Shown here one piece after another: positions 1 to 64,000 of a stretch of 64,000 nt of DNA. The position numbers were made by a program, and so were the translations under genes. Source of the stretch: Candidatus Omnitrophota bacterium (lineage in GTDB: Bacteria > Ratteibacteria > UBA8468 > B48-G9 > JAFGKM01); the NCBI GenBank assembly GCA_023819375.1, contig JAMWDI010000004.1, positions 1-64,000 on the forward strand. Direction: 5' to 3'. The notes below the pieces were generated by a model that was given only the letters and a program-made list of their open reading frames with translations, was not told where the DNA came from and made no database searches. The first letter of the stretch is position 1; each line of letters opens with the position of its first letter.

Positions 1-233
1 GCCTAAGAGATGGAAATGAAGATGCTGCGTATTTCTGTTTGCTTCTTGAAAAATTAGATGAAAAGAAAAGAGAAGAATTGAAAAATAAATTATTTTTTAA
101 TGAAAATGCTATTTTAAAACTAAAAGAGACAAAATTTCACATTTTTGTTTATGACACATTTTTAGATACATCTTATGAAAAATTTAATCTGGCAAAAAGA
201 GAAATATTAAAAGAACTGGAAAAAATTGAATAG
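1..233 (+). CDS. 3' end of a CDS, probable DUF4091/GH123-like protein (5' truncated by window)
   Basis: The reading frame is open from base 3 and stops at 231-233, so only the last 76 residues are visible; an internal TTG at 39 is not needed as a start. The segment begins LRDGNEDAAYFCLLEKL, which resembles the R-[DE]-G-x-[ED]-D-x-x-Y-x-x-LL signature near the C-terminus of DUF4091/GH123-like glycosidases. The rest is charged and helical. It ends 8 bases before a DUF4838 glycosidase-like gene, which supports a carbohydrate-processing role. The family call rests on that single motif and is tentative; the catalytic part lies outside the window. Confidence 0.45.
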   Translation, partial: LRDGNEDAAYFCLLLEKLDEKKREELKNKLFFNENAILKLKETKFHIFVYDTFLDTSYEKFNLAKREILKELEKIE

Positions 234-241
234 GGGGATTT

Positions 242-3200
242 ATGAAAAAAATATTAATTTACTTTTTTATATCTTTTATAGGATATTCTCAAGAAATAGG
301 TGTATGGGGATGGAGAACAACTATATGGGAAAGATTTTTTCAGAAGGAATATAACATTAAAGTAGAGAAATTACAACTAGATGAAAATGGAAGGATGCCA
401 ATAAAAGAATTCAAAAAATATAAACTTGTAATTTTATGTCAGGGAAGTTTAAAAGAAAAAATAAATGATGAAGAAATTGAAGAGGTGAAAAATTATCTAT
501 CAAGTGGCGGTAAAATTATTGTCTTTTCAGGAACTGTCTCAGGTCTGTTTTCACGGCAAACTTCATATGACCTTGATAAAAGTCAGGAAATTGTTGGAGC
601 AAAAAAATATTTATATGCAAAATTTAAGGGAGAACCAATTGACAAGAACTCCCCTTTATTTAAAAATGTTGAATTTGATGATTATCCTTGGTTATATGAT
701 CAGCCATCATTAGCGGATATAACAACAGGAAAAGTAATAATAGGGAATAAAGTTGGAGGAAGTATTGCTGCGAAAGTTCTAATAAATAAAGTTGGTAATG
801 GTTTTTTTGTGTATATTTCTCCTGTATCTATTGCATATTATAAAGATGACTGGGATAAAAATCCTGAATCTTTGAATATGATAAATTTTTTAAAGAATGT
901 AATAAATATGTGTATTAAAAACCAGCCAGATATAAATGAAGTTATAAAATTTTCCTATACTAAAAAAGAAAATCCTTTTTTAATAAAAAATGCCTCTCCT
1001 AAAGTAGTTGTTTTATCAGAAGGAAATGAAAAAAATAATGCAAGGGCATTTGTAAATATGATAAATACTATAACCGGAAGTGAATTATCTGTTGAAGAAA
1101 GATGTGATGAAAAAGATGTTTTAAGGGTATATATAGGCAGACATAAAGACATTGAAAAATTTAATATTGATTTTGAGAAAATTCATCCCTTTGGTTATTA
1201 TATAAAACTTTTAGATAATAATTTAATAATTTCTGGAAAATCACCAACAGGGACAAGTTATGCGATATGGGATTTCTTAAAAAGATTTGCAGGATATAGA
1301 GATTTTGGACCAACAGAAATTTATAAAATAATACCAAAACTTGAAAATATAAAATTACCTGAAAATTTAAATATAAAAGAAGAACCATCTTTTATAACAT
1401 GGACAAATGCAGGTTTTTATGGAGGTAATGGTGGTTTTTATAGGAGTTGGAGAACAACTCTTCTTGCTACACATAGTTTGTTTCTAATTTATCCCCCTTC
1501 AAAATATGCAAAAGACCATCCTGAATATTATCCTATGATAAAAGGAGAAAGATTTATTCCAAAAGAAAATATGCATGGAACATGGCAACCCTGTGTAAGC
1601 AACCCAGATTTAGTCCCTATTGCTATTGAATTTGCAAAAGATTATTTTAATAAAAATCCTGAAATGTTAGGATTGCCTGCGGGTGTAAATGATGGTGGAG
1701 GAGATTGTCAATGTCCTGAATGTTTGAAACTTAAAGAAAAATATGGAAATCAGTATATACCTTTTTATAATTCAATAGGCAGAGAGTTAAAAAAAATCTT
1801 TCCTGATAAACTTGTAAGTTTTATTGCTTATGGAAGAATTTGTTCTATCGCTCCTAAAAATATTAATCTTGAACCAAATTTATATGTTGAAATTACAAGT
1901 GGATTGAGAAATAACTTAGAAGAAATAAAAAAATGGAAATCAGCAGGTGCCCAAAATATAGGTATATATGATTATCTCTATGGTGGTGGATATGTCGTTC
2001 CAAGATATTATCCTCATATAATAGGAAATGCATGGAAAAAAGCATATAAAGAGTTTGGACTTAAAGGAGGATGGATTGAATCATTTATTCAGGTCTGGTT
2101 ATACGATGGTCCAAAACAATATATATTAAATGAACTGGCATGGGATATAAATAAAAATATAGATGATTTAATTAATGATTATTTTTCAAATTTTTATAAA
2201 GAAAGTTCAAAGCCAATGAAAGAATTTTTTGATAAAATTGAGGAAATTTATAGTAGAAAAAAAGATCCTTTACATCCGATGGCTGATTGGCAAAGAGTAT
2301 ATCAGTTTGATGAATATAGGTGGACAGACATTGATTATTTAGACAAAAAATTGGAAAATGCAAAAGAAATTGCAAAAAGCGAAGAAGTAAAAAAAAGAAT
2401 TGAATTATTTTCTAAAATTTGGAACTTAAGTAAGTTATATGTTGAATCATATCTTACATATAAAGATTTAATCAACGTAAAAGAAGTTAAAGATGAAAAA
2501 AGTTTAGAAAGTTTAATTAAAAAAAGTATTGAAGGACTAAATAAATGCAAAGAAATTGAAAACTATAAAATGACAGAATTTGAGGAGAAAAACATTTTTG
2601 TTAATACCAATCTTGAAAAATTTATCAATCAGCATACTCTAAAAGTAAAACCTTTTCTGGATAATGAGATAGCAAGAACTTTAAATATAGCAGTTTATTT
2701 TCTTGAAAAAAAATATGGTTGGCAAAAAACGAAAGAAATTTTGCTCAATTATGTAAAAAACTTTGATGAAAATATAAAACCATTTTTATTAAGTCAGATT
2801 TATATGAAAGAATGTGATGAAAGTAAGAAAAATTTAATATTAAGTAGTAGTTTTGAACCAGAAGGAGAAGAAGAAATAATCCCAGAAGAACAACTTAAGA
2901 AATATGAATGGAAACAGTTTTCAAAAAAATTAAAGGGCTGGACAACATGGCACTTTCAACAATCAGTAACAGAATTTGTTTGGGATAAAGAAGAAGCCCA
3001 TTCAGGAAAATATTCCTTATCTATAAGAGAAAATCAGATATCCGGCTGTTTTCAAACATTTGTAAAAGTAGAACCTGGGTGTATGTATAAACTTTCTTTC
3101 TGGGTAAAACAAAAACCTCCCGATAAGGGAGGGAATTTAATAATAAGATGGATGGACAAAGATGGTTGGGCAGACCAGGGAGAAAAGAAAGCACCAAGAA

Positions 3201-3385
3201 TAATTGTACCTTATCCAAAAAGTTCTGAAAGCAAATGGCAAAAAGTAGAAATTATATTTTTTGCTCCTTTAAATGTTACTTCATGTGTTCCTCTTTTCTC
3301 TGCTCCAAAACAAGAACCAGATGAAGGTATATGGTTTGATGATGTTGAAATGTATAAGATATATGATCCTAAATTTTTCAATTAA
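242..3385 (+). CDS. Exported DUF4838 glycosidase-like protein with C-terminal carbohydrate-binding module
   Basis: 1047 residues. A hydrophobic N-terminus (MKKILIYFFISFIGYSQ) looks like a signal peptide, so the protein is probably periplasmic or secreted. Residues about 20-220 look like a ThuA/GATase-like alpha-beta domain (LVILCQGS, GGKIIVFSG). Residues about 245-365 resemble the N-terminal domain of GH67-type glycosidases. Residues about 370-660 are the DUF4838 core, with the CxCxxC hallmark DCQCPEC near residue 487. Residues about 863-1040 form a jelly-roll-like carbohydrate-binding domain (NLILSSSFEPEG, SGKYSLSIRE). The family is associated with polysaccharide breakdown; the substrate is not predictable here. 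AGGGGG precedes the ATG, and the next gene starts 2 bases after the stop, so the two are cotranscribed. Confidence 0.8.
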   Translation: MKKILIYFFISFIGYSQEIGVWGWRTTIWERFFQKEYNIKVEKLQLDENGRMPIKEFKKYKLVILCQGSLKEKINDEEIEEVKNYLSSGGKIIVFSGTVSGLFSRQTSYDLDKSQEIVGAKKYLYAKFKGEPIDKNSPLFKNVEFDDYPWLYDQPSLADITTGKVIIGNKVGGSIAAKVLINKVGNGFFVYISPVSIAYYKDDWDKNPESLNMINFLKNVINMCIKNQPDINEVIKFSYTKKENPFLIKNASPKVVVLSEGNEKNNARAFVNMINTITGSELSVEERCDEKDVLRVYIGRHKDIEKFNIDFEKIHPFGYYIKLLDNNLIISGKSPTGTSYAIWDFLKRFAGYRDFGPTEIYKIIPKLENIKLPENLNIKEEPSFITWTNAGFYGGNGGFYRSWRTTLLATHSLFLIYPPSKYAKDHPEYYPMIKGERFIPKENMHGTWQPCVSNPDLVPIAIEFAKDYFNKNPEMLGLPAGVNDGGGDCQCPECLKLKEKYGNQYIPFYNSIGRELKKIFPDKLVSFIAYGRICSIAPKNINLEPNLYVEITSGLRNNLEEIKKWKSAGAQNIGIYDYLYGGGYVVPRYYPHIIGNAWKKAYKEFGLKGGWIESFIQVWLYDGPKQYILNELAWDINKNIDDLINDYFSNFYKESSKPMKEFFDKIEEIYSRKKDPLHPMADWQRVYQFDEYRWTDIDYLDKKLENAKEIAKSEEVKKRIELFSKIWNLSKLYVESYLTYKDLINVKEVKDEKSLESLIKKSIEGLNKCKEIENYKMTEFEEKNIFVNTNLEKFINQHTLKVKPFLDNEIARTLNIAVYFLEKKYGWQKTKEILLNYVKNFDENIKPFLLSQIYMKECDESKKNLILSSSFEPEGEEEIIPEEQLKKYEWKQFSKKLKGWTTWHFQQSVTEFVWDKEEAHSGKYSLSIRENQISGCFQTFVKVEPGCMYKLSFWVKQKPPDKGGNLIIRWMDKDGWADQGEKKAPRIIVPYPKSSESKWQKVEIIFFAPLNVTSCVPLFSAPKQEPDEGIWFDDVEMYKIYDPKFFN

Positions 3386-3387
3386 AA

Positions 3388-5514
3388 ATGCTTATTGAAA
3401 AAAATTTAAAATATAGAATTATAAATAAATGTGGGATAGATGAGGAAATTGATTTTGGAATCAATTTTTTAAATCAACTTTTTAAAAAAATAAAAATTCG
3501 CCTTTCTAAAAAAACTTTTGATTTTGAAATAATTTTAGAAAAAAACTCAGAAGTAAAAGATGGATTTAAAATAAAAATCCAGAATAATAAAATATTTATA
3601 ATATCTTCCAATTCAGAAGGGATAAGATGTGGCATTTTTTATTTTGCGGAAATTGTTGGTTTTAGATGGTTTTCTCCTTCTGAAAATATAATTGTTCCTG
3701 AACTGCCTGTAGAGATAAAAAAATTGAATAAATACATAAAATTTTCTTTCCCTTACAGAGGTCTTCATATTTGTGGGGAAAACCATTATGATGAAACTGT
3801 TGCAAAATGGATGAGTTTTTTAAAAATGAATAGAAAACTTACTCATCATGAAGAAGTTGAAATAGTTGGTGATGAATTAAAAAAATTAGGGTTAAAACCA
3901 GACCTTACTGTTCATAGTTATTCTTTTTGGATACCCGATGAAAAATATTATAAACAATATCCTGAATGGTTTGCTCTTGTTGGAAGTAAAAGAATTCTCC
4001 AGAAAGAAGGGGGTCAATTATGTCTTTCAAATAAAAAAATGAGAGAAGAATTTTTCAAAAATATAATTGATTATATTAAAAAGTATCCACAAATTTCTAT
4101 TATTGGAATATGTCCAAACGATGGATATGGATGGTGTGAGTGTGAAAATTGTAGAAAACTTGATACAAAGAAAGACAGAAAAACAAATAGTGTAAATGGA
4201 AGAGTTGCTGATTTTGTTGTTGATATATGCAAAAGAGTAAAAAAAATCTATCCTGACATTTTAATAGGAAATTATTCATACAGTAATTTTAAAGATTTTT
4301 ATTTCCTGGAAAAAATGCCAGATAATTTGATTATTAGTTTCACTTTAGGTGGTAGATGTTTTAAACATTCAATTGATGACCCAGAATGCCCTATAAACTA
4401 CTCTTTATATAAAAAGTTAAAAATAGCAAGGCAGAAAGTTCGTCATGTTTATGTTTATGAGTATTATATTTATAACTGGGAAAAAATGCCATCTCCTACC
4501 TGGGAAGTTGTTTATAAGGATATAAAAGCATATAAAAAATTAGGAGTTGATGGATTTTTGAGTGAAGTTACAGGCATTAATACTAACATTTATAAAACAA
4601 ACCACTTGCCATTGTATATTGCAGGAAAATTTCTTTTTAATCTTAAAGAAAACTTAAATGAAGTGATGGATGATTATTTTAAAAAGAGGTTTGGTCCTGC
4701 ATTTTTATTTATGAAAAGTTATTTCAATACAATAAAAAAAGGTCTTGAAAAAATGGAAGGTTGTTTTTTTCATAAACCAGAAGAACTTGAAAAGATTTTA
4801 ACACCAAAGATTTTAAAAAAATGTAGGAAGTTTTTAAATAAGGCACTTTTAAAAGTCAACAATGAAGATTTTTATAAAAAAGAAGTAAAAAAAGAAATAA
4901 AAATTTTTGATTATTGGGAATTTATTGTTAAAGAAAGAAAGAGATACAAGTTAAGAGGAGCAATTAAAAGTAAAAAAGTCGATGAAATAAATTTAAATTT
5001 AAAAACTAATAAAAGTTTCCAACTTTTAGATAAACAAACTTTAATTCCACCGATTAAAAATAAATCATTTTTTGAAATCTATTCAAATGAAAAAGAAGTT
5101 GGTTTTCTTATAGATTGTTACGAAGAAAAAATGAAAAATATTATTATAAAAAAGGGACATAATCTTTCTTCTGTTTATGGCAGTGATAACTTAGAAATAT
5201 TTATAGCAGGTCCTAAGAAAGACAAAATATATCATTTTATAATAAATCCAGAAGGATATTTTTGTGTTTCTGAATGTTATAATAGAGTATGGAACTGGTC
5301 ATGGAAAGGAAAGTTTGAAATTAAAACAAAAAAATTTTCTGATAAATGGCAAGTTTTATTAAAAATTTCTAAGGAGCAATTTAAAATTAAAGATTCTTTA
5401 TTTTTTACAATTATAAGAAACAGACATACTGACAATAAATGGGAGATAACAGGTTTTCCTTCAGGAGGAGTTTTTTTTGATGTAAAGGCATACACAGAGG
5501 TTAATTTAAAATAA
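3388..5514 (+). CDS. DUF4838 glycosidase-like protein with C-terminal CBM9-like domain, no signal peptide
   Basis: 708 residues, starting 2 bases after the preceding DUF4838 gene. The N-terminus (MLIEKNLKYRIINKCG) has no signal peptide, so this copy is probably cytoplasmic. Residues about 30-115 match a GH67-type N-terminal domain (IFIISSNSEGIRCGIFYFAE). The DUF4838 core follows, with its cysteine cluster GWCECENC near residues 247-254 and HSYSFWIP / CPNDGYGW segments. Residues about 545-708 resemble a family 9 carbohydrate-binding/DOMON-like sandwich (LEIFIAGPKKD, FIINPEGYF, FFTIIRNRH). Together with the exported partner it may act in two stages of glycan degradation. The exact activity is unknown. 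Confidence 0.75.
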   Translation: MLIEKNLKYRIINKCGIDEEIDFGINFLNQLFKKIKIRLSKKTFDFEIILEKNSEVKDGFKIKIQNNKIFIISSNSEGIRCGIFYFAEIVGFRWFSPSENIIVPELPVEIKKLNKYIKFSFPYRGLHICGENHYDETVAKWMSFLKMNRKLTHHEEVEIVGDELKKLGLKPDLTVHSYSFWIPDEKYYKQYPEWFALVGSKRILQKEGGQLCLSNKKMREEFFKNIIDYIKKYPQISIIGICPNDGYGWCECENCRKLDTKKDRKTNSVNGRVADFVVDICKRVKKIYPDILIGNYSYSNFKDFYFLEKMPDNLIISFTLGGRCFKHSIDDPECPINYSLYKKLKIARQKVRHVYVYEYYIYNWEKMPSPTWEVVYKDIKAYKKLGVDGFLSEVTGINTNIYKTNHLPLYIAGKFLFNLKENLNEVMDDYFKKRFGPAFLFMKSYFNTIKKGLEKMEGCFFHKPEELEKILTPKILKKCRKFLNKALLKVNNEDFYKKEVKKEIKIFDYWEFIVKERKRYKLRGAIKSKKVDEINLNLKTNKSFQLLDKQTLIPPIKNKSFFEIYSNEKEVGFLIDCYEEKMKNIIIKKGHNLSSVYGSDNLEIFIAGPKKDKIYHFIINPEGYFCVSECYNRVWNWSWKGKFEIKTKKFSDKWQVLLKISKEQFKIKDSLFFTIIRNRHTDNKWEITGFPSGGVFFDVKAYTEVNLK

Positions 5515-5602
5515 AAGGCAAAATATCTGACGCAAGATAAAAAGAACCAAAGATTAATCAGTTTTTTTGTATGTTTTTTTATGTTTACATGCTTCCTTTT
5601 AA

Positions 5603-5630
5603 TAGATTGAGGAGCCCCGTCCTCGGATTA
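5603..5630. other. GC-rich hairpin in an intergenic region
   Basis: GAGGA (5609-5613) and TCCTC (5620-5624) pair around a GCCCCG loop. Two G-T pairs extend the stem outward, and partial pairing continues to 5603-5630. It stands out from very AT-rich flanks in the 204-base gap between the second DUF4838 gene and the aminotransferase. There is no T-run on either strand, so it is not a standard terminator. It could be an RNA element or a remnant of a mobile repeat. Confidence 0.35.
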
Positions 5631-5667
5631 ACTTACTCTTACCATATTTATTAATTATACTTCAGAT

Positions 5668-5696
5668 TTGGTTTGTAGAAAATTTTGTTTTATAAT
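5668..5696 (+). promoter_or_regulatory. Candidate promoter of the class IV aminotransferase gene
   Basis: TTGGTT (5668-5673), a 17-base spacer and a perfect TATAAT (5691-5696) lie 22 bases before the ATG at 5719. A GGAGAG site lies close to the ATG. AT-rich DNA gives many chance -10 matches, so confidence is moderate. Confidence 0.45.
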
Positions 5697-5718
5697 ATAA
5701 ACCTTAAATGGAGAGAAC

Positions 5719-6654
5719 ATGAAAGAAAGAAAAGTTTATATAAATGGGAAACTTGTCCCTGAAAGTAAAGCCAGAATATCCATCTTTGATTTGGGATTTA
5801 AATACGGAGCAGTATTTTATGAATCTATGCGTACATTCAATCATAAAATTTTTAAACTTGAAGAAAGGTTAAAACGTTTGGAAAATTCTCTTAAATATGC
5901 CGGATTTGAAAATCTTCTAAATATGGAAGAGATAGAAAAAATAATAAATAAGGTGCTTGAAGTAAATCTTAAATTTGTAGAAAAAGAGGATGATTTATTT
6001 CTGGTTGTGGAAATAACTCCTGGAATTGGACCAACCCACCCTTTATCACCTCAAAAAGAGTTTTTGCCTACTGTTATAGTATATACTTCTCCAATCCCTT
6101 ATTCAGAATTTGCAAAATATTATTTAATTGGTAAACCAGCTTTTATTGTAAAAACCTGTAATATACCTCCTGAATGTTTTGACCCTCAAATAAAGTGTAG
6201 AAGCAGATTACATTTTTTCTTAGCAAAAAAAGAAGTGGAAAAATATAAAACTGATGCTTTCGCTCTTTTGCCTGACCTTAAAGGAAATATTACAGAAAGT
6301 ACAGGAGCAAATTTTTTTATTGTAAAAGATGGTATTTTATTTACACCAAGTTCAAAAAATATAGTTAAAGGAATAACAAGACAGACAATTATTGAAATTG
6401 CAGAAAAACTCGGGATTAATGTAATTGAAAAGGATATAAAAGAGGAAGAAGTTTTAAAAGCAGATGAAGCATTTTTTACAGCAACAACTTTTTGTATTTT
6501 ACCAATTTCAAGTATAAATAATGTTACAATTGGAAAAAAAATACCAGGCCCATATACAAAAAAACTTATTTCAGCATGGAGCGAGATGGTAGGTGTTGAT
6601 ATAGTTAAACAAGCAATTAAATTTGCAAAAATAAGCGCGCCTGGCCAGATTTGA
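5719..6654 (+). CDS. Class IV PLP aminotransferase (IlvE / D-amino-acid aminotransferase / ADC lyase group)
   Basis: 311 residues, a usual length for fold-type IV PLP enzymes. VYINGKLVPESKARISIFD and YGAVFYESMRTF match the family N-terminus. The PLP lysine lies in QIKCRSRLHFFLA (about residue 155), and GNITESTGANFFIV is the conserved Glu/Asn region. IVKGITRQTIIEIA and ADEAFFTATTFCILPI are the usual C-terminal motifs. It may be a branched-chain aminotransferase or 4-amino-4-deoxychorismate lyase; sequence alone does not decide. The last 19 bases of the gene, including its stop, overlap a tRNA-Arg gene encoded on the opposite strand, so the C-terminal SAPGQI residues are read from antisense tRNA sequence. 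Confidence 0.8.
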   Translation: MKERKVYINGKLVPESKARISIFDLGFKYGAVFYESMRTFNHKIFKLEERLKRLENSLKYAGFENLLNMEEIEKIINKVLEVNLKFVEKEDDLFLVVEITPGIGPTHPLSPQKEFLPTVIVYTSPIPYSEFAKYYLIGKPAFIVKTCNIPPECFDPQIKCRSRLHFFLAKKEVEKYKTDAFALLPDLKGNITESTGANFFIVKDGILFTPSSKNIVKGITRQTIIEIAEKLGINVIEKDIKEEEVLKADEAFFTATTFCILPISSINNVTIGKKIPGPYTKKLISAWSEMVGVDIVKQAIKFAKISAPGQI

Positions 6655-6710
6655 ACTGGCGACCCTTGGATTCGAAGTCCACCGCTCTATCCAGACTGAG
6701 CTACAGGCGC
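6636..6710 (-). tRNA. tRNA-Arg(TCG)
   Basis: The minus strand folds as a cloverleaf. Acceptor GCGCCTG pairs with CAGGCGC, the D-arm is GCTC/GAGC, and the anticodon loop CTTCGAA gives anticodon TCG. The T-arm contains TTCAAAT. The discriminator base is G and CCA is not encoded. The first pair of the anticodon stem is a G-A mismatch; the other four are canonical. The 3' end overlaps the end of the convergent aminotransferase gene. Confidence 0.93.
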
Positions 6711-6779
6711 TTATTTTAATTTTACTTTTGTTTTCTCCAAAAATAAATAATTAAAAAAGAATATTTTGCGGAAATTGAG

Positions 6780-6808
6780 TTGATTTTAAAGTTTAAAAGG
6801 GATAAAAT
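6780..6808 (+). promoter_or_regulatory. Promoter for the MFS gene, near-leaderless
   Basis: TTGATT (6780-6785), a 17-base spacer and TAAAAT (6803-6808) lie 12 bases before the ATG at 6821. Transcription would start about 6 bases before the start codon. There is no Shine-Dalgarno sequence in between. Confidence 0.5.
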
Positions 6809-6820
6809 GAAAAGATAAAA

Positions 6821-7999
6821 ATGTGGAAAAAAACTTTTATTTCTGCTTTTCTGGCACAAATTCTTTCAATTATTGGTTTTTCTTTTGCAATGCCATTTTT
6901 GCCATTTTTCATTTCTGAACTTGGTATAAAGGATATTTCACTTCAAACTTATTGGGCGGGAATTATTCTTTCTGCTTCTGGATTTACATTTACAATTTTT
7001 TCTCCTTTATGGGGATATTTTGCAGATAAATACGGGAAAAAGGTAATGGTTGTGAGAAGTATGTTTGCAGGAACTTTTGTCCTTTTTTTAATGTCTTTCT
7101 CAAAAAATGTTTACCATCTTCTTATATGTCGTTTACTTCAGGGTGCTTTAACAGGAACAATAGTTGCATCAGTTACTCTTGTCGCCAGTGTTGTCCCTCT
7201 TGAAAAAACAGGTTTTACTCTTGGTATGATGCAGGCAGCAGTTTCTATCGGTAATTCCATAGGTCCCTTTATAGGTGGGTTACTTGCAGATAGTTTTGGA
7301 TATAGAAATACTTTTAGAATTGGTGGAATTCTGACTTTTCTTGGAGGGTTTTTAGTTTTGTTATTCGCTGAAGAAAACATTAATGAAAATAAAATAGAAA
7401 ATTCAATAACTTTTAAAGATATTTTGAAAATAAAAGGTTTTTGGGTTGCAATTTTGATTATGTTTGCAGTAAGATTTTCAAATACAATAATAAATCCGTC
7501 ATTTCCGCTTGTTGTTAAAGAAATAGTTTATGATTCGGCAATTTTAAATACAGTCACTGGAGGTATTATCGGAATTGCTGCTATAATTGAAGGAATTTCT
7601 GCTACCTTTATTGGTTTTATTGGAGACATAACAGGTGCCTATATTTCATTAATAATAAATTGTTTTATTATTGCTTCTATTTCATCACTGGGACATTTTT
7701 TTTCTTACTCTATCGTTGTTCTTCTTTTTTTCAGGATTCTATACTCTGGTTCTGTTGCTGGTCTTATCCCTTCAGCAAATTCAATTATCAAAAAACTTAT
7801 TGATGAAAAAGCAATGGGAAAAGCATTTGGAATTGTAACTTCAATAAGTATGCTTGGATTTGCTTTTGGACCACTTATAGGTGGATATACAGGAAAAATT
7901 TGGGGTATAAGAACACCATTTTTGATTACTGCATTAACACAGGGTTTAATTTCTTTAATTTTTTTGTATTATTTTAAAAAATGGAAATTTGAAATTTAA
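6821..7999 (+). CDS. Major facilitator superfamily transporter
   Basis: 392 residues with about 12 hydrophobic segments, the usual MFS length. The motif A-like loop GYFADKYGKK after TM2 (about residue 65-74) and the second-half counterpart GFIGDITGAY support the family. PFIGGLLADSFGYRNTF and GPLIGGYTGKIWGIRTPF are the repeat-related TM5/TM11 exits typical of multidrug or sugar efflux members. It is an inner-membrane carrier of unknown substrate. The start is preceded by a promoter rather than a ribosome-binding site. It ends 14 bases before the MBL hydrolase gene and is probably cotranscribed with it. Confidence 0.85.
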   Translation: MWKKTFISAFLAQILSIIGFSFAMPFLPFFISELGIKDISLQTYWAGIILSASGFTFTIFSPLWGYFADKYGKKVMVVRSMFAGTFVLFLMSFSKNVYHLLICRLLQGALTGTIVASVTLVASVVPLEKTGFTLGMMQAAVSIGNSIGPFIGGLLADSFGYRNTFRIGGILTFLGGFLVLLFAEENINENKIENSITFKDILKIKGFWVAILIMFAVRFSNTIINPSFPLVVKEIVYDSAILNTVTGGIIGIAAIIEGISATFIGFIGDITGAYISLIINCFIIASISSLGHFFSYSIVVLLFFRILYSGSVAGLIPSANSIIKKLIDEKAMGKAFGIVTSISMLGFAFGPLIGGYTGKIWGIRTPFLITALTQGLISLIFLYYFKKWKFEI

Positions 8000-8013
8000 A
8001 AAGGAGGTAAGAT

Positions 8014-9399
8014 TTGAAAATTAAATTCCTTGGAGCAACTAAAAATGTGACTGGTTCAAAGTTTTTACTTCAAATTGATGGTAAAAATTTACTTGTAGAT
8101 TGTGGTCTTTTTCAAGAGAGGGAATTAAAAAATAGAAATTGGGAAGAATTTCCAGTTGATATTGAGAAAATTGATTGTATTTTGTTATCACATGCCCATC
8201 TTGATCATTCAGGTTATATTCCAAAGATTGTAAAAGATGGATTTTCAGGAAAAATTTATTGCACATATCCAACAAGTGAAATAACAAAGATAGCACTTCT
8301 TGATTCTGCAAAATTACAGGTTGAAGATGCAGAAAAAAAGAGAAAAAGGCATCAAAAGGAAGGCAGAAAAGGGCCATATCCAGAAATACCTTTATATGAT
8401 GTTTCTGATGCTGAAAAATCATTTCATCTTTTTGAACCAATCAACTACAATGAAGTTGTAGAGATTTCAGATAAAATTAAAGTAGTTTTTTATAATTCAG
8501 GACATATTCTTGGTTCTTCATTAATAAAAATTTACGTAAATGGTAAAGAAATTGTTTTTTCAGGTGATCTGGGAAGGGAAGGAAGTCCTCTTCTTCATCC
8601 ACCAGAAATAATTGAGAGTGCAGATATATTGATACTTGAAAGTACCTATGGAGATAGAATTCATGAAGAAAGGGAAATTGCTATTGAAAAACTTGAAAAT
8701 ATTATAAATGAAACTGTTAAAAAGGGAGGAAATATTGTTATTCCAACTTTTGCAATAGAGAGGGCACAGGAGATTTTATATTATTTAAAAAAACTTTTAA
8801 TTGAAGATAGAATTCCTCATATATTAACCTTTCTTGATAGTCCAATGGCAATAGAAGTTACAGAGGTTTTTAAAAAGTATCTAAGTTATATAGATGGCGA
8901 AGCAGAAAAAATCATTGAAAAAAATATTTCTCCTTTTGATTTTCCTTTACTCCATTTTACAAAAACAGTTGAAGAGTCAAAAATGATAAATCATATAAAA
9001 GGTTCTACAATTATTATGGCAGGAAGTGGTATGTGTACAGGTGGAAGGATAAAACATCATCTTATTTCAAATATAGAAAGAGAAGAATCGTCAATTCTTT
9101 TTGTTGGTTATCAGGCCAAGGGAACACTTGGAAGAGAGATAATTGAAAAAGAAGAAGTAAGGATTCTTGGAAATTACTATAAAGTTAGAGCAAAAATTGA
9201 GAAAATAGATGGTTTTTCGGCTCATGCAGATAAGGGTGAATTACTGAAATGGCTTGACGGCTTTAAAAAATTTCCTGAAAAATTATTTTTAGTTCATGGA
9301 GAAGAAGAAACAATAGAAAATTTTGCTGAAACAATAAAAAAAGCACATACAGATTCAGAGATAATAATCCCATCCTATCTTGATGAATATGAAATTTAA
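8014..9399 (+). CDS. MBL-fold / beta-CASP RNA metallo-hydrolase
   Basis: 461 residues. Zinc ligands of the metallo-beta-lactamase fold are visible: HAHLDHSG (about residue 65), GHILGSS, SGDLGREGSP and ESTYGDR. The beta-CASP insertion follows (IVIPTFAIERAQEILY, DSPMAIEV, GSGMCTGGR). GFSAHADKGELLKWL and LFLVHGEEE close the fold. This set is characteristic of CPSF73-like bacterial RNA hydrolases; the KH domains of archaeal members are absent. The start is TTG at 8014, chosen because AAGGAGG (8001-8007) lies 6 bases upstream. It overlaps the convergent OPT gene by 4 bases at the stop codons. Confidence 0.88.
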   Translation: MKIKFLGATKNVTGSKFLLQIDGKNLLVDCGLFQERELKNRNWEEFPVDIEKIDCILLSHAHLDHSGYIPKIVKDGFSGKIYCTYPTSEITKIALLDSAKLQVEDAEKKRKRHQKEGRKGPYPEIPLYDVSDAEKSFHLFEPINYNEVVEISDKIKVVFYNSGHILGSSLIKIYVNGKEIVFSGDLGREGSPLLHPPEIIESADILILESTYGDRIHEEREIAIEKLENIINETVKKGGNIVIPTFAIERAQEILYYLKKLLIEDRIPHILTFLDSPMAIEVTEVFKKYLSYIDGEAEKIIEKNISPFDFPLLHFTKTVEESKMINHIKGSTIIMAGSGMCTGGRIKHHLISNIEREESSILFVGYQAKGTLGREIIEKEEVRILGNYYKVRAKIEKIDGFSAHADKGELLKWLDGFKKFPEKLFLVHGEEETIENFAETIKKAHTDSEIIIPSYLDEYEI

Positions 9400-11366
9400 T
9401 AAATAATCTGGAATATTGTTTTAGCAATTAAGGCAACTGCAATTGAAATCATACCTATAAGTCCAAAACCACAGGCATAACCAGCAAGTATAATTGGTCT
9501 ATATCTGTCCCAGTTTGGCCCTATTTTCTTTCTTAAATAAAATCTTGAAAGCAAAGCACCTATAAACATGGGAAATGCAAAATGAGGCATAGAAGTTATT
9601 CCACCAACAATTCCATAGAAAAATCCAGCAGGTATCTTTAAAATATTGAAAATTCCATAAAGCAGAAACATTGCAATTCCAGAATTTAGGATAGGTTTTA
9701 ATTTTATTGCTTCTATCATCCATTTTGCTCCACCCTCAAGAGTACTTGTTGCCCATAAAGCATTAAATATTGCACTCATAGGCCACATTTTTTGAGCAAA
9801 TGGATATGTTGAAGAAGGGATTGGAGCCATTTTCCAGATAATAGACCAGAAAAGAAAACTACAGAAAAGCATAATTCCAAGTGCAGTAAATTCTGCTTTG
9901 TACCAGGAAGTAAATTTTGTTCTTGTTAATTCAAGTTGTTTAAATAATTGAGCAAGATATCCATGATTAAAATAAGGGACAGGAGCAAACCAGATGTCTG
10001 CACCTTTATAACCACTTAAAATAAAACTTGCTTCTCTAACATAAGGAAAAGCAACACCTGTGGCAACTCCTGTAATTCCATACATTCTTGCAGATGTATA
10101 ACTTAGAAATGGAGTTAAAATAAAGCCAAAAAAGATAAAAATTATTACTGGAAATTTCGGAACAAGGATATGGCAGATAATAATATAAATTATTGTTGAT
10201 AAAAACCATATTAAGAGAGCAACAGGAACCGGATAATCTCCTCTACCCTCAGGGATACTTCTCTCTGTTTTTTCAACTTTTCTACCAAAAGTTTTGAAAA
10301 TTCTCCATATACCAATTAAGCCGACAACAATTCCACTTGCAATTGTTGGATTTATCCAGTAATCCATTGTTGTTACAACATTTACTGGGATTGCTGTCAT
10401 CCCTGGTTGCCAGTTTTTTATTAACCCCATCTTATAAAGAAGAGGGTTACCAATTGTTCTTGTCAAAAAAGAGCCAACAAATGTTCCAAAAACAACCCAG
10501 AAAGGAAGAACAAAACCTGTTAAAACTGCTCCAAGATCAGTTACAAATCCAAATGATCCTGAAGGTAGAAAAGTTTCAATTTGAGTTGTGAAATCGACCC
10601 ATGGGATTGGAAAGAGTTGTAAAGGATTTGCCATTAAAAGACCTGTAATTGTAGGTATAACAACATAAAAAGCACCAAAGATAATACCGACCATTGCAGA
10701 GATACTGAAAACTCTCCATCTCCATGTTTCTTTCTTGCTGCTAACCTCTGCAAGAGATGTTGCCCCTTCTGATGCAACCGGAGCCATCGGAAAAGGAAGT
10801 TTTTCATAATCACTTGTTATTCTGAAAAGTGCATATCCAAGTGAAAACATATTTATTTTGAAAAGAACATTATGGACAATTACAAGCAAAACTGGAATTA
10901 ACCAGTCTCTGTGAAAAAAAGTTCTTTTAAGGATACCTTCAGAATTTGGAGGTGGAACTGCCCATTTTGGAACATGAGGAGTTAAACCAAAACTTTCTGA
11001 ATAAGGTGATTGAATTAGATATTGTTTCCAGATTAAATCACTGAAAGCACCACCCTGAAGAACAAGCATTCCAGTTCCAAGAGTTAAACCAGCAGAAACA
11101 AGAGATGAGGCAAGGACATAAACTATATAAATTTCCTGTTTTTTTAATTCAACAAATGATCTTTTTGCAATTTCAACAAGAAGTATTACAGTAACCCACT
11201 GAGCAGCCCCACCAAGTCCACCTCCACTTATTAAACCAAGATATATTGATCCAGGAAGCATAATAAAACCAATAAATAAAGCGGCAAGAACTGTCCTGTA
11301 ATTAAATCCATCATAAAAGGGTTCTGAAATTTCTGTTTCAAAACTTACTTTTTTTATATCATCCAT
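9396..11366 (-). CDS. OPT family oligopeptide transporter
   Basis: 656 residues and roughly 15-16 hydrophobic segments. The N-terminal LPGSIYLGLISGGGLGGAAQWV matches the conserved first helix region of OPT transporters, and SYTSARMYGITGVATG and PMFIGALLSRFYLRKKIG are typical later blocks. It would import small peptides or metal-chelate conjugates across the inner membrane. The start at 11366 is supported by AAAGGGGG just upstream; a TTG six codons earlier is less likely. The preceding gene encodes an M28-like/FtsX-like fusion and ends 10 bases upstream, so a peptide-related role for the operon is plausible. It ends overlapping the convergent MBL gene. Confidence 0.85.
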   Translation of the reverse strand: MDDIKKVSFETEISEPFYDGFNYRTVLAALFIGFIMLPGSIYLGLISGGGLGGAAQWVTVILLVEIAKRSFVELKKQEIYIVYVLASSLVSAGLTLGTGMLVLQGGAFSDLIWKQYLIQSPYSESFGLTPHVPKWAVPPPNSEGILKRTFFHRDWLIPVLLVIVHNVLFKINMFSLGYALFRITSDYEKLPFPMAPVASEGATSLAEVSSKKETWRWRVFSISAMVGIIFGAFYVVIPTITGLLMANPLQLFPIPWVDFTTQIETFLPSGSFGFVTDLGAVLTGFVLPFWVVFGTFVGSFLTRTIGNPLLYKMGLIKNWQPGMTAIPVNVVTTMDYWINPTIASGIVVGLIGIWRIFKTFGRKVEKTERSIPEGRGDYPVPVALLIWFLSTIIYIIICHILVPKFPVIIFIFFGFILTPFLSYTSARMYGITGVATGVAFPYVREASFILSGYKGADIWFAPVPYFNHGYLAQLFKQLELTRTKFTSWYKAEFTALGIMLFCSFLFWSIIWKMAPIPSSTYPFAQKMWPMSAIFNALWATSTLEGGAKWMIEAIKLKPILNSGIAMFLLYGIFNILKIPAGFFYGIVGGITSMPHFAFPMFIGALLSRFYLRKKIGPNWDRYRPIILAGYACGFGLIGMISIAVALIAKTIFQIIY

Positions 11367-11376
11367 TTTTCCCCCT

Positions 11377-14300
11377 TTATTCAAGTTTCAGAATGTTCTT
11401 ACCTTGAGCTTCATATTCTTTTTTAATTTCAAAACTTACAGTTCTCCAAATTAAAAATTGTTTTCTTATCCCATCAAGAAATCTTCTATTTAACCTTTTC
11501 CAGTCAGTTGATTCTCCGCTTATTCTTTTCATATATAGATTTATTGTATAGAAGTTATATTGTCCAAGTGGTTCAAAAATCATTTTAAATTCCTGACTCA
11601 CTCCAAGGTCAAAAGGAGCAAGCCATATAGTTGTTTCTACAATATATTTATTCTTTTCAGTTTCAAGTTTTTCATATTTTAAAACTGCCCCATTTGTATA
11701 AAAATTTCCAAGAGAAACATCCTGATATGTGTTAAAATATTCAGTCAAAAATGTAGCAAGACCAAGAACTTCAATTTCACTAACTGTAAAAGGAAATTCA
11801 AATTCCCAGAAATCACCTTTTGGAGGAGGCAAAATCCATTTTCTTGTCACATCTGGAACTGCCATTTGGGATGCTTTCCTTGCTGGATAAAGGGTAGAAA
11901 GTAAAACAGTTATTACTATAATAATTGTTGAAATAACTGCTGATAGAGAAGAGTAATTCAGCACAAGCCCTTTAAGAAGACCTGTTGCAAGTAAAATTTT
12001 TAAAATTACCTGTCCAAGCAAATATCCACCAACAGCACCAAGGATAGCATAAACAAGTGATTCTGCAAAGAATAAAGATGCAATATGAACAGGAGCAAGT
12101 CCAACTGCACTATATGTCCCTATCTCTCTTATTCTTTCATAAACAGACCCAAGCATTGTATTTAGAACTATTAAAGATGCAATAAGAATTGGTATTAAAA
12201 TGTTGCTTATCCCACCAAAAGAGGTAAAGCCAATGCTACTATAAACAAATGTTTTATTATCAAAACCAGCAAAAACAATTCCAGCAAGTTTTGTAATAAA
12301 ATCTTCAACAAGTTTTTTGGGTGTTTTTTCAGGAGGAATATTTGTAAATTTAACTGCAATTGATTGTAAGGTCCCTTTCATGTCCATAACTTTTTTAAAT
12401 GGCATTATAACTGTATTTTCTGCTTCTGTATGTGTGAATGACCTTAATTGAATTTGTGCAGTAAATATCTGAGCAGATTTTTCCATTTTTATTTGTGATA
12501 TTTCTTTTTCAGGAAGAGTTGAAAAGTCAACAGGTGTTATTTTTTCATCATCTAAATCTTTAATTTCGTTTAACTTCTTGCTATCAAAAATACCAATAAC
12601 TTTTAATTCCTTTCCATAAATGTTAACATTTGCTTTTCCAACATCTTCATAATTTATTTTAAGTTCTTTTGCCATTTTATCTGAAATCAAAACAGAATCT
12701 TCATCTTCTTTTTCAAACCATCTTCCATAAATAATTGTTTCTTTTAAAGGCAATATTTCTATTTCATAAGGAGTAAGACCAAGAATACCTGTTGCCAAAA
12801 TAGAATTTTCTTCATGTTTAACCTCTATCGCAGACCTATTTCCTAACTCACTTAGTATAATCCAACTCCTTGGAGAAATTAAACCTGTTTCTGAAAATTC
12901 ATTTTCAGTATATTCATAGGATATTTCCTGTAATGGATACCAGTTTCTATCTCTTAAAAGTAAACCTGTATAAACTGGCTTATTTGGTCTTAAAATTTGA
13001 TTAAATTTCAAATATGATTTAATTGAAGTAAAGGAAAGAACTGTAAAGGTAAGGAGTATTAAAGTTGTTGTTGTCAATGCAGTTCTTATTTTTCTTCTTT
13101 TCATATTTGCAACTCCGAGAGAAAAAGCAGTTCCAGTTGCTGTTATTCTTCCAACATCTGTTTGATATACTTTTGCACTTTCCCTTTTCAGCCTTTGCAT
13201 TTGCTCTTCAAATTTCCCTGCAACAATAGAAATAACAACACCTGAAAGAACAAGGACTATAAATGAAAGTAAAATTACTTCAGGTGCATTTGTTAACTTA
13301 AAAGCAGGATGAACATTTCTCATTATCCAGTAAATAACAAGAAAAATACCAAATACACCAGCAATTCTTTTTTCAATTTTAGCAAAAGAAAATATTAGTC
13401 TTTCACAGAAATAAGCAAATGGTAGTAAAATGATAAAATAAAAAATGACACCTTTTACAACATCATTTGCTGTATTTTTTACATCAGGGTAGGCTCTTGC
13501 TTCTATACTTTGTGATTGTCTTGAAAACTTTAAAAAATCATACCATTTTTTTTCCTTTAATGCTCTTTCTGCTTCTTTTAGTAATTTTTTTGATTGATCC
13601 TGAAGTTCAATCAATCTTTCATTTTTAATACCAAACTTTTCAAAATTATATCTTCTGTATTCATCAAGGATTATCATATCTTTTGCACCCTGATAAGGAG
13701 TAAAATAAATTGCAGAAATTTCGTCTACTTCAAATCCAAGGCCTTCTGCCCAATCTTTATTAGTATATGTTTCTTTTGAATTTAAAAGTAATAATCTTTT
13801 TCCCAGAGGGCCAGTTTCACCTATAATTTTAATTCTTGTTTTTTCTTTTGCAAAAACACAACCAACATGTTCACAAGAGGAACTCCATGGGGTAGCAATC
13901 ATAGGCCCGGGATATTCAAGGAAATAGCCATATGTATCTGGTAAAGAATTTGAAATATCAAATACATTTATATTACTTATCTGGATTAAATATTGTGGAT
14001 CAATCAATCCAAAAAGAGAGATTTCTTTACATTTAAACAAAACTATCATTCTTTCTTTTTCTTTTACGTCTAATGGAAAATTTATTGGATACTGCTGATT
14101 ACCGTTAACTCCGTAATCAGGAGCAAGTGTAATTTCACCACTTTCTGGATCAAGATAAAAAGCATTCAAATAAATACCATCAGGTTGGCCTAAAATAAAT
14201 CTTGAAAATTCTGCAATCCCGTTTTCATCTGTCAACTCATAGAAATGTCCTCTGACCCCTATATATGTCTTCTGAAATCCAAGCGTAGTATAAACTCTGT

Positions 14301-15780
14301 AAATTCTTGGAACAACAATTGCATTTTTAACAGGTTCATTTGGGACAAAACTTTTTTTAGGATTGAATGTTACAATTCTTGCTTTTAAAGTTGCCATCCT
14401 GTCTTTGATTTTTAATTCACTTTTTTCAAAAAGACTTTCATCATTTAAAGCATAGGAGAGAATTCTTTTTAAAAATTCTGCCTGTTTTAATATATTACTA
14501 AGGTTAAGATTTTCAAATTTATCATCAGGAGTATCTACTTTCCACCTACCATCATTAACTGTAATCAATGAAATGGCAGGATTTCCAGCATTTACCATAT
14601 ACTCACCGTCAGTTCTGATTTTTTCTGGTAAAAATGTTGTCCATACAAGACCCTTTTCTGGGCTTATTCCATTAACAAATGGGACCTGAGAAAATCCAAG
14701 AGTTTTACTTGCCTTTTCAGCATATTCCATAAATTTTTTCCCCAGTGGAGCAAAGAATCTTTGATGATAAAACTCATACGAATTATGCCATATACCAATT
14801 TGATTACTTTTATCAGATATATCAAGACCTATAAAGAGGGTAGGCAAGATTTTATCTTCCTTTTTTATTCTTTCAGAAAATGGTTTTTCATTTCTGGAAT
14901 GTCTCTGAATAAAATCATCAATCCCTTTCATTCCCATAAAATGTGATGATGTAGCAAGGAAAATAATACTTCTCTTTGGAGGGCTTTTAACAAAATATTC
15001 TGCAAGTTCAAGAAGAATTCCAATCCCGCAAGCAGAAGTTGCACCTGGAGAAATAGATGGGACAACACTTATACTGTCATAATAGGCACTTATAATTATC
15101 AATTCATCTTTTAAATTTTTATCTCTTCCTTCAAGAAAACCATAAATATTAAAATCTTCAACTTTTTCCCAGTCCATTTTCGCATAAATCTTAACAGGAA
15201 CCTCTTTTTTTGCGATTTCTATAATTTCTTCATTTTCACAATAAAATCTCGGGACATCAACAGGAACACTTAAAAACTTTTTTTCTCCTTCTGTTCTTGT
15301 TATTTCCCCCTTTTTTACAAATATGAAACATTTTGCGCCAAGCATTGCAAAATTTATCCAGTTTGAACCAGAATCAAAATCCATAACAATAATACTTCCA
15401 AATATTTCTTTTCCTTCTACTTCTTTTAAATTTCCTTTTCCTGCATAAATTAATTTTCCTTCAATACCCTCTGGTGGAAGTGTAGAAGTTCTAACAAGAT
15501 TAGGCCAGAAGCAATTTATTTCTATTCTTTTTCCTTCATATTCAACATAAGCAAATTTTTCAACTGGAACAACTGTAAAGAACTTTTCTTTTTTAACATT
15601 TTTAAGTCCTATTTCTTTAAATTTAGTTTCAATAAAATTACAAACTTCTCTATGTCCTTTACTTCCAGGAAATCTTGATTTAAAAGATGAGAAATATTTT
15701 ATGTATGTAATTGAATTCTGTGAAAAAGATGAGATATAAAAAAGAGTTAAAAAGATAGAAAAAATAAATTTATTCTTCAT
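11377..15780 (-). CDS. M28-like pseudo-peptidase fused to an FtsX/MacB-like permease
   Basis: 1467 residues from the ATG at 15780, which overlaps the stop of the TPR gene (ATGA). A signal peptide (KFIFSIFLTLFYISSFS) is followed by an M28 aminopeptidase-like region with a PA-like insert. Expected zinc ligands look lost: residues near 228-250 read SAYYDS where M28 has a His-x-Asp, GATSACG where an Asp bridges the zincs, and ATSSHFMG near 273 where catalytic Glu-Glu is expected. A beta-rich region follows to about residue 770. Four or so membrane helices (about 775-880) precede an FtsX-like unit (KIRTALTTTTLILLTF, then VLNTMLGSVYERIREIG and LLSTLYPARKASQM at about 1190-1320). A soluble C-terminal domain of about 140 residues ends the protein. 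No ABC ATPase gene is adjacent. Function is unknown. Confidence 0.75.
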   Translation of the reverse strand: MKNKFIFSIFLTLFYISSFSQNSITYIKYFSSFKSRFPGSKGHREVCNFIETKFKEIGLKNVKKEKFFTVVPVEKFAYVEYEGKRIEINCFWPNLVRTSTLPPEGIEGKLIYAGKGNLKEVEGKEIFGSIIVMDFDSGSNWINFAMLGAKCFIFVKKGEITRTEGEKKFLSVPVDVPRFYCENEEIIEIAKKEVPVKIYAKMDWEKVEDFNIYGFLEGRDKNLKDELIIISAYYDSISVVPSISPGATSACGIGILLELAEYFVKSPPKRSIIFLATSSHFMGMKGIDDFIQRHSRNEKPFSERIKKEDKILPTLFIGLDISDKSNQIGIWHNSYEFYHQRFFAPLGKKFMEYAEKASKTLGFSQVPFVNGISPEKGLVWTTFLPEKIRTDGEYMVNAGNPAISLITVNDGRWKVDTPDDKFENLNLSNILKQAEFLKRILSYALNDESLFEKSELKIKDRMATLKARIVTFNPKKSFVPNEPVKNAIVVPRIYRVYTTLGFQKTYIGVRGHFYELTDENGIAEFSRFILGQPDGIYLNAFYLDPESGEITLAPDYGVNGNQQYPINFPLDVKEKERMIVLFKCKEISLFGLIDPQYLIQISNINVFDISNSLPDTYGYFLEYPGPMIATPWSSSCEHVGCVFAKEKTRIKIIGETGPLGKRLLLLNSKETYTNKDWAEGLGFEVDEISAIYFTPYQGAKDMIILDEYRRYNFEKFGIKNERLIELQDQSKKLLKEAERALKEKKWYDFLKFSRQSQSIEARAYPDVKNTANDVVKGVIFYFIILLPFAYFCERLIFSFAKIEKRIAGVFGIFLVIYWIMRNVHPAFKLTNAPEVILLSFIVLVLSGVVISIVAGKFEEQMQRLKRESAKVYQTDVGRITATGTAFSLGVANMKRRKIRTALTTTTLILLTFTVLSFTSIKSYLKFNQILRPNKPVYTGLLLRDRNWYPLQEISYEYTENEFSETGLISPRSWIILSELGNRSAIEVKHEENSILATGILGLTPYEIEILPLKETIIYGRWFEKEDEDSVLISDKMAKELKINYEDVGKANVNIYGKELKVIGIFDSKKLNEIKDLDDEKITPVDFSTLPEKEISQIKMEKSAQIFTAQIQLRSFTHTEAENTVIMPFKKVMDMKGTLQSIAVKFTNIPPEKTPKKLVEDFITKLAGIVFAGFDNKTFVYSSIGFTSFGGISNILIPILIASLIVLNTMLGSVYERIREIGTYSAVGLAPVHIASLFFAESLVYAILGAVGGYLLGQVILKILLATGLLKGLVLNYSSLSAVISTIIIVITVLLSTLYPARKASQMAVPDVTRKWILPPPKGDFWEFEFPFTVSEIEVLGLATFLTEYFNTYQDVSLGNFYTNGAVLKYEKLETEKNKYIVETTIWLAPFDLGVSQEFKMIFEPLGQYNFYTINLYMKRISGESTDWKRLNRRFLDGIRKQFLIWRTVSFEIKKEYEAQGKNILKLE

Positions 15781-16289
15781 TTTCCCATCTCCTTTATTTT
15801 TCTCCACGCTTTTTTTGAACCTGGATTTACATTTAACTCTTCTATATATTCTCTTTTTGCTTCTTCACTGTAACCTTTTTTTTCGTATATCATCCCTTTT
15901 AAATAATGTGCATCAGGATAGTATCTATTTTGTCTTATAAGTTGGTCCATTGTTTTCAATGAATCATCATATTCTCCAAGAAAAAACTGTGCCAATCCAA
16001 GATTAAATAATAAATTATCATTCTTATTGAAGTATGTCAAACCAGTTTTTGCATATTTTTTTGCATTTTCAAAATCATTTTTAATTATAAAAGAGGCGAC
16101 AATTTTTTCAAAAATAAGAGGTGTTTTTTTATATTCAAGAGATTCAATCCAGAACTTTAAAGCCATATCGATATTTTTACAGGAAAAATAGTAATCCCCT
16201 TTTCTGACTTTTTCTTTCCAAAGCAATTCTTCTTCTTTTTCTTTTATACAACTTGAAAACAAAATCAAAATAAATAATATAAATTTCAT
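15777..16289 (-). CDS. TPR-repeat lipoprotein
   Basis: 170 residues. The N-terminus MKFILFILILFSSCIKEKEE has a lipobox-like FSSC, so it is probably a lipoprotein. The rest is helical with TPR-like units (NLGLAQFFLGEYDDSLKTM, AHYLKGMIYEKKGYSEEAK). Both ends are translationally coupled: its ATG overlaps the stop of the upstream 59-residue gene, and its stop overlaps the ATG of the pseudo-peptidase/permease gene. It likely acts as a scaffold at the envelope with that large protein. No specific function is known. Confidence 0.75.
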   Translation of the reverse strand: MKFILFILILFSSCIKEKEEELLWKEKVRKGDYYFSCKNIDMALKFWIESLEYKKTPLIFEKIVASFIIKNDFENAKKYAKTGLTYFNKNDNLLFNLGLAQFFLGEYDDSLKTMDQLIRQNRYYPDAHYLKGMIYEKKGYSEEAKREYIEELNVNPGSKKAWRKIKEMGK

Positions 16290-16465
16290 AAATTTCTCAA
16301 TCTGTTAATCCTTTTTATGAGTATAAAGATAAGAAAGAAAAAGCAAAAATACATAAAAAGTTTGCTCAAAAAGGTTTCTTTTCTTAGAATAAGAGGCCAC
16401 AGAGAAAAAATAGAAATTATAATGAAAACATCTTCCCACAAAGGTGTTTTTTCCCTATTTTTCAC
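16286..16465 (-). CDS. Small two-helix membrane protein, 59 residues
   Basis: A GTG-initiated frame runs from 16465 to a TGA at 16288-16286. The GTG lies within the last codons of the GH130 gene (overlap of 11 bases), and the TGA overlaps the ATG of the TPR lipoprotein gene (ATGA). This nested spacing fits a real, translationally coupled gene. The protein starts [13 protein letters not shown] and has two hydrophobic stretches (VFIIISIFSLWPLIL and LFMYFCFFFLIFILI) separated by RKETFLSK, with a basic tail (KRINRLRNL). It may be a partner of the large permease fusion downstream. No homology is recognised. Confidence 0.6.
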   Translation of the reverse strand: MKNREKTPLWEDVFIIISIFSLWPLILRKETFLSKLFMYFCFFFLIFILIKRINRLRNL

Positions 16466-17444
16466 TCTTTTCTAAAAGTTTTTTTACTTCTTTTAATTCA
16501 ATTTCTGCACATCCAATTCTTTTATCAGCACAGCCATAAAAAATGTAAAAAATATCTTCCTTTATAAATGCACCAGTAGGAAAAACAACATTTGGGATAT
16601 TACCATTTTTCTCCCATTCATAATCAGGTTCAAATAAAGGGAAAGGTAATCTTGATATTTCTTTTTTTGGATTTTCAAGATCAAGAAGAGCAAGTCCTGC
16701 TCTATAAACCCTATTTTCATCAACACCATGATATAACAAAAGATATCCAAATTCAGTTTTAATAGGAGGAGCACCTGCACCAATTTTCATTTTTTCCCAC
16801 TTATATTTAGGTTTCATTACTATGTTTTCTTCAATATTCTTGAAATATTCTTCCCAGAATTCTTTATCTTTAAGTTCAAAAAAATCATTAAAAAAGACAA
16901 TCTGGATGTCAGGTTCAATTCTATGAAGTAAAACATATTTTCCATCTATTTTTTCAGGAAATAGACAACCATCTTTATCCCAGATAATGATATTTTCTCC
17001 TTTTTCTTTTATTTGATTAAGCCAGAAATCCCTGTATCTTTCACTCTTTGAGATATTAAGGGCCTCAAGAAAAGTGATGTTAGGACTTATAATTCCAAGT
17101 TTTTTAAAATCTAAAAGATTTTTTGATTTTGCAACTCCAATCCTTGCATTTTTTCCATCATAAGCAGTATAGGTTAAAAAGTATGTTCCTTCTATTTTTG
17201 TAATTCTTGGATCTTCAATACCTTGTTTTTCGTATTCTTCTGTAGGACACATTATAGGATATTCATATGTTTCAATTGAATTTTCTGGAATAAGTTTTAA
17301 ATATCCCAATCGGGAGTAATTATCACATCTTATTGCTCTATAAATAATATGGACTTGCTCATTTTCAACAATAACTCCTGGATTAAAAACTCCATCCTTT
17401 TCCCAATCAAAACAACCTTCATAAATAAGTTTTTTCCTAACCAT
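16455..17444 (-). CDS. GH130 family beta-mannoside phosphorylase-like protein
   Basis: 329 residues of the five-bladed propeller GH130 type. Visible motifs are [31 protein letters not shown] (the Asp proposed as proton donor in the family), GAGAPPI, LLLYHGV and [22 protein letters not shown]. These enzymes phosphorolyse beta-mannosides in the cytoplasm, and no signal peptide is seen. The start is the ATG at 17444 because the frame upstream runs into the tRNA-Leu gene. The ATG lies only 9 bases after the mature tRNA 3' end, without a Shine-Dalgarno sequence. It overlaps the small membrane-protein gene downstream. Confidence 0.85.
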
Positions 17445-17453
17445 AAAAAAATG

Positions 17454-17535
17454 TGCCGGGAGGGGGACTCGAACCCCCACGGCTTACGCCATACGCCCCT
17501 CAAACGTACGTGTCTGCCAATTCCACCATCCCGGC
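17454..17535 (-). tRNA. tRNA-Leu(GAG)
   Basis: Minus-strand class II tRNA of 82 bases. Acceptor GCCGGGA pairs with TCCCGGC, anticodon stem TACGT/GCGTA closes loop TTGAGGG giving anticodon GAG, and a long variable arm (TGGCGTAAGCCGT) is present. The T-arm has TTCGAGT. The discriminator is A and CCA is not encoded. It lies between glyQ and the GH130 gene in the same orientation. Confidence 0.95.
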
Positions 17536-17545
17536 CTATCAAAAT

Positions 17546-18403
17546 TTATATTATACCTTTTCCTTTTTCTATGTAAAGTAAAGCACATTTATTTGCAAGT
17601 TTTCTTACTCTTTGAATATATCTTACTCTTTCACTTACACTTATTGCCTTCCTTGAATCAAGCAAATTAAAAATATGAGAAAGTTTCAAAATATAGTCAT
17701 ATGCAGGATAAATAAGTTCAATTTCAAGAAGTCTTTCTGCTTCTTTTTCAAATTTATCAAAAATTTCAAATAAAAGATTTATGTCAGCAACCTCAAAAGA
17801 ATAAATTGAATATTCCCTTTCTCTTTCTTTATAAATATCTCCATATTTCACTGTTTTATTCCATTTAAGATTAAAAACATTCTTTTCATTTTGAAGAAAA
17901 TTAACAATTCTATCAAGTCCATAAGTAATTTCAACAGCAGGAGGTAAAAGATCAATTCCACCAGCCTGTTGCATATATGTAAATTGAGTTATTTCAAGAC
18001 CATCAATCCAGACCTCCCAGCCAACACCCCATGCCCCAAGAGTTGGTGCTTCCCAGTTGTCCTCAATAAATCTTATATCGTGTTCTTTTATTGGGATGCC
18101 TATATATTCTAAACTTTTTAAATAAATTTTCTGAATATCATCTGGTGGGGGTTTCATTATAACCTGTATTTGATGATGAAGGTATAATCTAACAGGGTTA
18201 TCTCCATATCTGCCATCTGCTGGTCTTACAGATGGTTCAATATAAACAACATTCCATTTTTTATTTCCTAAAATTCCAAAAAATGTAGCGGGGTTTAAGG
18301 TTCCGGCCCCTACTTCAACATTATAAGGGCGCCAGAGTAAACATCCTTTTTTTACCCAAAAATTTTCTATCTTCCTCCAAACATCTTGAAATAAATTTTC
18401 CAT
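17546..18403 (-). CDS. glyQ: Glycine--tRNA ligase alpha subunit
   Basis: 285 residues, the normal GlyQ length. Strongly conserved segments are visible: WRPYNVEVGAGTLNPATFFG, YIEPSVRPADGRYGDNPVRL, HHQIQVIMKPPP, FIEDNWEAPTLGAWGVGWEV and GIDLLPPAVEITYGLDRI. It is the catalytic subunit of the heterotetrameric glycyl-tRNA synthetase. The partner glyS is not next to it; the downstream neighbour is tRNA-Leu, so the beta subunit must be encoded elsewhere. It follows the YchF-like gene by 11 bases. Confidence 0.95.
   Translation of the reverse strand: MENLFQDVWRKIENFWVKKGCLLWRPYNVEVGAGTLNPATFFGILGNKKWNVVYIEPSVRPADGRYGDNPVRLYLHHQIQVIMKPPPDDIQKIYLKSLEYIGIPIKEHDIRFIEDNWEAPTLGAWGVGWEVWIDGLEITQFTYMQQAGGIDLLPPAVEITYGLDRIVNFLQNEKNVFNLKWNKTVKYGDIYKEREREYSIYSFEVADINLLFEIFDKFEKEAERLLEIELIYPAYDYILKLSHIFNLLDSRKAISVSERVRYIQRVRKLANKCALLYIEKGKGII
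17550..17577 (-). promoter_or_regulatory. Promoter for tRNA-Leu, within the end of glyQ
   Basis: On the minus strand TTTACA (17577-17572), a 16-base spacer and TATAAT (17555-17550) lie in the last codons of glyQ. Transcription would start a few bases before the tRNA at 17535 and could continue into the GH130 gene. Confidence 0.5.
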
Positions 18404-18414
18404 AATAAGTAATT

Positions 18415-19293
18415 TTATCTTGTAAAATAAAACTCTACAACATCTCCATCTGAAATTTCAGAATTGGGACCAAGAAATTTTAAAATTCCCATATTTTTTG
18501 CTTTGTGCCAATCACCAATTTCAATAAATTCCTCAAAACTTAAAGTTCCTGCTTTTATAAAACCTTTTTCAATATCTTTATGAATTTTCCCACCTGCTTT
18601 TTTAGCAATTGTGCCCTTTGGAATTATCCAGGCAGAGGCAATATTTCCTTTAACTGTATAAAAGGTTATCATCCTTAGTATTTCAATGATTTTCTTATAA
18701 ATTTCGTTCAAATCCCTTATAACTGGTAAATCTGTTTTTACTTCCTTTTCATTTCCATTTAAAAAAACTGCTATTTCTTTGATTGTTAAAAGTTCTGTCC
18801 CTGAAAAATATTCTTTATTAATATCTGTATCTTTTAAAAATTTCTCTTTTTTCAAAAACTCAAGACATTTTTCCCAGAAATCAATCTCTCCACTTGTTTT
18901 TTTTCTATTTTCTATAATTCTTTCAATCTTTTCTATATCGTGATAAATTAATTCCATACACAATGAATAAAGCTCTTCTTCTGGATTTGAATTATTTGTA
19001 AAATTTTTCACAATCATTAAAATTACATCTTTATCAATAAAGTTTTTGAAATATTTTTCAGGGAAACCTTCATTTTCAGGAAAACCTTTAAAGTCATATA
19101 TTTCAAATTCAGGATATACAACCTTTTCAGGATTTATTATTTTTTTCAATTTTTCAAGCCTTTCATCTTTATATATTCCAATTCCTACATTTGGTTTAAA
19201 TGGATCAAAAATTTCCCCTTCTTTTCCTGTTAGTTTTTTGAAAATATATGTTTTTCCACTCCCTGAATAACCAAAAAGAGCGATTTTTATCAT
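18415..19293 (-). CDS. Divergent YchF/Obg-like P-loop NTPase with TGS-like C-terminus
   Basis: 292 residues. The P-loop GYSGSGKT is at residues 8-15, and a DFKG at about residue 68 stands where DxxG is expected. A clear NKxD/NxxE base-specificity motif is not seen (the corresponding strand reads LMIVKNF). Residues about 220-292 match the YchF C-terminal TGS domain (AWIIPKGTIAKKAGGKIHKD, EKGFIKAGTLSFEEFIEIG, SDGDVVEFYFT). It is shorter than canonical YchF (about 360). It could be a ribosome-associated regulator, consistent with adjacency to glyQ. A TAAAAT lies 7 bases before the ATG with no Shine-Dalgarno, suggesting a leaderless start. Confidence 0.75.
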   Translation of the reverse strand: MIKIALFGYSGSGKTYIFKKLTGKEGEIFDPFKPNVGIGIYKDERLEKLKKIINPEKVVYPEFEIYDFKGFPENEGFPEKYFKNFIDKDVILMIVKNFTNNSNPEEELYSLCMELIYHDIEKIERIIENRKKTSGEIDFWEKCLEFLKKEKFLKDTDINKEYFSGTELLTIKEIAVFLNGNEKEVKTDLPVIRDLNEIYKKIIEILRMITFYTVKGNIASAWIIPKGTIAKKAGGKIHKDIEKGFIKAGTLSFEEFIEIGDWHKAKNMGILKFLGPNSEISDGDVVEFYFTR

Positions 19294-19429
19294 TTTAATT
19301 ATTTTACCATTTTGTATTAATCAAAAAAAATTTTCTATACATTTTGTGATTTGAAATGAAAAATTTTTTGCATCTAATAAAGATTATTAGAGATCGCATA
19401 GTTAATTGTAAAAATTCACATTTTTATTT
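19294..19429. other. Intergenic region with a 19-base inverted repeat
   Basis: This AT-rich stretch holds the presumed minus-strand -10 box of the YchF-like gene and a perfect inverted repeat, TCTAATAA (19373-19380) and TTATTAGA (19384-19391), separated by AGA. The repeat could be an operator. No other feature is visible. Confidence 0.3.
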
Positions 19430-19921
19430 TAAATCATTTTTATCATTCTTAACCCTTTAATAACTGGACCATATTTTAACCCAAAAGAGAAATAAACTGC
19501 AGAACCTGTTACATATGATAGTTTTCTTCTTTATTCTGCACAAATTTGTAGAACACCCTTAAGTTTACATTTAAAACCAAGAGTTAATCTTTTTGAAAAT
19601 GTAAAGGAGTTTTTAAAAAAGGGCATTCTTACATGTTATTATTGGTATTACTTTCATGGAGACCATATATTGAAAAGATGTTACCCAATTAAAGTAAAAG
19701 AAATTTATCCAGGAATAATAATTGGAGAAGATAGAATTATTACCTGCCGTAGTGGTAAATTTACTCTGGGAAATGATAAATCCCTTATTGTTTATATTTA
19801 TGAAGGGCCAGATGGTTTATTAAAAAAAGAATATAAAATAGAAGGAGATAAAAAAACAGGTATAACAATTGCAGATATTGAATTAAATGATAATCAAATT
19901 GCTGTAATTGTAGAAAATTAG
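19430..19921 (+). pseudogene. Truncated gene remnant with internal stop (C-terminal part of a larger protein)
   Basis: One frame is open from 19433 to the TAA at 19919-19921 except for an in-frame TAA at 19493-19495. Before it the frame reads NPLITGPYFNPKEK, after it TAEPVTYDSFLLYSAQICRT and onward. The part after 19670 (LKRCYPIKVKEIYPGIIIG, EDRIITCRSGKFTLG, ADIELNDNQIAVIVEN) has a beta-sandwich look. A TTG at 19670 could start an 83-residue protein, but no ribosome-binding site is seen. I infer a decayed 3' end of a large carbohydrate-related gene; the family is not identified. Confidence 0.5.
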
Positions 19922-19998
19922 GGATTTACTTTTTATAAAGAGTATTTTTGAGTTTGCCAAAATAATTCTTAAAAATAAAATTTTTTGAATTTGAAAAG

Positions 19999-20027
19999 TT
20001 GACATTTTAAGAATTTCAAGGTAAAAT
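19999..20027 (+). promoter_or_regulatory. Promoter of the cobalamin uptake operon
   Basis: TTGACA (19999-20004), a 17-base spacer and TAAAAT (20022-20027). Transcription from about 20034 would begin exactly at the first base pair of the riboswitch P1 stem. Confidence 0.75.
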
Positions 20028-20034
20028 TATATTA

Positions 20035-20229
20035 AATTTGGGGTGCCTTTATGGCTTAATAGGGAAGTGCTGTAGTCCACTGTGAAAGTGGATGATCAGC
20101 CACTCCCCCGGAGCTGTGAGGGCAGACGAAAGGCTAACCCTTAAAAAGGGGAAAGGACCACTGTCCAGTTAATGGATGGGAAGGTCGCCGAGTAGGATGA
20201 AGCCCGAGTCAGAAGACCTGCCCCAAATT
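20035..20229 (+). ncRNA. Cobalamin riboswitch aptamer
   Basis: The region holds the conserved cobalamin aptamer blocks. AGGGAAGTGC is near the 5' side, CACTGTCC and GGATGGGAAGGTCGCC are in the core, and AGTAGGATGAAGCCCGAGTC follows. The B12-box AGTCAGAAGACCTGCC is at 20207-20222. The closing P1 stem is AATTTGGGG (20035-20043) with CCCCAAATT (20221-20229), nine perfect pairs. It precedes btuB and the whole uptake operon, as expected for an OFF switch that senses adenosylcobalamin. Confidence 0.95.
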
Positions 20230-20312
20230 GTGGTGATTTTCTTTCTGCGAGGGCAGAAAGAAAATGGCGAAAAACGGGTAAGCCCGCCACAAAAGTGGCG
20301 GGTTTTTTATTT
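20230..20312 (+). terminator. Riboswitch expression platform with intrinsic terminator
   Basis: CCCGCCAC (20283-20290) and GTGGCGGG (20295-20302) form a perfect 8-base-pair hairpin with loop AAAA followed by TTTTTTATTTTT. A separate 12-base-pair hairpin (20237-20248 with 20253-20264, loop GAGG) lies between aptamer and terminator. TTGTGGTG (20228-20235) can pair with CGCCACAA (20285-20292), which would break the terminator stem; this is a candidate antiterminator and shares two bases with P1. The switch mechanism is inferred from complementarity. Confidence 0.85.
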
Positions 20313-20394
20313 TTAAAAGGAATAAGGTATGGTTAAAATCTGGATAGGAAATGTTTTAAGAAAATTGAAAAATTTTTATAAAAAAGGAGGGGAA

Positions 20395-22374
20395 ATGAAA
20401 AATCAAATAATATTATTGTTGATTTTTCTTCTTTCTTTTTCTGGATTTACACAGGAAAATACTGTTGAACTTGGAGAAATTGTAATTACAGCAAAGAGGA
20501 TGGAAGAAGAAGTAGAAAAGACTCCTGCAAATGTAATAATTATAGATGAAGAGGAAATAAAAAGTTCTGGTCTTTCAACATTACCTGAAATTCTTGAAAA
20601 GAAAAGTGGAATCCATTGGAGAAGTTTTTCAGGTAATCCTTCACAGGCACAAATTGATCTTCGTGGTTATGGAGAGCAAAGTCAGGGTAAAGTTTTAATC
20701 CTTCTTGATGGTAGAAGACTTAATCCACCAGATATGGCACAGATTGAGTGGCTTCAAATACCTCTGGAGAATATAGAAAGAATAGAAATTATAAGGGGAT
20801 CAAATACTGTTTTATATGGAGATAATGCTGTAGGTGGTGTAATAAATATAATTACAAAAAAAGGGCAGGGTAAGCCAACTTTAACAATTTCTCCAGTTTT
20901 TGGTTCATTCAATTTTAATAATCAAAGAATTTCTTTTTCAGGAGGAGATAATAAATTTTCCTATTTAGTGACAGGTGAACATCTTAGCACATCCGGATGG
21001 AGAGAAAGAACAGGGTTCAATACAAAAGGAGGAAGTATTAATCTTGCTTTTGGTCTTAAAGAAAACTTAACAGTTAATCTCAATCTTTCAGGACTTTCTG
21101 AATATTATGAAATGCCAGGTGGATTAACAAAGGAGCAGATGGAAGCAAATCCACGGCAGGCATTAAATTTGAATGATGATGCAGAATATGATTTTTTAAA
21201 TGCAGGTTTAGGGATAGAAGCAGATATAAATTCAAATAATAAATTTCAGATAAATTTTGCTTACGGAAGAAGAGATGGTGGTTATAACATGGAAAGTTGG
21301 TTTTCCTTTGTTTCCAGCATTTTAGAAACATTTGCAATAACTCCTCGCTTTATTTCAACTAATCCTTTACTGGGAAAAGAAAATAAGTTTATTTTAGGAA
21401 TTGATTTTTATAATCAACCCTTGAAAATTAAACAATATTTAGAAAGGGAAAGAATAAATTTATTTAATGAGGCAAATGTTAGAAAAAAATCAACTGGCTT
21501 TTATTTCCAGAATGATTTTTATATAACAGAAAATTTAATTTTGGCTCTTGGAGGAAGATATGAAAATGCCTGTATAAGTGCACAGGATACAAATAATCCT
21601 CTGGAGAGTAAAGATTTTGAAGGCATTGCTTATAAATCTTCTTTCACATATTTTGTTCCTGAAAAGACAAAAATTTTCTTTAAATATGATAGGATATATA
21701 GATATCCTTTTACAGACGAAATTGCTTATTATTATGGTTTTGCTCCTGTTGTGTTTTTCAATAAAGACCTTAAACCAGAAAAAGGAAATAGTTTTGAATT
21801 GGGGACAGAAATTTATTCACTTAAAAATTTAAAACTTGGACTTTCTATTTTCTATAATATTATTGAAGATGAAATATTTTATAATCCTTTAACTTGGATG
21901 AATGAAAACATTGGAAGAACAAAAAGATTTGGAATTGAATTTAAAGGTGATTGGAAATTAACAGATTTTATAGATTTCCACTGGATATACACTTATATTG
22001 ATGCTAAACTTGATTATGAACCATATGAAAATAAAAGAATTCCTCTTGTTCCAGTCCATAAAGGTGTTGTTGGTTTGACATTTAATCTGCCAAAAGATTT
22101 CTCATTGAGTACAAATATAGTTTTGACAGATGATTTTTATCTTGGAGGAGATTATGATAACAATCAGGAACCCATTCCAGGTTGGACAACTTTTGATATT
22201 TTTTTAAATTATAAACCCAAGAAATTTGAAAAAAATGGCCTTAATATTTACTTTGGAATAGAAAATCTATTTAACAAAATTTACTCAAATTATGGATTTG
22301 AGGGATGGAGTGGAAATATTTATTATCCAGCAAGTGGAAGAAATATTAAAGGAGGGATTTCCTTTAAGTTTTAA
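20395..22374 (+). CDS. btuB: TonB-dependent cobalamin receptor
   Basis: 659 residues from the ATG at 20395, chosen because AGGAGGGG precedes it and a clean signal peptide follows (MKNQIILLLIFLLSFSGFTQ); a frame open from 20329 would add 22 unlikely residues. A TonB-box-like GEIVITA follows the mature N-terminus. The plug domain has IDLRGYGEQ, VLILLDGRRLN, IERIEIIRGSNTVLYGDNAVGGVINIITKKG-type sequence (about residues 35-140). A beta-barrel with many short hydrophobic strands ends in the outer-membrane signature GGISFKF. It imports vitamin B12 across the outer membrane. The upstream cobalamin riboswitch and the downstream B12 genes define the substrate. Confidence 0.92.
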   Translation: MKNQIILLLIFLLSFSGFTQENTVELGEIVITAKRMEEEVEKTPANVIIIDEEEIKSSGLSTLPEILEKKSGIHWRSFSGNPSQAQIDLRGYGEQSQGKVLILLDGRRLNPPDMAQIEWLQIPLENIERIEIIRGSNTVLYGDNAVGGVINIITKKGQGKPTLTISPVFGSFNFNNQRISFSGGDNKFSYLVTGEHLSTSGWRERTGFNTKGGSINLAFGLKENLTVNLNLSGLSEYYEMPGGLTKEQMEANPRQALNLNDDAEYDFLNAGLGIEADINSNNKFQINFAYGRRDGGYNMESWFSFVSSILETFAITPRFISTNPLLGKENKFILGIDFYNQPLKIKQYLERERINLFNEANVRKKSTGFYFQNDFYITENLILALGGRYENACISAQDTNNPLESKDFEGIAYKSSFTYFVPEKTKIFFKYDRIYRYPFTDEIAYYYGFAPVVFFNKDLKPEKGNSFELGTEIYSLKNLKLGLSIFYNIIEDEIFYNPLTWMNENIGRTKRFGIEFKGDWKLTDFIDFHWIYTYIDAKLDYEPYENKRIPLVPVHKGVVGLTFNLPKDFSLSTNIVLTDDFYLGGDYDNNQEPIPGWTTFDIFLNYKPKKFEKNGLNIYFGIENLFNKIYSNYGFEGWSGNIYYPASGRNIKGGISFKF

Positions 22375-22376
22375 AA

Positions 22377-23114
22377 GTGAATTATAAAAAATTAAGTTTT
22401 TTATTTTCGGTCCTTTTGCATTTAATTGCAGGAGGATTTATTTTTATAAAGAAAATTGACACAATTGACAAGAATATTTTTTTTATCAGGCTTGTGGAAT
22501 TTGAGGAAAAAGACGATAGAATTAATAGTAAAGGAAAAATAAAGAATGTTTTTAATAAGAATTTACCAGAAAATCTATATTCCAATCATATCTGGCAGGA
22601 AAAAATAACAGGAGAAGAAAAAGAAGAAATTTTAGATTTACAGGAAAGAGAAAAAGAAGAAATAGGGAAAAACTTTGAAAATATAATAAAGATTGAAAAT
22701 GAAGATAAAGGCGGAGAAAAAAATTTAATTGGGAATAACAAAGAAAATTTAACAGATTTTCAAGATTTAACTGTTTTAAACGATAAAGAAGGGAATGTTA
22801 AAAAAATAGAACTGGATAAGTTTTCTGATTTTCCATATTTTAAATTAATAAGGAAAAAAATAAGTGAAAAAATCTTTTATCCTGAAAATGCAAGAAGAAA
22901 AAACATTGAAGGAAGAACAAAAATTCAATTTACTTTGAGAAAAAATGGTGAATTGGATGGAATAAAAATTTTAAAAAGTTCAGGAAAAGAAATACTTGAT
23001 GAAGTTGCTGTGGAAATTATTAAAAGAGCAAATCCCTTCCCTAAATTTCCGGAAGAATTACCTTTTGAAAAAATAATTTTTATAACAGAATTCAACTTCA
23101 GTTTAAAAAGATAA
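22377..23114 (+). CDS. TonB family energy transducer, B12 operon copy
   Basis: 245 residues, GTG start 2 bases after btuB. An N-terminal membrane anchor (LSFLFSVLLHLIAGGFIFIKK) is followed by a charged, glutamate/lysine-rich linker. The C-terminal TonB domain is clear (YPENARRKNIEGRTKIQFTL, LDGIKILKSSGKEILDEVAV, ANPFPKFPEEL). It would couple inner-membrane proton motive force to the neighbouring BtuB receptor. The linker is unusually rich in Glu/Lys instead of Pro/Lys repeats. ExbB and ExbD are not in the window, so it must share those partners. Confidence 0.85.
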   Translation: MNYKKLSFLFSVLLHLIAGGFIFIKKIDTIDKNIFFIRLVEFEEKDDRINSKGKIKNVFNKNLPENLYSNHIWQEKITGEEKEEILDLQEREKEEIGKNFENIIKIENEDKGGEKNLIGNNKENLTDFQDLTVLNDKEGNVKKIELDKFSDFPYFKLIRKKISEKIFYPENARRKNIEGRTKIQFTLRKNGELDGIKILKSSGKEILDEVAVEIIKRANPFPKFPEELPFEKIIFITEFNFSLKR

Positions 23115-23117
23115 AAA

Positions 23118-23960
23118 ATGAAAAATAAATGGATTTTTATTCTAATTTTTTCTCTTTTATTTTGTGAAGGGAAAAAAGAAAGATTTGTTTCACTTGGACC
23201 AGCAATTACAGAAAGTATTTTTATACTTGGAAAGGGTGATAGAATTGTAGGTAACACTATATATTGTACAAGGCCGGAAGAAGCAAAATATATAGAAAAA
23301 GTAGGAAATGTAATTGATGTAAATGTAGAAAAAATCTATTCTTTAAAGCCAGATATTGTTTTTGCAACAAATCTGACAAATCAAAAAGATATAAGAAAAA
23401 TGAAACAACTTGGTTTAAAAATTGAAATATTTGGTTATCCAGTAAATTTTCAACAACTGTGTAATGACTTTTTAAGAATTGGAAAGATTATAGGAGAAGA
23501 AAAAAAGGCCAGAGAAATAATTGAAAAGGTAAAAAAGGAAATAAAAAAAATAAGGGTAAAAAAAGAGAAGCCAAAGATTCTTATTCAGGTTGGAACAAGA
23601 CCTCTATGGGTTGCTGGAAAAGATGCTTTTGTAAATGATATAATTGAATTTGCAGGTGGAAAAAATGTAATAAATGGGAAAGGGGGGATATATAGCATTG
23701 AAGAGATTGTGAAATTAAATCCAGATGTGATAGTAATAACTTCAATGGGAATAGATGCTGAGGAAGAGAAAAAATTTTGGGAAAAATACAAAATGATAAA
23801 TGCTGTTAAAAATAGGAAAATATTTGTAATTGAAAGCGATAAAATATGTAGCCCAACACCTTTATCCTTTGTTGATGCAGTAAAAGAACTAAATAAACTT
23901 ATTTACGAGGTCAACCCTTGCAAAAATGAAAAAGGGATTAATAGAAGTTTATACAGGTGA
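23118..23960 (+). CDS. btuF: Cobalamin ABC transporter substrate-binding protein
   Basis: 280 residues of the helical-backbone class III binding protein type. An N-terminal signal (KWIFILIFSLLFCEG) has a cysteine where a lipobox would end, although Phe at -1 is atypical. Conserved segments include RFVSLGPAITESIFILG, DVNVEKIYSLKPDIVFATN and ADAFVNDIIEFAGG-like DAFVNDIIEFAGGKNVI. In the periplasm it would hand B12 to BtuCD. Its 3' end overlaps the cobO start by 35 bases. Confidence 0.9.
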   Translation: MKNKWIFILIFSLLFCEGKKERFVSLGPAITESIFILGKGDRIVGNTIYCTRPEEAKYIEKVGNVIDVNVEKIYSLKPDIVFATNLTNQKDIRKMKQLGLKIEIFGYPVNFQQLCNDFLRIGKIIGEEKKAREIIEKVKKEIKKIRVKKEKPKILIQVGTRPLWVAGKDAFVNDIIEFAGGKNVINGKGGIYSIEEIVKLNPDVIVITSMGIDAEEEKKFWEKYKMINAVKNRKIFVIESDKICSPTPLSFVDAVKELNKLIYEVNPCKNEKGINRSLYR

Positions 23961-24450
23961 TGGGAAGGGAAAAACAACAAGTGCGATAGGACTTGCTTTA
24001 AGGGCAAGAAGTCATAATTTAAAAGTATGTTTTATATATTTTCATAAGGATACAGAAAGATGGAATTACAGAGAAACAGAAATATTGAAAAAAATAAATA
24101 TTGATGTATTTTCTTTTGCTCCCTTTCATCCTTTCTGCGATAGAGTTGACATTAAGTTTTTAAGAGAAGAATGTTTAAAAGGACTTGAATTTGTGAGGAA
24201 AATTTTTAAGGAAAAAAAATATGATGTTATTATCTTAGATGAAATTCTCATTTCTTTAAGAGATGGATTTTTAAAAGAAGAAGAAGTACTTAGGATTATG
24301 AATGAAAAACCTGAAAATGTAGAACTCATTTTGACAGGAAGAGGAGCAACGAAAAAAATTATTGAAAAAGCAGATCTTGTCAGCGAGATAAGAAATATTA
24401 AACATCCTTATGGTAAAGGTATAAAAGCAAGGGAAGGTGTTGATTACTAA
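23926..24450 (+). CDS. cobO: Cob(I)yrinic acid a,c-diamide adenosyltransferase
   Basis: 174 residues, usual for CobO/BtuR. The P-loop-like ATP-binding motif GDGKGKTTSAIGLALRA is at residues 11-27. DVIILDEI (Walker B-like), LILTGRGA and the C-terminal KHPYGKGIKAREGVDY match the family. It adenosylates corrinoids to make adenosylcobalamin. Placement inside the uptake operon suggests that imported B12 is converted at once to the coenzyme, which is also the ligand of the operon's riboswitch. It overlaps btuF upstream and shares one base with the btuC start (TAATG). Confidence 0.93.
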   Translation: MKKGLIEVYTGDGKGKTTSAIGLALRARSHNLKVCFIYFHKDTERWNYRETEILKKINIDVFSFAPFHPFCDRVDIKFLREECLKGLEFVRKIFKEKKYDVIILDEILISLRDGFLKEEEVLRIMNEKPENVELILTGRGATKKIIEKADLVSEIRNIKHPYGKGIKAREGVDY

Positions 24451-25400
24451 TGAAGAAAATATTTTTTTTGATTTTATTTTTTTTATTTTCAGTTTATTCT
24501 GGTATATTTTTTGGGGCAAAAATTTACACTCCTTTTGAAATTTTGAATATTTCAGAGACAGAAAAAATAATACTCTTAAAAATAAGAATACCAAGGGTTC
24601 TATGCGCTTTTACAGTTGGTGCAGGACTTTCAATATCAGGAGTTGTTTTGCAATCAGTTTTGAAAAATCCTCTTTCAGAAAGTTACACTCTGGGAATTTC
24701 TGGTGGTGCTTCTTTTGGAGTAGCAATAGGGACAATAATTGGTAGGTCATACTCTATTCCATTTTTTTCATTTACAGGTGCTATTTTTTCTCTCTTTTTG
24801 ATACTGTTAATCACATTAATTAAAAAACTGTCTTCATCATCAGTCATTTTGGCTGGGATTTCCTTAAATTTTATTTTTTCTTCTCTTGTACTTTTTTTGA
24901 TTTCTTCATTTAGATTTGAGAAATTTTATTCAACTGTTCTTTTCCTTCTGGGCGACCTTTCCTCTTTTTCTGAAAAAATGCTTTTTTATTCTGGAATTTT
25001 AATATTTTTAATTTTTGTTTTCTTTTTTCTATCTTCAAAGATCTATGATATTATAAGTTTTGATGAAGATAAGGCAAAAACTCTTGGTATAAATGTAAAT
25101 TTTGAAAAGAACTTAACCTATTTTTTATCCTGTTTAATTTCTTCATTATGCGTCTGTTTATCAGGAATCATTGGTTTTGTTGGTTTAATTGTTCCTCATA
25201 TAATAAGAGGTCTTTTTGGTTCTTCCCATAGAAAAGTTATTCCATTTTCCTTTCTCTTTGGAGGATCATTTCTTATTTTTTGCGATACAATATCAAGATT
25301 AATTTTAAGACCTATAGAATTACCTATTGGCGTTATAACAGGATTTTTTGGAGGCATCTTTTTTCTTTCATTACTTTTAAAAGTTGAAAAAATATGGTGA
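24450..25400 (+). CDS. btuC: Cobalamin ABC transporter permease (FecCD family)
   Basis: 316 residues with about nine to ten membrane segments. FecCD-family landmarks are visible: LRIPRVLCAFTVGAGLSISG-like sequence, SVLKNPLSESYTLGISGGASFG, DEDKAKTLGINV, GFVGLIVPHIIR and LPIGVITGFFGGIFF. It forms the inner-membrane channel of the B12 importer. Its end overlaps the btuD start by 7 bases, and its ATG overlaps the cobO stop, so translation is coupled. Confidence 0.92.
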   Translation: MKKIFFLILFFLFSVYSGIFFGAKIYTPFEILNISETEKIILLKIRIPRVLCAFTVGAGLSISGVVLQSVLKNPLSESYTLGISGGASFGVAIGTIIGRSYSIPFFSFTGAIFSLFLILLITLIKKLSSSSVILAGISLNFIFSSLVLFLISSFRFEKFYSTVLFLLGDLSSFSEKMLFYSGILIFLIFVFFFLSSKIYDIISFDEDKAKTLGINVNFEKNLTYFLSCLISSLCVCLSGIIGFVGLIVPHIIRGLFGSSHRKVIPFSFLFGGSFLIFCDTISRLILRPIELPIGVITGFFGGIFFLSLLLKVEKIW

Positions 25401-26179
25401 TATACAAGATAGAAAATTTAAGTTTTAAATATGATAAATTTGAAGTTCTTAAAAATCTAAATTTGGAAATTTCAGAAGGAGAGTTTACTGGAATTGTTGG
25501 TCCAAATGGAAGTGGAAAAACAACGTTTATAAAAATTCTTGCAAAAATATTAATTCCAGAAAAGGGTAGAATTTTTTATAAAAATATTGAATTAAAAAAA
25601 ATAAAGGCAATTGATTATGCAAAAGAAGTAGCCTATCTACCATCAGAAATAAAATTGATTTTTGAAATAAAGGTTAAGGATTTTCTTGCATTTGGAAGAT
25701 ATCCTTTTTCAGGAAGATTTGGCAAAATAGAGAAAAAGGTAATTGAAGAAGTATGTGAAAAGTTAAATCTTAAAAATCTAATTGAGAAAAATTTAAATCA
25801 GTTATCGGATGGTGAAAGACAGAGAGTTTATATAGGACAATTACTTACTCAAAGACCAAAGGTTATTTTACTTGATGAGCCAACAAGTCATCTTGATATA
25901 GGTTATCAATTTTCAATTATGGACATTTTGATGGACTTAAACAGAAATGGAATTACAGTTATAAGTGTCCTTCACGATTTAAATCTTGCTTCTTATTACT
26001 GTTCAAAAATAATTTTGTTAAAAGAGGGAGAAATCTATAAAACTGGAAATGTGGAAGAAGTTTTAACATATCAAAATATAGAATATGTTTACAATACAAA
26101 AGTTCTTGTTTACAAAAATCCAATTACAGAAAAGATAAATATTTTTGGAATTCCAAAATATATGTTAGAGAAAGATTAA
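25394..26179 (+). CDS. btuD: Cobalamin ABC transporter ATP-binding protein
   Basis: 261 residues. Walker A GPNGSGKTT is at about residue 37, the signature reads LSDGERQR (canonical LSGGQ altered to LSDGE), Walker B is VILLDEPTSHLD and the switch His is in VISVLHDLNLA. It powers BtuCDF. It closes the B12 operon and overlaps the convergent cysS gene by 4 bases; no terminator is seen between them. Confidence 0.93.
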   Translation: MVIYKIENLSFKYDKFEVLKNLNLEISEGEFTGIVGPNGSGKTTFIKILAKILIPEKGRIFYKNIELKKIKAIDYAKEVAYLPSEIKLIFEIKVKDFLAFGRYPFSGRFGKIEKKVIEEVCEKLNLKNLIEKNLNQLSDGERQRVYIGQLLTQRPKVILLDEPTSHLDIGYQFSIMDILMDLNRNGITVISVLHDLNLASYYCSKIILLKEGEIYKTGNVEEVLTYQNIEYVYNTKVLVYKNPITEKINIFGIPKYMLEKD

Positions 26180-27567
26180 CCAATTTTTTTCCATCTTGTT
26201 CCATAAGGAGTATCTTCAAGTAAAATCCCTTTTTCCTTTAAAATATTTCTAATCTCATCTGCTTTTTTATAATTTTTATTCTTTCTTGCAATTTCTCTTT
26301 CCTTTATTAAATTTAAGTATTCTTCTGGAAGAAATTCTTCCTTTTTTTCAATTATACACAGAACATTGTCAACATCTTCAAGAAATTCTTTAACCTCTTT
26401 TACATTTTGTTTTCCAAATTCACCTTTTGAAAAATATATATTTACCTTTTTGATCAGATTAAAAATGTGGGAAAGAGCAGGTGAAATATTTAGGTCATTA
26501 TCCAGTTCTTCAATAAATTTTTCCCTTGTTTTTTCAATTTCTTTTTTTATTTCTGGATTATATTTTTCTTCTGCACATATATTTAAACCCTGATAAAATT
26601 CATTATAATTTTTAATTGTATTCTCTGCCTGCTTTAACGAATTTTCAGTAAAATTTAATGGATCTCTATAATGAGTAGAAAGCAGTAAATATCTTATGGC
26701 AATAGGATTATAACCTTTATTAAGAAGATCTCTTAAAGTATAAAAATTTCCCTTTGATTTTGACATTTTTTCTCCATTAACTAAAAGATGTGCACAATGA
26801 AGCCAATAATTAACGAATTTTTTACCTGTTGCACATTCACTCTGGGCTATTTCATTTTCATGATGAGGAAAGATATTATCAACTCCTCCTGTGTGAATAT
26901 CAAATGTTTCTCCAAGATATTTCATACTCATTGCAGAACATTCAATATGCCATCCAGGTCTTCCTTTGCCTATTTCTGTTTCCCACCAGACACCCTCTTC
27001 TTCTTTTGCTGCTTTCCATAAGACAAAATCCCTAACATCTTGCTTTTCATACTCATCTGCATCTACTCTTGCTCCAACTTTTATTTTGCTTAAATCAATT
27101 CCTGAAAGTTTACCATAGGAAGGAAATTTTGAAATACTGAAATATATTGAATTGTCTTTATAGTAAGCATAACCCTTTTCAAGTAATTTTTTTATAAGTT
27201 CAACCATCTCTTTTATATGCTCTGTTGCTCTTGGCATATAATCAGGTTTTTTTAATCTTAAAATTTCCATATCCTCAAGAAAAATTTTTATATATCTGTC
27301 AGTAAATTCCCTTAAACTTATTCCCTCATTTTTTGCACCCTTTATGGTTTTGTCATCAACATCTGTAATATTCATAACCCTTATAACTTTATATCCTCTA
27401 TATTCTAAATATCTATGCAGTAAGTCCTCAAAAATGTAAGCACGAAAATTACCAATGTGAGCCAAATCATAAACAGTTGGACCACAAGTATACAATCTTA
27501 CAATTTTATCCTCTATTGGAATAAATTCTTCTTTCTTTTTTGTCAGAGTATTGTAAAATTTAATCAT
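26176..27567 (-). CDS. cysS: Cysteine--tRNA ligase
   Basis: 463 residues. Zinc-binding CGPTVYD and the HIGH-like HIGNFRAY are near the N-terminus. WHIECSAMS and HHENEIAQSEC contribute further zinc ligands, and KMSKSKGNF is the KMSKS loop. The C-terminal helical domain follows. The start is the ATG at 27567; a TTG one codon earlier is in frame but less likely. A promoter ends 9 bases before this ATG with no ribosome-binding site, so the mRNA appears leaderless. Confidence 0.96.
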   Translation of the reverse strand: MIKFYNTLTKKKEEFIPIEDKIVRLYTCGPTVYDLAHIGNFRAYIFEDLLHRYLEYRGYKVIRVMNITDVDDKTIKGAKNEGISLREFTDRYIKIFLEDMEILRLKKPDYMPRATEHIKEMVELIKKLLEKGYAYYKDNSIYFSISKFPSYGKLSGIDLSKIKVGARVDADEYEKQDVRDFVLWKAAKEEEGVWWETEIGKGRPGWHIECSAMSMKYLGETFDIHTGGVDNIFPHHENEIAQSECATGKKFVNYWLHCAHLLVNGEKMSKSKGNFYTLRDLLNKGYNPIAIRYLLLSTHYRDPLNFTENSLKQAENTIKNYNEFYQGLNICAEEKYNPEIKKEIEKTREKFIEELDNDLNISPALSHIFNLIKKVNIYFSKGEFGKQNVKEVKEFLEDVDNVLCIIEKKEEFLPEEYLNLIKEREIARKNKNYKKADEIRNILKEKGILLEDTPYGTRWKKIG

Positions 27568-27576
27568 CAAACTAAA

Positions 27577-27605
27577 TAAATATCACAAACTATTTATTAA
27601 GTCAA
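27577..27605 (-). promoter_or_regulatory. Promoter of cysS, near-leaderless
   Basis: On the minus strand TTGACT (27605-27600), a 17-base spacer and TATTTA (27582-27577) are followed after 9 bases by the cysS ATG. A plus-strand TTGACA at 27612-27617 lies back to back with it and may serve the divergent PD40 gene, but no good -10 box is seen at the right spacing. Confidence 0.55.
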
Positions 27606-27652
27606 AAAAACTTGACAAAAAAAAATTATATGTGAAAATAATTTTAAATATA

Positions 27653-27676
27653 CCTCTCGAAAATTAATTCGGGGGG
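27653..27676 (+). promoter_or_regulatory. 5' UTR hairpin before the PD40/CFI-box gene
   Basis: CCTCTCGAA (27653-27661) pairs with TTCGGGGGG (27668-27676) around loop AATTAA, nine pairs with two G-U wobbles. It ends 8 bases before the AAGGAGG ribosome-binding site (27685-27691). It may stabilise the mRNA or regulate its translation. There is no T-run after it. Confidence 0.45.
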
Positions 27677-27696
27677 GAATAAAAAAGGAGGTGTTT

Positions 27697-29265
27697 ATGT
27701 TTAAGAGAAGGTGGAAAGTGTTAGGTTTTTTATTTTGTGGCATTTTTCTTATTAGTTTCATTGCAAAGGCAGCGATTGATCATGAACAAGAAGGAGTTGA
27801 AGAGAATGCACCAGTAGAAAAAGTTTTACAAATTACACCTGTTGAAGATCCAAATTATTTAAATGAAAATGCTGATGATCGGATTCCTTGTTGGGGTTGT
27901 AATCCATGGCATCCAAATGGAGATTTAATAGTTTTTCAGACAAAGATAGATGGATATGCGGATATATATAATGAAATTTGTATAATAAAGGTTGATGGAA
28001 CAGGATTTAAAAGATTAACAAATGATGGAGAAAATCCAGTTTGTGATTCACACGCAAGTTTTACACCGGATGGTAAAAAAATTGTCTGGCAAAGAAGAGG
28101 TGAAAATGATAGGGCTGAAATTTGGATAATGAATATAGACGGGACAAATAAGAAAAATTTAACACAGGTTCACGGAGGACCAGTAAACGGTCCTGATACT
28201 TGTGAGACGCAACCAATGATAAGTCCAGATGGAACAAAGATAGCATTTAAGGCGTGCCATAATGATAATAGCCAAGGTGGTTCAATATGGGTTATGAATA
28301 TAGATGGTTCAATGCCTGTAAAGGTTTCAGGGAATTTAATAAAGTGTACAAAACATTCATGGAGTCCTGATTCTCAATGGATTTTATTCAATTCACGTGT
28401 GGATTATGATGGTGATGGAAATGGTGATAAATCAAGGATTTTTAAAGTAAGAGCAAATGCAACAGGACTGACTATGCTTTCAGAGGATACAGATGAGGAT
28501 ATATGTGAAAACTGGGCAAATTGGAGTCCTGATGGAAAATGGATTTCTTACCATAGAAGGGATTGGACAGGAGATTTAGATAAGTATGGATTGTGGATTA
28601 TGAAACCAGATGGAACAGAAAAGAGATGTCTTGTAGAGGAAACAGATGCAAACTCTGGAACGATAAGACTTTGTGGCCCCCATTCTTGGAGTCCAGATTC
28701 TAAATATATTGTTTTTAAGAAATATTATAATACTCCAGAACAGACAGAAAGCCCACTTTTTATTGTTAATATTCAAACAGGAGAAATTCAGCAGTTAACA
28801 AGTGATTATATGGATGGTAGGATGTGGTGGAGTCCAAATGGAAAATATATATTGTTTAAAGAACATACTGGTTTATCAGAATCAAGAGATGGAAAGCTAT
28901 ATGATAGGGATTTGCTTGTTCTTTATCTGAGAGGATTTGAATATACACCTTCTGAAGGATTGTGTTTCATAGCAACTGCCGCCTATGGTTCTCCATTTGA
29001 AAAACATGTTGAAATTTTAAGGCAGTTCAGAGATAAATATTTACTTACAAATTCTCCTGGCAAAGCATTTGTTAGATGGTATTACTCACACAGTCCAAGA
29101 TATGCAAAGGTAATAGCAACAAGTGAACCACTTAAATTAATAACAAGGATATTACTTATACCAGTTTATCTGCTCGCCTTGGTTACTCTTAAAGGAATTT
29201 TGCCTTACCTTATTTTTGTAATTTCAACGACAATCTTGATGGTAATAAAATTAAAGAGAGTATAA
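27697..29265 (+). CDS. Exported PD40 beta-propeller protein with CFI-box C-terminal domain
   Basis: 522 residues from the ATG at 27697, 5 bases after AAGGAGG; a GTG two codons upstream overlaps that site. A signal peptide ([18 protein letters not shown]) is followed by at least six TolB/PD40-type repeats of the WSPDGKxIxF type ([67 protein letters not shown]). From about residue 424 comes [20 protein letters not shown], the CFI-box C-terminal domain found in many exported proteins, then a membrane helix and a basic tail (VIKLKRV), like a sorting or anchoring tail. It probably sits in the envelope; ligand unknown. Confidence 0.8.
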
Positions 29266-29291
29266 GAAATTTAAAGAAGAAATTTTAATTT

Positions 29292-29324
29292 AAAGCCCCT
29301 TTCTTTAGGAAAGGGGCTTTTTTA
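29292..29324 (+). terminator. Intrinsic terminator after the PD40/CFI-box gene
   Basis: AAAGCCCCTTTC (29292-29303) and GAAAGGGGCTTT (29309-29320) form a perfect 12-base-pair stem with loop TTTAG, followed by TTTTATTTG. It lies 26 bases after the PD40 stop. The A-rich left arm would also allow some termination on the other strand. Confidence 0.92.
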
Positions 29325-29393
29325 TTTGTGTTATTTTACTTGTTCTTTCTTTAATGGTAATATTAAGATATGGAAAGAAAGGTGATGAATAAA

Positions 29394-29903
29394 ATGGAAA
29401 TTGAAAGGATAATTAAGAGAATGGCTGATCAAATAAAAAAAGAAAATTTAGAAAATACAGTTATTGTTGGGATAAAAAGAAGAGGTGCTATTATTGCAGA
29501 TAGGATTAAGAAGATGATCTCTATTGATATACCTGTTGGATATTTAGATATAACACTTTATAGAGACGATTTCAGTAAAATTGGGGCAAATCCTGTTGTT
29601 GGAACAACTGAAATATTATTTGATATAGATGAAAAAAATATTATTCTTGTTGATGATGTTTTATATACCGGAAGAACTGTAAGGGCAGCCCTTGATGCAT
29701 TGGTTGACCTTGGAAGACCAAAATCTGTTAAACTTTTTGTTCTTATAGATAGAGGAAACAGAGAACTACCTATTTCCGCAAATTTTGTTGGTAAAAAAAT
29801 TAATGTTAAAAAAGATGAAATGGTTGAAGTAAGATTAAAGGAAATAGATAAGAAAGAAGAGGTGGTGATTGTTAAAAGATGGAATGGAAAAGAAAAGACT
29901 TGA
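29394..29903 (+). CDS. pyrR: PyrR bifunctional pyr operon regulator / uracil phosphoribosyltransferase
   Basis: 169 residues from the ATG at 29394, chosen because AAAGGTG (29378-29384) lies 9 bases upstream and the sequence MEIERIIKRMADQIKKEN aligns with the family N-terminus. The frame is open to an ATG at 29370. The PRPP motif is IILVDDVLYTGRTVRAALDAL. GIKRRGAIIADRI and LFVLIDRGNRELPI are also conserved. PyrR controls pyrimidine genes by RNA binding and has uracil PRTase activity. I see no PyrR-binding hairpin in the short leader. It overlaps pyrB by 25 bases. Confidence 0.9.
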   Translation: MEIERIIKRMADQIKKENLENTVIVGIKRRGAIIADRIKKMISIDIPVGYLDITLYRDDFSKIGANPVVGTTEILFDIDEKNIILVDDVLYTGRTVRAALDALVDLGRPKSVKLFVLIDRGNRELPISANFVGKKINVKKDEMVEVRLKEIDKKEEVVIVKRWNGKEKT

Positions 29904-30802
29904 TAGGACTTGAAGATTTAAAAAAAGAGGAAATAGAGATTATACTTGATGTTGCAAATTCATTTAAGGATGTAAGTAAAAGGAGTGTTAAAAAGGTTCC
30001 TGCTTTAAGAGGGAAAACAGTTGTTAATTTGTTTTTTGAACCAAGTACAAGGACGAGAACTTCTTTTGAACTTGCAGCAAAAAGATTAAGTGCAGATGTT
30101 CTAAGTTTTGATGTGAGTTCCTCTTCTGTTGCTAAAGGAGAAACAATGGTTGATACTGCAAAAAATATTGAAGCGATGAAAGTTGACTGTTTTATAATAA
30201 GACATTTTGTTTCAGGGGCTCCTTTAATAATTAGCCAAAATGTATCTGCTTCTGTTATAAATGCAGGTGATGGCTGTCATGAACATCCCACACAGGCACT
30301 GCTTGATTTATTTACTGTTAGAGAAAGATTTGGAAAAATTAAAGGGTTAAGAATTTCTATAATTGGGGATATTTTGCATAGCAGAGTTGCAAGGTCAAAT
30401 ATCTGGGGCTTTAAAAAACTTGGAGCAGAAGTGATTGTTTGTGGTCCACCACCATTAATTCCCAAGGAAATTGAAAAAACAGGTGTAAAAATTACATTTG
30501 ATATTGATTTTGCAATAGAAAATTCTGATATTATCTATCTTTTAAGATTACAGAGAGAAAGGCAAAAAGAAAATTTTTTACCATCCTTAAAAGAATACAG
30601 TTTTTTATATGGAATTGATAGGGAAAGATATGAAAAAATCAAAGAAAAAGCATTTATTATGCATCCAGGACCTATGAATAGAGGGATAGAGATAAAATCA
30701 GAAGTAGCAGAAGAGGAGAGAACTTTAATATTAGAGCAGGTAACAAATGGTATTGCAATTAGAATGGCAGTTTTATATTTAACAATTGGAAGGAAAATAT
30801 GA
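29879..30802 (+). CDS. pyrB: Aspartate carbamoyltransferase catalytic subunit
   Basis: 307 residues, normal length. Carbamoyl-phosphate motif FFEPSTRTRTSFE (about residue 52), the aspartate-domain HPTQALLDL and MHPGPMNRGIE are intact. It makes carbamoyl-aspartate in de novo pyrimidine synthesis. It overlaps pyrR, which is expected to control it, and its stop overlaps the helicase ATG (ATGA). pyrC lies about 9 kb downstream, separated by a carbohydrate locus. Confidence 0.96.
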   Translation: MEWKRKDLIGLEDLKKEEIEIILDVANSFKDVSKRSVKKVPALRGKTVVNLFFEPSTRTRTSFELAAKRLSADVLSFDVSSSSVAKGETMVDTAKNIEAMKVDCFIIRHFVSGAPLIISQNVSASVINAGDGCHEHPTQALLDLFTVRERFGKIKGLRISIIGDILHSRVARSNIWGFKKLGAEVIVCGPPPLIPKEIEKTGVKITFDIDFAIENSDIIYLLRLQRERQKENFLPSLKEYSFLYGIDRERYEKIKEKAFIMHPGPMNRGIEIKSEVAEEERTLILEQVTNGIAIRMAVLYLTIGRKI

Positions 30803-32709
30803 GTTTAAGGCTATATCCTTCTATTTCCTATGAAAAACATTTAAATGAAAAACAACTTGAAATAGTGAAAAATGCTGATGGGCCATGTCTTGTCCTTGCC
30901 GGTGCTGGAAGTGGAAAAACGAGAGTTCTTGTTTATAGAGTCTGTTATCTCATAGAAAATGGTGTTCCTCCTTCAAGAATACTTCTTTTAACTTTTACAA
31001 ATAAAGCAGCAAGAGAGATGCTTGAAAGAGTTGAAAAAATACTTTCATTTTATCCAAAAGGGCTTATAGGTGGTACATTCCATCATGTTGCAAATCTCCT
31101 TTTGAGAATTTATGGAAGTCAATTTAATCTAAATCCAAATTTTACTATAATTGATGAAGAAGATTCAATATCAATTATCAAAGAAATAATTGAAAAAACA
31201 GGTAAAAAAGAAAAATTTCCAAATGCGGGAAAAATAAAAGAATTCATAAGTTTATCAATAAATACCTGTGAAAATTTAAGGGACACAATAATAACTTTTT
31301 TTCCTGAATATACACATATAATTTCTGATGTGGAAAAAATCAATAAGGAATATCAGAAAATAAAGAAAAATTTAAACCAACTTGATTATGATGATTTACT
31401 GGTTTACTGGTATAAAATGATGAAAAATGAAAAGATAGGAGAAAAGATATCTTCTCGTTTTAAATATATACTTGTTGATGAATATCATGATACAAATAGA
31501 ATCCAGGCAAAAATTTTATACCTTCTTGCTAAAAAATATAAAAACATAATGGTTGTTGGAGATGATGCCCAAAGTATATATTCTTTCAGAGGAGCAACAA
31601 TTGAAAATATAATTGAGTTTCCTAAAATTTATCCTGAGACAAAAATATTTTATCTTGATATAAATTACAGAAGTACTCCAGAAATCCTGAATTTTGCAAA
31701 TAATGTAATTTCTCATAATAAAGTTCAATTTCCTAAGAATCTTGTAAGTATAAGAAAAAGTGGAGTTAAACCAGTAATTGTAAAATGTAGAAACATAAAA
31801 GAAGAGGCTGTTTTTGTTGCTGGTAGAATAAATAAACTTCTTGAATTAGGGATTGAACCGAAGGAAATAGGTGTTTTGTTCCGTTCAAGATATCAAGCAG
31901 CAGAACTTGAAATTGAACTTTCAAAACTAAAACTGCCTTATATTGTCAGAGGAGGATTGAGATTTTTTGAGCAAGCCCATATAAAAGATATTATTGCATA
32001 CTATAGAGTTGCTTTTAACTTTAAAGATATACTTTCATGGAAAAGAATATTTAATCTGTGTGATGGGATAGGAAAAAAAGGAATTGAAAGATTGACTGAA
32101 AATATTTTGAATTCAGAAAATATTGAGGAATTTAAAAATAAAACAAATGGAGTCAAATTAACAGAAAAGGGAAAAGCAAATCTTAAAAAAAATTTAAAAA
32201 TTATTGAAGATATAATAAATCTTCCTATAAGTGAAGGCATAGAATTAATTCTGAATTCTGGCTACGCAGATTATTTAACAAAAAAGTATAAAGATGATAT
32301 TGAAAGATTGGAAGATATAGAAAGTTTGAAAGAAATTGCTTCCCTGTATTCAACAATTCCTGATTTTCTCTCTGAAGCCTCTTTACAGGAATATGCAAAA
32401 GGAGAAAGTCCAAATGTAAAGAATGCAATTATACTTTCAACAATACATCAGGCAAAAGGACTTGAATGGAAGATTGTTTTTATAATTGGTGTTTGCGATA
32501 ATCATTTTCCTCATCCATATTCAACAAAAGATTTAAAAGCCCTTGAAGAAGAAAGAAGAATTTTTTATGTTGCAATTACAAGAGCAAAAGAAGACCTTTA
32601 TATAACATATTATTCTTTTGACCATTTCAGATATATGCCAATAAAAAAATCATTATTTCTTGAAGAAGTATCCCCTTCTCTTTATGAAGAATGGGATTTG
32701 ACTCATTAA
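30799..32709 (+). CDS. UvrD/Rep-type superfamily 1A DNA helicase
   Basis: 636 residues, slightly shorter than PcrA/UvrD. Motifs are in order: Q motif LNEKQLEIV, Walker A AGAGSGKT, Ia LTFTNKAAREM, II VDEYHD, III VVGDDAQSIYSFRGA, IV DINYRST, V STIHQAKGLEWKIVFI, VI FYVAITRAKEDLY. Motif II has His where Gln is usual (DEYQD/DEFQD). It unwinds DNA in repair or replication restart. Its ATG overlaps the pyrB stop, so it is translated from the pyrimidine message. Confidence 0.92.
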   Translation: MSLRLYPSISYEKHLNEKQLEIVKNADGPCLVLAGAGSGKTRVLVYRVCYLIENGVPPSRILLLTFTNKAAREMLERVEKILSFYPKGLIGGTFHHVANLLLRIYGSQFNLNPNFTIIDEEDSISIIKEIIEKTGKKEKFPNAGKIKEFISLSINTCENLRDTIITFFPEYTHIISDVEKINKEYQKIKKNLNQLDYDDLLVYWYKMMKNEKIGEKISSRFKYILVDEYHDTNRIQAKILYLLAKKYKNIMVVGDDAQSIYSFRGATIENIIEFPKIYPETKIFYLDINYRSTPEILNFANNVISHNKVQFPKNLVSIRKSGVKPVIVKCRNIKEEAVFVAGRINKLLELGIEPKEIGVLFRSRYQAAELEIELSKLKLPYIVRGGLRFFEQAHIKDIIAYYRVAFNFKDILSWKRIFNLCDGIGKKGIERLTENILNSENIEEFKNKTNGVKLTEKGKANLKKNLKIIEDIINLPISEGIELILNSGYADYLTKKYKDDIERLEDIESLKEIASLYSTIPDFLSEASLQEYAKGESPNVKNAIILSTIHQAKGLEWKIVFIIGVCDNHFPHPYSTKDLKALEEERRIFYVAITRAKEDLYITYYSFDHFRYMPIKKSLFLEEVSPSLYEEWDLTH

Positions 32710-32715
32710 AAAAAT

Positions 32716-32744
32716 TTGACAAAAATTTTTTTATATGTTATATA
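32716..32744 (+). promoter_or_regulatory. Promoter of the GntR/LacI regulator
   Basis: TTGACA (32716-32721), a 17-base spacer and TATATA (32739-32744) lie 21 bases before the ATG at 32766. No Shine-Dalgarno sequence is present. The -10 box overlaps the first base of a palindrome. Confidence 0.7.
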
Positions 32745-32763
32745 TGTATAAACATTTATACAT
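32744..32763. promoter_or_regulatory. 20-base palindromic operator at the regulator promoter
   Basis: ATGTATAAACATTTATACAT is a perfect inverted repeat with 9-base arms around a CA centre. It spans the end of the -10 box and the predicted transcription start. Its position and its resemblance in size to AraR-type operators suggest autorepression by the downstream GntR/LacI protein. That binding is inferred. Confidence 0.65.
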
Positions 32764-32765
32764 TT

Positions 32766-33854
32766 ATGAAAATGAAAATAAAAAGAGAATATGGAATAAG
32801 TTTACATTATCAGATAAGGAAAGAGATAGAGAAATATATAAAGGAAAATGATTTTAATGATAAGCCAATCCCACAGGAAGAAAAACTTGCAAAAATTTTT
32901 AATGTTAGTAGAGGGACAGTAAGGAGAGCAATTTTAGACCTTGTAAATCAAGGAGTTTTATATAGGATTCCAGGAAAAGGAACATTTGTAAATAAGAGAA
33001 CTTTATCAATAGAAAAAATAACAATACTCTCTCCATGGCATTTACATAAAGACCCTGAAATTGCCCAGAATTCATATGAAGATATTTTAATGAGAGAGTT
33101 AAGAAAAATTGTTATAAAAAATGGATATACGATTATCTTAAGGAATTTTGATAGAGAAGAAATAGAATTTATAGGAATAACAAAAGAATCAAGTGGAATA
33201 ATAATTTTAAATCCAACAAAAAACCATGAGGAAATTATTAATAGAATGAGTAAATTTAAAATACCTGTAGTTTTTATTGGAGCAAATCTTGAAAGAAATG
33301 ATTTAAATTATGTTGCTGTTGAAAACAAGAGTGGAATAAGACAAGCGATAGATTATTTAATTTCTCTCAATCATAAATATTTATTTTTTATTGGAGGCAG
33401 TCCTGAAAGTTATGATACTTATGAAAGATATGAAGAATTTATTGATTATTGTAAAAAGAAAAAAGTAAAATCAGATGCAGTAGTAATTGAAAGTCATCTT
33501 AATTGGAAAAAAGAAGTTGAAAAAATCGTTTATGAATATTATGAAAACAAAAATTTGCCAGATGCTTTTATAACAGGTGGTATAACACTTTCTTTGTATT
33601 TAATGGATGCAGTTAAAAAAATAAAGAAAAAAATACCGGATGATTTATCTCTAATTGGCTTTGATGAATTTCCAATATGTTCTCATTTAAATCCACCCTT
33701 AACAACAATTTCTCAACCAATAGATTTACTTGCTAAAACTGGTTTTGAATTACTTGAAAAGAGAATAAAAAATCCATTTTTAAAACCAAAACAGATTATA
33801 TTACCTACAAAACTGATAATTAGAAATTCTTGTAAAAAAGGGGGTGAAGTATGA
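32766..33854 (+). CDS. GntR-LacI chimeric transcription regulator (AraR-like)
   Basis: 362 residues from the ATG at 32766; an earlier in-frame start at 32691 lies inside the helicase gene and across the promoter. Residues about 5-75 are a GntR winged helix ([36 protein letters not shown]). Residues about 85-362 are a LacI-type periplasmic-binding-fold sensor ([51 protein letters not shown]). This architecture matches AraR-type sugar-responsive repressors. The genes downstream (prepilin, glycosidase-like protein, oxidoreductase remnant) are probable targets. Confidence 0.88.
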
Positions 33855-33904
33855 TTAAAAGATTTTGTGAGAAGAAAAATAAAATAAGAAAGGAGGTGAT
33901 AAAA

Positions 33905-34633
33905 ATGAAAAGAAGAGGTTTCACATTAATAGAGTTGCTTGTAGTGGTAGCAATAATTGCCATCCTGGCAGCAATGCTTTTGCCTGCGTTAAGTAAAGCA
34001 AGAGAAAAAGCAAGGTCTGCTTTATGTATGAACAATTTAAAACAACTTGGTATGGCTATGCATATGTATTTAAATGATTATGATGAATATTTTCCCCATT
34101 ATTCAGCAAGAAGATTACACAGAGCACTGGCAAAATATTTGAATTATCCAGATGCACAATGGCAATATGGTGGTCCCAGAGGTCCTTTTAGATGTCCAAG
34201 TCATCGCCCACCCTATGGAGGTCCTTCTTATTGCATTAACATTTATCTTGCCTGTAGGAATTATTACTTATATCCAACTTCTGTTGATAGATCTCAGCCA
34301 GTGAAACTTTCAAAAGTGAGGCATCAACATAGAATTATAATGATATGCGATGGCAAATATTATGCTGACCCAAGATTACCTTATTATAAAAATGCAGACC
34401 AAATTTATTCTTCAGGTACTCCTCCAGATTATGAAACATGGGTATGGCCACCTTATGCAGCACAGTTTAGTTGGGGTATGGCTTCTCCAAGGCATAATAG
34501 AATGATTAATGTTGTTATGGTAGATGGACATTGTGAAGCATTAAAACCAGAAGATTTATGGAAAGATGCAAAGGACAATCCACCTGGACATGCTTCAAGT
34601 AGACAGTATCATTGGTATTCTGGTTGGTTTTAA
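33905..34633 (+). CDS. Type II secretion-like prepilin (DUF1559-like), sugar-locus copy
   Basis: 242 residues. The start at 33905 follows a perfect AAGGAGGTGAT and gives [12 protein letters not shown], the prepilin peptidase site; an ATG at 33851 overlapping the regulator stop (ATGA) would hide the leader. The hydrophobic helix [20 protein letters not shown] follows, then [21 protein letters not shown]-terminal [14 protein letters not shown] segment is the H-x-DG motif of this family. Such proteins abound near carbohydrate genes in PVC-type bacteria; the role is unknown. It may be cotranscribed with the regulator and the giant glycosidase-like gene. Confidence 0.88.
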
Positions 34634-34660
34634 TTTTTGAGAGTTTAAAAGGGGTAATTT

Positions 34661-37600
34661 ATGAAAAAAAGAGAAAGAATAATGTTTATGTTTTTGTCTT
34701 TACTAAATTCTTGTATTTTTTCAAATATCAATTTTGAAGAAAATAAAGATATGATAAAAATTAAGAAAGATGCCTTAGAAATAGTTTTCAATAAAAATTC
34801 TTCTTACGGTACTTTTTCTATTTTTCTTGGAAATGAAAAGATTTGTGAGATTGTTCCTTCTTTTTTGAAACTTTATCCAACTGAAGAGAAAGGCAAATAT
34901 AAAACTGTTCCTTATTGGATTCCAACAGGACAGCAGAAATTAAAATATTTTGTAAATAAAGAACCAGAGAAAATAGAAATTGTTGTATTGAGAGATTTTG
35001 ATGGTGATTTTTATATTAAGGATTATTTTATTATAGAAAATGACAGTCCTTTACTTGCATATATTTCTGAATCAAAAAAGAATAGAGAAAATTTTTCTTT
35101 TGAATACATAATTAATTTTAATCTGAAAAATTCTGATGAAATAATTTGGGAAAATAATAAAACAAGTCCTGAAAATCTTGGTGATTACTGGACAAAATAT
35201 ATTGAAGTAAAAAATTCAAGATGGATATGTGGATATAATAAAAATAAAAGTTATGGCATTTTCATAATAAGAAATTTTGAATTTGACCCTGAATCTGCTT
35301 GGCATCATTATAGATTATGGAGTGGACCAACTCTTTCAAGTAAGATTACACATAGAGATTATATTACAAGGAGAGAATTTAATTTTTTAATTTTTGAGAA
35401 TAAAAAGCCAGAAGATATTGCAAAAAACTTAAAATTTAAAGAGATATTACCAAGCACATATACAATTGAGAATGAAAAAAAGGTTTATCCATTATTTTTT
35501 AAAGAAGAGAAAGTTGATATAGATGGTGAAATTAATGAAAAAATTTGGTATGAATTGCCAAAAGGTAGTGATTTTTATAAATTTGAATGGAGTAAAAAAT
35601 CTTATTATTATTTCCCAGAAAAACAGACAGAATTTTATGCTTTTTATGATAAAGAGAATATTTATTTTGGTGTAAAGTGTTATGAAGATGATATTAAAAA
35701 TTTGAGATATGAACAAAAAACAGGGTCAAAAAATGTTTGGACAGATGATTGTATTGAAATATTTATTCAACCAAAAAAATCTTCATATTTTCAATTTATA
35801 ATAAATCCAAAAGGAGAAAAACAGGATAATAAAGGACTTGTTGAAAAATGGGAAGCAAAAGGTAAGATTTTTGATAATTTCTGGTCAGTTGAATTAAAAA
35901 TTCCTTTTTCTATTTTAGATACTTATCCAAAAGACAATGAAATATGGGGATTTAATGTTTGCAGGGAAAGAAGGCCTAAATCTGAATTGAGTTGTTGGAA
36001 TGAAACTTCTGGATTTGGAGGTTTTCATCAAGTAGATAAATTTGGACAATTAATATTTTCTCCTACTCTTTCTCCCTTAAATATAACAATTATTGAAGGG
36101 AAAAATACAGTTGGTCTTTTAAGTGAAATTGTTAATTTTGGAAAAGAAAAAATTACAGAATCTGCAAGAACTTTAATTACAATTCCTGAAGAAAAGGCAA
36201 TTGAAGAAATTTATAGATTTACAATTGAAAAAGAAGAAAGAAAATATATATCTTTTGTTCAAAAAGGAAATATCCAGAAAGGTTATAATGTATCTTTTGA
36301 TATAACAAGCAGGACTGGTATACCATATTATTCAAAAATTTTTCAAAAAATAGGATATTCAGGACTTGTAAGTAGATTATGGCCAATATCTTATGGAAAT
36401 AAAATTTACATAATTGAAGATAGGTTGCAAATATTTCCTTTTATTTTTGCCAATTATACAGATAAAGAACAAAATTTTTCTTTAGTTCTTATGGTTCCTG
36501 AAGAAATAAATCTCTTATATCTTGATAGACTATATAATTTTTCTTATGGACAGTTTTTTCCAGTAGAAGAAGTTAAAGAAGAGAAAATTATAAAAGACAA
36601 TATTCCTTACAAAAAATATACAATTAAATTTTCTAAAAAAATATCTCCAAGAAATTTGCCTATTCAAGATGAAGAAAGGAATTATGAAAGGTTAATAATG
36701 CCATTTTATATGGAAAAAACAAGTTTGAAAAATTTCAAAATTTTCTTTCATATTGAAAATGAGCAGTTAAAAGAAAAAGAAAATATTTATGATGTTTTTG
36801 TTGTTCCTTCCTTTAAAAGCAAATTACCAAAAACAATAGAAACAGGAGTTTTTACTTGGTATTTTGGCTCTATTCAAGATAGTGTTAAAGACGAATTAAA
36901 AAAAGAAGTTGCAATTAAGCATGCTTTAAGTTTAAAAGATTCAGGTTTTAATACAATAGTTTATAAAGTTGCAAATAAAGAAATTAGAGATACATTAAAT
37001 AAAGAAGGAATAAGAATAAGACCAAGTTTCTGGTGGTTCTGGTGGGATAAAGAATATCTTGAGAAAAATCCAGAAGGATATGCAATTGATTTTAGTGGGA
37101 AAAAAGCAAAGTATGGGGGGATTGATACTGTTTGTCCTATGCTTTTAATAAATGATGAAAATGCTTTTGAAAATACAAGAAAAATTGTTCAAAGACTTAT
37201 TACAGAAAATGGAAATGATATATGGCATGATACAGAAGGGCCTTGTTCCTGGGAAGTATGTTTTTGTGAAAGATGTATAAATGAATTTAAAAAATTTGCA
37301 AAAATTCCGGAAAATGAGAGGTTAGATCCTAAAATAATAAAATTAAAATATAGAGATGAATGGCTTAAATTTGCTGATTGGCAACAGGCAATTATATTTT
37401 CAAAAATTAATAAAACAATTAAAGAAATCAACCCTGATGCTAAATTTGCCAATTATGGAGGGCTTTCAGAACCCGAACATAGATGCAACTGGGAAATGCT
37501 TTCAAAATATAATTCAATTGATATAGCAGGCCCTTCAATGTATGAATTAACACCTCTTACACTGAAATATTGGGAAAAAGAGATGGAAGAATTTAAAAAG

Positions 37601-38149
37601 AAAGTAGGTAATTTAAAAATAACTCCCTGGTTAAACAATGAAGCAAGACAGACAAATTATAAACTTTTAAGAACACAGGCATTAAAATCAATAACAATAG
37701 GAACAGACGGATACCATATTTATTACGGTCAACTTTTATTTAGGGATGGGAGGAGATTATATGACCTTGGAGTTGTAAATACAATTATAAGTGATTTTGA
37801 AGATTTCTTTATAAAAGGAGAAAAACTTAAAGGAGAATTATTCAGTGATATAGATAAAGAAAATTATTCAGTTGATGGATGGCAACTTGGAGATGAAAAA
37901 GTTATATTTGTATATAACCATGATGATAAAAATAAGAAAGAATTAAAAATTCATTTGCCATTTGATTTAAAGGATAATGTTATTTTTGATTATATGAATA
38001 AAGAAAAGATGCAAAATGAAAAAGAAATTAAACTTATTCTTGAAGATTTAGATATTAAAGTGATTTATATTGGTCCGGAGAGGAAATTAAAAGAAAGAAT
38101 GAAAATCTGGGAAGAGAAACAGTTGAGATTTTATAAAGAAGATGATTAA
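34661..38149 (+). CDS. Large exported CBM9-containing glycosidase-like protein
   Basis: 1162 residues with a hydrophobic leader (RIMFMFLSLLNSCIFS; the Cys could make a lipoprotein). Residues about 283-470 form a family 9 carbohydrate-binding domain (VDIDGEINEKIWYELP, WTDDCIEIFIQPKK, WSVELKIPFS, WGFNVCRERR). A beta-rich middle follows. Residues about 730-1090 look like a TIM-barrel glycosidase (IRIRPSFWWFWWDKEYL, IWHDTEGPCSWEVCFCERC near 853, KFANYGGLSEPEHR, TIGTDGYHIYYG). The acidic residues in HDTEG are candidate catalytic positions. No established GH family is assigned. It follows the prepilin by 27 bases and is likely controlled by the GntR/LacI regulator. Confidence 0.7.
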   Translation: MKKRERIMFMFLSLLNSCIFSNINFEENKDMIKIKKDALEIVFNKNSSYGTFSIFLGNEKICEIVPSFLKLYPTEEKGKYKTVPYWIPTGQQKLKYFVNKEPEKIEIVVLRDFDGDFYIKDYFIIENDSPLLAYISESKKNRENFSFEYIINFNLKNSDEIIWENNKTSPENLGDYWTKYIEVKNSRWICGYNKNKSYGIFIIRNFEFDPESAWHHYRLWSGPTLSSKITHRDYITRREFNFLIFENKKPEDIAKNLKFKEILPSTYTIENEKKVYPLFFKEEKVDIDGEINEKIWYELPKGSDFYKFEWSKKSYYYFPEKQTEFYAFYDKENIYFGVKCYEDDIKNLRYEQKTGSKNVWTDDCIEIFIQPKKSSYFQFIINPKGEKQDNKGLVEKWEAKGKIFDNFWSVELKIPFSILDTYPKDNEIWGFNVCRERRPKSELSCWNETSGFGGFHQVDKFGQLIFSPTLSPLNITIIEGKNTVGLLSEIVNFGKEKITESARTLITIPEEKAIEEIYRFTIEKEERKYISFVQKGNIQKGYNVSFDITSRTGIPYYSKIFQKIGYSGLVSRLWPISYGNKIYIIEDRLQIFPFIFANYTDKEQNFSLVLMVPEEINLLYLDRLYNFSYGQFFPVEEVKEEKIIKDNIPYKKYTIKFSKKISPRNLPIQDEERNYERLIMPFYMEKTSLKNFKIFFHIENEQLKEKENIYDVFVVPSFKSKLPKTIETGVFTWYFGSIQDSVKDELKKEVAIKHALSLKDSGFNTIVYKVANKEIRDTLNKEGIRIRPSFWWFWWDKEYLEKNPEGYAIDFSGKKAKYGGIDTVCPMLLINDENAFENTRKIVQRLITENGNDIWHDTEGPCSWEVCFCERCINEFKKFAKIPENERLDPKIIKLKYRDEWLKFADWQQAIIFSKINKTIKEINPDAKFANYGGLSEPEHRCNWEMLSKYNSIDIAGPSMYELTPLTLKYWEKEMEEFKKKVGNLKITPWLNNEARQTNYKLLRTQALKSITIGTDGYHIYYGQLLFRDGRRLYDLGVVNTIISDFEDFFIKGEKLKGELFSDIDKENYSVDGWQLGDEKVIFVYNHDDKNKKELKIHLPFDLKDNVIFDYMNKEKMQNEKEIKLILEDLDIKVIYIGPERKLKERMKIWEEKQLRFYKEDD

Positions 38150-38151
38150 AA

Positions 38152-38671
38152 ATGGAAGAGATAAAAATAGGATTTATTGGTTTTAGTAAAAGGATCGGTC
38201 TTTGTTCATTTAAATAATTTTAAAAAAATTGGAGTTAAAGTTGAAAGTTTATATGATCCTGATGAAGAAAATCGTGAGTTTTTCAAAAAAGAAATTGGAT
38301 ATGATGTTAAAGTGTTTGAGAGTGATGAATATTTGATAAAAAATTCAAAAATAGATGGTGTTATAATCTGTTCCCTGCATTGTTTTCATTTTATACAAAT
38401 AAAAAGACCCTTAAAAATGGAATTGATGTTCTTGTTGAAAAACCAGCGGTAATAAATTATGAAGAAGCGGTTGAACTTAAAAAATAATTGAAAAAACAAA
38501 AAGGAATAAGGAAAAGAGAAAGAAAAAAATTGAACCTGTTTTACCTGATGTAAAAACCCAGTAGAAGATTTAATAAAATGTATAAAAGGTGAAAAAGAAC
38601 CTGAAACTCCGTTTGATGTAATTGAAAAAATGGCATTCCTTTCAGATGAAATTTATAAAAATTTTTTATGA
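38152..38671 (+). pseudogene. Decayed Gfo/Idh/MocA family oxidoreductase
   Basis: An ATG at 38152 begins EEIKIGFIGFSKRIG, a Rossmann start, and stops after 21 codons. A shifted frame (from about 38180) continues KIGVKVESLYDPDEENREFF and NSKIDGVIICS; a third frame (about 38390-38487) gives KNGIDVLVEKPAVINYEEAV, the EKP motif of the family. After a large deletion a last piece (PFDVIEKMAFLSDEIYKNFL) ends at 38671. At least two frameshifts and loss of most of the C-terminal domain make it nonfunctional. It sits 2 bases after the large glycosidase-like gene, so it was once part of that operon. Confidence 0.85.
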
Positions 38672-38726
38672 TTTCCTTTCCATTTGAAAAATTCAAAAAA
38701 AAATGTAAACTTTAAAATATTAAAGG

Positions 38727-40007
38727 ATGAAAATTTTAACACTTATTATTTTTTTTATTGCTTATTTTGGTATTGTTTTAAAAAGGGATAAATCATTATA
38801 TTTTGTTTTTGGTGCCATTTTCTTACTTTTAATTTTAAGAATAATTGAAGTTAGGGAAATTTTAAGTTTTATAAACTATAATGTCCTTGGTATTTTTCTT
38901 GGAACAAGTATTTTGTCATATCTTTTTGCTTATTCAGGAGTTCCATCCCATATAGTTGATAAAATTGTTGAAAAAAAATATCCAACAGGGATTATATTTT
39001 TGCTAATTTGTATTATTACAAGTCTTATTTCTGCATTTGTTGAAAATGTTGCTACAATTATGATTATGGCTCCAGTGGCTCTTGAATTTACGAGAAAATA
39101 TAAAATAAATCCTGTTCCTCTTTTTGTTGGTATGGCAATAAGTTCAAATTTACAAGGTTGCGCTACAATGGTTGGTGATAGTCCAAGTATAATTCTTGCT
39201 ATGGAGAGTAATTTGAATTTTAATGATTTTTTTTATATGCCAGGATATAAACTTGGTTTAAATTCTGGGAGACCAGGAATATTTTTCTTTGTTGAATTTT
39301 CTGCAATTTTAGGTTTAATTATTTTATATTTATTTTTCAGGAAAGAAAAAGAGATCCATCAAGAATTTGAAGAAAAACATAAAATTAAATCTTATTTTCC
39401 AACCATACTTTTATTTTTAACATTAATTTCACTTGCGATAACTTCTTTTTTTCAGAATAAATTTCCTTATTTTCCGGCAATTATCTGTTTTTCTTATGGA
39501 TTTTCTGGAATATTATGGTTATTTATTAAAAAAGCAGAAAAAATAAGTATAAAAGAAATTGATTGGGAAAGTTTCTTTTTATTGATTGGAATTTTCATAC
39601 TTGTTGGTTCCTTAAAAAAAGTCGGATTTATTGAGGATATCGCTAAATTTTTATTAAAAACAGGGAAAGAGGAATTTAAAATCTTTTTGATGATTGTTTG
39701 GATAAGTGTATTTATTTCTGCTTTTGTTGACAATATACCATATACAATGGCAATGATTTCAGGTATAAAAATTTTATGTAAAAATTTAAATACAAATCCT
39801 TATGTCTTTCTTTTTGGGCTTCTTATAGGAACCTGTGTTGGTGGTAATATAACTCCAATAGGTGCAAGTTGTAATGTTGTTGGGATAGGGATTTTAAAAA
39901 AGAATGGTTATAAAGTTAATTTTCTTGATTTTGTTAAAATTGGATTTCCTTTCAGTGTAATAACAGTTTCAAGTGCTACTTTTCTTTTATGGTTTGTTTA
40001 CAGATGA
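38727..40007 (+). CDS. Ion transporter superfamily permease (ArsB/NhaD/SLC13-like)
   Basis: 426 residues with 10-12 membrane helices. Two inverted-repeat hairpins carry the superfamily marks: SAFVENVATIMIMAPVALEF with NLQGCATMVGDSPSIIL, and SAFVDNIPYTMAMISG with NITPIGASCNVVGIGILKK. Such carriers move arsenite, sodium/proton or dicarboxylates; the substrate cannot be told. TAAAAT (38713-38718) lies 8 bases before the ATG, and only GG follows as a weak ribosome-binding site. Confidence 0.8.
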   Translation: MKILTLIIFFIAYFGIVLKRDKSLYFVFGAIFLLLILRIIEVREILSFINYNVLGIFLGTSILSYLFAYSGVPSHIVDKIVEKKYPTGIIFLLICIITSLISAFVENVATIMIMAPVALEFTRKYKINPVPLFVGMAISSNLQGCATMVGDSPSIILAMESNLNFNDFFYMPGYKLGLNSGRPGIFFFVEFSAILGLIILYLFFRKEKEIHQEFEEKHKIKSYFPTILLFLTLISLAITSFFQNKFPYFPAIICFSYGFSGILWLFIKKAEKISIKEIDWESFFLLIGIFILVGSLKKVGFIEDIAKFLLKTGKEEFKIFLMIVWISVFISAFVDNIPYTMAMISGIKILCKNLNTNPYVFLFGLLIGTCVGGNITPIGASCNVVGIGILKKNGYKVNFLDFVKIGFPFSVITVSSATFLLWFVYR

Positions 40008-40013
40008 AAAATT

Positions 40014-40041
40014 TTGACAAAATTGAATGAAAAAATATAAT
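40014..40041 (+). promoter_or_regulatory. Leaderless promoter of pyrC
   Basis: TTGACA (40014-40019), a 16-base spacer and TATAAT (40036-40041), a perfect consensus, end 10 bases before the ATG at 40052. The predicted leader is about 4 bases. No Shine-Dalgarno sequence. Confidence 0.75.
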
Positions 40042-40051
40042 TTTAGTTTAA

Positions 40052-41323
40052 ATGGGTATACTAATTAAAAATGGATATCTTATAGAACCAAAAACAGGGA
40101 AAGAAGGAAATTTTGATATTTTAATTGAGGATTGTATTGTTAAAAAGATAGGTAAAAATATCCCTTCTAAAGGACATAAAGTAATTGACTGTAAAAATAA
40201 AATTGTTTCACCTGGTTTTGTTGATTTACATTGCCATTTAAGAGAACCGGGCAGAGAAGATGAAGAAACAATTTATACTGGAAGTTTATCTGCAGTAAGT
40301 GGTGGATTTACAACAATATCTTGTATGCCAAATACAGAACCTCCTCTTGACAATAAGGTGACTGTGAGATTTGTTTATGAAAAAGGACAAAAAAGTTTAT
40401 GTGAAGTTTTACCTATTGGAGCAATTACTAAAAATAGAGAGGGTAAAGAACTTGCTCCTTATTTTGAGATGATAGAAGAAGGTGCTGTTGCTTTTTCAGA
40501 TGATGGGAATTGTATTATGGATAGTAATATTATGAGAAGGGCACTTGAATATACTCTTTTACATAAAAAACCTATTATTTCCCATTCTGAAGACCAAAAT
40601 CTTTCAAAAAATGGGGTTATGAATGAAGGATTTATTTCAACAAAACTTGGACTTCCTGGAATTCCAAAAGAAGCAGAGGAGATAATGGTTGAGAGGGATA
40701 TAAAACTTGCAAAGTTAACAGGTGGTAGATTACATCTTGCTCATTTGACAACAGAAGGTAGTGTTGAAGCAGTAAGAAGGAATAAAAAATATCTTAAAAA
40801 TATAACCTGTGAAGTTACTGCTCATCATCTTACTTTAACAGAAGATGCAGTTGTTGGTTATAATCCTAATGCAAAGGTTTCTCCACCGTTAAGAACAGAG
40901 AGGGACCGTCTTTCTTTAATTGAAGGATTAAAAGATGGCACGATTGATTGTATTGTTACAGACCATGCACCACATACTTTTGAAGAAAAGGAATCTGGTT
41001 TTGAAAATGCACCTTTTGGAATAATTGGATTTGAAACTTTTTTACCCTTATGTTTAAAATTAGTTGATTATGGCATTAAACTGAAAGAGATTATTTATAA
41101 AATTACTTATGGACCTGCCAGAATTCTTAATATTGAAAGAGGATTTATTGAGGAAGGGAAACAAGCAAACATTGTTATTTTTGATCCTGATATTGAATGG
41201 ATATATACAAAAGACAAAATAAAGAGTAAAAGTAAAAATACTCCATTTTTAAACTGGAAACTAAAAGGAAAAGTTCTATATACAATTTATAAGGGAAATA
41301 TTATTTATTCAGATTTGGAATAA
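40052..41323 (+). CDS. pyrC: Dihydroorotase
   Basis: 423 residues, the type I length. Metal ligands DLHCHLREPG (about residue 58), GAVAFSDDG, PIISHSEDQN, RLHLAHLTT and the catalytic Asp in IVTDHAPHTFEEK are intact, as is VSPPLRTERDR. It closes carbamoyl-aspartate to dihydroorotate. It has its own strong promoter and is separated from pyrR-pyrB by a carbohydrate locus. It ends 8 bases from the convergent BamE-like gene without a terminator. Confidence 0.95.
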   Translation: MGILIKNGYLIEPKTGKEGNFDILIEDCIVKKIGKNIPSKGHKVIDCKNKIVSPGFVDLHCHLREPGREDEETIYTGSLSAVSGGFTTISCMPNTEPPLDNKVTVRFVYEKGQKSLCEVLPIGAITKNREGKELAPYFEMIEEGAVAFSDDGNCIMDSNIMRRALEYTLLHKKPIISHSEDQNLSKNGVMNEGFISTKLGLPGIPKEAEEIMVERDIKLAKLTGGRLHLAHLTTEGSVEAVRRNKKYLKNITCEVTAHHLTLTEDAVVGYNPNAKVSPPLRTERDRLSLIEGLKDGTIDCIVTDHAPHTFEEKESGFENAPFGIIGFETFLPLCLKLVDYGIKLKEIIYKITYGPARILNIERGFIEEGKQANIVIFDPDIEWIYTKDKIKSKSKNTPFLNWKLKGKVLYTIYKGNIIYSDLE

Positions 41324-41331
41324 ATTTATTT

Positions 41332-41601
41332 TCATTTTTTTAAGTCTTCATAAAAATCAAATTTAATAACCTTCCCTTCTTTATCAAATCCAACATAAAA
41401 ATTATTATAAAACCAAATCTCCATCATTTCAGTTTCTGATTTGTAAATTTTATAATTTTTACCACAGATTTTTTCTATTTCCTCTTTTTCCATTCCAACC
41501 TCAATTTGTTTTAACAATTTCTCATTTGCTTTTTTAAAACTTGAAAATTTGTAAGATGCGCATCCTGTAAGAAAAATTAGAAAAATAATAATTTTTTTCA
41601 T
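41332..41601 (-). CDS. BamE/SmpA-like small lipoprotein
   Basis: 89 residues. The lipobox LTGC at residues 12-15 ends the signal peptide (MKKIIIFLIFLTGC). IEVGMEKEEIEKICGKN followed by EIWFYNNFYVGFDKEGKVIKF matches the pattern of SmpA/BamE folds (GMtkeEV..lG, then a Y-rich sheet). It is likely an outer-membrane lipoprotein. AAGGAG precedes the ATG. It is divergent from the M48 lipoprotein protease, which also works in outer-membrane quality control. Confidence 0.65.
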   Translation of the reverse strand: MKKIIIFLIFLTGCASYKFSSFKKANEKLLKQIEVGMEKEEIEKICGKNYKIYKSETEMMEIWFYNNFYVGFDKEGKVIKFDFYEDLKK

Positions 41602-41644
41602 TTTTTTCTCCTTATTTTAATAAAAAAATTTTATCATATAAAAC

Positions 41645-41672
41645 TTGACAAAAGGAAGAGGAAAATTAAAAT
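41645..41672 (+). promoter_or_regulatory. Leaderless promoter of the M48 lipoprotein gene
   Basis: TTGACA (41645-41650), a 16-base spacer and TAAAAT (41667-41672) end 9 bases before the ATG at 41682. The predicted transcript starts within about 3 bases of the ATG. Confidence 0.72.
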
Positions 41673-41681
41673 AGATAAAAA

Positions 41682-42734
41682 ATGAAGACATTCAAAATTT
41701 TGTTTCTTTTAATTTTTCTCTCTGGTTGTGCTCCGATTTTAAAACAACCCGAAATTTCAAAAGAAGCAATTGAAAAAGAAAGAGAAAAACAAAAGGAAAT
41801 ATCTCTTTTTACTATTTTAGAGAGACAGGAAAGATTATATAGGGTTGGTTTTCCACTTCTCAAAGGTGCTTTAAATTTTTACAAAAAAAAGCCAAGAATC
41901 TCGTTTGGAATTGTTGTTCATAGTATTAAAAATTATAATAAGGAAGATTTATCAATAATGAGAAAAAAATATATTGTTGAGGATATTCCAACAATTTTTT
42001 ATGTCCATCCAGATTTTCCCGCATATCAATCAGGATTAAAAATAAATGATAAAATAATAGAAATTGAAGGGAAAAAAATAAAAGATATTGAAACTTTTTC
42101 AAAAATAATTGATGGACTTAATATTAACCAAAAAATTGTTGAATTTGTTGTTGAAAGAAATGGAGAAATTTTGAGATTTGAAGTCCCCACAACAAAAATT
42201 TGTCCTTTTGTTTTTCATCTTGTAGTTGATCCGAGATATTCTGATACAATAAATTCCTGGACAGATGGCCAGAGAATATATGTAACATGTGGTCTTTTGA
42301 GATTTCTTCAGTCTGACAATGAACTTGCTATTATTTTGTCCCATGAAATTGCTCATGCAGTTCTTGATCATGTTCAGAAAACAAGAGGAAATATAATATT
42401 GGGAACAATTTTTGATATAGCAATAACTATCGCAACAGGAGTAAGCACTCAGGGAATTTTTGGGGAACTTGGTGGATTAATTTATTCAAAAGAATTTGAA
42501 AAGGAAGCAGATTATCTTGGAACATATATTGCAGCAGTGAGTGGATATGATATTACTAATGCAGCAGATATATGGAGAAAAATTTCTGCTGAATATCCTG
42601 GTTCAATTAAAGATATTTTTCTTACCACACATCCTTCCACTCCTGAAAGATATATTTTAATTGAAAAAACAGTTAAGGAAATAAAAGAAAAACAGGAAAA
42701 AGGGCTCCCTTTAACAGTTGAGTTAAAAAAATAA
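41682..42734 (+). CDS. Lipoprotein M48 metalloprotease with PDZ domain
   Basis: 350 residues. Lipobox LSGC at residues 13-16 (KILFLLIFLSGC). Residues about 100-165 form a PDZ domain (HPDFPAYQSGLKINDKIIEI, IKDIETFSKII). The M48 zinc motif ILSHEIAHAVLDH is near residue 225, the third ligand lies in KEFEKEADYLGTYIAAVSGYD, and THPSTPERY closes the site. The PDZ-then-M48 order differs from BepA (M48-TPR) and suits an envelope quality-control protease. It is divergent from the BamE-like gene. Confidence 0.88.
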   Translation: MKTFKILFLLIFLSGCAPILKQPEISKEAIEKEREKQKEISLFTILERQERLYRVGFPLLKGALNFYKKKPRISFGIVVHSIKNYNKEDLSIMRKKYIVEDIPTIFYVHPDFPAYQSGLKINDKIIEIEGKKIKDIETFSKIIDGLNINQKIVEFVVERNGEILRFEVPTTKICPFVFHLVVDPRYSDTINSWTDGQRIYVTCGLLRFLQSDNELAIILSHEIAHAVLDHVQKTRGNIILGTIFDIAITIATGVSTQGIFGELGGLIYSKEFEKEADYLGTYIAAVSGYDITNAADIWRKISAEYPGSIKDIFLTTHPSTPERYILIEKTVKEIKEKQEKGLPLTVELKK

Positions 42735-42743
42735 AAATTCAAG

Positions 42744-43508
42744 ATGGAAATCTTTATAGGTCTTTTAGTAGGACTTTTTGCAGGTTTTATATGTGGTCTA
42801 TTTGGGATGGGTGGTGGTTCTTTAATGGTTCCTGCTATTTATCATTTTTTTTCAGATTCTTTTCCATTTGAAAGCAGAATGAAAATTTCAATTGGAACTT
42901 CTCTTTTTGTTATAATTTTTTCCTCAATTTCTGCAATTATAACATATTTTAAAAGCAAAAAAATAAATAAAAATCTTCTTTCTGTGATAATACCATCTGG
43001 AATTTTAGGCTCTCAAGTAGGTGCTTTTTTAATAAGTAAATTGGATGACAGAATTGTAAGAAATATCTTTGTTGTAATTGTAACTTCTTTGGGATTGAAA
43101 ATGTTTACTACACCAGAAGATGGAAACAAAAATTTTGAAAATATAGAAAATTATAACAAGTTTATAGGAATATTAATAGGTTTTATTTCTGGTTTTGTAT
43201 CTGCTCTATGTGGAGTTGGTGGAGCAGTTTTAATAATTCCATTACTTTACATTTTTTTAAAAATACCAATCCATTATGCTATTGGAACTTCCTTAGTTTC
43301 AATTCTCTTTAATTCAATCTCTGGAACAATTGCATATTTTATAAGGAATTTAGTTAATTTAAAAATTGGCATTATCCTTTCTATTGCTTCTATTATTGGG
43401 GCACAAATTGGATCAAAATTTGGATTGAAAATTGAAAAAAGAAAATTGAAAAAATCATTTTCTATAATTCTTATAATTTCTGGTTTTTCTGTATTTTTTC
43501 GTTCTTAA
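42744..43508 (+). CDS. TauE/SafE family anion exporter
   Basis: 254 residues with about eight membrane helices in two repeats. Each repeat has the glycine-rich signature: GFICGLFGMGGGSLMVPAIY and GFVSALCGVGGAVLIIPLLY. GTSLFVIIFSS and GTSLVSILFNSISG are the matching second helices. The family exports sulfite, sulfonates or organosulfur anions. It follows the M48 gene by 9 bases. Confidence 0.88.
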   Translation: MEIFIGLLVGLFAGFICGLFGMGGGSLMVPAIYHFFSDSFPFESRMKISIGTSLFVIIFSSISAIITYFKSKKINKNLLSVIIPSGILGSQVGAFLISKLDDRIVRNIFVVIVTSLGLKMFTTPEDGNKNFENIENYNKFIGILIGFISGFVSALCGVGGAVLIIPLLYIFLKIPIHYAIGTSLVSILFNSISGTIAYFIRNLVNLKIGIILSIASIIGAQIGSKFGLKIEKRKLKKSFSIILIISGFSVFFRS

Positions 43509-43549
43509 TTATTTTATTTAGGAAAATGAGTCAGCAAAAGATTATATGG

Positions 43550-43579
43550 TATAATATAATTTTTAAGAGAAGGAGGTAA
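43550..43579 (+). promoter_or_regulatory. -10 box and strong ribosome-binding site of the flavodoxin gene
   Basis: Two overlapping TATAAT boxes (43550-43555 and 43555-43560) precede GAAGGAGG and the ATG at 43583. No good -35 is visible, so the promoter is only likely; the ribosome-binding site is certain. Confidence 0.5.
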
Positions 43580-43582
43580 AAT

Positions 43583-44062
43583 ATGGCAAAAGTTTTGGTA
43601 ATTTACTATTCAAGAACAGGAAATACAGAAATTATGGCTGAAAGTGTTGCAGAAGGAGTTAAAGAGGAAGGAATAGAATGTATATTGAAAAGAGTTGAGG
43701 ATACAAAAGTTGAAGATTTAATTATGGCAGATGGAATAATTGTTGGTTCTCCTACATATTTTGGACTTCCTTCTGCTGAAATAAAGAAACTTTTTGATGA
43801 GTCAGTTAAATATTATGGAAAACTTGAGGGTAAAGTTGGTGGTGCTTTTACTTCATCTGCTCATGTAGGAGGTGGAAATGAAACAACAATTTTAGGAATA
43901 ATCCAGATGATGTTAATTCATGGGATGATAGTTCAAGGAACGACAAAATCAGACCATTATGGACCAGTTTCAGTTGGTAAACCTACAAAAAAAGTTCTTG
44001 AAGATTGCAAAGAACTTGGAAAGAGAGTTGCGATTCTGGTTAAGAAGATTAAGGGAGAATAA
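43583..44062 (+). CDS. Flavodoxin / WrbA-like flavoprotein
   Basis: 159 residues. The FMN phosphate loop YSRTGNTEIMAE is at residues 9-20. GIIVGSPTYFGLPSAEIKKLFDE and KVGGAFTSSAHVGGGNETT match NAD(P)H:quinone oxidoreductase (WrbA) or short flavodoxins. It is a cytoplasmic electron carrier or quinone reductase. AAGGAGG precedes the ATG. ileS starts 1 base after its stop. Confidence 0.88.
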   Translation: MAKVLVIYYSRTGNTEIMAESVAEGVKEEGIECILKRVEDTKVEDLIMADGIIVGSPTYFGLPSAEIKKLFDESVKYYGKLEGKVGGAFTSSAHVGGGNETTILGIIQMMLIHGMIVQGTTKSDHYGPVSVGKPTKKVLEDCKELGKRVAILVKKIKGE

Positions 44063-44063
44063 A

Positions 44064-46799
44064 ATGGATTATTCAAAAACTGTTTATTTACCAAAAACAG
44101 ATTTTCCTATGAAGGCAAATTTAAATCAGAGAGAACCAGAGATACTCAATTTTTGGTATAGAATAAATATTTATGAGAAAATTCTTAAAAAAAATAAGGG
44201 TAAACCTTATTTTATTTTACATGATGGCCCTCCTTATGCAAATGGACATATACATCTCGGAACTGCGTTAAATAAAATTTTGAAGGATATCGTTATAAAG
44301 TATAAATCACTTAGAGGTTTTTATACTCCTTTTAAACCGGGCTGGGATTGTCATGGTATGCCAATTGAGCATCAAATTTTTAAGGAATTAAATAAGAAAA
44401 AAAATGAAGTTGATCCTGTAGAATTAAGAAAAAAAGCAAAAGCATTTGCAGAAAAATTTGCTCAGATACAAAAAGAAGAATTTAAAAGGTTGGGTGTTTT
44501 TGGGGATTGGGAAAATCCATATCTTACACTTTCACCTTCCTATGAAGCAGATATAATAAAAACATTTGGAGAACTTGCAATTTCTGGATATATATACCAG
44601 ACCTATAAACCAATTTTCTGGTGTATAAATTGTGAAACAGCACTTGCAGAAGCAGAAATTGAATATTATGAAAAAAAATCTCCATCAATTTTTGTTAAAT
44701 TTAAGGTAATTGATGATAAAGGCAAAAACTTTGATGAAAACTCTTATTTTTTAATATGGACGACAACTCCATGGACACTTCCAGGAAATACAGGAATAAT
44801 GGTTCATCCAGAATTTAAATATGTTCTTGTTGAATTTGAAAATGAAAGAATTCTTATTGCTGAAAATAGAAAAGAAGAAATAGAAAAAATAATTGGTAAA
44901 AATCTTTTAAGTTTAAAATATTTCTATGGAAAAGAACTTGAAGGTATATTATGTAAAAATCCTTTGCTTGATAGAGAATCAAAGGTTGTTCTCTCTGAAT
45001 TTGTTTCAAAAGATGAAGGAACTGGATGTGTTCATACTGCCCCTGGACATGGAGAGGAAGATTACTATGTTGGGATAAAAAATAAACTTCCTGTTTTTTC
45101 TCCTGTAAATGAAAGAGGAGAATTTACTGAAGAAGTTGAAGAATTTAAGGGTATAAATGTGTTTAAGGCAGATCCTCTAATAATTGAAAAACTTAAAAAA
45201 AATGGAAATTTATTTTCAAGTGGTGAGATAATCCATTCCTATCCTCATTGCTGGAGATGTAAAAAACCAGTTATATATAGAAGCACAAAACAATGGTTTT
45301 TAAAGATAGATCATAACAATCTAAGAGAGAATATGCTTGAAGAGATAAAGAAAGTTAAGTGGATACCACCAGAAGGAGAAAATAGAATTAGTTCAATGGT
45401 TTCACAGAGACCAGATTGGTGCCTTTCAAGACAGAGATTGTGGGGTGTATTTATACCTGTTTTTTATTGTAAATCCTGTGAAAATGCAATAATTACAAAG
45501 GAAACAATTGAAAATATCTACAATTTAGTAAAAGAGCATGGTTCTGACATATGGCTTAAAAAAAGTGAGGAAGAACTCTTACCTGCTGGATTTTCCTGCC
45601 CTTATTGTAATGGTAAGAAATTTAAAAAAGAAATGGATATACTTGATGTTTGGTTTGATTCAGGAGTAAGTCATATTGCTGTTTTGAAAAATGAGAATGA
45701 TTTGCCTTGGCCAAGTGATTTATATCTTGAAGGTTCTGACCAGCATAGAGGATGGTTTCAGACATCTTTAATTACTTCCTGTGGAATATTTAAAAAAGCA
45801 CCTTATAGAAGTGTCTTAACACATGGATTTGTTGTTGATGGTTATGGAAGAAAAATGTCAAAATCACTTGGGAATGTTATTACGCCAGATGAAATAATAA
45901 AAAAATATGGGGCTGAAATTTTGAGACTTTGGACTGTATTTGAAAATTATCAGGAAGATATAAGGATTTCAGATGAGATAATTAAAAATGTTGTAAATGG
46001 ATATAGGGTTATAAGAAATACAATAAGATTTTTACTTGGGAATTTATATGATTTTAAAAAAGATCAAGAGATTGCTTATGAGGATCTTTTTGAAGTTGAT
46101 AAATGGGCAATTGAAAGATTGAAATTCTTAAAGAGAAAAGTGACCGAATATTATGAAAATTTTGCTTTTAATAAAGTTTTTGAAGAGATTTATAATTACT
46201 GTAATATTACTCTTTCATCCTTTTATCTTGATTATTTGAAGGATCGTCTTTATACATATTCAAAAAATTCTTTTGAAAGGAAATCTGCTCAAACAGTTCT
46301 ATATAAAATTCTTTTAAATCTTCTTATTCTTATAAGTCCTATCCTTTCCTTTACTGCAGAAGAGGGATACCAGTTTATTCCTTTTGAGAAAAATGAAAGT
46401 GTTTTTCTTGAGGATTGGCCTGAAATTGAAGAAGAAGATAAGAATTTGCTTGATAGATGGAATAAATTTTTTGAAGTAAGGAAGATTGTTCTTAAAAAGA
46501 TTGAAGAGAAAAGAGAAGAGAAAATAATTGGTAGTTCTCTTGAATGTAAGGTTATAATAAAATGTGAAAAGGAACTTTATGAATTTTTAAAATCATTTTA
46601 TAAAATACAAACATTATTTATTGTTTCAGAGGTTGAAATTATTGAGAGTGATAAATTTGAAGTAATTGTTGAAAAAACAAGAAATAAAAAATGTCAGAGA
46701 TGCTGGATATATTTTCCAGAAGTTGGTAAAAATGATGAATTTCCTGATTTATGTGAGAAATGTATAAACGTTATAAAAACTGATAATTTCATTTCTTAA
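44064..46799 (+). CDS. ileS: Isoleucine--tRNA ligase
   Basis: 911 residues from the ATG at 44064, which follows AGGGAG; a longer frame into the flavodoxin gene is not needed. The N-terminus has NFW and HDGPPYANGHIHLGTAL (HIGH motif). The editing domain has WTTTPWTLPGNT and TGCVHTAPGHGEEDY. DVWFDSGVSH, EGSDQHRGWFQTS and GRKMSKSLGNVI (KMSKS) follow. The C-terminal zinc finger CQRCWIYF...CEKC is present, giving a bacterial-type complete enzyme. Confidence 0.97.
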   Translation: MDYSKTVYLPKTDFPMKANLNQREPEILNFWYRINIYEKILKKNKGKPYFILHDGPPYANGHIHLGTALNKILKDIVIKYKSLRGFYTPFKPGWDCHGMPIEHQIFKELNKKKNEVDPVELRKKAKAFAEKFAQIQKEEFKRLGVFGDWENPYLTLSPSYEADIIKTFGELAISGYIYQTYKPIFWCINCETALAEAEIEYYEKKSPSIFVKFKVIDDKGKNFDENSYFLIWTTTPWTLPGNTGIMVHPEFKYVLVEFENERILIAENRKEEIEKIIGKNLLSLKYFYGKELEGILCKNPLLDRESKVVLSEFVSKDEGTGCVHTAPGHGEEDYYVGIKNKLPVFSPVNERGEFTEEVEEFKGINVFKADPLIIEKLKKNGNLFSSGEIIHSYPHCWRCKKPVIYRSTKQWFLKIDHNNLRENMLEEIKKVKWIPPEGENRISSMVSQRPDWCLSRQRLWGVFIPVFYCKSCENAIITKETIENIYNLVKEHGSDIWLKKSEEELLPAGFSCPYCNGKKFKKEMDILDVWFDSGVSHIAVLKNENDLPWPSDLYLEGSDQHRGWFQTSLITSCGIFKKAPYRSVLTHGFVVDGYGRKMSKSLGNVITPDEIIKKYGAEILRLWTVFENYQEDIRISDEIIKNVVNGYRVIRNTIRFLLGNLYDFKKDQEIAYEDLFEVDKWAIERLKFLKRKVTEYYENFAFNKVFEEIYNYCNITLSSFYLDYLKDRLYTYSKNSFERKSAQTVLYKILLNLLILISPILSFTAEEGYQFIPFEKNESVFLEDWPEIEEEDKNLLDRWNKFFEVRKIVLKKIEEKREEKIIGSSLECKVIIKCEKELYEFLKSFYKIQTLFIVSEVEIIESDKFEVIVEKTRNKKCQRCWIYFPEVGKNDEFPDLCEKCINVIKTDNFIS

Positions 46800-46835
46800 A
46801 TATTTTACAAAATCTTCTCCTTAAAAACAGATTTC

Positions 46836-46864
46836 TTGACGGTATTTATGTTATATAGTTAAAT
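46836..46864 (+). promoter_or_regulatory. Leaderless promoter of the NYN-translin operon
   Basis: TTGACG (46836-46841), a 17-base spacer and TTAAAT (46859-46864) end 11 bases before the ATG at 46876. The leader would be about 4-5 bases. Confidence 0.6.
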
Positions 46865-46875
46865 AGAAATTGGAA

Positions 46876-47355
46876 ATGGAATATATTATTGATGGTTTAA
46901 ATGTAATCAAGACAAGTTATATAAAAAAATTTGAAAAAAAATCAATTGAGGGTGGGAAGGAATATCTCATAGATTTACTTGAAAAATACAGAAGAAAACA
47001 TCCAAAGGTTGAAATTACTGTTGTTTTTGATGGTTATCCATCCTCTTTTAATATTTATAGGAAAAGCAAAATAAAAATTATTTTTTCTCATGAAATTACT
47101 GCTGATGAAAAAATTAGAGAAATTCTTGAAAGTAAGAAAAACAAAAGGAATATATTTGTTGTTTCTGATGATAGACAGATATCTGAATTTACAAAAATTC
47201 TTGGAGCAAATATTTATGGAGTTAAAGAATTTCTTGACATGGTTTCTCCTTTTGAAATAAAAAGAATTAAAATACCAGATTCAAAGAATATACCAGAAAA
47301 AGTTATGAAATTGATAGCAAAAGAAATTGAGGAAAAATATGGAAAAAATAGGTAA
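46876..47355 (+). CDS. NYN (PIN-like) domain ribonuclease, YacP/Rae1-like
   Basis: 159 residues from the ATG at 46876. MEYIIDGLNVIKTSY carries the first conserved Asp of the NYN fold. VEITVVFDGYPSS and NIFVVSDDRQISEFTKILGANIYG carry further acidic positions of the active site. The family cuts mRNA or tRNA. Its end overlaps the translin-family gene by 17 bases, so the two nucleic-acid proteins are made together. A TTG at 46870 is in frame but sits at the transcription start. Confidence 0.85.
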   Translation: MEYIIDGLNVIKTSYIKKFEKKSIEGGKEYLIDLLEKYRRKHPKVEITVVFDGYPSSFNIYRKSKIKIIFSHEITADEKIREILESKKNKRNIFVVSDDRQISEFTKILGANIYGVKEFLDMVSPFEIKRIKIPDSKNIPEKVMKLIAKEIEEKYGKNR

Positions 47356-47932
47356 AATAAAAAGGAAAATATTAAATTTACTGGAAAAAGAAGATAGAGT
47401 AAGGGAGGAAGGTTTAAGAAGTTTAAGGGAGATAACAAGAGAGACTGCAAATATAATAAGAGATATACATAAAGGTGATTTAGAGAAAAGTAAAATAAGA
47501 ATCGGAGAGGTTGTGAAAAAATTGAATTTAATTAAAAAAAAATTAAAAAAATATCCAGAAATTTATTATCAGGGTTTTTTACATCAGGCAGAAAAGGAAG
47601 TTATTGAAGCAAAAGCCACTTTAAATATTATAGAAAAAAAAGAGATACCAGAAATTGGTAATTTTGACCCAATAAGTTATTTGCATGGTTTATGTGAATC
47701 ACTTGGGGAAATAAGAAGATATATACTTGATAGAATGAGAGAAAATAAATTTGATGGTTTGGAAGAATATTTAAAAATTATGGATGAAATATATTTTTTT
47801 CTTTTAAACTTCCAGTATCCTGATGCAATTACAAGAACATTGAGAAAACAAATTGATTATGCAAGAAATATTGTAGAAAAGACAAGGGGTGAAATCACAA
47901 GTGCTTATTTATTGAGAAAAAAAGAGACATAA
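47339..47932 (+). CDS. Translin family RNA-binding protein/nuclease
   Basis: 197 residues, all helical, the length of translin/TRAX subunits. The start region RVREEGLRSLREITRETANI, QAEKEVIEAKATLN, YLHGLCESLGEIRRYILDRM, IYFFLLNFQYPDAITRTLRKQIDYARNIVE-type sequence and KTRGEITSAY follow the translin pattern. Acidic residues E-x-x-x-E in the EKEVIEA helix and GLCESLGE match positions used for catalysis in TRAX and archaeal homologues. The family is best known from eukaryotes (C3PO) and archaea. It is coupled to the NYN nuclease gene. Its 3' end overlaps convergent larB by 28 bases. Confidence 0.85.
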   Translation: MEKIGKIKRKILNLLEKEDRVREEGLRSLREITRETANIIRDIHKGDLEKSKIRIGEVVKKLNLIKKKLKKYPEIYYQGFLHQAEKEVIEAKATLNIIEKKEIPEIGNFDPISYLHGLCESLGEIRRYILDRMRENKFDGLEEYLKIMDEIYFFLLNFQYPDAITRTLRKQIDYARNIVEKTRGEITSAYLLRKKET

Positions 47933-48654
47933 ACAAAAAAAGCAGCGCCAAATCCATTATTAATATTAACAACGACTACATTAGGTGAACAGGAATTAAG
48001 CATTGTTAATAATGGTGCTATTCCATTTAAATTTATTCCATAGCCAATTGAGGTTGGGACACCAATAACTGGTTTTGATGTTAATCCTCCTACAACACTT
48101 GGTAAAGCACCTTCCATTCCAGCAACCACTATAAGACATTTTGCCTTGTTCAAGATTTCAATTTTATCAATTAACCTGTGAATTCCAGCCACTCCAGCAT
48201 CGTAAATTCTTTTAACTTCAATCCCAAGTATTTCCAGTGTTACAGATGCCTCTTCTGCAACAGGAATATCTGATGTTCCACCTGTAATAACACATACAAA
48301 TCCATTCTTTTTAATTTTTTCTTTTTTTAAAGTTAAAATTTTTGCTTCTTTAAAATAAATTATTTCTGGAAAGTCCTTTTTTATTTTTTTTGCAATATTT
48401 TCCTCTACTTTTGTTACAATAAAATTTGGGTATTCCTTTTTTATTTCCGAAATTATTTTTTTTAGTTGCTCATATGTCTTATCCTTGCCATAAACAATTT
48501 CCGGAAAACCAAATTTTAAAGATCTTAAATTGTCAATTTTAGCAAAACCAATATCTTTATATGGAAGTAATCTTAATTTCTCAATGAATTCTTCTTCTCC
48601 AATATTTCCCTTTTTGAAATCTTTCAGAAGACTTTTTAATTTTTCTTTATTCAT
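47905..48654 (-). CDS. larB: LarB, nickel-pincer nucleotide cofactor biosynthesis protein
   Basis: 249 residues. The C-terminal two thirds is a PurE-like carboxylase fold: VCVITGGTSDIPVAEEASVT, VKRIYDAGVAGIHRL, LIVVAGMEGALPSVVGGL, PVIGVPTSIGYG and NGFGAAFFV. LarB carboxylates and hydrolyses nicotinic acid adenine dinucleotide in the first step of lactate-racemase cofactor synthesis. larA, larC and larE are not in the window. Its ATG shares one base with the htpX stop (TGATG). Confidence 0.9.
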   Translation of the reverse strand: MNKEKLKSLLKDFKKGNIGEEEFIEKLRLLPYKDIGFAKIDNLRSLKFGFPEIVYGKDKTYEQLKKIISEIKKEYPNFIVTKVEENIAKKIKKDFPEIIYFKEAKILTLKKEKIKKNGFVCVITGGTSDIPVAEEASVTLEILGIEVKRIYDAGVAGIHRLIDKIEILNKAKCLIVVAGMEGALPSVVGGLTSKPVIGVPTSIGYGINLNGIAPLLTMLNSCSPNVVVVNINNGFGAAFFVYVSFFLNK

Positions 48655-49508
48655 CAAATTATCATATTTTCAAGTCTTTTAATTCTTTCTTCTATCGGTG
48701 GGTGTGTTGAAAATAGAACAAGTATATCCCTGCCTGAAAAAGGATTAACTATAAAGAGATGACTTGTTGCTGGATTGGCGTTGTTTAAGGGATATCTTTT
48801 AACACCATAGGCAAGTTTTTTTAAAGCATTTGCAAGATATAATGGGTTTCCAGAGATTTTCGCTCCACCTTCATCTGCAAGATATTCTCGTGATCTTGAG
48901 ATTGCCAGTTGAATTATTAATGAGGCGATAGGTGCCAGTATTGCAAAAAGTAAAATTGCAAAAATTCCAAAAATATTTCCATTCTTTCTATTGTCTCTAT
49001 TAACTGCTCCAAAATAAGCCATGTATTGAAGTAATCTTGCAAGAAAAGTTATTGCTCCTGCAATTGTCGCAGTAATGGTGGCAATAAGAATATCTCTATT
49101 TTTTATATGGGTTAGTTCATGGGCAATGACTCCTTTCAATTCATTTTCATCAAGAAGTTCAATTATCCCAGTGGTTAAAGCAACAACTGCATTATTTGAA
49201 TTTCTTCCTGTTGCAAAAGCATTTGGTGTTTTAGAATTTATAATATAAATTTTTGGTTTAGGAATATTTGCTATTTGAGACAATTCTGCTACTATTCTGT
49301 GTAGATAAGGTTCTTCATTTTCCTTTATTTCTCTTGCCCTATACATTGCAAGAACAATTTTATCACTGAAAAAATAAGAAATAAAATTCATTAAAAAAGC
49401 AAAAATTAAAGCAGTTATCATTCCTCCTTTCCCAAAGAAACTACCTATAAGAACAAAGATTACAGTTAAAATAGTAAGTAAAAAATAGGTCTTCAATCTA
49501 TTTGCCAT
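48654..49508 (-). CDS. htpX: HtpX membrane zinc metalloprotease
   Basis: 284 residues from the ATG at 49508, which follows AAGGGG. Two N-terminal helices ([36 protein letters not shown]), then [19 protein letters not shown], the zinc motif [13 protein letters not shown], two more helices and the third ligand in [30 protein letters not shown] ends the fold. It degrades damaged membrane proteins. It is followed directly by larB. Confidence 0.95.
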
Positions 49509-49530
49509 TTTCTTCCCCTTTTTATTTATA

Positions 49531-49559
49531 ATTATACTCAAAAGTGTAAATATATGCAA
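49531..49559 (-). promoter_or_regulatory. Promoter of htpX
   Basis: On the minus strand TTGCAT (49559-49554), a 17-base spacer and TATAAT (49536-49531). It adjoins the end of the upstream gene and gives a leader of about 15 bases containing AAGGGG. Confidence 0.6.
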
Positions 49560-51644
49560 TCACAAAAGGTATTTCAATATAGGTAAAAAAATTAATCTTA
49601 AAAGAGTGGAAAATTTAATTAGTGAAAGAAAAAACAAGAAAGAAAAGGTACCAAAAACAGGGATGAAAAACAAAGGCAGAGAAATTGAGGAAATTAAGGC
49701 TCCGATAAGGTCAATTGAATAAAGTTTTCCTGTTATATCTATTATACTTTCCTTTTTAGTTAGAAAGGATATAATTCCAAATTCCCATCCAACTAAAAAC
49801 CCTATAAAGAAAATGAATATAAGAGGGACTTTTAAATTTGAAAGGGAAAAATAACTTATTAAATAAAAGAGGAAGAAAGTAATTTCTGAGTAAAAAAGAA
49901 TTTTTTTATCTGGTATTTTTAAAGTAGAAAGAAAACTTCCTTTAGAGAGACCTGCCATGAAAATACCTGTAATCAAACTTATAAATCCATAAAGAAAACC
50001 AAATTTAATCTGGAAAAGAAAAATAAATATTATCTCAAAGGCAAAGGCAGTAAATCCATTTGAAAATATAATCATATGTGAAGTAGAAACAGGAAGAAAA
50101 AACAAAAATAAAAAGATAATTAAAATTACAAGATTTGAAATTTTCCTGAATTCAAAAAATTTCAAAAATTTTTTAAAAATGGTATTCCCTATTTTTGGTG
50201 AAGTTTGAGAAAAATAATAAGATAGGGAAGAATAAAGACAAAATTGATTTGAAATGGTATTGATATAAGATGGTTCATTTAAAATTTTTTGTAGATATTG
50301 GTTCTTTTTACTTTCGTCAAGGACATAATTTAAATAAGTTTCATTGAAAAAATCTCTATCATAAATATTTTTTTCATTCACAATTAAATTTTCATTTGAG
50401 AAAATAATTATTAAAGGATATGTAAAGGCAATAATTTCTTTTTTGAAATACCTTTTAAATGTTTTATAAATTGAGGAATGAAGTGAAGAAATTTGTTCTC
50501 CGAGGTATTCGTAATTTCCAGGTAAAACCACAACAAGTTTTTCCGTAAATTTAGAAATTATTTTTATAAATTCATCTGTTAAAAAATAATTCTCTTTAAA
50601 ACTGAATGGTAAAGTATCAACAATAATAAAACTGTCAAACTTTATTTTTTTACTTTTAATAAATCTGCCTATATCCTGCAGGACAAAATTAACATTTTTT
50701 AAATCTTTTAGAAAATAACTTTTAATAATCTCAACCTTATCCTTATCAACTTCAAAATAGTAAATTTTTTCAGGTTTATATTTCCTAATTTCATCAATAA
50801 TCTCAGGATTTCCTATTATCCCTATATTTTCTATTTTTTTACTGAATGCAACTGCAAAAAATGAAATATTTTTAACTGAAAACTGATCTGGCTGACTTGT
50901 AAAATCCTGAAATCCATTTGATAGAAGGACAAACTGGTTTTTACTTTTAAGAAGAATTAATTTATTATAAAAACTTTCTTTAATTTTCTCTATTTGATAA
51001 TTTGGATATTTTCTGGATATTGTTTTAAATTCAATTTTTCCAGAAAAAGGGAGTAGAAGTAAAAAAATTAAAAAAGAATAAATAGCAAGTTTTTTACTGA
51101 ATTGAAAAAATGTAATAGAATTTAAAATTAAAGCGATGAAAATTAAGAAAAAAATATTTATTTCAAAACAGAGAAGAAGAAAAAAAAGAGCACCACCAAT
51201 TAAAAATCCAGTTCCTTCAAGTCCATAAAATTTTCCAGAACTTTTTTCCTTTTTAAATATGAAACATAGAAGAATAAATCTGCTTCCTTCAAAAAAACCG
51301 ATAAAAAAAGAAAGGAAGAAAGAAATATAAAAAAATCTTAAATTTGGAATATAATAGAGTTGCTGAATATTTGTAAATAACCTTAAAAAGATAAAGGAAA
51401 ATATTAAAAAAATACTCTCAAAAATTGTAAGAAAAATATAATGTTCTTTAAATTTTTTTGAAGTTCTAAAAAAATAAGAACCAAAGGCACTACCAGAAAG
51501 ATAGAATGAAATAATAAAGGCAAATAAAATTTCACTTCCAGAAAAGTTTGAAAAGATTTCTCTTAGAAGCACAGATTGTATGAAAATGTTTGAAATTCCT
51601 TTTAATATGAAAAAAATTTCTTTCATTTTACTAAATTTTACCAT
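49560..51644 (-). CDS. Polytopic membrane protein with central spermidine-synthase-like domain
   Basis: 694 residues. Residues 1-215 have about seven membrane helices (ISNIFIQSVLLREIFSNF, FYLSGSAFGSYFF), the usual front of fused MFS/spermidine synthase proteins. Residues about 235-430 form a Rossmann methyltransferase-like fold (NIGIIGNPEIIDEI, KIYYFEVDKDKVEIIK, FDSFIIVDTLPFSF). The glycine-rich SAM loop of spermidine synthase is reduced to IIGNPE, so activity is doubtful. Residues about 490-694 have seven more helices. Such fused proteins are common in environmental bacteria and lack a firm function. Confidence 0.7.
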   Translation of the reverse strand: MVKFSKMKEIFFILKGISNIFIQSVLLREIFSNFSGSEILFAFIISFYLSGSAFGSYFFRTSKKFKEHYIFLTIFESIFLIFSFIFLRLFTNIQQLYYIPNLRFFYISFFLSFFIGFFEGSRFILLCFIFKKEKSSGKFYGLEGTGFLIGGALFFLLLCFEINIFFLIFIALILNSITFFQFSKKLAIYSFLIFLLLLPFSGKIEFKTISRKYPNYQIEKIKESFYNKLILLKSKNQFVLLSNGFQDFTSQPDQFSVKNISFFAVAFSKKIENIGIIGNPEIIDEIRKYKPEKIYYFEVDKDKVEIIKSYFLKDLKNVNFVLQDIGRFIKSKKIKFDSFIIVDTLPFSFKENYFLTDEFIKIISKFTEKLVVVLPGNYEYLGEQISSLHSSIYKTFKRYFKKEIIAFTYPLIIIFSNENLIVNEKNIYDRDFFNETYLNYVLDESKKNQYLQKILNEPSYINTISNQFCLYSSLSYYFSQTSPKIGNTIFKKFLKFFEFRKISNLVILIIFLFLFFLPVSTSHMIIFSNGFTAFAFEIIFIFLFQIKFGFLYGFISLITGIFMAGLSKGSFLSTLKIPDKKILFYSEITFFLFYLISYFSLSNLKVPLIFIFFIGFLVGWEFGIISFLTKKESIIDITGKLYSIDLIGALISSISLPLFFIPVFGTFSFLFFLSLIKFSTLLRLIFLPILKYLL

Positions 51645-51758
51645 AAAGTATAATCATTTTTATGCAAATTGTTGAAAATTTCCTTTTTAAATGATAAATT
51701 GAAGATATCAAGAAAGATGTAGATTATACAATTTTTAATTTAAAATTTGGAAGTTTAA

Positions 51759-53594
51759 ATGTCTAAAACAAAAATTTTGTTTTTTCTTGGCATTTTTTCT
51801 TCCATTGTATACTTTAATTCAATTTTCAACCCATTCATTTTTGATGATTACGGTCTTATTATTGAAAATACATTCATAAAAAACTTCAAATATTTGAAAT
51901 TATTGTTTACAACTAATCTTTATGAAGGTGCTGGAGAGAAGACTCTATTTTACAGGCCATTACAAAGTTTATCCTATGCTTTAATTTACAAATTTTTCAA
52001 ATTAAATCCAATTCCATATCATCTGCTTAATATCTTTTTACATATAGGTTGTTCAATCTTATTTTTCCTTTTACTTAAAGAAATTTATGGAGAAAGAATT
52101 GCCTTTCTTTCTTCATTACTCTGGGCAATACATCCAATAAATACAGAAGCAGTAACATATATAGCAGGACTGGCAGATCCTTTATTTTTATTTTTTGGAC
52201 TTCTTGGAATATATTTTTACAAAACTGGAAAAAAGTTTTTAACCTTTATCTTCTTTATTTTTTCTTTAATTTCAAAAGAGACAGGTATTTTAATTCTACC
52301 ATTATTTTTCCTTTATTTATATTCAACAGAAAAAATTAAAAGACAGGAGATTAAAAACTATGTTGGAATTACTCTGATTTTTATAATTTATCTCATATTA
52401 AGACAAACAATTTTAAATTTTGGAAAAGGGCAACCAGAGGATATATTCATTCATAGATTTTATACTGCTTTCCATTCATTTTTAATTTACATCTCAATTT
52501 TAATTTTCCCTTTTATCCTCTCAATGGAAAGACATATCCCTTACATAAAAACAGCAAAAAATTTAGATTTCATAACAGGTTTCATTTTTTTCCTTTTCTT
52601 TATCTGGTTTATTTATAAAAAGAGAACTGATAAAAGAATATTTTTTGCAGGGACCTTATTCCTTTTAAACTTTTTATTCCATTCAAATATTTTAATACCA
52701 CTTAATGGCAATTTAAGAGAACACTGGATGTATATGGGTGGAATTGGATTTTTTGTATATTTTGTTATTTTAATTGAAATGATAAAGAAAGGGAATTTAA
52801 AGAAAGTTCTTTTAATTTTGGTTTTCTCATTATATGGAATAAGAACAATTTTGAGAAATTATGACTGGAATGACCCTGTTAAATTTTATGAAAGAACAAT
52901 GAAATATTTTTCTGTAAGAAAAGAAATTATCAGTAATTATGCATTTACACTTCTTTCAAATAAAAAATATGAAAAGGCATTGCTTTATTTTAAAAGTATT
53001 TATTTTGAAAAACCAGATGATTGGAAAACTTTATTTGGTATTGCAAAATGTTATTTGATGCTTGGAAATTATGATTTTGCTTTGAAGTATTATTATGAGG
53101 GTATTAAAATTAAACCAGATAAATATGATATATTTGTTGATATTGCTTTGATTTATGAGAAAAAGGGAGATGTTAAAAAAGTAATAGAGATACTTGAAAA
53201 TTTAATAAAAAAAGAAAAAGAATTTCAGGCACCATATATTTTGCTTGGAAAGATATACTTAAAACAGAAAAATTACGAATTATCTAAAAAATATTTTGAA
53301 AAATCATTGGAGTTAAATCCTGATGAAATAATATCTTTAAAAAATCTTGCGAAAATTTATCAATTGAAAGGAGAACATGAAAAGGCAATTCATTATTTTG
53401 AAAGGGCAATTAAAATAGATCCAGACGATATTTATATTTTAAATGATTATGCAATATCTTTGAGTGAAATAGGAGAAGTAAAAAAGGCAATTAAAATACT
53501 TAAGAGAATTTTAAAAAGAAATCCTGCTTTTAAACCTGCAAGAATAAATTTAGAGATAATTCAATTGAAAAATAAAAAAGCCCCCGGTTTATAA
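51759..53594 (+). CDS. TMTC-like GT-C O-glycosyltransferase with TPR repeats
   Basis: 611 residues. Residues 1-375 are a polytopic GT-C fold: FNPFIFDDYGLIIENTFI holds the catalytic-type Asp pair of the first loop, FYRPLQSLSYAL and WAIHPINTEAVTYIAGLADPL are conserved in the TMTC/O-mannosyltransferase group. Residues about 385-605 are six or so TPR repeats (AFTLLSNKKYEKALLYFKS, AKCYLMLGNYDFALKYYYEG, AKIYQLKGEHEKAIHYFERA). It probably glycosylates exported proteins using lipid-linked sugar. Its last codons and stop lie inside a terminator hairpin. Confidence 0.82.
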   Translation: MSKTKILFFLGIFSSIVYFNSIFNPFIFDDYGLIIENTFIKNFKYLKLLFTTNLYEGAGEKTLFYRPLQSLSYALIYKFFKLNPIPYHLLNIFLHIGCSILFFLLLKEIYGERIAFLSSLLWAIHPINTEAVTYIAGLADPLFLFFGLLGIYFYKTGKKFLTFIFFIFSLISKETGILILPLFFLYLYSTEKIKRQEIKNYVGITLIFIIYLILRQTILNFGKGQPEDIFIHRFYTAFHSFLIYISILIFPFILSMERHIPYIKTAKNLDFITGFIFFLFFIWFIYKKRTDKRIFFAGTLFLLNFLFHSNILIPLNGNLREHWMYMGGIGFFVYFVILIEMIKKGNLKKVLLILVFSLYGIRTILRNYDWNDPVKFYERTMKYFSVRKEIISNYAFTLLSNKKYEKALLYFKSIYFEKPDDWKTLFGIAKCYLMLGNYDFALKYYYEGIKIKPDKYDIFVDIALIYEKKGDVKKVIEILENLIKKEKEFQAPYILLGKIYLKQKNYELSKKYFEKSLELNPDEIISLKNLAKIYQLKGEHEKAIHYFERAIKIDPDDIYILNDYAISLSEIGEVKKAIKILKRILKRNPAFKPARINLEIIQLKNKKAPGL

Positions 53595-53607
53595 AAACCG
53601 GGGGCTT
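53578..53607. terminator. Bidirectional intrinsic terminator
   Basis: AAGCCCCCGGTTT (53578-53590) pairs perfectly with AAACCGGGGGCTT (53595-53607), loop ATAA. Reading leftwards the stem is followed by TTTTATTTTT, a strong terminator for the prepilin on the minus strand, whose stop is 17 bases away. Reading rightwards the T-tract is weak. The stop codon of the TPR glycosyltransferase is in the loop. Confidence 0.9.
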
Positions 53608-53624
53608 TATAAGTTTCTCTTAAA

Positions 53625-54362
53625 TTACCATGGATTTCTTACTGCAGCAGGTGCTATGCCAGTAGGTTGATACCTGTTGTTAACATTCGGGAACATATCA
53701 TCGTAGGTTGCTTTTCCAACAGGTATCCACTTCACATGCCCATCTATGTAGCAAGCGTTAACTCCATCGTTTTTGTGGTTGAGTAAGAATGCAGGTAAAG
53801 CACTTGTTCCAGTTGTTGAATATTGTCCGCCTCTTAATGCTGAATAATTCCACCAAGTTGCTGATGTAGGACTGGTTTTTTCACTTGCTGCAATTGCCTT
53901 ATCAACCACAAGAACAGTATCTATATCTATTTCTTCATGGCAGAAGAATGCATAAGCATAGGAACATCCTCTATCATCTGTATATCCTGTCATATCTACA
54001 AGAACATCTGTTATACCCTGTGAAATTTCTGCAGCTGCAAGTGATACTGTTTGATGGGAAATGTCAGATGGGCATATGAAGGTTTTTTGTGCTGAAATAT
54101 AGTTTGGAATAAGTAAGCCAAGTGCTCCAGGAACTGTCATTTCTTGTCCAAAGTAAGGAGCACCTGTAATTGGGAAGTACTCTCTGTAATCTTGGCTATA
54201 CATTCTTAAAGCCAAACCAATCTGTTTTAAGTTTGAAATACATACACTTCTTCTTGCTTGTTCCCTTGCTCTTGCAAGTGCTGGTAGTAACATTGCTGCA
54301 AGAATCGCAATGATAGCAATTACCACCAGCAACTCAATTAATGTAAACCCTCTCTTTTTCAT
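53625..54362 (-). CDS. Type II secretion-like prepilin, tandem copy 1
   Basis: 245 residues. [20 protein letters not shown] is the prepilin leader and helix, followed by [20 protein letters not shown]. The C-terminus has [19 protein letters not shown], the family H-x-DG motif. AAGGAGGTG precedes the ATG. The first 33 codons and ribosome-binding site are identical in DNA to those of the neighbouring copy. The gene is richer in G+C than its surroundings. It probably forms a pseudopilin-like fibre or surface component. Confidence 0.9.
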
Positions 54363-54382
54363 CTTTTTTCACCTCCTTTCTT
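54265..54382 (-). repeat. 118-base exact direct repeat, copy A (prepilin 5' region)
   Basis: Identical to 55046-55163. It covers the ribosome-binding site and the first 33 codons of the prepilin gene. Third codon positions are also identical, so the copies are recent or are kept alike by gene conversion. Confidence 0.9.
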
Positions 54383-54411
54383 ATATTATTATACTCCAAA
54401 TTTTCAAAAAA

Positions 54412-55143
54412 TTAATATTTCGCACTTCCACCTGCACCTGGGTTTCTTATTCTTTCAACTGATGTATTTGTTGTTAATTGATCTCCTCCAATTTGGCGTG
54501 GTGGAAGCCAATAGGAATTACCACTTCTAAATGTAGGAACCCAGGCGACATTTCCACTTACATATAAAACATTAATTCCATCTACACCATGATTGTCTGC
54601 TGTCTGAACATATGGAATAGTATCCCAGCAAGAACCTACACCAAATCTTGTTAATCTATCAGCACATACAACACTTTCATCTCTACTCTGTTCATTAAGT
54701 CCTGGTGCATAAGCATAAGAAAGTGTTCCAGCAGCAAGAGGAAGTTCTTGTGCAGTTACATTTCCACTTTTGCCAGGCCAGGTTCCACCCCAAGTATTTC
54801 TTTCCATATCAATCCAACTTGGTGATTTTGTATCAGCAGATGATGGACATACAAATATTCCTGGATCCTTCACATATTTGGGAAGTAAAAGAGAAAGTGA
54901 TTGACCTGCTCCACAGTCATCAACAAAAAATCCTCCATTATAATCATAAGCAGGGAAATTTTCATCATAGTCCTGAGCATACATATGAATTCCAAGTCCA
55001 ATCTGTTTTAAGTTTGAAATGCAGACACCTCTTCTTGCTTGTTCTCTTGCTCTTGCAAGTGCTGGTAGTAACATTGCTGCAAGAATCGCAATGATAGCAA
55101 TTACCACCAGCAACTCAATTAATGTAAACCCTCTCTTTTTCAT
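54412..55143 (-). CDS. Type II secretion-like prepilin, tandem copy 2
   Basis: 243 residues. Same prepilin leader and helix as the neighbouring copy ([20 protein letters not shown]). The C-terminal motif reads [20 protein letters not shown], with Ser where the Asp of H-x-DG is expected. AAGGAGGTG precedes the ATG. Two tandem promoters with an identical 21-base box lie upstream. The bodies of the two copies differ strongly after residue about 50, so only the leader region is shared. Confidence 0.9.
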
Positions 55144-55163
55144 CTTTTTTCACCTCCTTTCTT
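55046..55163 (-). repeat. 118-base exact direct repeat, copy B (prepilin 5' region)
   Basis: Identical to 54265-54382, at an offset of 781 bases. Similarity continues weakly beyond one mismatch on the coding side. Confidence 0.9.
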
Positions 55164-55184
55164 TCTTAATCACTTTTTTTTAAT

Positions 55185-55213
55185 TTTATATATTATCTTT
55201 TTAAATTTGTCAA
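55185..55213 (-). promoter_or_regulatory. Proximal promoter of prepilin copy 2
   Basis: On the minus strand TTGACA (55213-55208), 17-base spacer, TATAAA (55190-55185). The -35 lies in a 21-base box (55198-55218) repeated exactly at 55237-55257. Confidence 0.7.
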
Positions 55214-55223
55214 GTCCAATTTT

Positions 55224-55252
55224 TTTATACCTTAATTTTTTAAATTTGTCAA
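55224..55252 (-). promoter_or_regulatory. Distal promoter of prepilin copy 2
   Basis: On the minus strand TTGACA (55252-55247), 17-base spacer, TATAAA (55229-55224). It repeats the proximal promoter 39 bases further upstream. Its -35 overlaps the -35 of hisB on the other strand. Confidence 0.68.
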
Positions 55253-55274
55253 GTCCAGATATTATGTATATAAT
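55246..55274 (+). promoter_or_regulatory. Leaderless promoter of hisB
   Basis: TTGTCA (55246-55251), 17-base spacer and TATAAT (55269-55274) end 8 bases before the ATG at 55283. The -35 overlaps the minus-strand TTGACA of the distal prepilin promoter, so the two directions cannot both be occupied. Confidence 0.68.
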
Positions 55275-55282
55275 ATTCTTTA

Positions 55283-55867
55283 ATGAAAAGGAAAGCAAAT
55301 TTTAAAAGAAAAACAAAAGAAACAGAAATTGAAGTTGAAGTAAATCTTGATGGAAAAGGAAATTTTGAAATATATACTCCAATCGGTTTTTTAAATCATA
55401 TGCTTGAATTATTTTCTAAATTTTCCTGTTTTGATTTAAAAATAAAGGCAAAAGGAGACATAGAAGTTGATACACATCATCTTGTTGAAGATACTGGTAT
55501 ATGTCTTGGTTCTGTTATAAATAAGGCACTTGGAGATAAAAAAGGGATAAAGAGATTTGGATTTTCATCTATCCCTATGGATGAAGTTTTAGTTAATATT
55601 TCGCTTGATATTTCAGGAAGACCATATCTTGTTTTTAATGTTCCTTTTATAAAAGGAAGAGAAGGGAGTTTTGAAATTGAAGATGCAAAAGAATTTTTAA
55701 AAGGTTTTGTAAGTCATCTTGGAGTTACATTACATATAAATCTTATTTATGGAGAAAATTTACATCATATTCTTGAAGGCATATTTAAAGGACTTGGACT
55801 TGCTTTAAAAGATGCTGTGAAAATTGAAGGAGACGATATTCCATCAACAAAAGGTAAAATTGACTGA
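55283..55867 (+). CDS. hisB: Imidazoleglycerol-phosphate dehydratase
   Basis: 194 residues, monofunctional HisB. Metal-binding motifs VDTHHLVEDTGICLG and LHHILEGIFKGLGLAL are intact, as are GFLNHMLELFSKFSCFDL and STKGKID at the end. It makes imidazole-acetol phosphate in histidine synthesis. No other his gene is nearby. It has a promoter and no ribosome-binding site. The next gene starts 1 base after its stop. Confidence 0.95.
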   Translation: MKRKANFKRKTKETEIEVEVNLDGKGNFEIYTPIGFLNHMLELFSKFSCFDLKIKAKGDIEVDTHHLVEDTGICLGSVINKALGDKKGIKRFGFSSIPMDEVLVNISLDISGRPYLVFNVPFIKGREGSFEIEDAKEFLKGFVSHLGVTLHINLIYGENLHHILEGIFKGLGLALKDAVKIEGDDIPSTKGKID

Positions 55868-55868
55868 A

Positions 55869-56195
55869 ATGGATAAGAAATATTTACCAAATCCAAGAAT
55901 CTCTGCTTTACTTTCTTTTGTTTTTAATGGGCTTGGTCAAATATATAATGGAGAAATTAAAAAAGGATTGGTATTGATTTTCCTTTCAGGAGTTTTTCTT
56001 TTAATTTTAATTATAGGTGCTATTTTTCTTTTCTATTTTATTAAAGAATTGCTATCTTTAAGTTTTTTAATATGGGGTGTATGCCTTTTCTTTTTCGGGT
56101 TGACTGGGATGATTATAATTGGAATTTACAGTATTTCAGATGCCTATAATAAAGCCAAGGAATTGTGTGAAAGGAATGAAACAACTTCTGAATAA
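55869..56195 (+). CDS. Small TM2/DUF5683-like membrane protein
   Basis: 108 residues from the ATG at 55869. The first part NPRISALLSFVFNGLGQIYNGE-like region is the TM2-type motif (SallS...GlGqiYnG). Three membrane helices follow (GLVLIFLSGVFLLILIIG, LSLSFLIWGVCLFFFG, GMIIIGIYSISDAYNKA). Function is unknown. It overlaps the xer gene by 20 bases. Confidence 0.7.
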   Translation: MDKKYLPNPRISALLSFVFNGLGQIYNGEIKKGLVLIFLSGVFLLILIIGAIFLFYFIKELLSLSFLIWGVCLFFFGLTGMIIIGIYSISDAYNKAKELCERNETTSE

Positions 56196-57054
56196 ATTTA
56201 TTGAATATATTGCAAACCAAAAAAATTATTCAAAAAATACTGTTAAATCTTATAGAAAGGATATAAATCAATTTATTGAATTTTTGAAAAATGAAAAGAT
56301 TTATGATTTTGAAAGAGTTGAATATGATGATTTTATAAAATTTATAGGAAAGTTGAAAAATTTTAATTTAAAGGAAAAAAGCATTTCAAGGAAAATTTCT
56401 GCAATAAAATCATTTTATAAATTCCTTGCTTCAAGAAAATATATAAATAAAAATCCTTCACTTCTTATTAAAACTCCCAAAATACCTGATAGATTGCCAG
56501 ATTTTCTAACATATAATGAGATTGTGAAACTTATTGAATCTGTTCCAAAAAATGATGACTGGCTAACTTTGAGAGATAGAGCAATTCTTGAACTTTTATA
56601 TTCAACGGGTATAAGGGTGGGAGAACTTGTGAATTTGAGAGTTGGAGATGTAAATTTGATAGAAGAAATTATAAAAGTAAGAGGGAAAGGAAAAAAAGAA
56701 AGAATTGTTCCTGTAGGAAGTTTTGCACTTAATTGCTTAATTGAATATATGGAAAAAAGGCCAAATAAAAATGAAGAATATTTATTTTTGAATAAATATG
56801 GTAAAAGATTGACAGAAAGAAGTGTTGAGAGAATTTTAGAAAAGTATTCTAAAAGATCTGGACTGAGTAAAAAGGTTACACCACATGTTTTAAGACATAC
56901 ATTTGCTACACATTTACTTGATAGAGGGGCTGACTTAAGATTTGTTCAGGAACTTCTTGGACACGAAAGAATAACAACAACTCAGGTTTATACTCATTTG
57001 ACAGTTGAAAAACTTAAAGAATTTTATAATAAATTTCATCCAAGGAATAAATAA
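56176..57054 (+). CDS. XerC/XerD-type tyrosine recombinase
   Basis: 292 residues from the ATG at 56176, which follows GAAAGGA. The SAM-like DNA-binding domain (KNYSKNTVKSYRKDINQFIEF-type) is at residues 12-90. Catalytic residues are all present: Arg in STGIRVGELVNL, Lys in GKGKKERIVP, HVLRHTFATH, LLGHERITTTQ and the nucleophile Tyr in VYTHL. It resolves chromosome dimers at dif or similar sites. XerC and XerD cannot be told apart here. It is 7 bases from convergent yidC. Confidence 0.92.
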   Translation: MKQLLNKFIEYIANQKNYSKNTVKSYRKDINQFIEFLKNEKIYDFERVEYDDFIKFIGKLKNFNLKEKSISRKISAIKSFYKFLASRKYINKNPSLLIKTPKIPDRLPDFLTYNEIVKLIESVPKNDDWLTLRDRAILELLYSTGIRVGELVNLRVGDVNLIEEIIKVRGKGKKERIVPVGSFALNCLIEYMEKRPNKNEEYLFLNKYGKRLTERSVERILEKYSKRSGLSKKVTPHVLRHTFATHLLDRGADLRFVQELLGHERITTTQVYTHLTVEKLKEFYNKFHPRNK

Positions 57055-57061
57055 TTTTAAT

Positions 57062-58546
57062 TTATTTTAAATTTTTTGAAACAATAATTTGTTCTATTAA
57101 ACTTCCTGTATTCATTGTAACCCAGTAGAGAAGAAGACCAGAAGGAAAATTATAAAAGATAAATAAGAATAAAAGAGGCAAAATCACTGTTAAACTTTTT
57201 TGTCCTGGCTCTGCTGGTGTAAGTTTTTGCTGAAAATATGAAGTAACTGTCATTAATATTGGTAAAATATTTACAGGGAAATTTCCAATTTTAAAAACTG
57301 TATCAGGCATTGAGAGGTCTTTAATCCATAGTATAAAAGGAGCACCTCTTAAAAATATAGAGTTTCTTAAGGATAGAAAAAAGCCGATAAAAACAGGAAT
57401 TTGAATAACTGTAGGAAGACAGCCAGCGAAAGGATTAATATCATATTCTTTATAAATATTCATTAATTCTTTTTGAAGTTGATAAGGATTATCCTTATAT
57501 TTTTTTTGAATGTCCTGTAAGTAAGGTCTTAATTTTTGAAGTTGTTTCATAGATTTTAAACTTTTTCTTGTTAGCGGGAAAAATAAAAATTTTATAATGA
57601 GAGTTAAAATTATAATTGACCAGCCCCAGTTTGGAATAAGTTTGTGTATAAAATTTAAAATTGAAAAGAGAAATCTACCAATTAAAGTGAAAAATCCTTT
57701 CCCAAAAATTTCTTCTTTTATATAATTTCTTGCAATAAAATAATCAGAAGGTCCAGCATAAAATTTAAAATTAATTATTTTTTCCTCTCCCTCTTTTAAA
57801 ACAAATTTATCAAAAAAGATTTTCAAAATTATATACTCATATTCTGAATAAACTTTAACAACAGAATCCTCTGGAAGGTATATAAATATAAGGGAATATC
57901 TTGAATTTAAACCAATCCATCTACAATTTCTGTAAATCTTTTCCTGTTTTATTTTGAATGGATCAACAAAGATGGGCAATCTATTTATACTTAAAATTAT
58001 TCTCGGTGGAAAATATCCTCTCTGTAAACTTAAGTTTTTCATATCAATTCTCATAATTTCAAGTGAATAATTTTCAAAATTTCTCTCATTTCTTTTATTT
58101 TTGATTTTCACTGAATATGAGAAAATGTAATCTTTTAAAGGAACTGAATAGTTTTTTGAATATATAAAATCTTTTGTCTCTTTTGAAAGGAAGATATTAT
58201 TTTCTTTTATTTCTGGATGGAAATCTATATTATCTGGCAAATCAGAATTAAAAAAGAAAATTGAATTTTCATTTAAAAGGAAAAATTTCTCTTCTTCTCT
58301 TAAAAATTTTTTAAGTCCTATTTCTTTTATATATCCACCTTTTAAGTCAAAATTTATATAGTAATTGTTATTTTCAAAGATAAAATTTTTGCCTTCTGGT
58401 AATTTCTCCTTTTCTTCAATTTTTACAGGCTCTTCTATAACTATTTTTTGATATTTTCTGTATTTTGTTGCTTGATATTTACTATAAATGAAAAGAATTA
58501 AAATTGAAATCAAAAAGGCAAGGAATATTCTTGTTTCTTCTTTCAT
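57062..58546 (-). CDS. yidC: Membrane protein insertase YidC
   Basis: 494 residues from the ATG at 58546, which overlaps the yidD stop (ATGA) after GAAAGGTGG. An N-terminal helix ([19 protein letters not shown]) and a periplasmic domain (about 30-290) mark the Gram-negative long form. The insertase core follows: [60 protein letters not shown]. jag and mnmE do not follow as they do in many genomes. Confidence 0.95.
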
Positions 58547-58758
58547 TTTATCCACCTTTCAACAGGATCATAACCACCTTTATTAAATGGATGGCACTTT
58601 AAAATTCTTTTTATCCCAAGAATTAAACCTTTAAATTTATATTTTTCAATAGATTGAAGCATAAATTCTGAACAAGTTGGATAAAACCTACAATTTTTTC
58701 CAAGAATAGGTGAGATTAAAATCTGGTAAAGTTTAATAAGGCATTTCAGTAATTTCAT
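58543..58758 (-). CDS. yidD: Membrane protein insertion efficiency factor YidD
   Basis: 71 residues. [26 protein letters not shown] with [12 protein letters not shown] carries the conserved cysteines of the family. It sits between rnpA and yidC, overlapping both, the classic order. It is an amphipathic membrane-associated protein. Confidence 0.95.
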
Positions 58759-59029
58759 TTTTTATTTCCTTAAATACTCTTTCAATATCCTCAAAATTTT
58801 TATCAATAATTTCTTTTTTCAATACAAAAAGGAAATCTCCTTTTTTAAAATTCTTTCTTATAATTTCTCTTAGATATCTTTTTGCTTTATTTCTTTTTAC
58901 AGGTTTCCCTATTTTTGAAGTTCCTATAAACCCAATTTTTAAATCTTCCCTATTTTTAAAGTAAAGATTAAACAACTTTGTCTCTATTTTTTTTCCTTCC
59001 TTTAATAAATTTTGAATTTTTTTTCTCAT
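58733..59029 (-). CDS. rnpA: Ribonuclease P protein component
   Basis: 98 residues, a little shorter than usual. [20 protein letters not shown] contains the RNR motif (RNxxKRxLRE). The start ATG at 59029 overlaps the rpmH stop (ATGA). It assists RNase P RNA in tRNA 5' maturation. Confidence 0.92.
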
Positions 59030-59160
59030 CCAGCAAGTCTTTTTCTTCCTTTCCTCCTTCTTCTATTTATAATTTTTCTTCCACTCTTTGTTGCCATTCT
59101 TGCTAAAAAACCTATTTTCCTTTTCCTTCTTAATTTATGTGGTCTATATGTTATTGACAT
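59026..59160 (-). CDS. rpmH: 50S ribosomal protein L34
   Basis: 44 residues: [20 protein letters not shown] and [20 protein letters not shown] match L34 throughout. GGAGGTTT precedes the ATG. The gene is short but unmistakable and heads the rpmH-rnpA-yidD-yidC operon, with each stop overlapping the next start. Confidence 0.97.
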
Positions 59161-59209
59161 TTTAAACCTCCATTAAATTAAAAAATAACAAGTGCTGTTT
59201 TTTATTTTA

Positions 59210-59237
59210 ATTTTACATTTTCATTTTTCTGTGTCAA
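59210..59237 (-). promoter_or_regulatory. Promoter of the rpmH-rnpA-yidD-yidC operon
   Basis: On the minus strand TTGACA (59237-59232), 16-base spacer and TAAAAT (59215-59210). The leader of about 43 bases contains GGAGG, unlike the leaderless promoters elsewhere in the window. Confidence 0.72.
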
Positions 59238-59250
59238 TTAATTCCTTTGA

Positions 59251-60012
59251 TTATTTGAAATTTTCAAATTTAATTGACTTTAAATTTTCTAAAAATTTGT
59301 AATCTGTTAAGTTTAAATGTAAAGGAGTTATAGATACATAATCATTTTTAATAGCAGAGACATCACTTTCCATTTCATCTATCTTTTCTTCAAAAAATCC
59401 TTTGAGCCAGAAATAAATATTACCTCTTGGGTCAACCCTTTTTTCATATTCTTCATTAAATCTGCTTTCACTTTGATATGTAATTTTTATTCCTTTTATT
59501 TCATCTATTTCTTTATTTGGGATATTTACGTTTAAGATTGTATCCTTGGGAAATTTGATTGATTTTATTTTCTTAATAATTCTTAAAGATATTTCTGCTG
59601 CTGTTTTAAAATTGAAATTTTTGTAATCTGCAATTGAAATAGAAATTGAAGGAATACCTAAAATTGCACCTTCACTTGCAGCGGAGACAGTTCCTGAATA
59701 AAGAATATCCATTCCAAGGTTTGGCCCTGGATTTATACCTGAAACAACCATATCTATTTTTTCTTTTATGAGTTCTTTAATTCCTATCTTAACACAATCT
59801 ACAGGGGTTCCGCTTACAATATAACATGTAATCCCATTAACTTTTACTTTTTTAACTCTTAGAGGACTTAATAGATTTATTGAATGGCTTGTAGCACTTT
59901 TTTCTGTCTCAGGAACAACAACAAAAACATCTGCAATTTCTTTAAGTTTTTTGTATATGGCCCTTAATCCTTCAGAGAAAATTCCATCATCATTTGTGAG
60001 CAGTATTTTCAT
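59251..60012 (-). CDS. surE: 5'-nucleotidase SurE
   Basis: 253 residues from the ATG at 60012 (MKILLTNDDGIFSEGLRAIY). The metal site is LTNDDG, with SATSHSINL, GTPVDCVKIGI and VSGINPGPNLGMDILYSGTV following. It removes phosphate from nucleoside monophosphates under stress. The start codon is 7 bases after the 3' end of tRNA-Ala; no ribosome-binding site fits between them. A TTG at 60018 is in frame but overlaps the tRNA edge. Confidence 0.95.
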   Translation of the reverse strand: MKILLTNDDGIFSEGLRAIYKKLKEIADVFVVVPETEKSATSHSINLLSPLRVKKVKVNGITCYIVSGTPVDCVKIGIKELIKEKIDMVVSGINPGPNLGMDILYSGTVSAASEGAILGIPSISISIADYKNFNFKTAAEISLRIIKKIKSIKFPKDTILNVNIPNKEIDEIKGIKITYQSESRFNEEYEKRVDPRGNIYFWLKGFFEEKIDEMESDVSAIKNDYVSITPLHLNLTDYKFLENLKSIKFENFK

Positions 60013-60019
60013 TTTCAAC

Positions 60020-60091
60020 TGGAGCAGACCGGATTTGAACCGGCAACCTTCCGCATGCGAAGCGGATGCTCTCCCGTTGAGCTACTGCCCC
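60020..60091 (-). tRNA. tRNA-Ala(CGC)
   Basis: Minus-strand cloverleaf of 72 bases. Acceptor GGGGCAG pairs with CTGCTCC, including the G3-U70 wobble that marks tRNA-Ala. D-arm is GCTC/GAGC, anticodon stem TCCGC/GCGGA closes loop TTCGCAT with anticodon CGC, and the T-arm is GCCGG/CCGGT with TTCAAAT. The discriminator is A and CCA is not encoded. A TAAAAT lies 10 bases upstream as a possible -10 box. Confidence 0.95.
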
Positions 60092-60155
60092 TTTAATTTT
60101 ATTTTACCATAATTTGGTTTTTTTATTTATTAGAAAGTTGGGATAAAATTAAAAT

Positions 60156-61322
60156 ATGAAGAAAGTTGTTATTTTTGGGGCAGGACAAATAGGAAGAGGA
60201 TTTATAGGGGAATTATGTTTTGATTCTAATTATTTTATTGTCTTTGTTGATGTTGATGAGAGAATAGTTGAACTTTTAAATAAAGAAAAAAGGTATATTA
60301 TATACCTTCTCGGTGAAAAAAAGGCAGAAAAGACAATTGAAAACTTTATATGTTTAAATCTTGAAAAAGATAAAAAAAGAATAATTGAAGAAATAGTTCA
60401 AACAGATTTGATATTTACTTCTGTTGGGGCAAAAAATTTATTTACACTTTCGGAAATAATTGCAAAAGGGATAAAAGAAAAATATAAAGTAAATAAAGGT
60501 TTTTTAAATATAGTTATTTGTGAAAATTTGCTTTCAGCAGGTAAGAGATTTAAAGAGGATATTTTAAATAAAGGTTTTTTTTCAAATAAGGAAAGGGAAT
60601 ATTTTGAAGAGAAAGTTGGATTTGTTGAGACAGTTATAAGCAGGATGACATCTCCATTAACAGAAGAAGAAAAAAACCAAAATCCTTTACTTGTTAAAGT
60701 TGAACCTTATAAAATTTTGCCTGTTGATAAAAATGGATTTAAAGGAAAAATCCCTGAAATAACCGGTTTTTTACCTGTAGAAAATTTGAGAAAATATGAA
60801 GAACTTAAACTTTTTGGTCATAATCTTTCTCATGTGACACTTGCCTACCCTGGATTTTTAAAAGGATATAATTATATATGGGAGTGTATAGAAGACGAGG
60901 AAATTTTTAAACTTTTAAGAGATGTTCAGGAAGAGGTTAAAAGAGCCCTTATTGAAAAATATGAATTTGGGATAAAAGAAATTGAAGATTATTTTTTAGA
61001 TTTAAATAAAAGGTTTGACAACAAATTACTCTCTGATACAGTTTTTAGAGTTGGTAGAGATGTTTTAAGAAAAATAGGAAAAAATGAAAGGATAGTAGGG
61101 GCTATAAATTTATGTCTTTCCTATAATATTTTCCCTCAAAATATCTGTTTTGTCCTGGCAAGTTCCTTATGTTATAATTATAATCTTGATGAGGAAGCAG
61201 TTAAACTTCAAAAAATAATTTCAGAAAAAGGGGTTGATTTTGTTCTAAAAGAAATTTGTGAAATTCAAGATGGAAAAGTTATTGAAAGAGTTAAAATTTT
61301 TTATGAAAGGATAAGAAAATGA
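60156..61322 (+). CDS. Mannitol-1-phosphate dehydrogenase-like long-chain polyol dehydrogenase
   Basis: 388 residues. The N-terminal Rossmann motif VVIFGAGQIGRGFIGEL is at residues 4-20. FLNIVICENLLSAGK, FVETVISRMTSP and the C-terminal helical domain with KLFGHNLSHVTLAYPGFLKG (Lys/His/Asn of the active site) match MtlD-type enzymes. It oxidises a sugar alcohol phosphate or uronate-type polyol; the substrate is uncertain. TAAAAT lies 6 bases before the ATG with no ribosome-binding site. Its stop overlaps the next ATG (ATGA). Confidence 0.82.
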   Translation: MKKVVIFGAGQIGRGFIGELCFDSNYFIVFVDVDERIVELLNKEKRYIIYLLGEKKAEKTIENFICLNLEKDKKRIIEEIVQTDLIFTSVGAKNLFTLSEIIAKGIKEKYKVNKGFLNIVICENLLSAGKRFKEDILNKGFFSNKEREYFEEKVGFVETVISRMTSPLTEEEKNQNPLLVKVEPYKILPVDKNGFKGKIPEITGFLPVENLRKYEELKLFGHNLSHVTLAYPGFLKGYNYIWECIEDEEIFKLLRDVQEEVKRALIEKYEFGIKEIEDYFLDLNKRFDNKLLSDTVFRVGRDVLRKIGKNERIVGAINLCLSYNIFPQNICFVLASSLCYNYNLDEEAVKLQKIISEKGVDFVLKEICEIQDGKVIERVKIFYERIRK

Positions 61323-62353
61323 AAGGGGCGATTTTAAAAGATATTGAAAAACTTGAAATAGAAGATGTTAAAATTCCTGAACCAAAAGAAAATGAAATTC
61401 TTATTAAAGTTAAAAGTTGTGCAATTTGTGGAACTGATATAAAAGTTTTTCATCATGGACATAAACATATTGTTTTTCCAAGAATTACAGGTCATGAAGT
61501 AAGTGGGATTGTGATAAAGGTAGGTAAAAATGTGAAAGAATATAAAGAAGGAGATAGAGTTGCTGTTGCCCCTGCTATTCCCTGTGGTAAGTGTTTTTAT
61601 TGCAGGAAAGGGCAACAGACGATGTGTGATAATTTGAAGGCAATCGGATATCATTATGATGGTGGTTTTGCTGAATATATGCTTGTTCCTGAAAATGCAG
61701 TTTTAAATGGATGTGTAAATAAAATACCAGATAATCTATCTTTTGAACTTGCATCTATTGCAGAACCTCTTGCTTGTGTTATAAATGGACAGATTTTAAG
61801 TAAAATTGAGATAGGAGATACTGTTTTAATCCTTGGGGCAGGACCTATTGGGATTTTACATGCACTTGTTTCAAAAATAAATGGGGCAGGGAAAATAATA
61901 CTTGCAGATATTTCAGAGGAAAGAATTAAGGAGGCGGAATTTACAGGTTGCTATCTTATTGATATGAGTAAAAAAGATATTTATGAAGAAGTAAAAAGAA
62001 TTACAGATGGACATATGGCTGATAGAGTTATAGTTGCTGTTGGAAGTAAACAGGCACAGGAAATATCTTTAAAACTGGTTGCAAAAAGAGGTTCAATCAA
62101 TTTTTTTGGTGGTTTACCAAAGGAATCTCCTTATATTCAATTTGATAGTAATTTGCTTCATTATGGAGAATTTTTTGTTGTTGGAACTCATGGTTCTACT
62201 CCTTTACATAATAAAATAGCCATTGAACTTTTATCAACAGGAAAGATAAACGCAGAAAAATTGATAACTCATAAATTGCCTCTTGAAAAGATAAAAGAAG
62301 GTTATGAAATAGTTGAAAATAAAAAAGGACTTAAAGTTCTTATTTTGCCTTAA
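61319..62353 (+). CDS. Zinc-dependent medium-chain alcohol dehydrogenase
   Basis: 344 residues. Catalytic zinc Cys is in SCAICGTDIK, His in ITGHEVSGIV; structural zinc cysteines are in CGKCFYCRKGQQTMC. The NAD fold motif is LILGAGPIGILHAL. It is closest in pattern to sorbitol, threonine or butanediol dehydrogenases. It is translationally coupled to the polyol dehydrogenase and precedes E1 alpha by 12 bases, so alcohol oxidation and the oxo-acid dehydrogenase may form one pathway. Confidence 0.9.
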   Translation: MKGAILKDIEKLEIEDVKIPEPKENEILIKVKSCAICGTDIKVFHHGHKHIVFPRITGHEVSGIVIKVGKNVKEYKEGDRVAVAPAIPCGKCFYCRKGQQTMCDNLKAIGYHYDGGFAEYMLVPENAVLNGCVNKIPDNLSFELASIAEPLACVINGQILSKIEIGDTVLILGAGPIGILHALVSKINGAGKIILADISEERIKEAEFTGCYLIDMSKKDIYEEVKRITDGHMADRVIVAVGSKQAQEISLKLVAKRGSINFFGGLPKESPYIQFDSNLLHYGEFFVVGTHGSTPLHNKIAIELLSTGKINAEKLITHKLPLEKIKEGYEIVENKKGLKVLILP

Positions 62354-62365
62354 AAAGGAGTAAAA

Positions 62366-63325
62366 ATGGAGATAACAAAGGAACTTGCAATTAAACTTTT
62401 AAAACAAATGATGCAAATAAGACAATTTGAGGATATGATAATGGAATTGCTTGCAAAAAATATTGCAGAGGGTGGCTCCCATTTATATGCAGGAATGGAA
62501 GCAGTTGCAGTTGGTGCAATTTCTGTTATAAATCCAGACGATTATATTACAAGTACACACAGAGGACATGGACATGCAATTGCAAAAGATGGTGATTTAA
62601 AAGCCCTTATGGCTGAAATTCTTGGGAAAAAAACAGGTGTTTGTAAAGGTAAAGGAGGTTCTTTACATTTAGCAGATCTTTCAAAAGGAAATCTTGGTGC
62701 AAATGGTATAGTTGGTGGTGGAATAGGAATTGCAACAGGAGCAGGTCTGTCAATTAAATTACAGAAACAGAATAAAGTTGTTCTATGTTTTTTTGGAGAT
62801 GGTGCAACAAATAATGGAATATTTTTTGAATGCTTAAATATGGCTTCTTTATGGAAATTGCCAGTTGTTTATATATGTGAAAATAATAAATATGCAATGA
62901 GTGTATCTGTTGAAAGATCCCATGCAGTTAAGGATTTGACAAAAAAAGCACTTGCATTTGATATGCCTGCTGAAAGTGTTGATGGTCAGGATGTACTTGC
63001 TGTGAGAGAAGTTGTTGGGAAATGGGTAAATTATGCAAGACAGGGAAATGGACCGAGTTTTATTGTTGCAAATACTTATAGATATTATGGACACAGTAGA
63101 AGTGACCCAAGAGTTTATAGGACAAGAGAAGAGGAAAAATTCTGGAGGGAAAGAGATCCAATAATAATTTTTTCAAATAAGATGAAAGAAATGGGGATTT
63201 TAACAGAGGAAGAAATAAATTTAATTGAAGAGGAAGTCAGAAAAGAAATAGAAGAAGCAGTTGATTTTGCCATAAAAAGTCCTTATCCTGAACCTGAAGA
63301 ACTTTATACTGATTTGTATGTTTGA
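62366..63325 (+). CDS. 2-oxo-acid (pyruvate/acetoin) dehydrogenase E1 component, alpha subunit
   Basis: 319 residues, the short form seen in AcoA and E1 alpha of many bacteria. The thiamine-diphosphate motif [20 protein letters not shown] ends with the Asn-rich [27 protein letters not shown] and [11 protein letters not shown] are typical. AAAGGAG precedes the ATG. The neighbour with zinc alcohol dehydrogenase recalls acetoin/butanediol clusters, but pyruvate dehydrogenase is equally possible. Confidence 0.92.
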
Positions 63326-63348
63326 AAAGAAATAAAAGGGAGTCAAAG

Positions 63349-64000
63349 ATGAGAATTATTACTTACAGGCAGGCATTGAATGAAGCACTTGATGAAGAAA
63401 TGGCAAGGGATGAAAGAGTTTTTTTATTGGGAGAAGATATTGCAATTTATGGTGGTGCATATGGAGTTACTGCAGGATTGTGGCAAAAATATGGAGACCA
63501 AAGGGTTATTGATACACCTATTTCAGAAAATGCTATTGTTGGAGTTGCTCTTGGTGCTGCTATAACTGGGATGCGTCCTGTTGCAGAAATTATGTATATT
63601 GACTTTATTGGACTTTGTATGGATCAATTAAATAATCAGGTCGCAAAGATAAGATATATGTTTGGAGGGAAATGTACTGTTCCACTCGTAATAAGAACAG
63701 AAGGAGGAGCAGGAAGAAGTCTTGGAGCACATCATTCACAGAGTTTGGAAGCCTGGTTAATTCATATACCTGGAATAAAAGTCGTTATGCCCTCTACTCC
63801 TTATGATGCAAAAGGACTTTTGAAATCTGCAATAAGAGATGATAATCCTGTTGTATTTATTGAACATAAAATGCTTTACAATACAAAAGGAGAAGTTCCT
63901 GAGGAAGAATATCTTGTTCCTATTGGTGTTGCAGATATAAAAAGAGAAGGGAAAGATGTTACAATTGTTACATATTCAAGAATGGTTTTGTTTTCTTTGG
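63349..64000 (+). CDS. 2-oxo-acid (pyruvate/acetoin) dehydrogenase E1 component, beta subunit (3' truncated)
   Basis: The ATG at 63349 follows AAAAGGGAG and the frame is open to the end of the window (217 codons). [72 protein letters not shown] and [20 protein letters not shown] match AcoB/PdhB. It forms the alpha2beta2 E1 with the preceding gene. The C-terminal third is missing from the window. Confidence 0.93.

Follow-up and report, generated by a model that had tools for sequence, protein, structure and literature searches.

A GH130 gene nine bases behind a tRNA-Leu gene, and the possible use of tRNA 3' cleavage to set mRNA 5' ends in an Omnitrophota bacterium

How can a gene be expressed when its start codon lies nine bases behind a tRNA and no Shine-Dalgarno (SD) sequence precedes it? 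The question is raised by a locus in the genome of a hot-spring Omnitrophota bacterium (G000; 1.73 Mb, 94% complete, 46 tRNAs), a close relative of named Candidatus Omnitrophota MAGs that bear the label Tibet. The stretch analysed, hereafter the window, comprises 64,000 nucleotides (bases 1-64000 of contig 9). In it, tRNA-Leu(GAG) was called by ARAGORN, with agreement from Rfam, on the minus strand at 17454..17535; its acceptor stem closes at 17455, the discriminator is an A at 17454 and CCA is not encoded. A 9-nt spacer, CATTTTTTT (17445..17453), leads on the same strand to the ATG (17444-17442) of a 329-aa CDS (16455..17444), which belongs to the GH130 glycoside phosphorylase family according to a match above cut-off to PF04041 (Glyco_hydro_130, E=1.7e-61). 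The order along the minus strand is therefore ...TATAATATAAATTTTGATAG, tRNA-Leu(GAG) 17535-17454, CATTTTTTT, ATGGTTAGG... The sequence bears out this geometry and the lack of an SD in the spacer, both as described in the earlier note.

That note also placed a promoter just upstream of the tRNA and none after it, and our scan agrees: a promoter-like TTTACA-16-TATAAT (17550..17577, minus strand), 14 nt upstream of the tRNA, matches at 11 of 12 positions, while the best -10-like hexamer upstream of the GH130 ATG matches at just three of six. The site falls within the 3' end of glyQ (glycyl-tRNA synthetase alpha subunit; 17546..18403, minus strand), and its TATAAT is kept in relatives, where the glyQ coding sequence partly constrains it. 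No terminator-like site or stem-loop was detected at the end of the tRNA, and a T7 tract begins two bases past it. By sequence criteria this is the arrangement of a tRNA-mRNA dicistronic unit, with both genes on one strand, a promoter-like site 5' of the tRNA and neither promoter nor terminator between them. The run of glyQ, tRNA-Leu and GH130 is headed by a gene for a YchF-like protein (DUF933; 18415..19293, minus strand) that itself looks leaderless, with TAAAAT 13 nt 5' of its ATG and no SD; its product is short (292 aa, with a partial TIGR00092 match). E. coli YchF holds back leaderless translation (PMC8138138), and we regard its position here as a coincidence worth noting, not as evidence.

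The account that we favour, with somewhat better than even confidence, is that tRNA-Leu and GH130 are co-transcribed, that the transcript is cut at or just after the discriminator and that GH130 is translated from the resulting short leader. Transcription would begin at the promoter inside the end of glyQ or reach the locus by read-through from the start of the operon. The 3' end of the tRNA would then be matured, either at the discriminator by an RNase Z-like enzyme or within the U-tract by RNase E/G, and the GH130 mRNA so freed would carry at most 9 nt of 5' leader and no SD; ribosomes would start on it by the leaderless or short-leader route that many genes of this organism apparently use. 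None of the 46 tRNAs has an encoded CCA, and genes for a CCA-adding enzyme and for RNase E/G are present in the genome. Against the account, the candidate for RNase Z (C12:111463-112206) is a short homologue with an intact HRHIDH (HxHxDH) motif that scores 75 bits against a curated cut-off of 293, a fold prediction for 37 C pairs most of the GH130 AUG in a weak A/U-rich hairpin, and the T7 tract could terminate part of the transcription.

The strongest support for a general role of tRNA cleavage comes from a second junction in the window, which the earlier note had cited as a parallel and which proved real. There, tRNA-Ala(CGC) (60020..60091, minus strand) is separated by the 7-nt spacer GTTGAAA (60019-60013) from the ATG of surE, a 5'/3'-nucleotidase gene (59251..60012, minus strand) whose start is fixed by its N-terminal MKILLTNDDG motif. 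If cleavage behind the tRNA defines the mRNA 5' end, the leader would be 7 nt at surE and 9 nt at GH130, and at both genes the start lacks a preceding SD, as expected of short-leader mRNAs. A -10 box, TAAAAT (60101..60106, minus strand), lies 15 nt before the tRNA and is a candidate promoter of the tRNA-surE unit; TATAAT or TAAAAT was found 14-17 nt 5' of tRNA-Ala in all eight genomes checked. This -10 box sits in a divergent gap of 64 nt. Since the upstream gene is divergent and about 65 nt off, it is hard to see how surE could be expressed without carrying the tRNA in the 5' part of its transcript. Comparison of the six sampled genomes of the genus revealed that the junction is conserved at 7-10 nt and that its sequence has diverged: GTTGAAA in G000 (7 nt), GTTTTGGGAA in G001 (10 nt), ATAAAAA in G002 (7 nt), ATAGAAA in G003 (7 nt), CAAAAAT in G004 (7 nt) and CCATAAAA in G005 (8 nt). 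In other genera the gap is at least 18 nt, with an SD in some. The surE junction is the older, conserved example.

Whether so short a leader could be used depends on how translation starts elsewhere in this genome. SD and promoter counts were made on about 0.54 Mb of genome stretches, with gene starts set by simple ORF rules and no gene caller. An SD of at least 4 nt precedes 45-49% of ATG starts, against 17% in an upstream control, and genes without one make up about half of all, so genes next to tRNAs are not peculiar in lacking it. Among 46 divergently led genes, 16 have 10-17 nt between a -10 box and the ATG, which places the transcription start at the AUG or a few nucleotides upstream, and 14 of these 16 have no SD; in the other main class the -10 box lies further out, at 24-36 nt from the ATG, and an SD is frequent. 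The promoter positions indicate that leaderless starts are probably routine in this organism, and for that reason a leader of 7-9 nt should be acceptable to its ribosomes.

A list of 26 tRNAs with a same-strand CDS close behind, hand-picked from a wider comparison of junctions, shows that gaps of 7, 7, 9, 10, 13 nt and so on recur in this genome, and that the first 8 nt after the tRNAs are T-rich (50% T). An SD is present in 2 of the 11 junctions shorter than 24 nt versus 12 of the 15 longer ones (Fisher p=0.004), a scarcity that is partly geometric because an SD does not fit into the first 10 nt behind a tRNA. As a control, an unrelated compact genome of 1.5 Mb from another phylum (36 tRNAs examined) had a shortest tRNA-CDS gap of 15 nt. 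Several junctions keep a similar length across two or three genomes, namely Asp-ThrRS-like (23/21/25 nt), Trp-secE-like (15/14/16 nt), Glu(TTC)-follower (10/16/16 nt) and Thr-dcd-like (18/22 nt), and all of these lack a clear SD with one exception; the gene names at these junctions were assigned by eye. SD-like motifs occur in some genomes at the Leu(CAA)-HU-like, Gln(TTG) and Arg(CCG) junctions, and the tRNA-Thr(GGT)-tuf-like junction of G000 keeps an SD (AAAGGAGGT, 24 nt). We also observed TTGACA directly after tRNA-Trp, followed 17 nt on by TAAAAT inside the start of the secE-like gene, in G000 (L028), G001 (L185) and G003 (L201), a possible promoter inside that gene. Taken over the genus, the sequence evidence favours tRNA 3' ends as 5' boundaries of the mRNA for some genes.

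The GH130 junction itself has a different history. Among six relatives (five of the genus and one of a sister genus), tRNA-Leu(GAG) adjoins GH130 in all, visibly after the end of glyQ in five or more, and the spacing ranges from 16 nt to about 500 nt; conservation of the 9-nt junction was not found in these orthologous loci, and it is private to G000. An SD-like motif precedes the orthologous start in five of the six (GGAGG in G001, AAGGG in G002, AGAGGAAG/AAGGG in G003, AGGA in G004 and GGGGTGA in G006), and none was seen in G005. All six orthologues start at least five codons further upstream, and the N-terminus encoded in the window is correspondingly shorter. The junction is probably a recent local change, a deletion derivative, and the simplest reading is that this lineage lost the old spacer with its SD and the first codons, an internal codon becoming the start. 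Since it would have arisen by loss of an SD-bearing spacer, we consider that it exploits a tolerance of short leaders and is not an evolved regulatory device. The gene is intact and its pN/pS of 0.16-0.27 indicates that it is under purifying selection and still used.

With these data, the broader claim that tRNA cleavage generates translatable 5' ends stands in part: the anatomy, the conservation of the surE junction and the leaderless-type promoters speak for it, and the private nature of the GH130 junction and the abundance of SD-less genes speak against it. A bolder version holds that selection maintains tRNA 3' processing in the genus as a standing source of short-leader mRNAs, a bacterial tRNA punctuation that serves surE and other SD-less junctions and of which GH130 would be a new recruit; this we put forward tentatively, with more doubt than belief.

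The alternative that survives best, although we judge it rather unlikely, is an ordinary operon of a compact genome, in which GH130 lies near the tRNA by chance and any transcripts that cover it are translated at low level, the cut of the tRNA having no role in producing the start. Its case rests on base rates: 34% of non-overlapping same-strand CDS pairs are separated by 10 nt or less, versus 4 of the 26 tRNA-CDS junctions, so that in this genome tight spacing proved no more frequent after tRNAs than between genes; the frequency of SD-less genes and the restriction of the GH130 junction to G000 point the same way. Such a reading must nevertheless accommodate a surE gap held at 7-10 nt in six genomes, and an uncut precursor would place a stable acceptor stem within 10 nt of the AUG, where it should hinder 30S binding. 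A further alternative is that GH130 has its own transcription start inside the tRNA gene or the spacer and is leaderless by transcription and not by processing. Leaderless-type promoters are common enough in the genome to suggest it, yet the three-of-six hexamer led us to reject an internal GH130 promoter, and the best -10-like hexamer for an internal surE promoter reaches four of six at an unsuitable distance; we hold this route improbable. A start or ribosome-binding site within the tRNA, or 20-40 bases into the coding sequence, which the earlier note had named as the feature that would tell against its idea, was looked for and not found. A GTG at 17480, considered as an upstream in-frame start for GH130, was rejected since it lies inside the T-arm of the tRNA and has no sensible SD. 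Least probable of all is that the U-tract ends most tRNA-Leu transcripts and leaves GH130 almost silent and decaying, for although the T7 tract is close and the original SD and start region seem to be gone, the gene is intact with the low pN/pS given above and no terminator-like stem-loop was found there.

The favoured account, co-transcription followed by a cut at the tRNA 3' end, resembles several known systems in part. In the punctuation of mitochondrial transcripts, excision of tRNAs likewise sets the mRNA 5' end at or within a few nucleotides of an AUG that lacks an SD; here, in contrast, only some genes follow tRNAs, most have promoters of their own, the distance from tRNA to gene is 7-25 nt and cleavage is a proposal. 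In E. coli tRNA-tufB, as proposed here, a tRNA and a protein gene are co-transcribed as one unit from which the tRNA is released by processing, but the tufB leader is long and carries an SD, whereas the genes described here start 7-9 nt after the tRNA without one. Leaders shorter than 10 nt were reported for 264 mRNAs in Streptomyces (PMC4681348), and leaderless mRNAs are known in mycobacteria (PMC4633059). These share with our genes, as interpreted here, a leader of under 10 nt, and also the lack of an SD and the high frequency in the genome; they become leaderless because transcription starts at the AUG, whereas GH130 and surE would do so through tRNA processing. A bacterial precedent for tRNA punctuation was not found in the open-access literature searched, which does not prove its absence. 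If the account is true, the idea of mitochondrial tRNA punctuation would extend to a bacterium and the expression of some housekeeping genes would be tied to tRNA maturation. The approximately ten short junctions of this genome, several of them conserved in the genus, would then form a natural test set for initiation on 5'-monophosphate, SD-less leaders of 7-25 nt, and GH130 would illustrate a possible route by which a gene loses its ribosome-binding site and yet survives.

In the relatives, the gap between tRNA-Leu and GH130 often holds an element of about 100 nt with two hairpins and the core GGGGGGAGGACTATATCAGGAAGGGGGAAGCACCCCCTCCTGA, sometimes in tandem as units of about 180 bp; the tandem form recalls the E. 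coli tyrT repeats. The element also occurs downstream of many different tRNAs and tmRNA in the relatives (loci L073, L074, L075, L205, L207, L227-L241 and others). Its first part is antisense to the variable/T-arm region of the preceding tRNA, matching its own host in the tRNAs examined by eye, and beyond its far end comes a copy of the 3' end of that tRNA, a duplication present in 27 of 30 distinct copies. Most copies (25/30) lie 67-286 nt downstream of a same-strand tRNA, from several isoacceptor families; three follow a tmRNA-like 3' end, one a tRNA-Leu-like fragment, and for one the upstream sequence is too short to tell. An automatically built covariance model, R1, captured hairpin 1 poorly and served as a search tool only; with it the element was found in most of the family, with weaker matches in other families of the class, and was absent from the window's genome. 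An Rfam scan of the tRNA-Leu loci of the relatives returned tRNAs and sub-threshold chance matches only. Additionally, L072 and L076 have insertions upstream of tRNA-Leu that are bordered by a repeat of the tRNA's 5' end, either as GCCGGGATGGTGGAA or in degenerate form, which suggests that the tRNA-Leu locus collects insertions on both sides.

Three minor observations concern other loci. In the relatives, L231 and L234 carry a second type of repeated element after tRNAs, GGGAGCGAAGTAAGAAATTGCGACGGGTAGGAGTAATTTCAGCGGGTGGCCGACCCGAG. At 8014-9399 the window encodes a beta-CASP metallo-beta-lactamase ribonuclease-like protein that resembles the type VII Cas14 and aCPSF1 models with scores below their cut-offs. 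Finally, a 311-aa ORF on the plus strand (5719-6654), aminotransferase-like by eye, shares 20 nt with the 3' end of the minus-strand tRNA-Arg(TCG) (6635-6710).

Follow-up and report, generated by a model that had tools for sequence, protein, structure and literature searches.

In the genome of a Candidatus Omnitrophota bacterium (assembly GCA_023819375.1), a tRNA gene ends a few nucleotides ahead of the start codon of surE, which raises the question of whether maturation of the tRNA also creates the 5' end of the surE mRNA. We analyzed the window, i.e. the 64,000 nt at positions 1 to 64,000 of contig JAMWDI010000004.1, together with related genomes. A preliminary description had placed the end of tRNA-Ala at 60020 and the start of surE at 60012, with 7 bases between them and no ribosome-binding site. 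As assessed by ARAGORN and by the sequence itself, these positions are correct, and the spacer contains no Shine-Dalgarno (SD)-like match of at least 4 bases, even though the single 16S 3' end recovered carries a standard anti-SD (GGATCACCTCCTTTCT). The features of the junction are as follows.

60101 to 60106, minus strand: TAAAAT, a -10-like box preceded by TGG (extended -10-like), identified by sequence, ending 9 nt ahead of the tRNA gene; likely promoter for tRNA-Ala and surE.
60020 to 60091, minus strand: tRNA-Ala, anticodon CGC (ARAGORN; RF00005, 68.2 bits), discriminator A at 60020, no encoded CCA.
60013 to 60019, minus strand: 7-nt spacer GTTGAAA, without SD; predicted to become the mRNA leader once the tRNA 3' end is cleaved.
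59251 to 60012, minus strand: surE, encoding the 5'/3'-nucleotidase SurE (253 aa), ATG start common to the genus (TIGR00087 and NF001492).

Read 5' to 3' on the minus strand, the junction is ...GGTCTGCTCC-A(60020)-GTTGAAA(60019-60013)-ATG(60012) AAA ATA CTG CTC. The identity of SurE is secured at equivalog level, with scores of 255.7 bits for TIGR00087 (cut-off 135.1) and 297.6 bits for NF001492 (cut-off 271). We considered an alternative surE start, the in-frame TTG at 60018, which is 1 nt from the tRNA. In two genomes of the genus (G002 and G003), an in-frame stop codon (TAA or TAG) separates the tRNA from the ATG, which excludes such an upstream start there and fixes the surE start at the ATG. 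Moreover, ATG 60012 is the better start, yielding the M-K/R/N-ILLTNDDG N terminus seen throughout the genus. The gene combines an ATG start with a missing SD, as expected for a leaderless mRNA.

SD use in this genome is moderate: when the start is taken as the first ATG, a match of at least 4 bases precedes 22 of the 44 window genes, compared with 69/243 internal in-frame ATGs. Among 22 tRNA-led genes chosen by hand, the SD is missing in 8/9 with a gap of at most 20 nt and present in 11/13 with a gap of 23-55 nt (Fisher p 0.0015), a comparison limited by geometry, which accounts for part of the absence at gaps below about 10 nt, and by two weak SD calls (GTGAT and GGTGAT). Five tRNAs with other same-strand ORFs (L006, L020, L027, L070, and L074) were left out of this set as doubtful or too distant, and it differs from the 21 genes found automatically within 60 nt by one GTG-start gene.

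The preliminary description had held that a short gap conserved in related genomes would support function. In all six genomes of the genus that were searched, tRNA-Ala(CGC) is followed by surE on the same strand, with gaps of 7, 10, 7, 7, 7, and 8 nt. The spacers (GTTGAAA, GTTTTGGGAA, CAAAAAT, ATAAAAA, ATAGAAA, and CCATAAAA) differ in their letters and keep their lengths at 7-10 nt; the last, from G005, contains an encoded CCA after tRNA-Ala. A gap this short in 6/6 genomes is beyond chance. Outside the genus the picture is mixed. The tRNA-Ala pattern was found in 25 of the 28 genomes of the order and in none of seven genomes from other orders of the class, in which no surE match was found either; overall, SurE was found in 40/61 genomes searched. 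In 16/25, surE lies within 75 nt of tRNA-Ala (G000-G005, G007, G009, G013, G016, G017, G018, G021, G022, G025, and G026, the last read by eye at a contig end); outside the genus the gaps are wider (18-75 nt). In five more (G008, G010, G012, G014, and G019) the two genes are on the same strand and interrupted by other sequence or another gene, over about 0.2-2.3 kb, the G012 distance being taken from contig positions. The contig ends before any surE in G011 and G020, and neither G023 nor G027 has a surE within about 1.45 kb of tRNA-Ala or a match in the genome search. Among 78 named SurE loci outside the order (those with at least 300 nt upstream, from the best 80 of 582 matches, none of these 80 above 51% identity), a tRNA lies within 1 kb upstream in two, both tRNA-Pro, at 122 and 801 nt. 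In a further 13 loci outside the order, drawn from 20 genomes with a SurE match, three have a tRNA-Pro 23-57 nt before that match. Among the loci seen, the tRNA-Ala link is thus a mark of the order, and the very short gap is a mark of the genus. The distance from tRNA-Pro to the SurE match is 45 nt at L050, 23 nt at L053, and 57 nt at L055.

Several features suggest that the two genes are transcribed together. The -10-like box upstream of tRNA-Ala has its counterpart in the five other genomes of the genus, where TATAAT is found 8-11 nt before the tRNA. Throughout this genome, a TA...T box (at most one mismatch to TATAAT, within 26 nt upstream) occurs near the 5' ends of 34/46 tRNAs, as opposed to 7/46 control stretches (-86 to -61). 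No -35 partner is listed for TAAAAT at 60101 to 60106, and the box does not appear in the output of a two-hexamer promoter scan, which returned 5 promoter-like sites where 7.0 are expected from shuffles, including one strong match, ahead of rpmH. The stretch 59000-60400 yielded no terminator-like site, and reading of the six genus sequences revealed no TANNNT box within either the tRNA body or the spacer. Considering the upstream box, the lack of an internal TANNNT box or terminator-like site, and the short gap conserved in the genus, tRNA-Ala and surE are likely co-transcribed, starting at a promoter immediately ahead of the tRNA.

The reading that we favor, with a probability of roughly 0.7, is that tRNA-Ala(CGC) and surE form a bicistronic unit in which 3' maturation of the tRNA would free a near-leaderless surE mRNA and thereby gate its translation. 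In brief, (i) the promoter just upstream of the tRNA would yield one transcript carrying tRNA-Ala(CGC) and surE, (ii) this primary transcript would fold as a tRNA with the surE mRNA hanging from its 3' end, (iii) endonuclease cleavage at the discriminator or immediately behind it would release the tRNA for CCA addition, (iv) the surE mRNA left by this cleavage would have ∼7 nt of leader at its 5' end, and (v) as this leader is too short for an SD, the mRNA would be translated in a leaderless manner. With the tRNA body so near the start codon, binding of the 30S subunit at the surE start would be hampered as long as the transcript is uncut, so tRNA maturation probably gates surE translation. 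The preliminary description had spoken of a fusion transcript; what the junction implies is better termed a bicistronic tRNA-mRNA transcript that needs cleavage. We also considered feedback between the tRNA and the codon that it reads. Among the Ala codons counted in the window genes, GCG is the least used (28/779), and it is absent from surE, which lends such feedback no support.

Which nuclease would make the cut bears directly on where the mRNA would start. CCA is encoded in none of the 46 tRNAs of this genome; in a control genome (G044), the same script found it in 37/43, and it is visible one register off in the other six. Without an encoded CCA, the tRNA 3' end is expected to be produced by an endonuclease that cleaves at the discriminator or immediately behind it. 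Cleavage at the discriminator would leave an mRNA that begins GUUGAAAAUG and has a predicted leader of 7 nt; the CCA after the tRNA in G005 could move the cut position there. RNase Z scores above the curated cut-off in 0/28 order genomes, but 5 of 14 well-known genomes used as controls also fall short of it, which makes the order-wide absence weak either way. A 252-aa metallo-beta-lactamase protein (L160 1492-2250, G000 C12), whose gene adjoins a sigma-70-like gene named by reading, has RNase Z as its best family match, at 75.2 bits (cut-off 292.95) and with profile positions 153-198 unmatched. It weakly matches four solved structures, all of them other entries of the metallo-beta-lactamase type under names different from RNase Z. 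Similar weak RNase Z matches, none above the cut-off, occur in many order genomes.

An RNase E/G gene, on the other hand, is present at 379.7 bits (cut-off 325.95). The cut might then be made by this enzyme in the A/T-rich spacer rather than by RNase Z at the discriminator, which would place the mRNA 5' end inside the spacer or directly at the ATG. This is a variant of the favored reading and compatible with it. It gains from the clear RNase E/G score and from the RNase Z result across the 28 genomes, read with the same reservation about the controls; the missing CCA in all 46 tRNAs, on the other side, suits a cut at the discriminator, and a divergent protein closest to the RNase Z family does exist. 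On balance we regard a cut by RNase E/G as possible, though with the odds clearly against it.

A somewhat less probable alternative is that the arrangement reflects packing without function: genome compaction would have juxtaposed the genes, surE would be transcribed by read-through, and the 7-nt spacing would be invisible to selection. Short distances are indeed common in compact genomes. In this genome, a same-strand ORF (at least 80 aa, ATG start) begins within 12 nt after 5/46 tRNAs, within 30 nt after 15/46, and within 60 nt after 21/46; the corresponding numbers in G044, the one control genome, are 0, 5, and 6 of 43. The five shortest junctions are tRNA-Ala/surE, tRNA-Gln/glmU-like, tRNA-Arg/TPR-like (named by reading, no family above cut-off), tRNA-Leu/GH130, and tRNA-Glu/TIGR00725. 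Measured against this one control, the surE junction fits a tendency seen across the genome. Two of the three tRNAs in the window have such a junction, the second being the following.

17454 to 17535, minus strand: tRNA-Leu, anticodon GAG (ARAGORN), discriminator at 17454.
16455 to 17444, minus strand: GH130-like gene, ATG at 17444, 9 nt after the tRNA-Leu discriminator.

The preliminary description had counted tRNA-Ala/surE as an independent second case of a fusion transcript in the window, the other presumably being this tRNA-Leu. A joint transcript of tRNA-Ala and surE is likely and a second short junction is present. However, the short tRNA-Leu/GH130 gap is not kept in the other five genomes of the genus, where the tRNA ends roughly 165-525 nt before the GH130 match, which makes the claim of two independent cases weaker and fits packing; the gap is about 18 nt in G006. 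Packing would also account for the wider or interrupted tRNA-Ala/surE gap in other genera. Against it, the spacer keeps 7-10 nt in 6/6 genus genomes despite its differing sequence, as opposed to the 30-90 nt between surE and rpmH in the four measured (G000, G001, G003, and G004), and the tRNA-Ala/surE linkage itself is kept across three families of the order. We therefore consider packing unlikely and retain the bicistronic unit as the better explanation.

The other junctions differ in how widely they are shared. The glmU-like gene is preceded by tRNA-Gln(TTG) in 24/24 loci from 28 genomes searched, with G011, G022, G025, and G027 left out as fragments or weak matches, and this recurrence of the arrangement speaks for the favored reading. 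The gap to the ATG is 5 nt in this genome, about 10-23 nt in 12 of 23 relatives (G001-G005, G007, G016, G018, G021, G023, G024, and G026, some by eye), about 34-64 nt in G006, G010, G017, and G019, and >100 nt in G008, G009, G012-G015, and G020. The tRNA-Glu/TIGR00725 pair occurs in 4/13 loci, all of the genus.

A surE promoter hidden inside the tRNA gene, giving a separate leaderless mRNA, is much less probable than either of the above. Leaderless mRNAs that arise by transcription start are common in Streptomyces, with 264 having leaders <10 nt (PMC4681348), but by reading, neither the tRNA body nor the bases just before the ATG offer a TANNNT box in any of the six genus sequences. A folding switch, in which the precursor would pair its tRNA 5' strand with surE codons 3-5 and its spacer with the D loop, can be virtually discounted: its fold is better than the cloverleaf in this genome (-41.6 vs -36.2 kcal/mol) and the paired surE stretch uses the rare Leu codons CTG and CTC (66 and 55 of 1757 Leu codons in the window genes), but among the six genus genomes folded the alternative is clearly better in this one alone, the cloverleaf being the best fold in four of the others and 0.7 kcal/mol away in G001, and the z-score of the stretch is only -1.78, with 12 of 200 shuffles folding as well. 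In the stretch 59990-60091, surE codons 4-5 (CTG CTC) repeat the CTGCTC of the tRNA 3' acceptor strand, which gives rise to the alternative precursor fold.

How far the putative tRNA-Ala-surE unit extends depends on what follows surE.

59210 to 59237, minus strand: promoter-like TTGACA-16-TAAAAT ahead of rpmH (consensus match only).
59026 to 59160, minus strand: rpmH (ribosomal protein L34), the next gene after surE, named by reading.
58733 to 59029: rnpA, assigned by family model (TIGR00188).
After rnpA: yidD-like and yidC-like genes, named by reading, not by model.

The promoter-like site ahead of rpmH suggests that the transcription unit here is likely tRNA-Ala-surE alone. We had also considered a loop in which tRNA-Ala leads an operon with rnpA, the gene for the RNase P protein; with a promoter-like site preceding rpmH, it is unsupported in this genome. 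The order tRNA-Ala, surE, rpmH, rnpA is kept in many genomes of the order. surE is followed by rpmH in 16/17 loci, the exception being G002, where the contig runs out; an rnpA-like ORF comes after rpmH in 10/10 loci checked by script, six above and four below the TIGR00188 cut-off. A promoter-like site with at least 10 of 12 matches lies ahead of rpmH in 9/10 loci of family f1 and 1/2 of family f3, counts that include this genome and have no shuffle control, and the best match there reaches 8-9 of 12 in the five loci of family f2. In f2, the spacers along tRNA-Ala, surE, rpmH, and rnpA are 18-26, 9-14, and -4 nt (the latter two from four f2 genomes). In that family the unit may therefore run on into rpmH-rnpA, with tRNA-Ala at the head of an operon that also contains rnpA.

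In mitochondria, tRNA punctuation makes mRNA ends by excising tRNAs from one genome-long transcript. The surE junction is alike in that the tRNA abuts the start codon and its excision would leave an mRNA 5' end almost without a leader. It is unlike in that some genes only are concerned, apparently each behind its own promoter and not on a genome-long transcript; with an ORF start within 12 nt at 5/46 tRNAs, this is far from a system in which most mRNA 5' ends come from tRNA excision. We tentatively suggest, as a possibility that we would not rate above an RNase E/G cut, that this uncultured order uses a partial form of punctuation: promoter-driven, tRNA-first transcripts from which tRNA excision, by a divergent RNase Z-like enzyme or RNase E/G, would produce near-leaderless mRNAs for surE, the glmU-like gene, and further genes, whose translation would thereby be coupled to tRNA maturation. 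In f2, tRNA substrate and RNase P protein could share one transcript. If this is true, tRNA processing in these bacteria also sets some mRNA 5' ends, as in mitochondria, tRNA supply is linked to the expression of particular genes, and there is a natural, conserved source of near-leaderless mRNAs.

Leaders <10 nt are classed as leaderless in PMC4681348, and the predicted 7-nt surE leader falls in this class. Unlike the mRNAs counted there, which are defined by transcription start sites, the surE end would stem from tRNA processing. A literature search covering few subscription journals returned no bacterial report of tRNA 3' processing yielding a leaderless mRNA. Enteric bacteria nevertheless have an operon, thrU-tyrU-glyT-thrT-tufB, in which one promoter region serves several tRNA genes and the protein gene that follows them (PMC6134099), and tRNA-Ala and surE are likewise adjacent on the same strand. 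This genome has a parallel of its own, a tRNA-Thr(GGT) 24 nt before an EF-Tu-like gene (named by reading). Unlike the tufB type, the tRNA-Ala/surE gap is 7 nt and has no SD, whereas the tuf-like gene here keeps AAGGAGGT. The tRNA-Ala/surE pair is thus probably a conserved form of the tRNA-mRNA operons known from bacteria, set apart by its predicted near-leaderless mRNA.

Finally, some relatives carry repeats after their tRNA genes. In G002, G003, and G004, a second copy of the tRNA-Leu 3' end lies between the tRNA and the GH130 match. Stretches of about 100-170 nt that end in a second tRNA 3' copy follow tRNA-Leu(GAG), tRNA-Gln(TTG), tRNA-Ala(CGC), and tRNA-Leu(TAG), at L222 579-1056 and just after the tRNA in L220, L221, L171, L181, L202, L040, L042, and L265; a tandem-repeat finder returned no such array in L220, L265, L181, and L202. 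In G002, the post-tRNA unit is 182 nt long and repeated 2.6 times. These repeats are reminiscent of the 178-bp repeats of E. coli tyrT.
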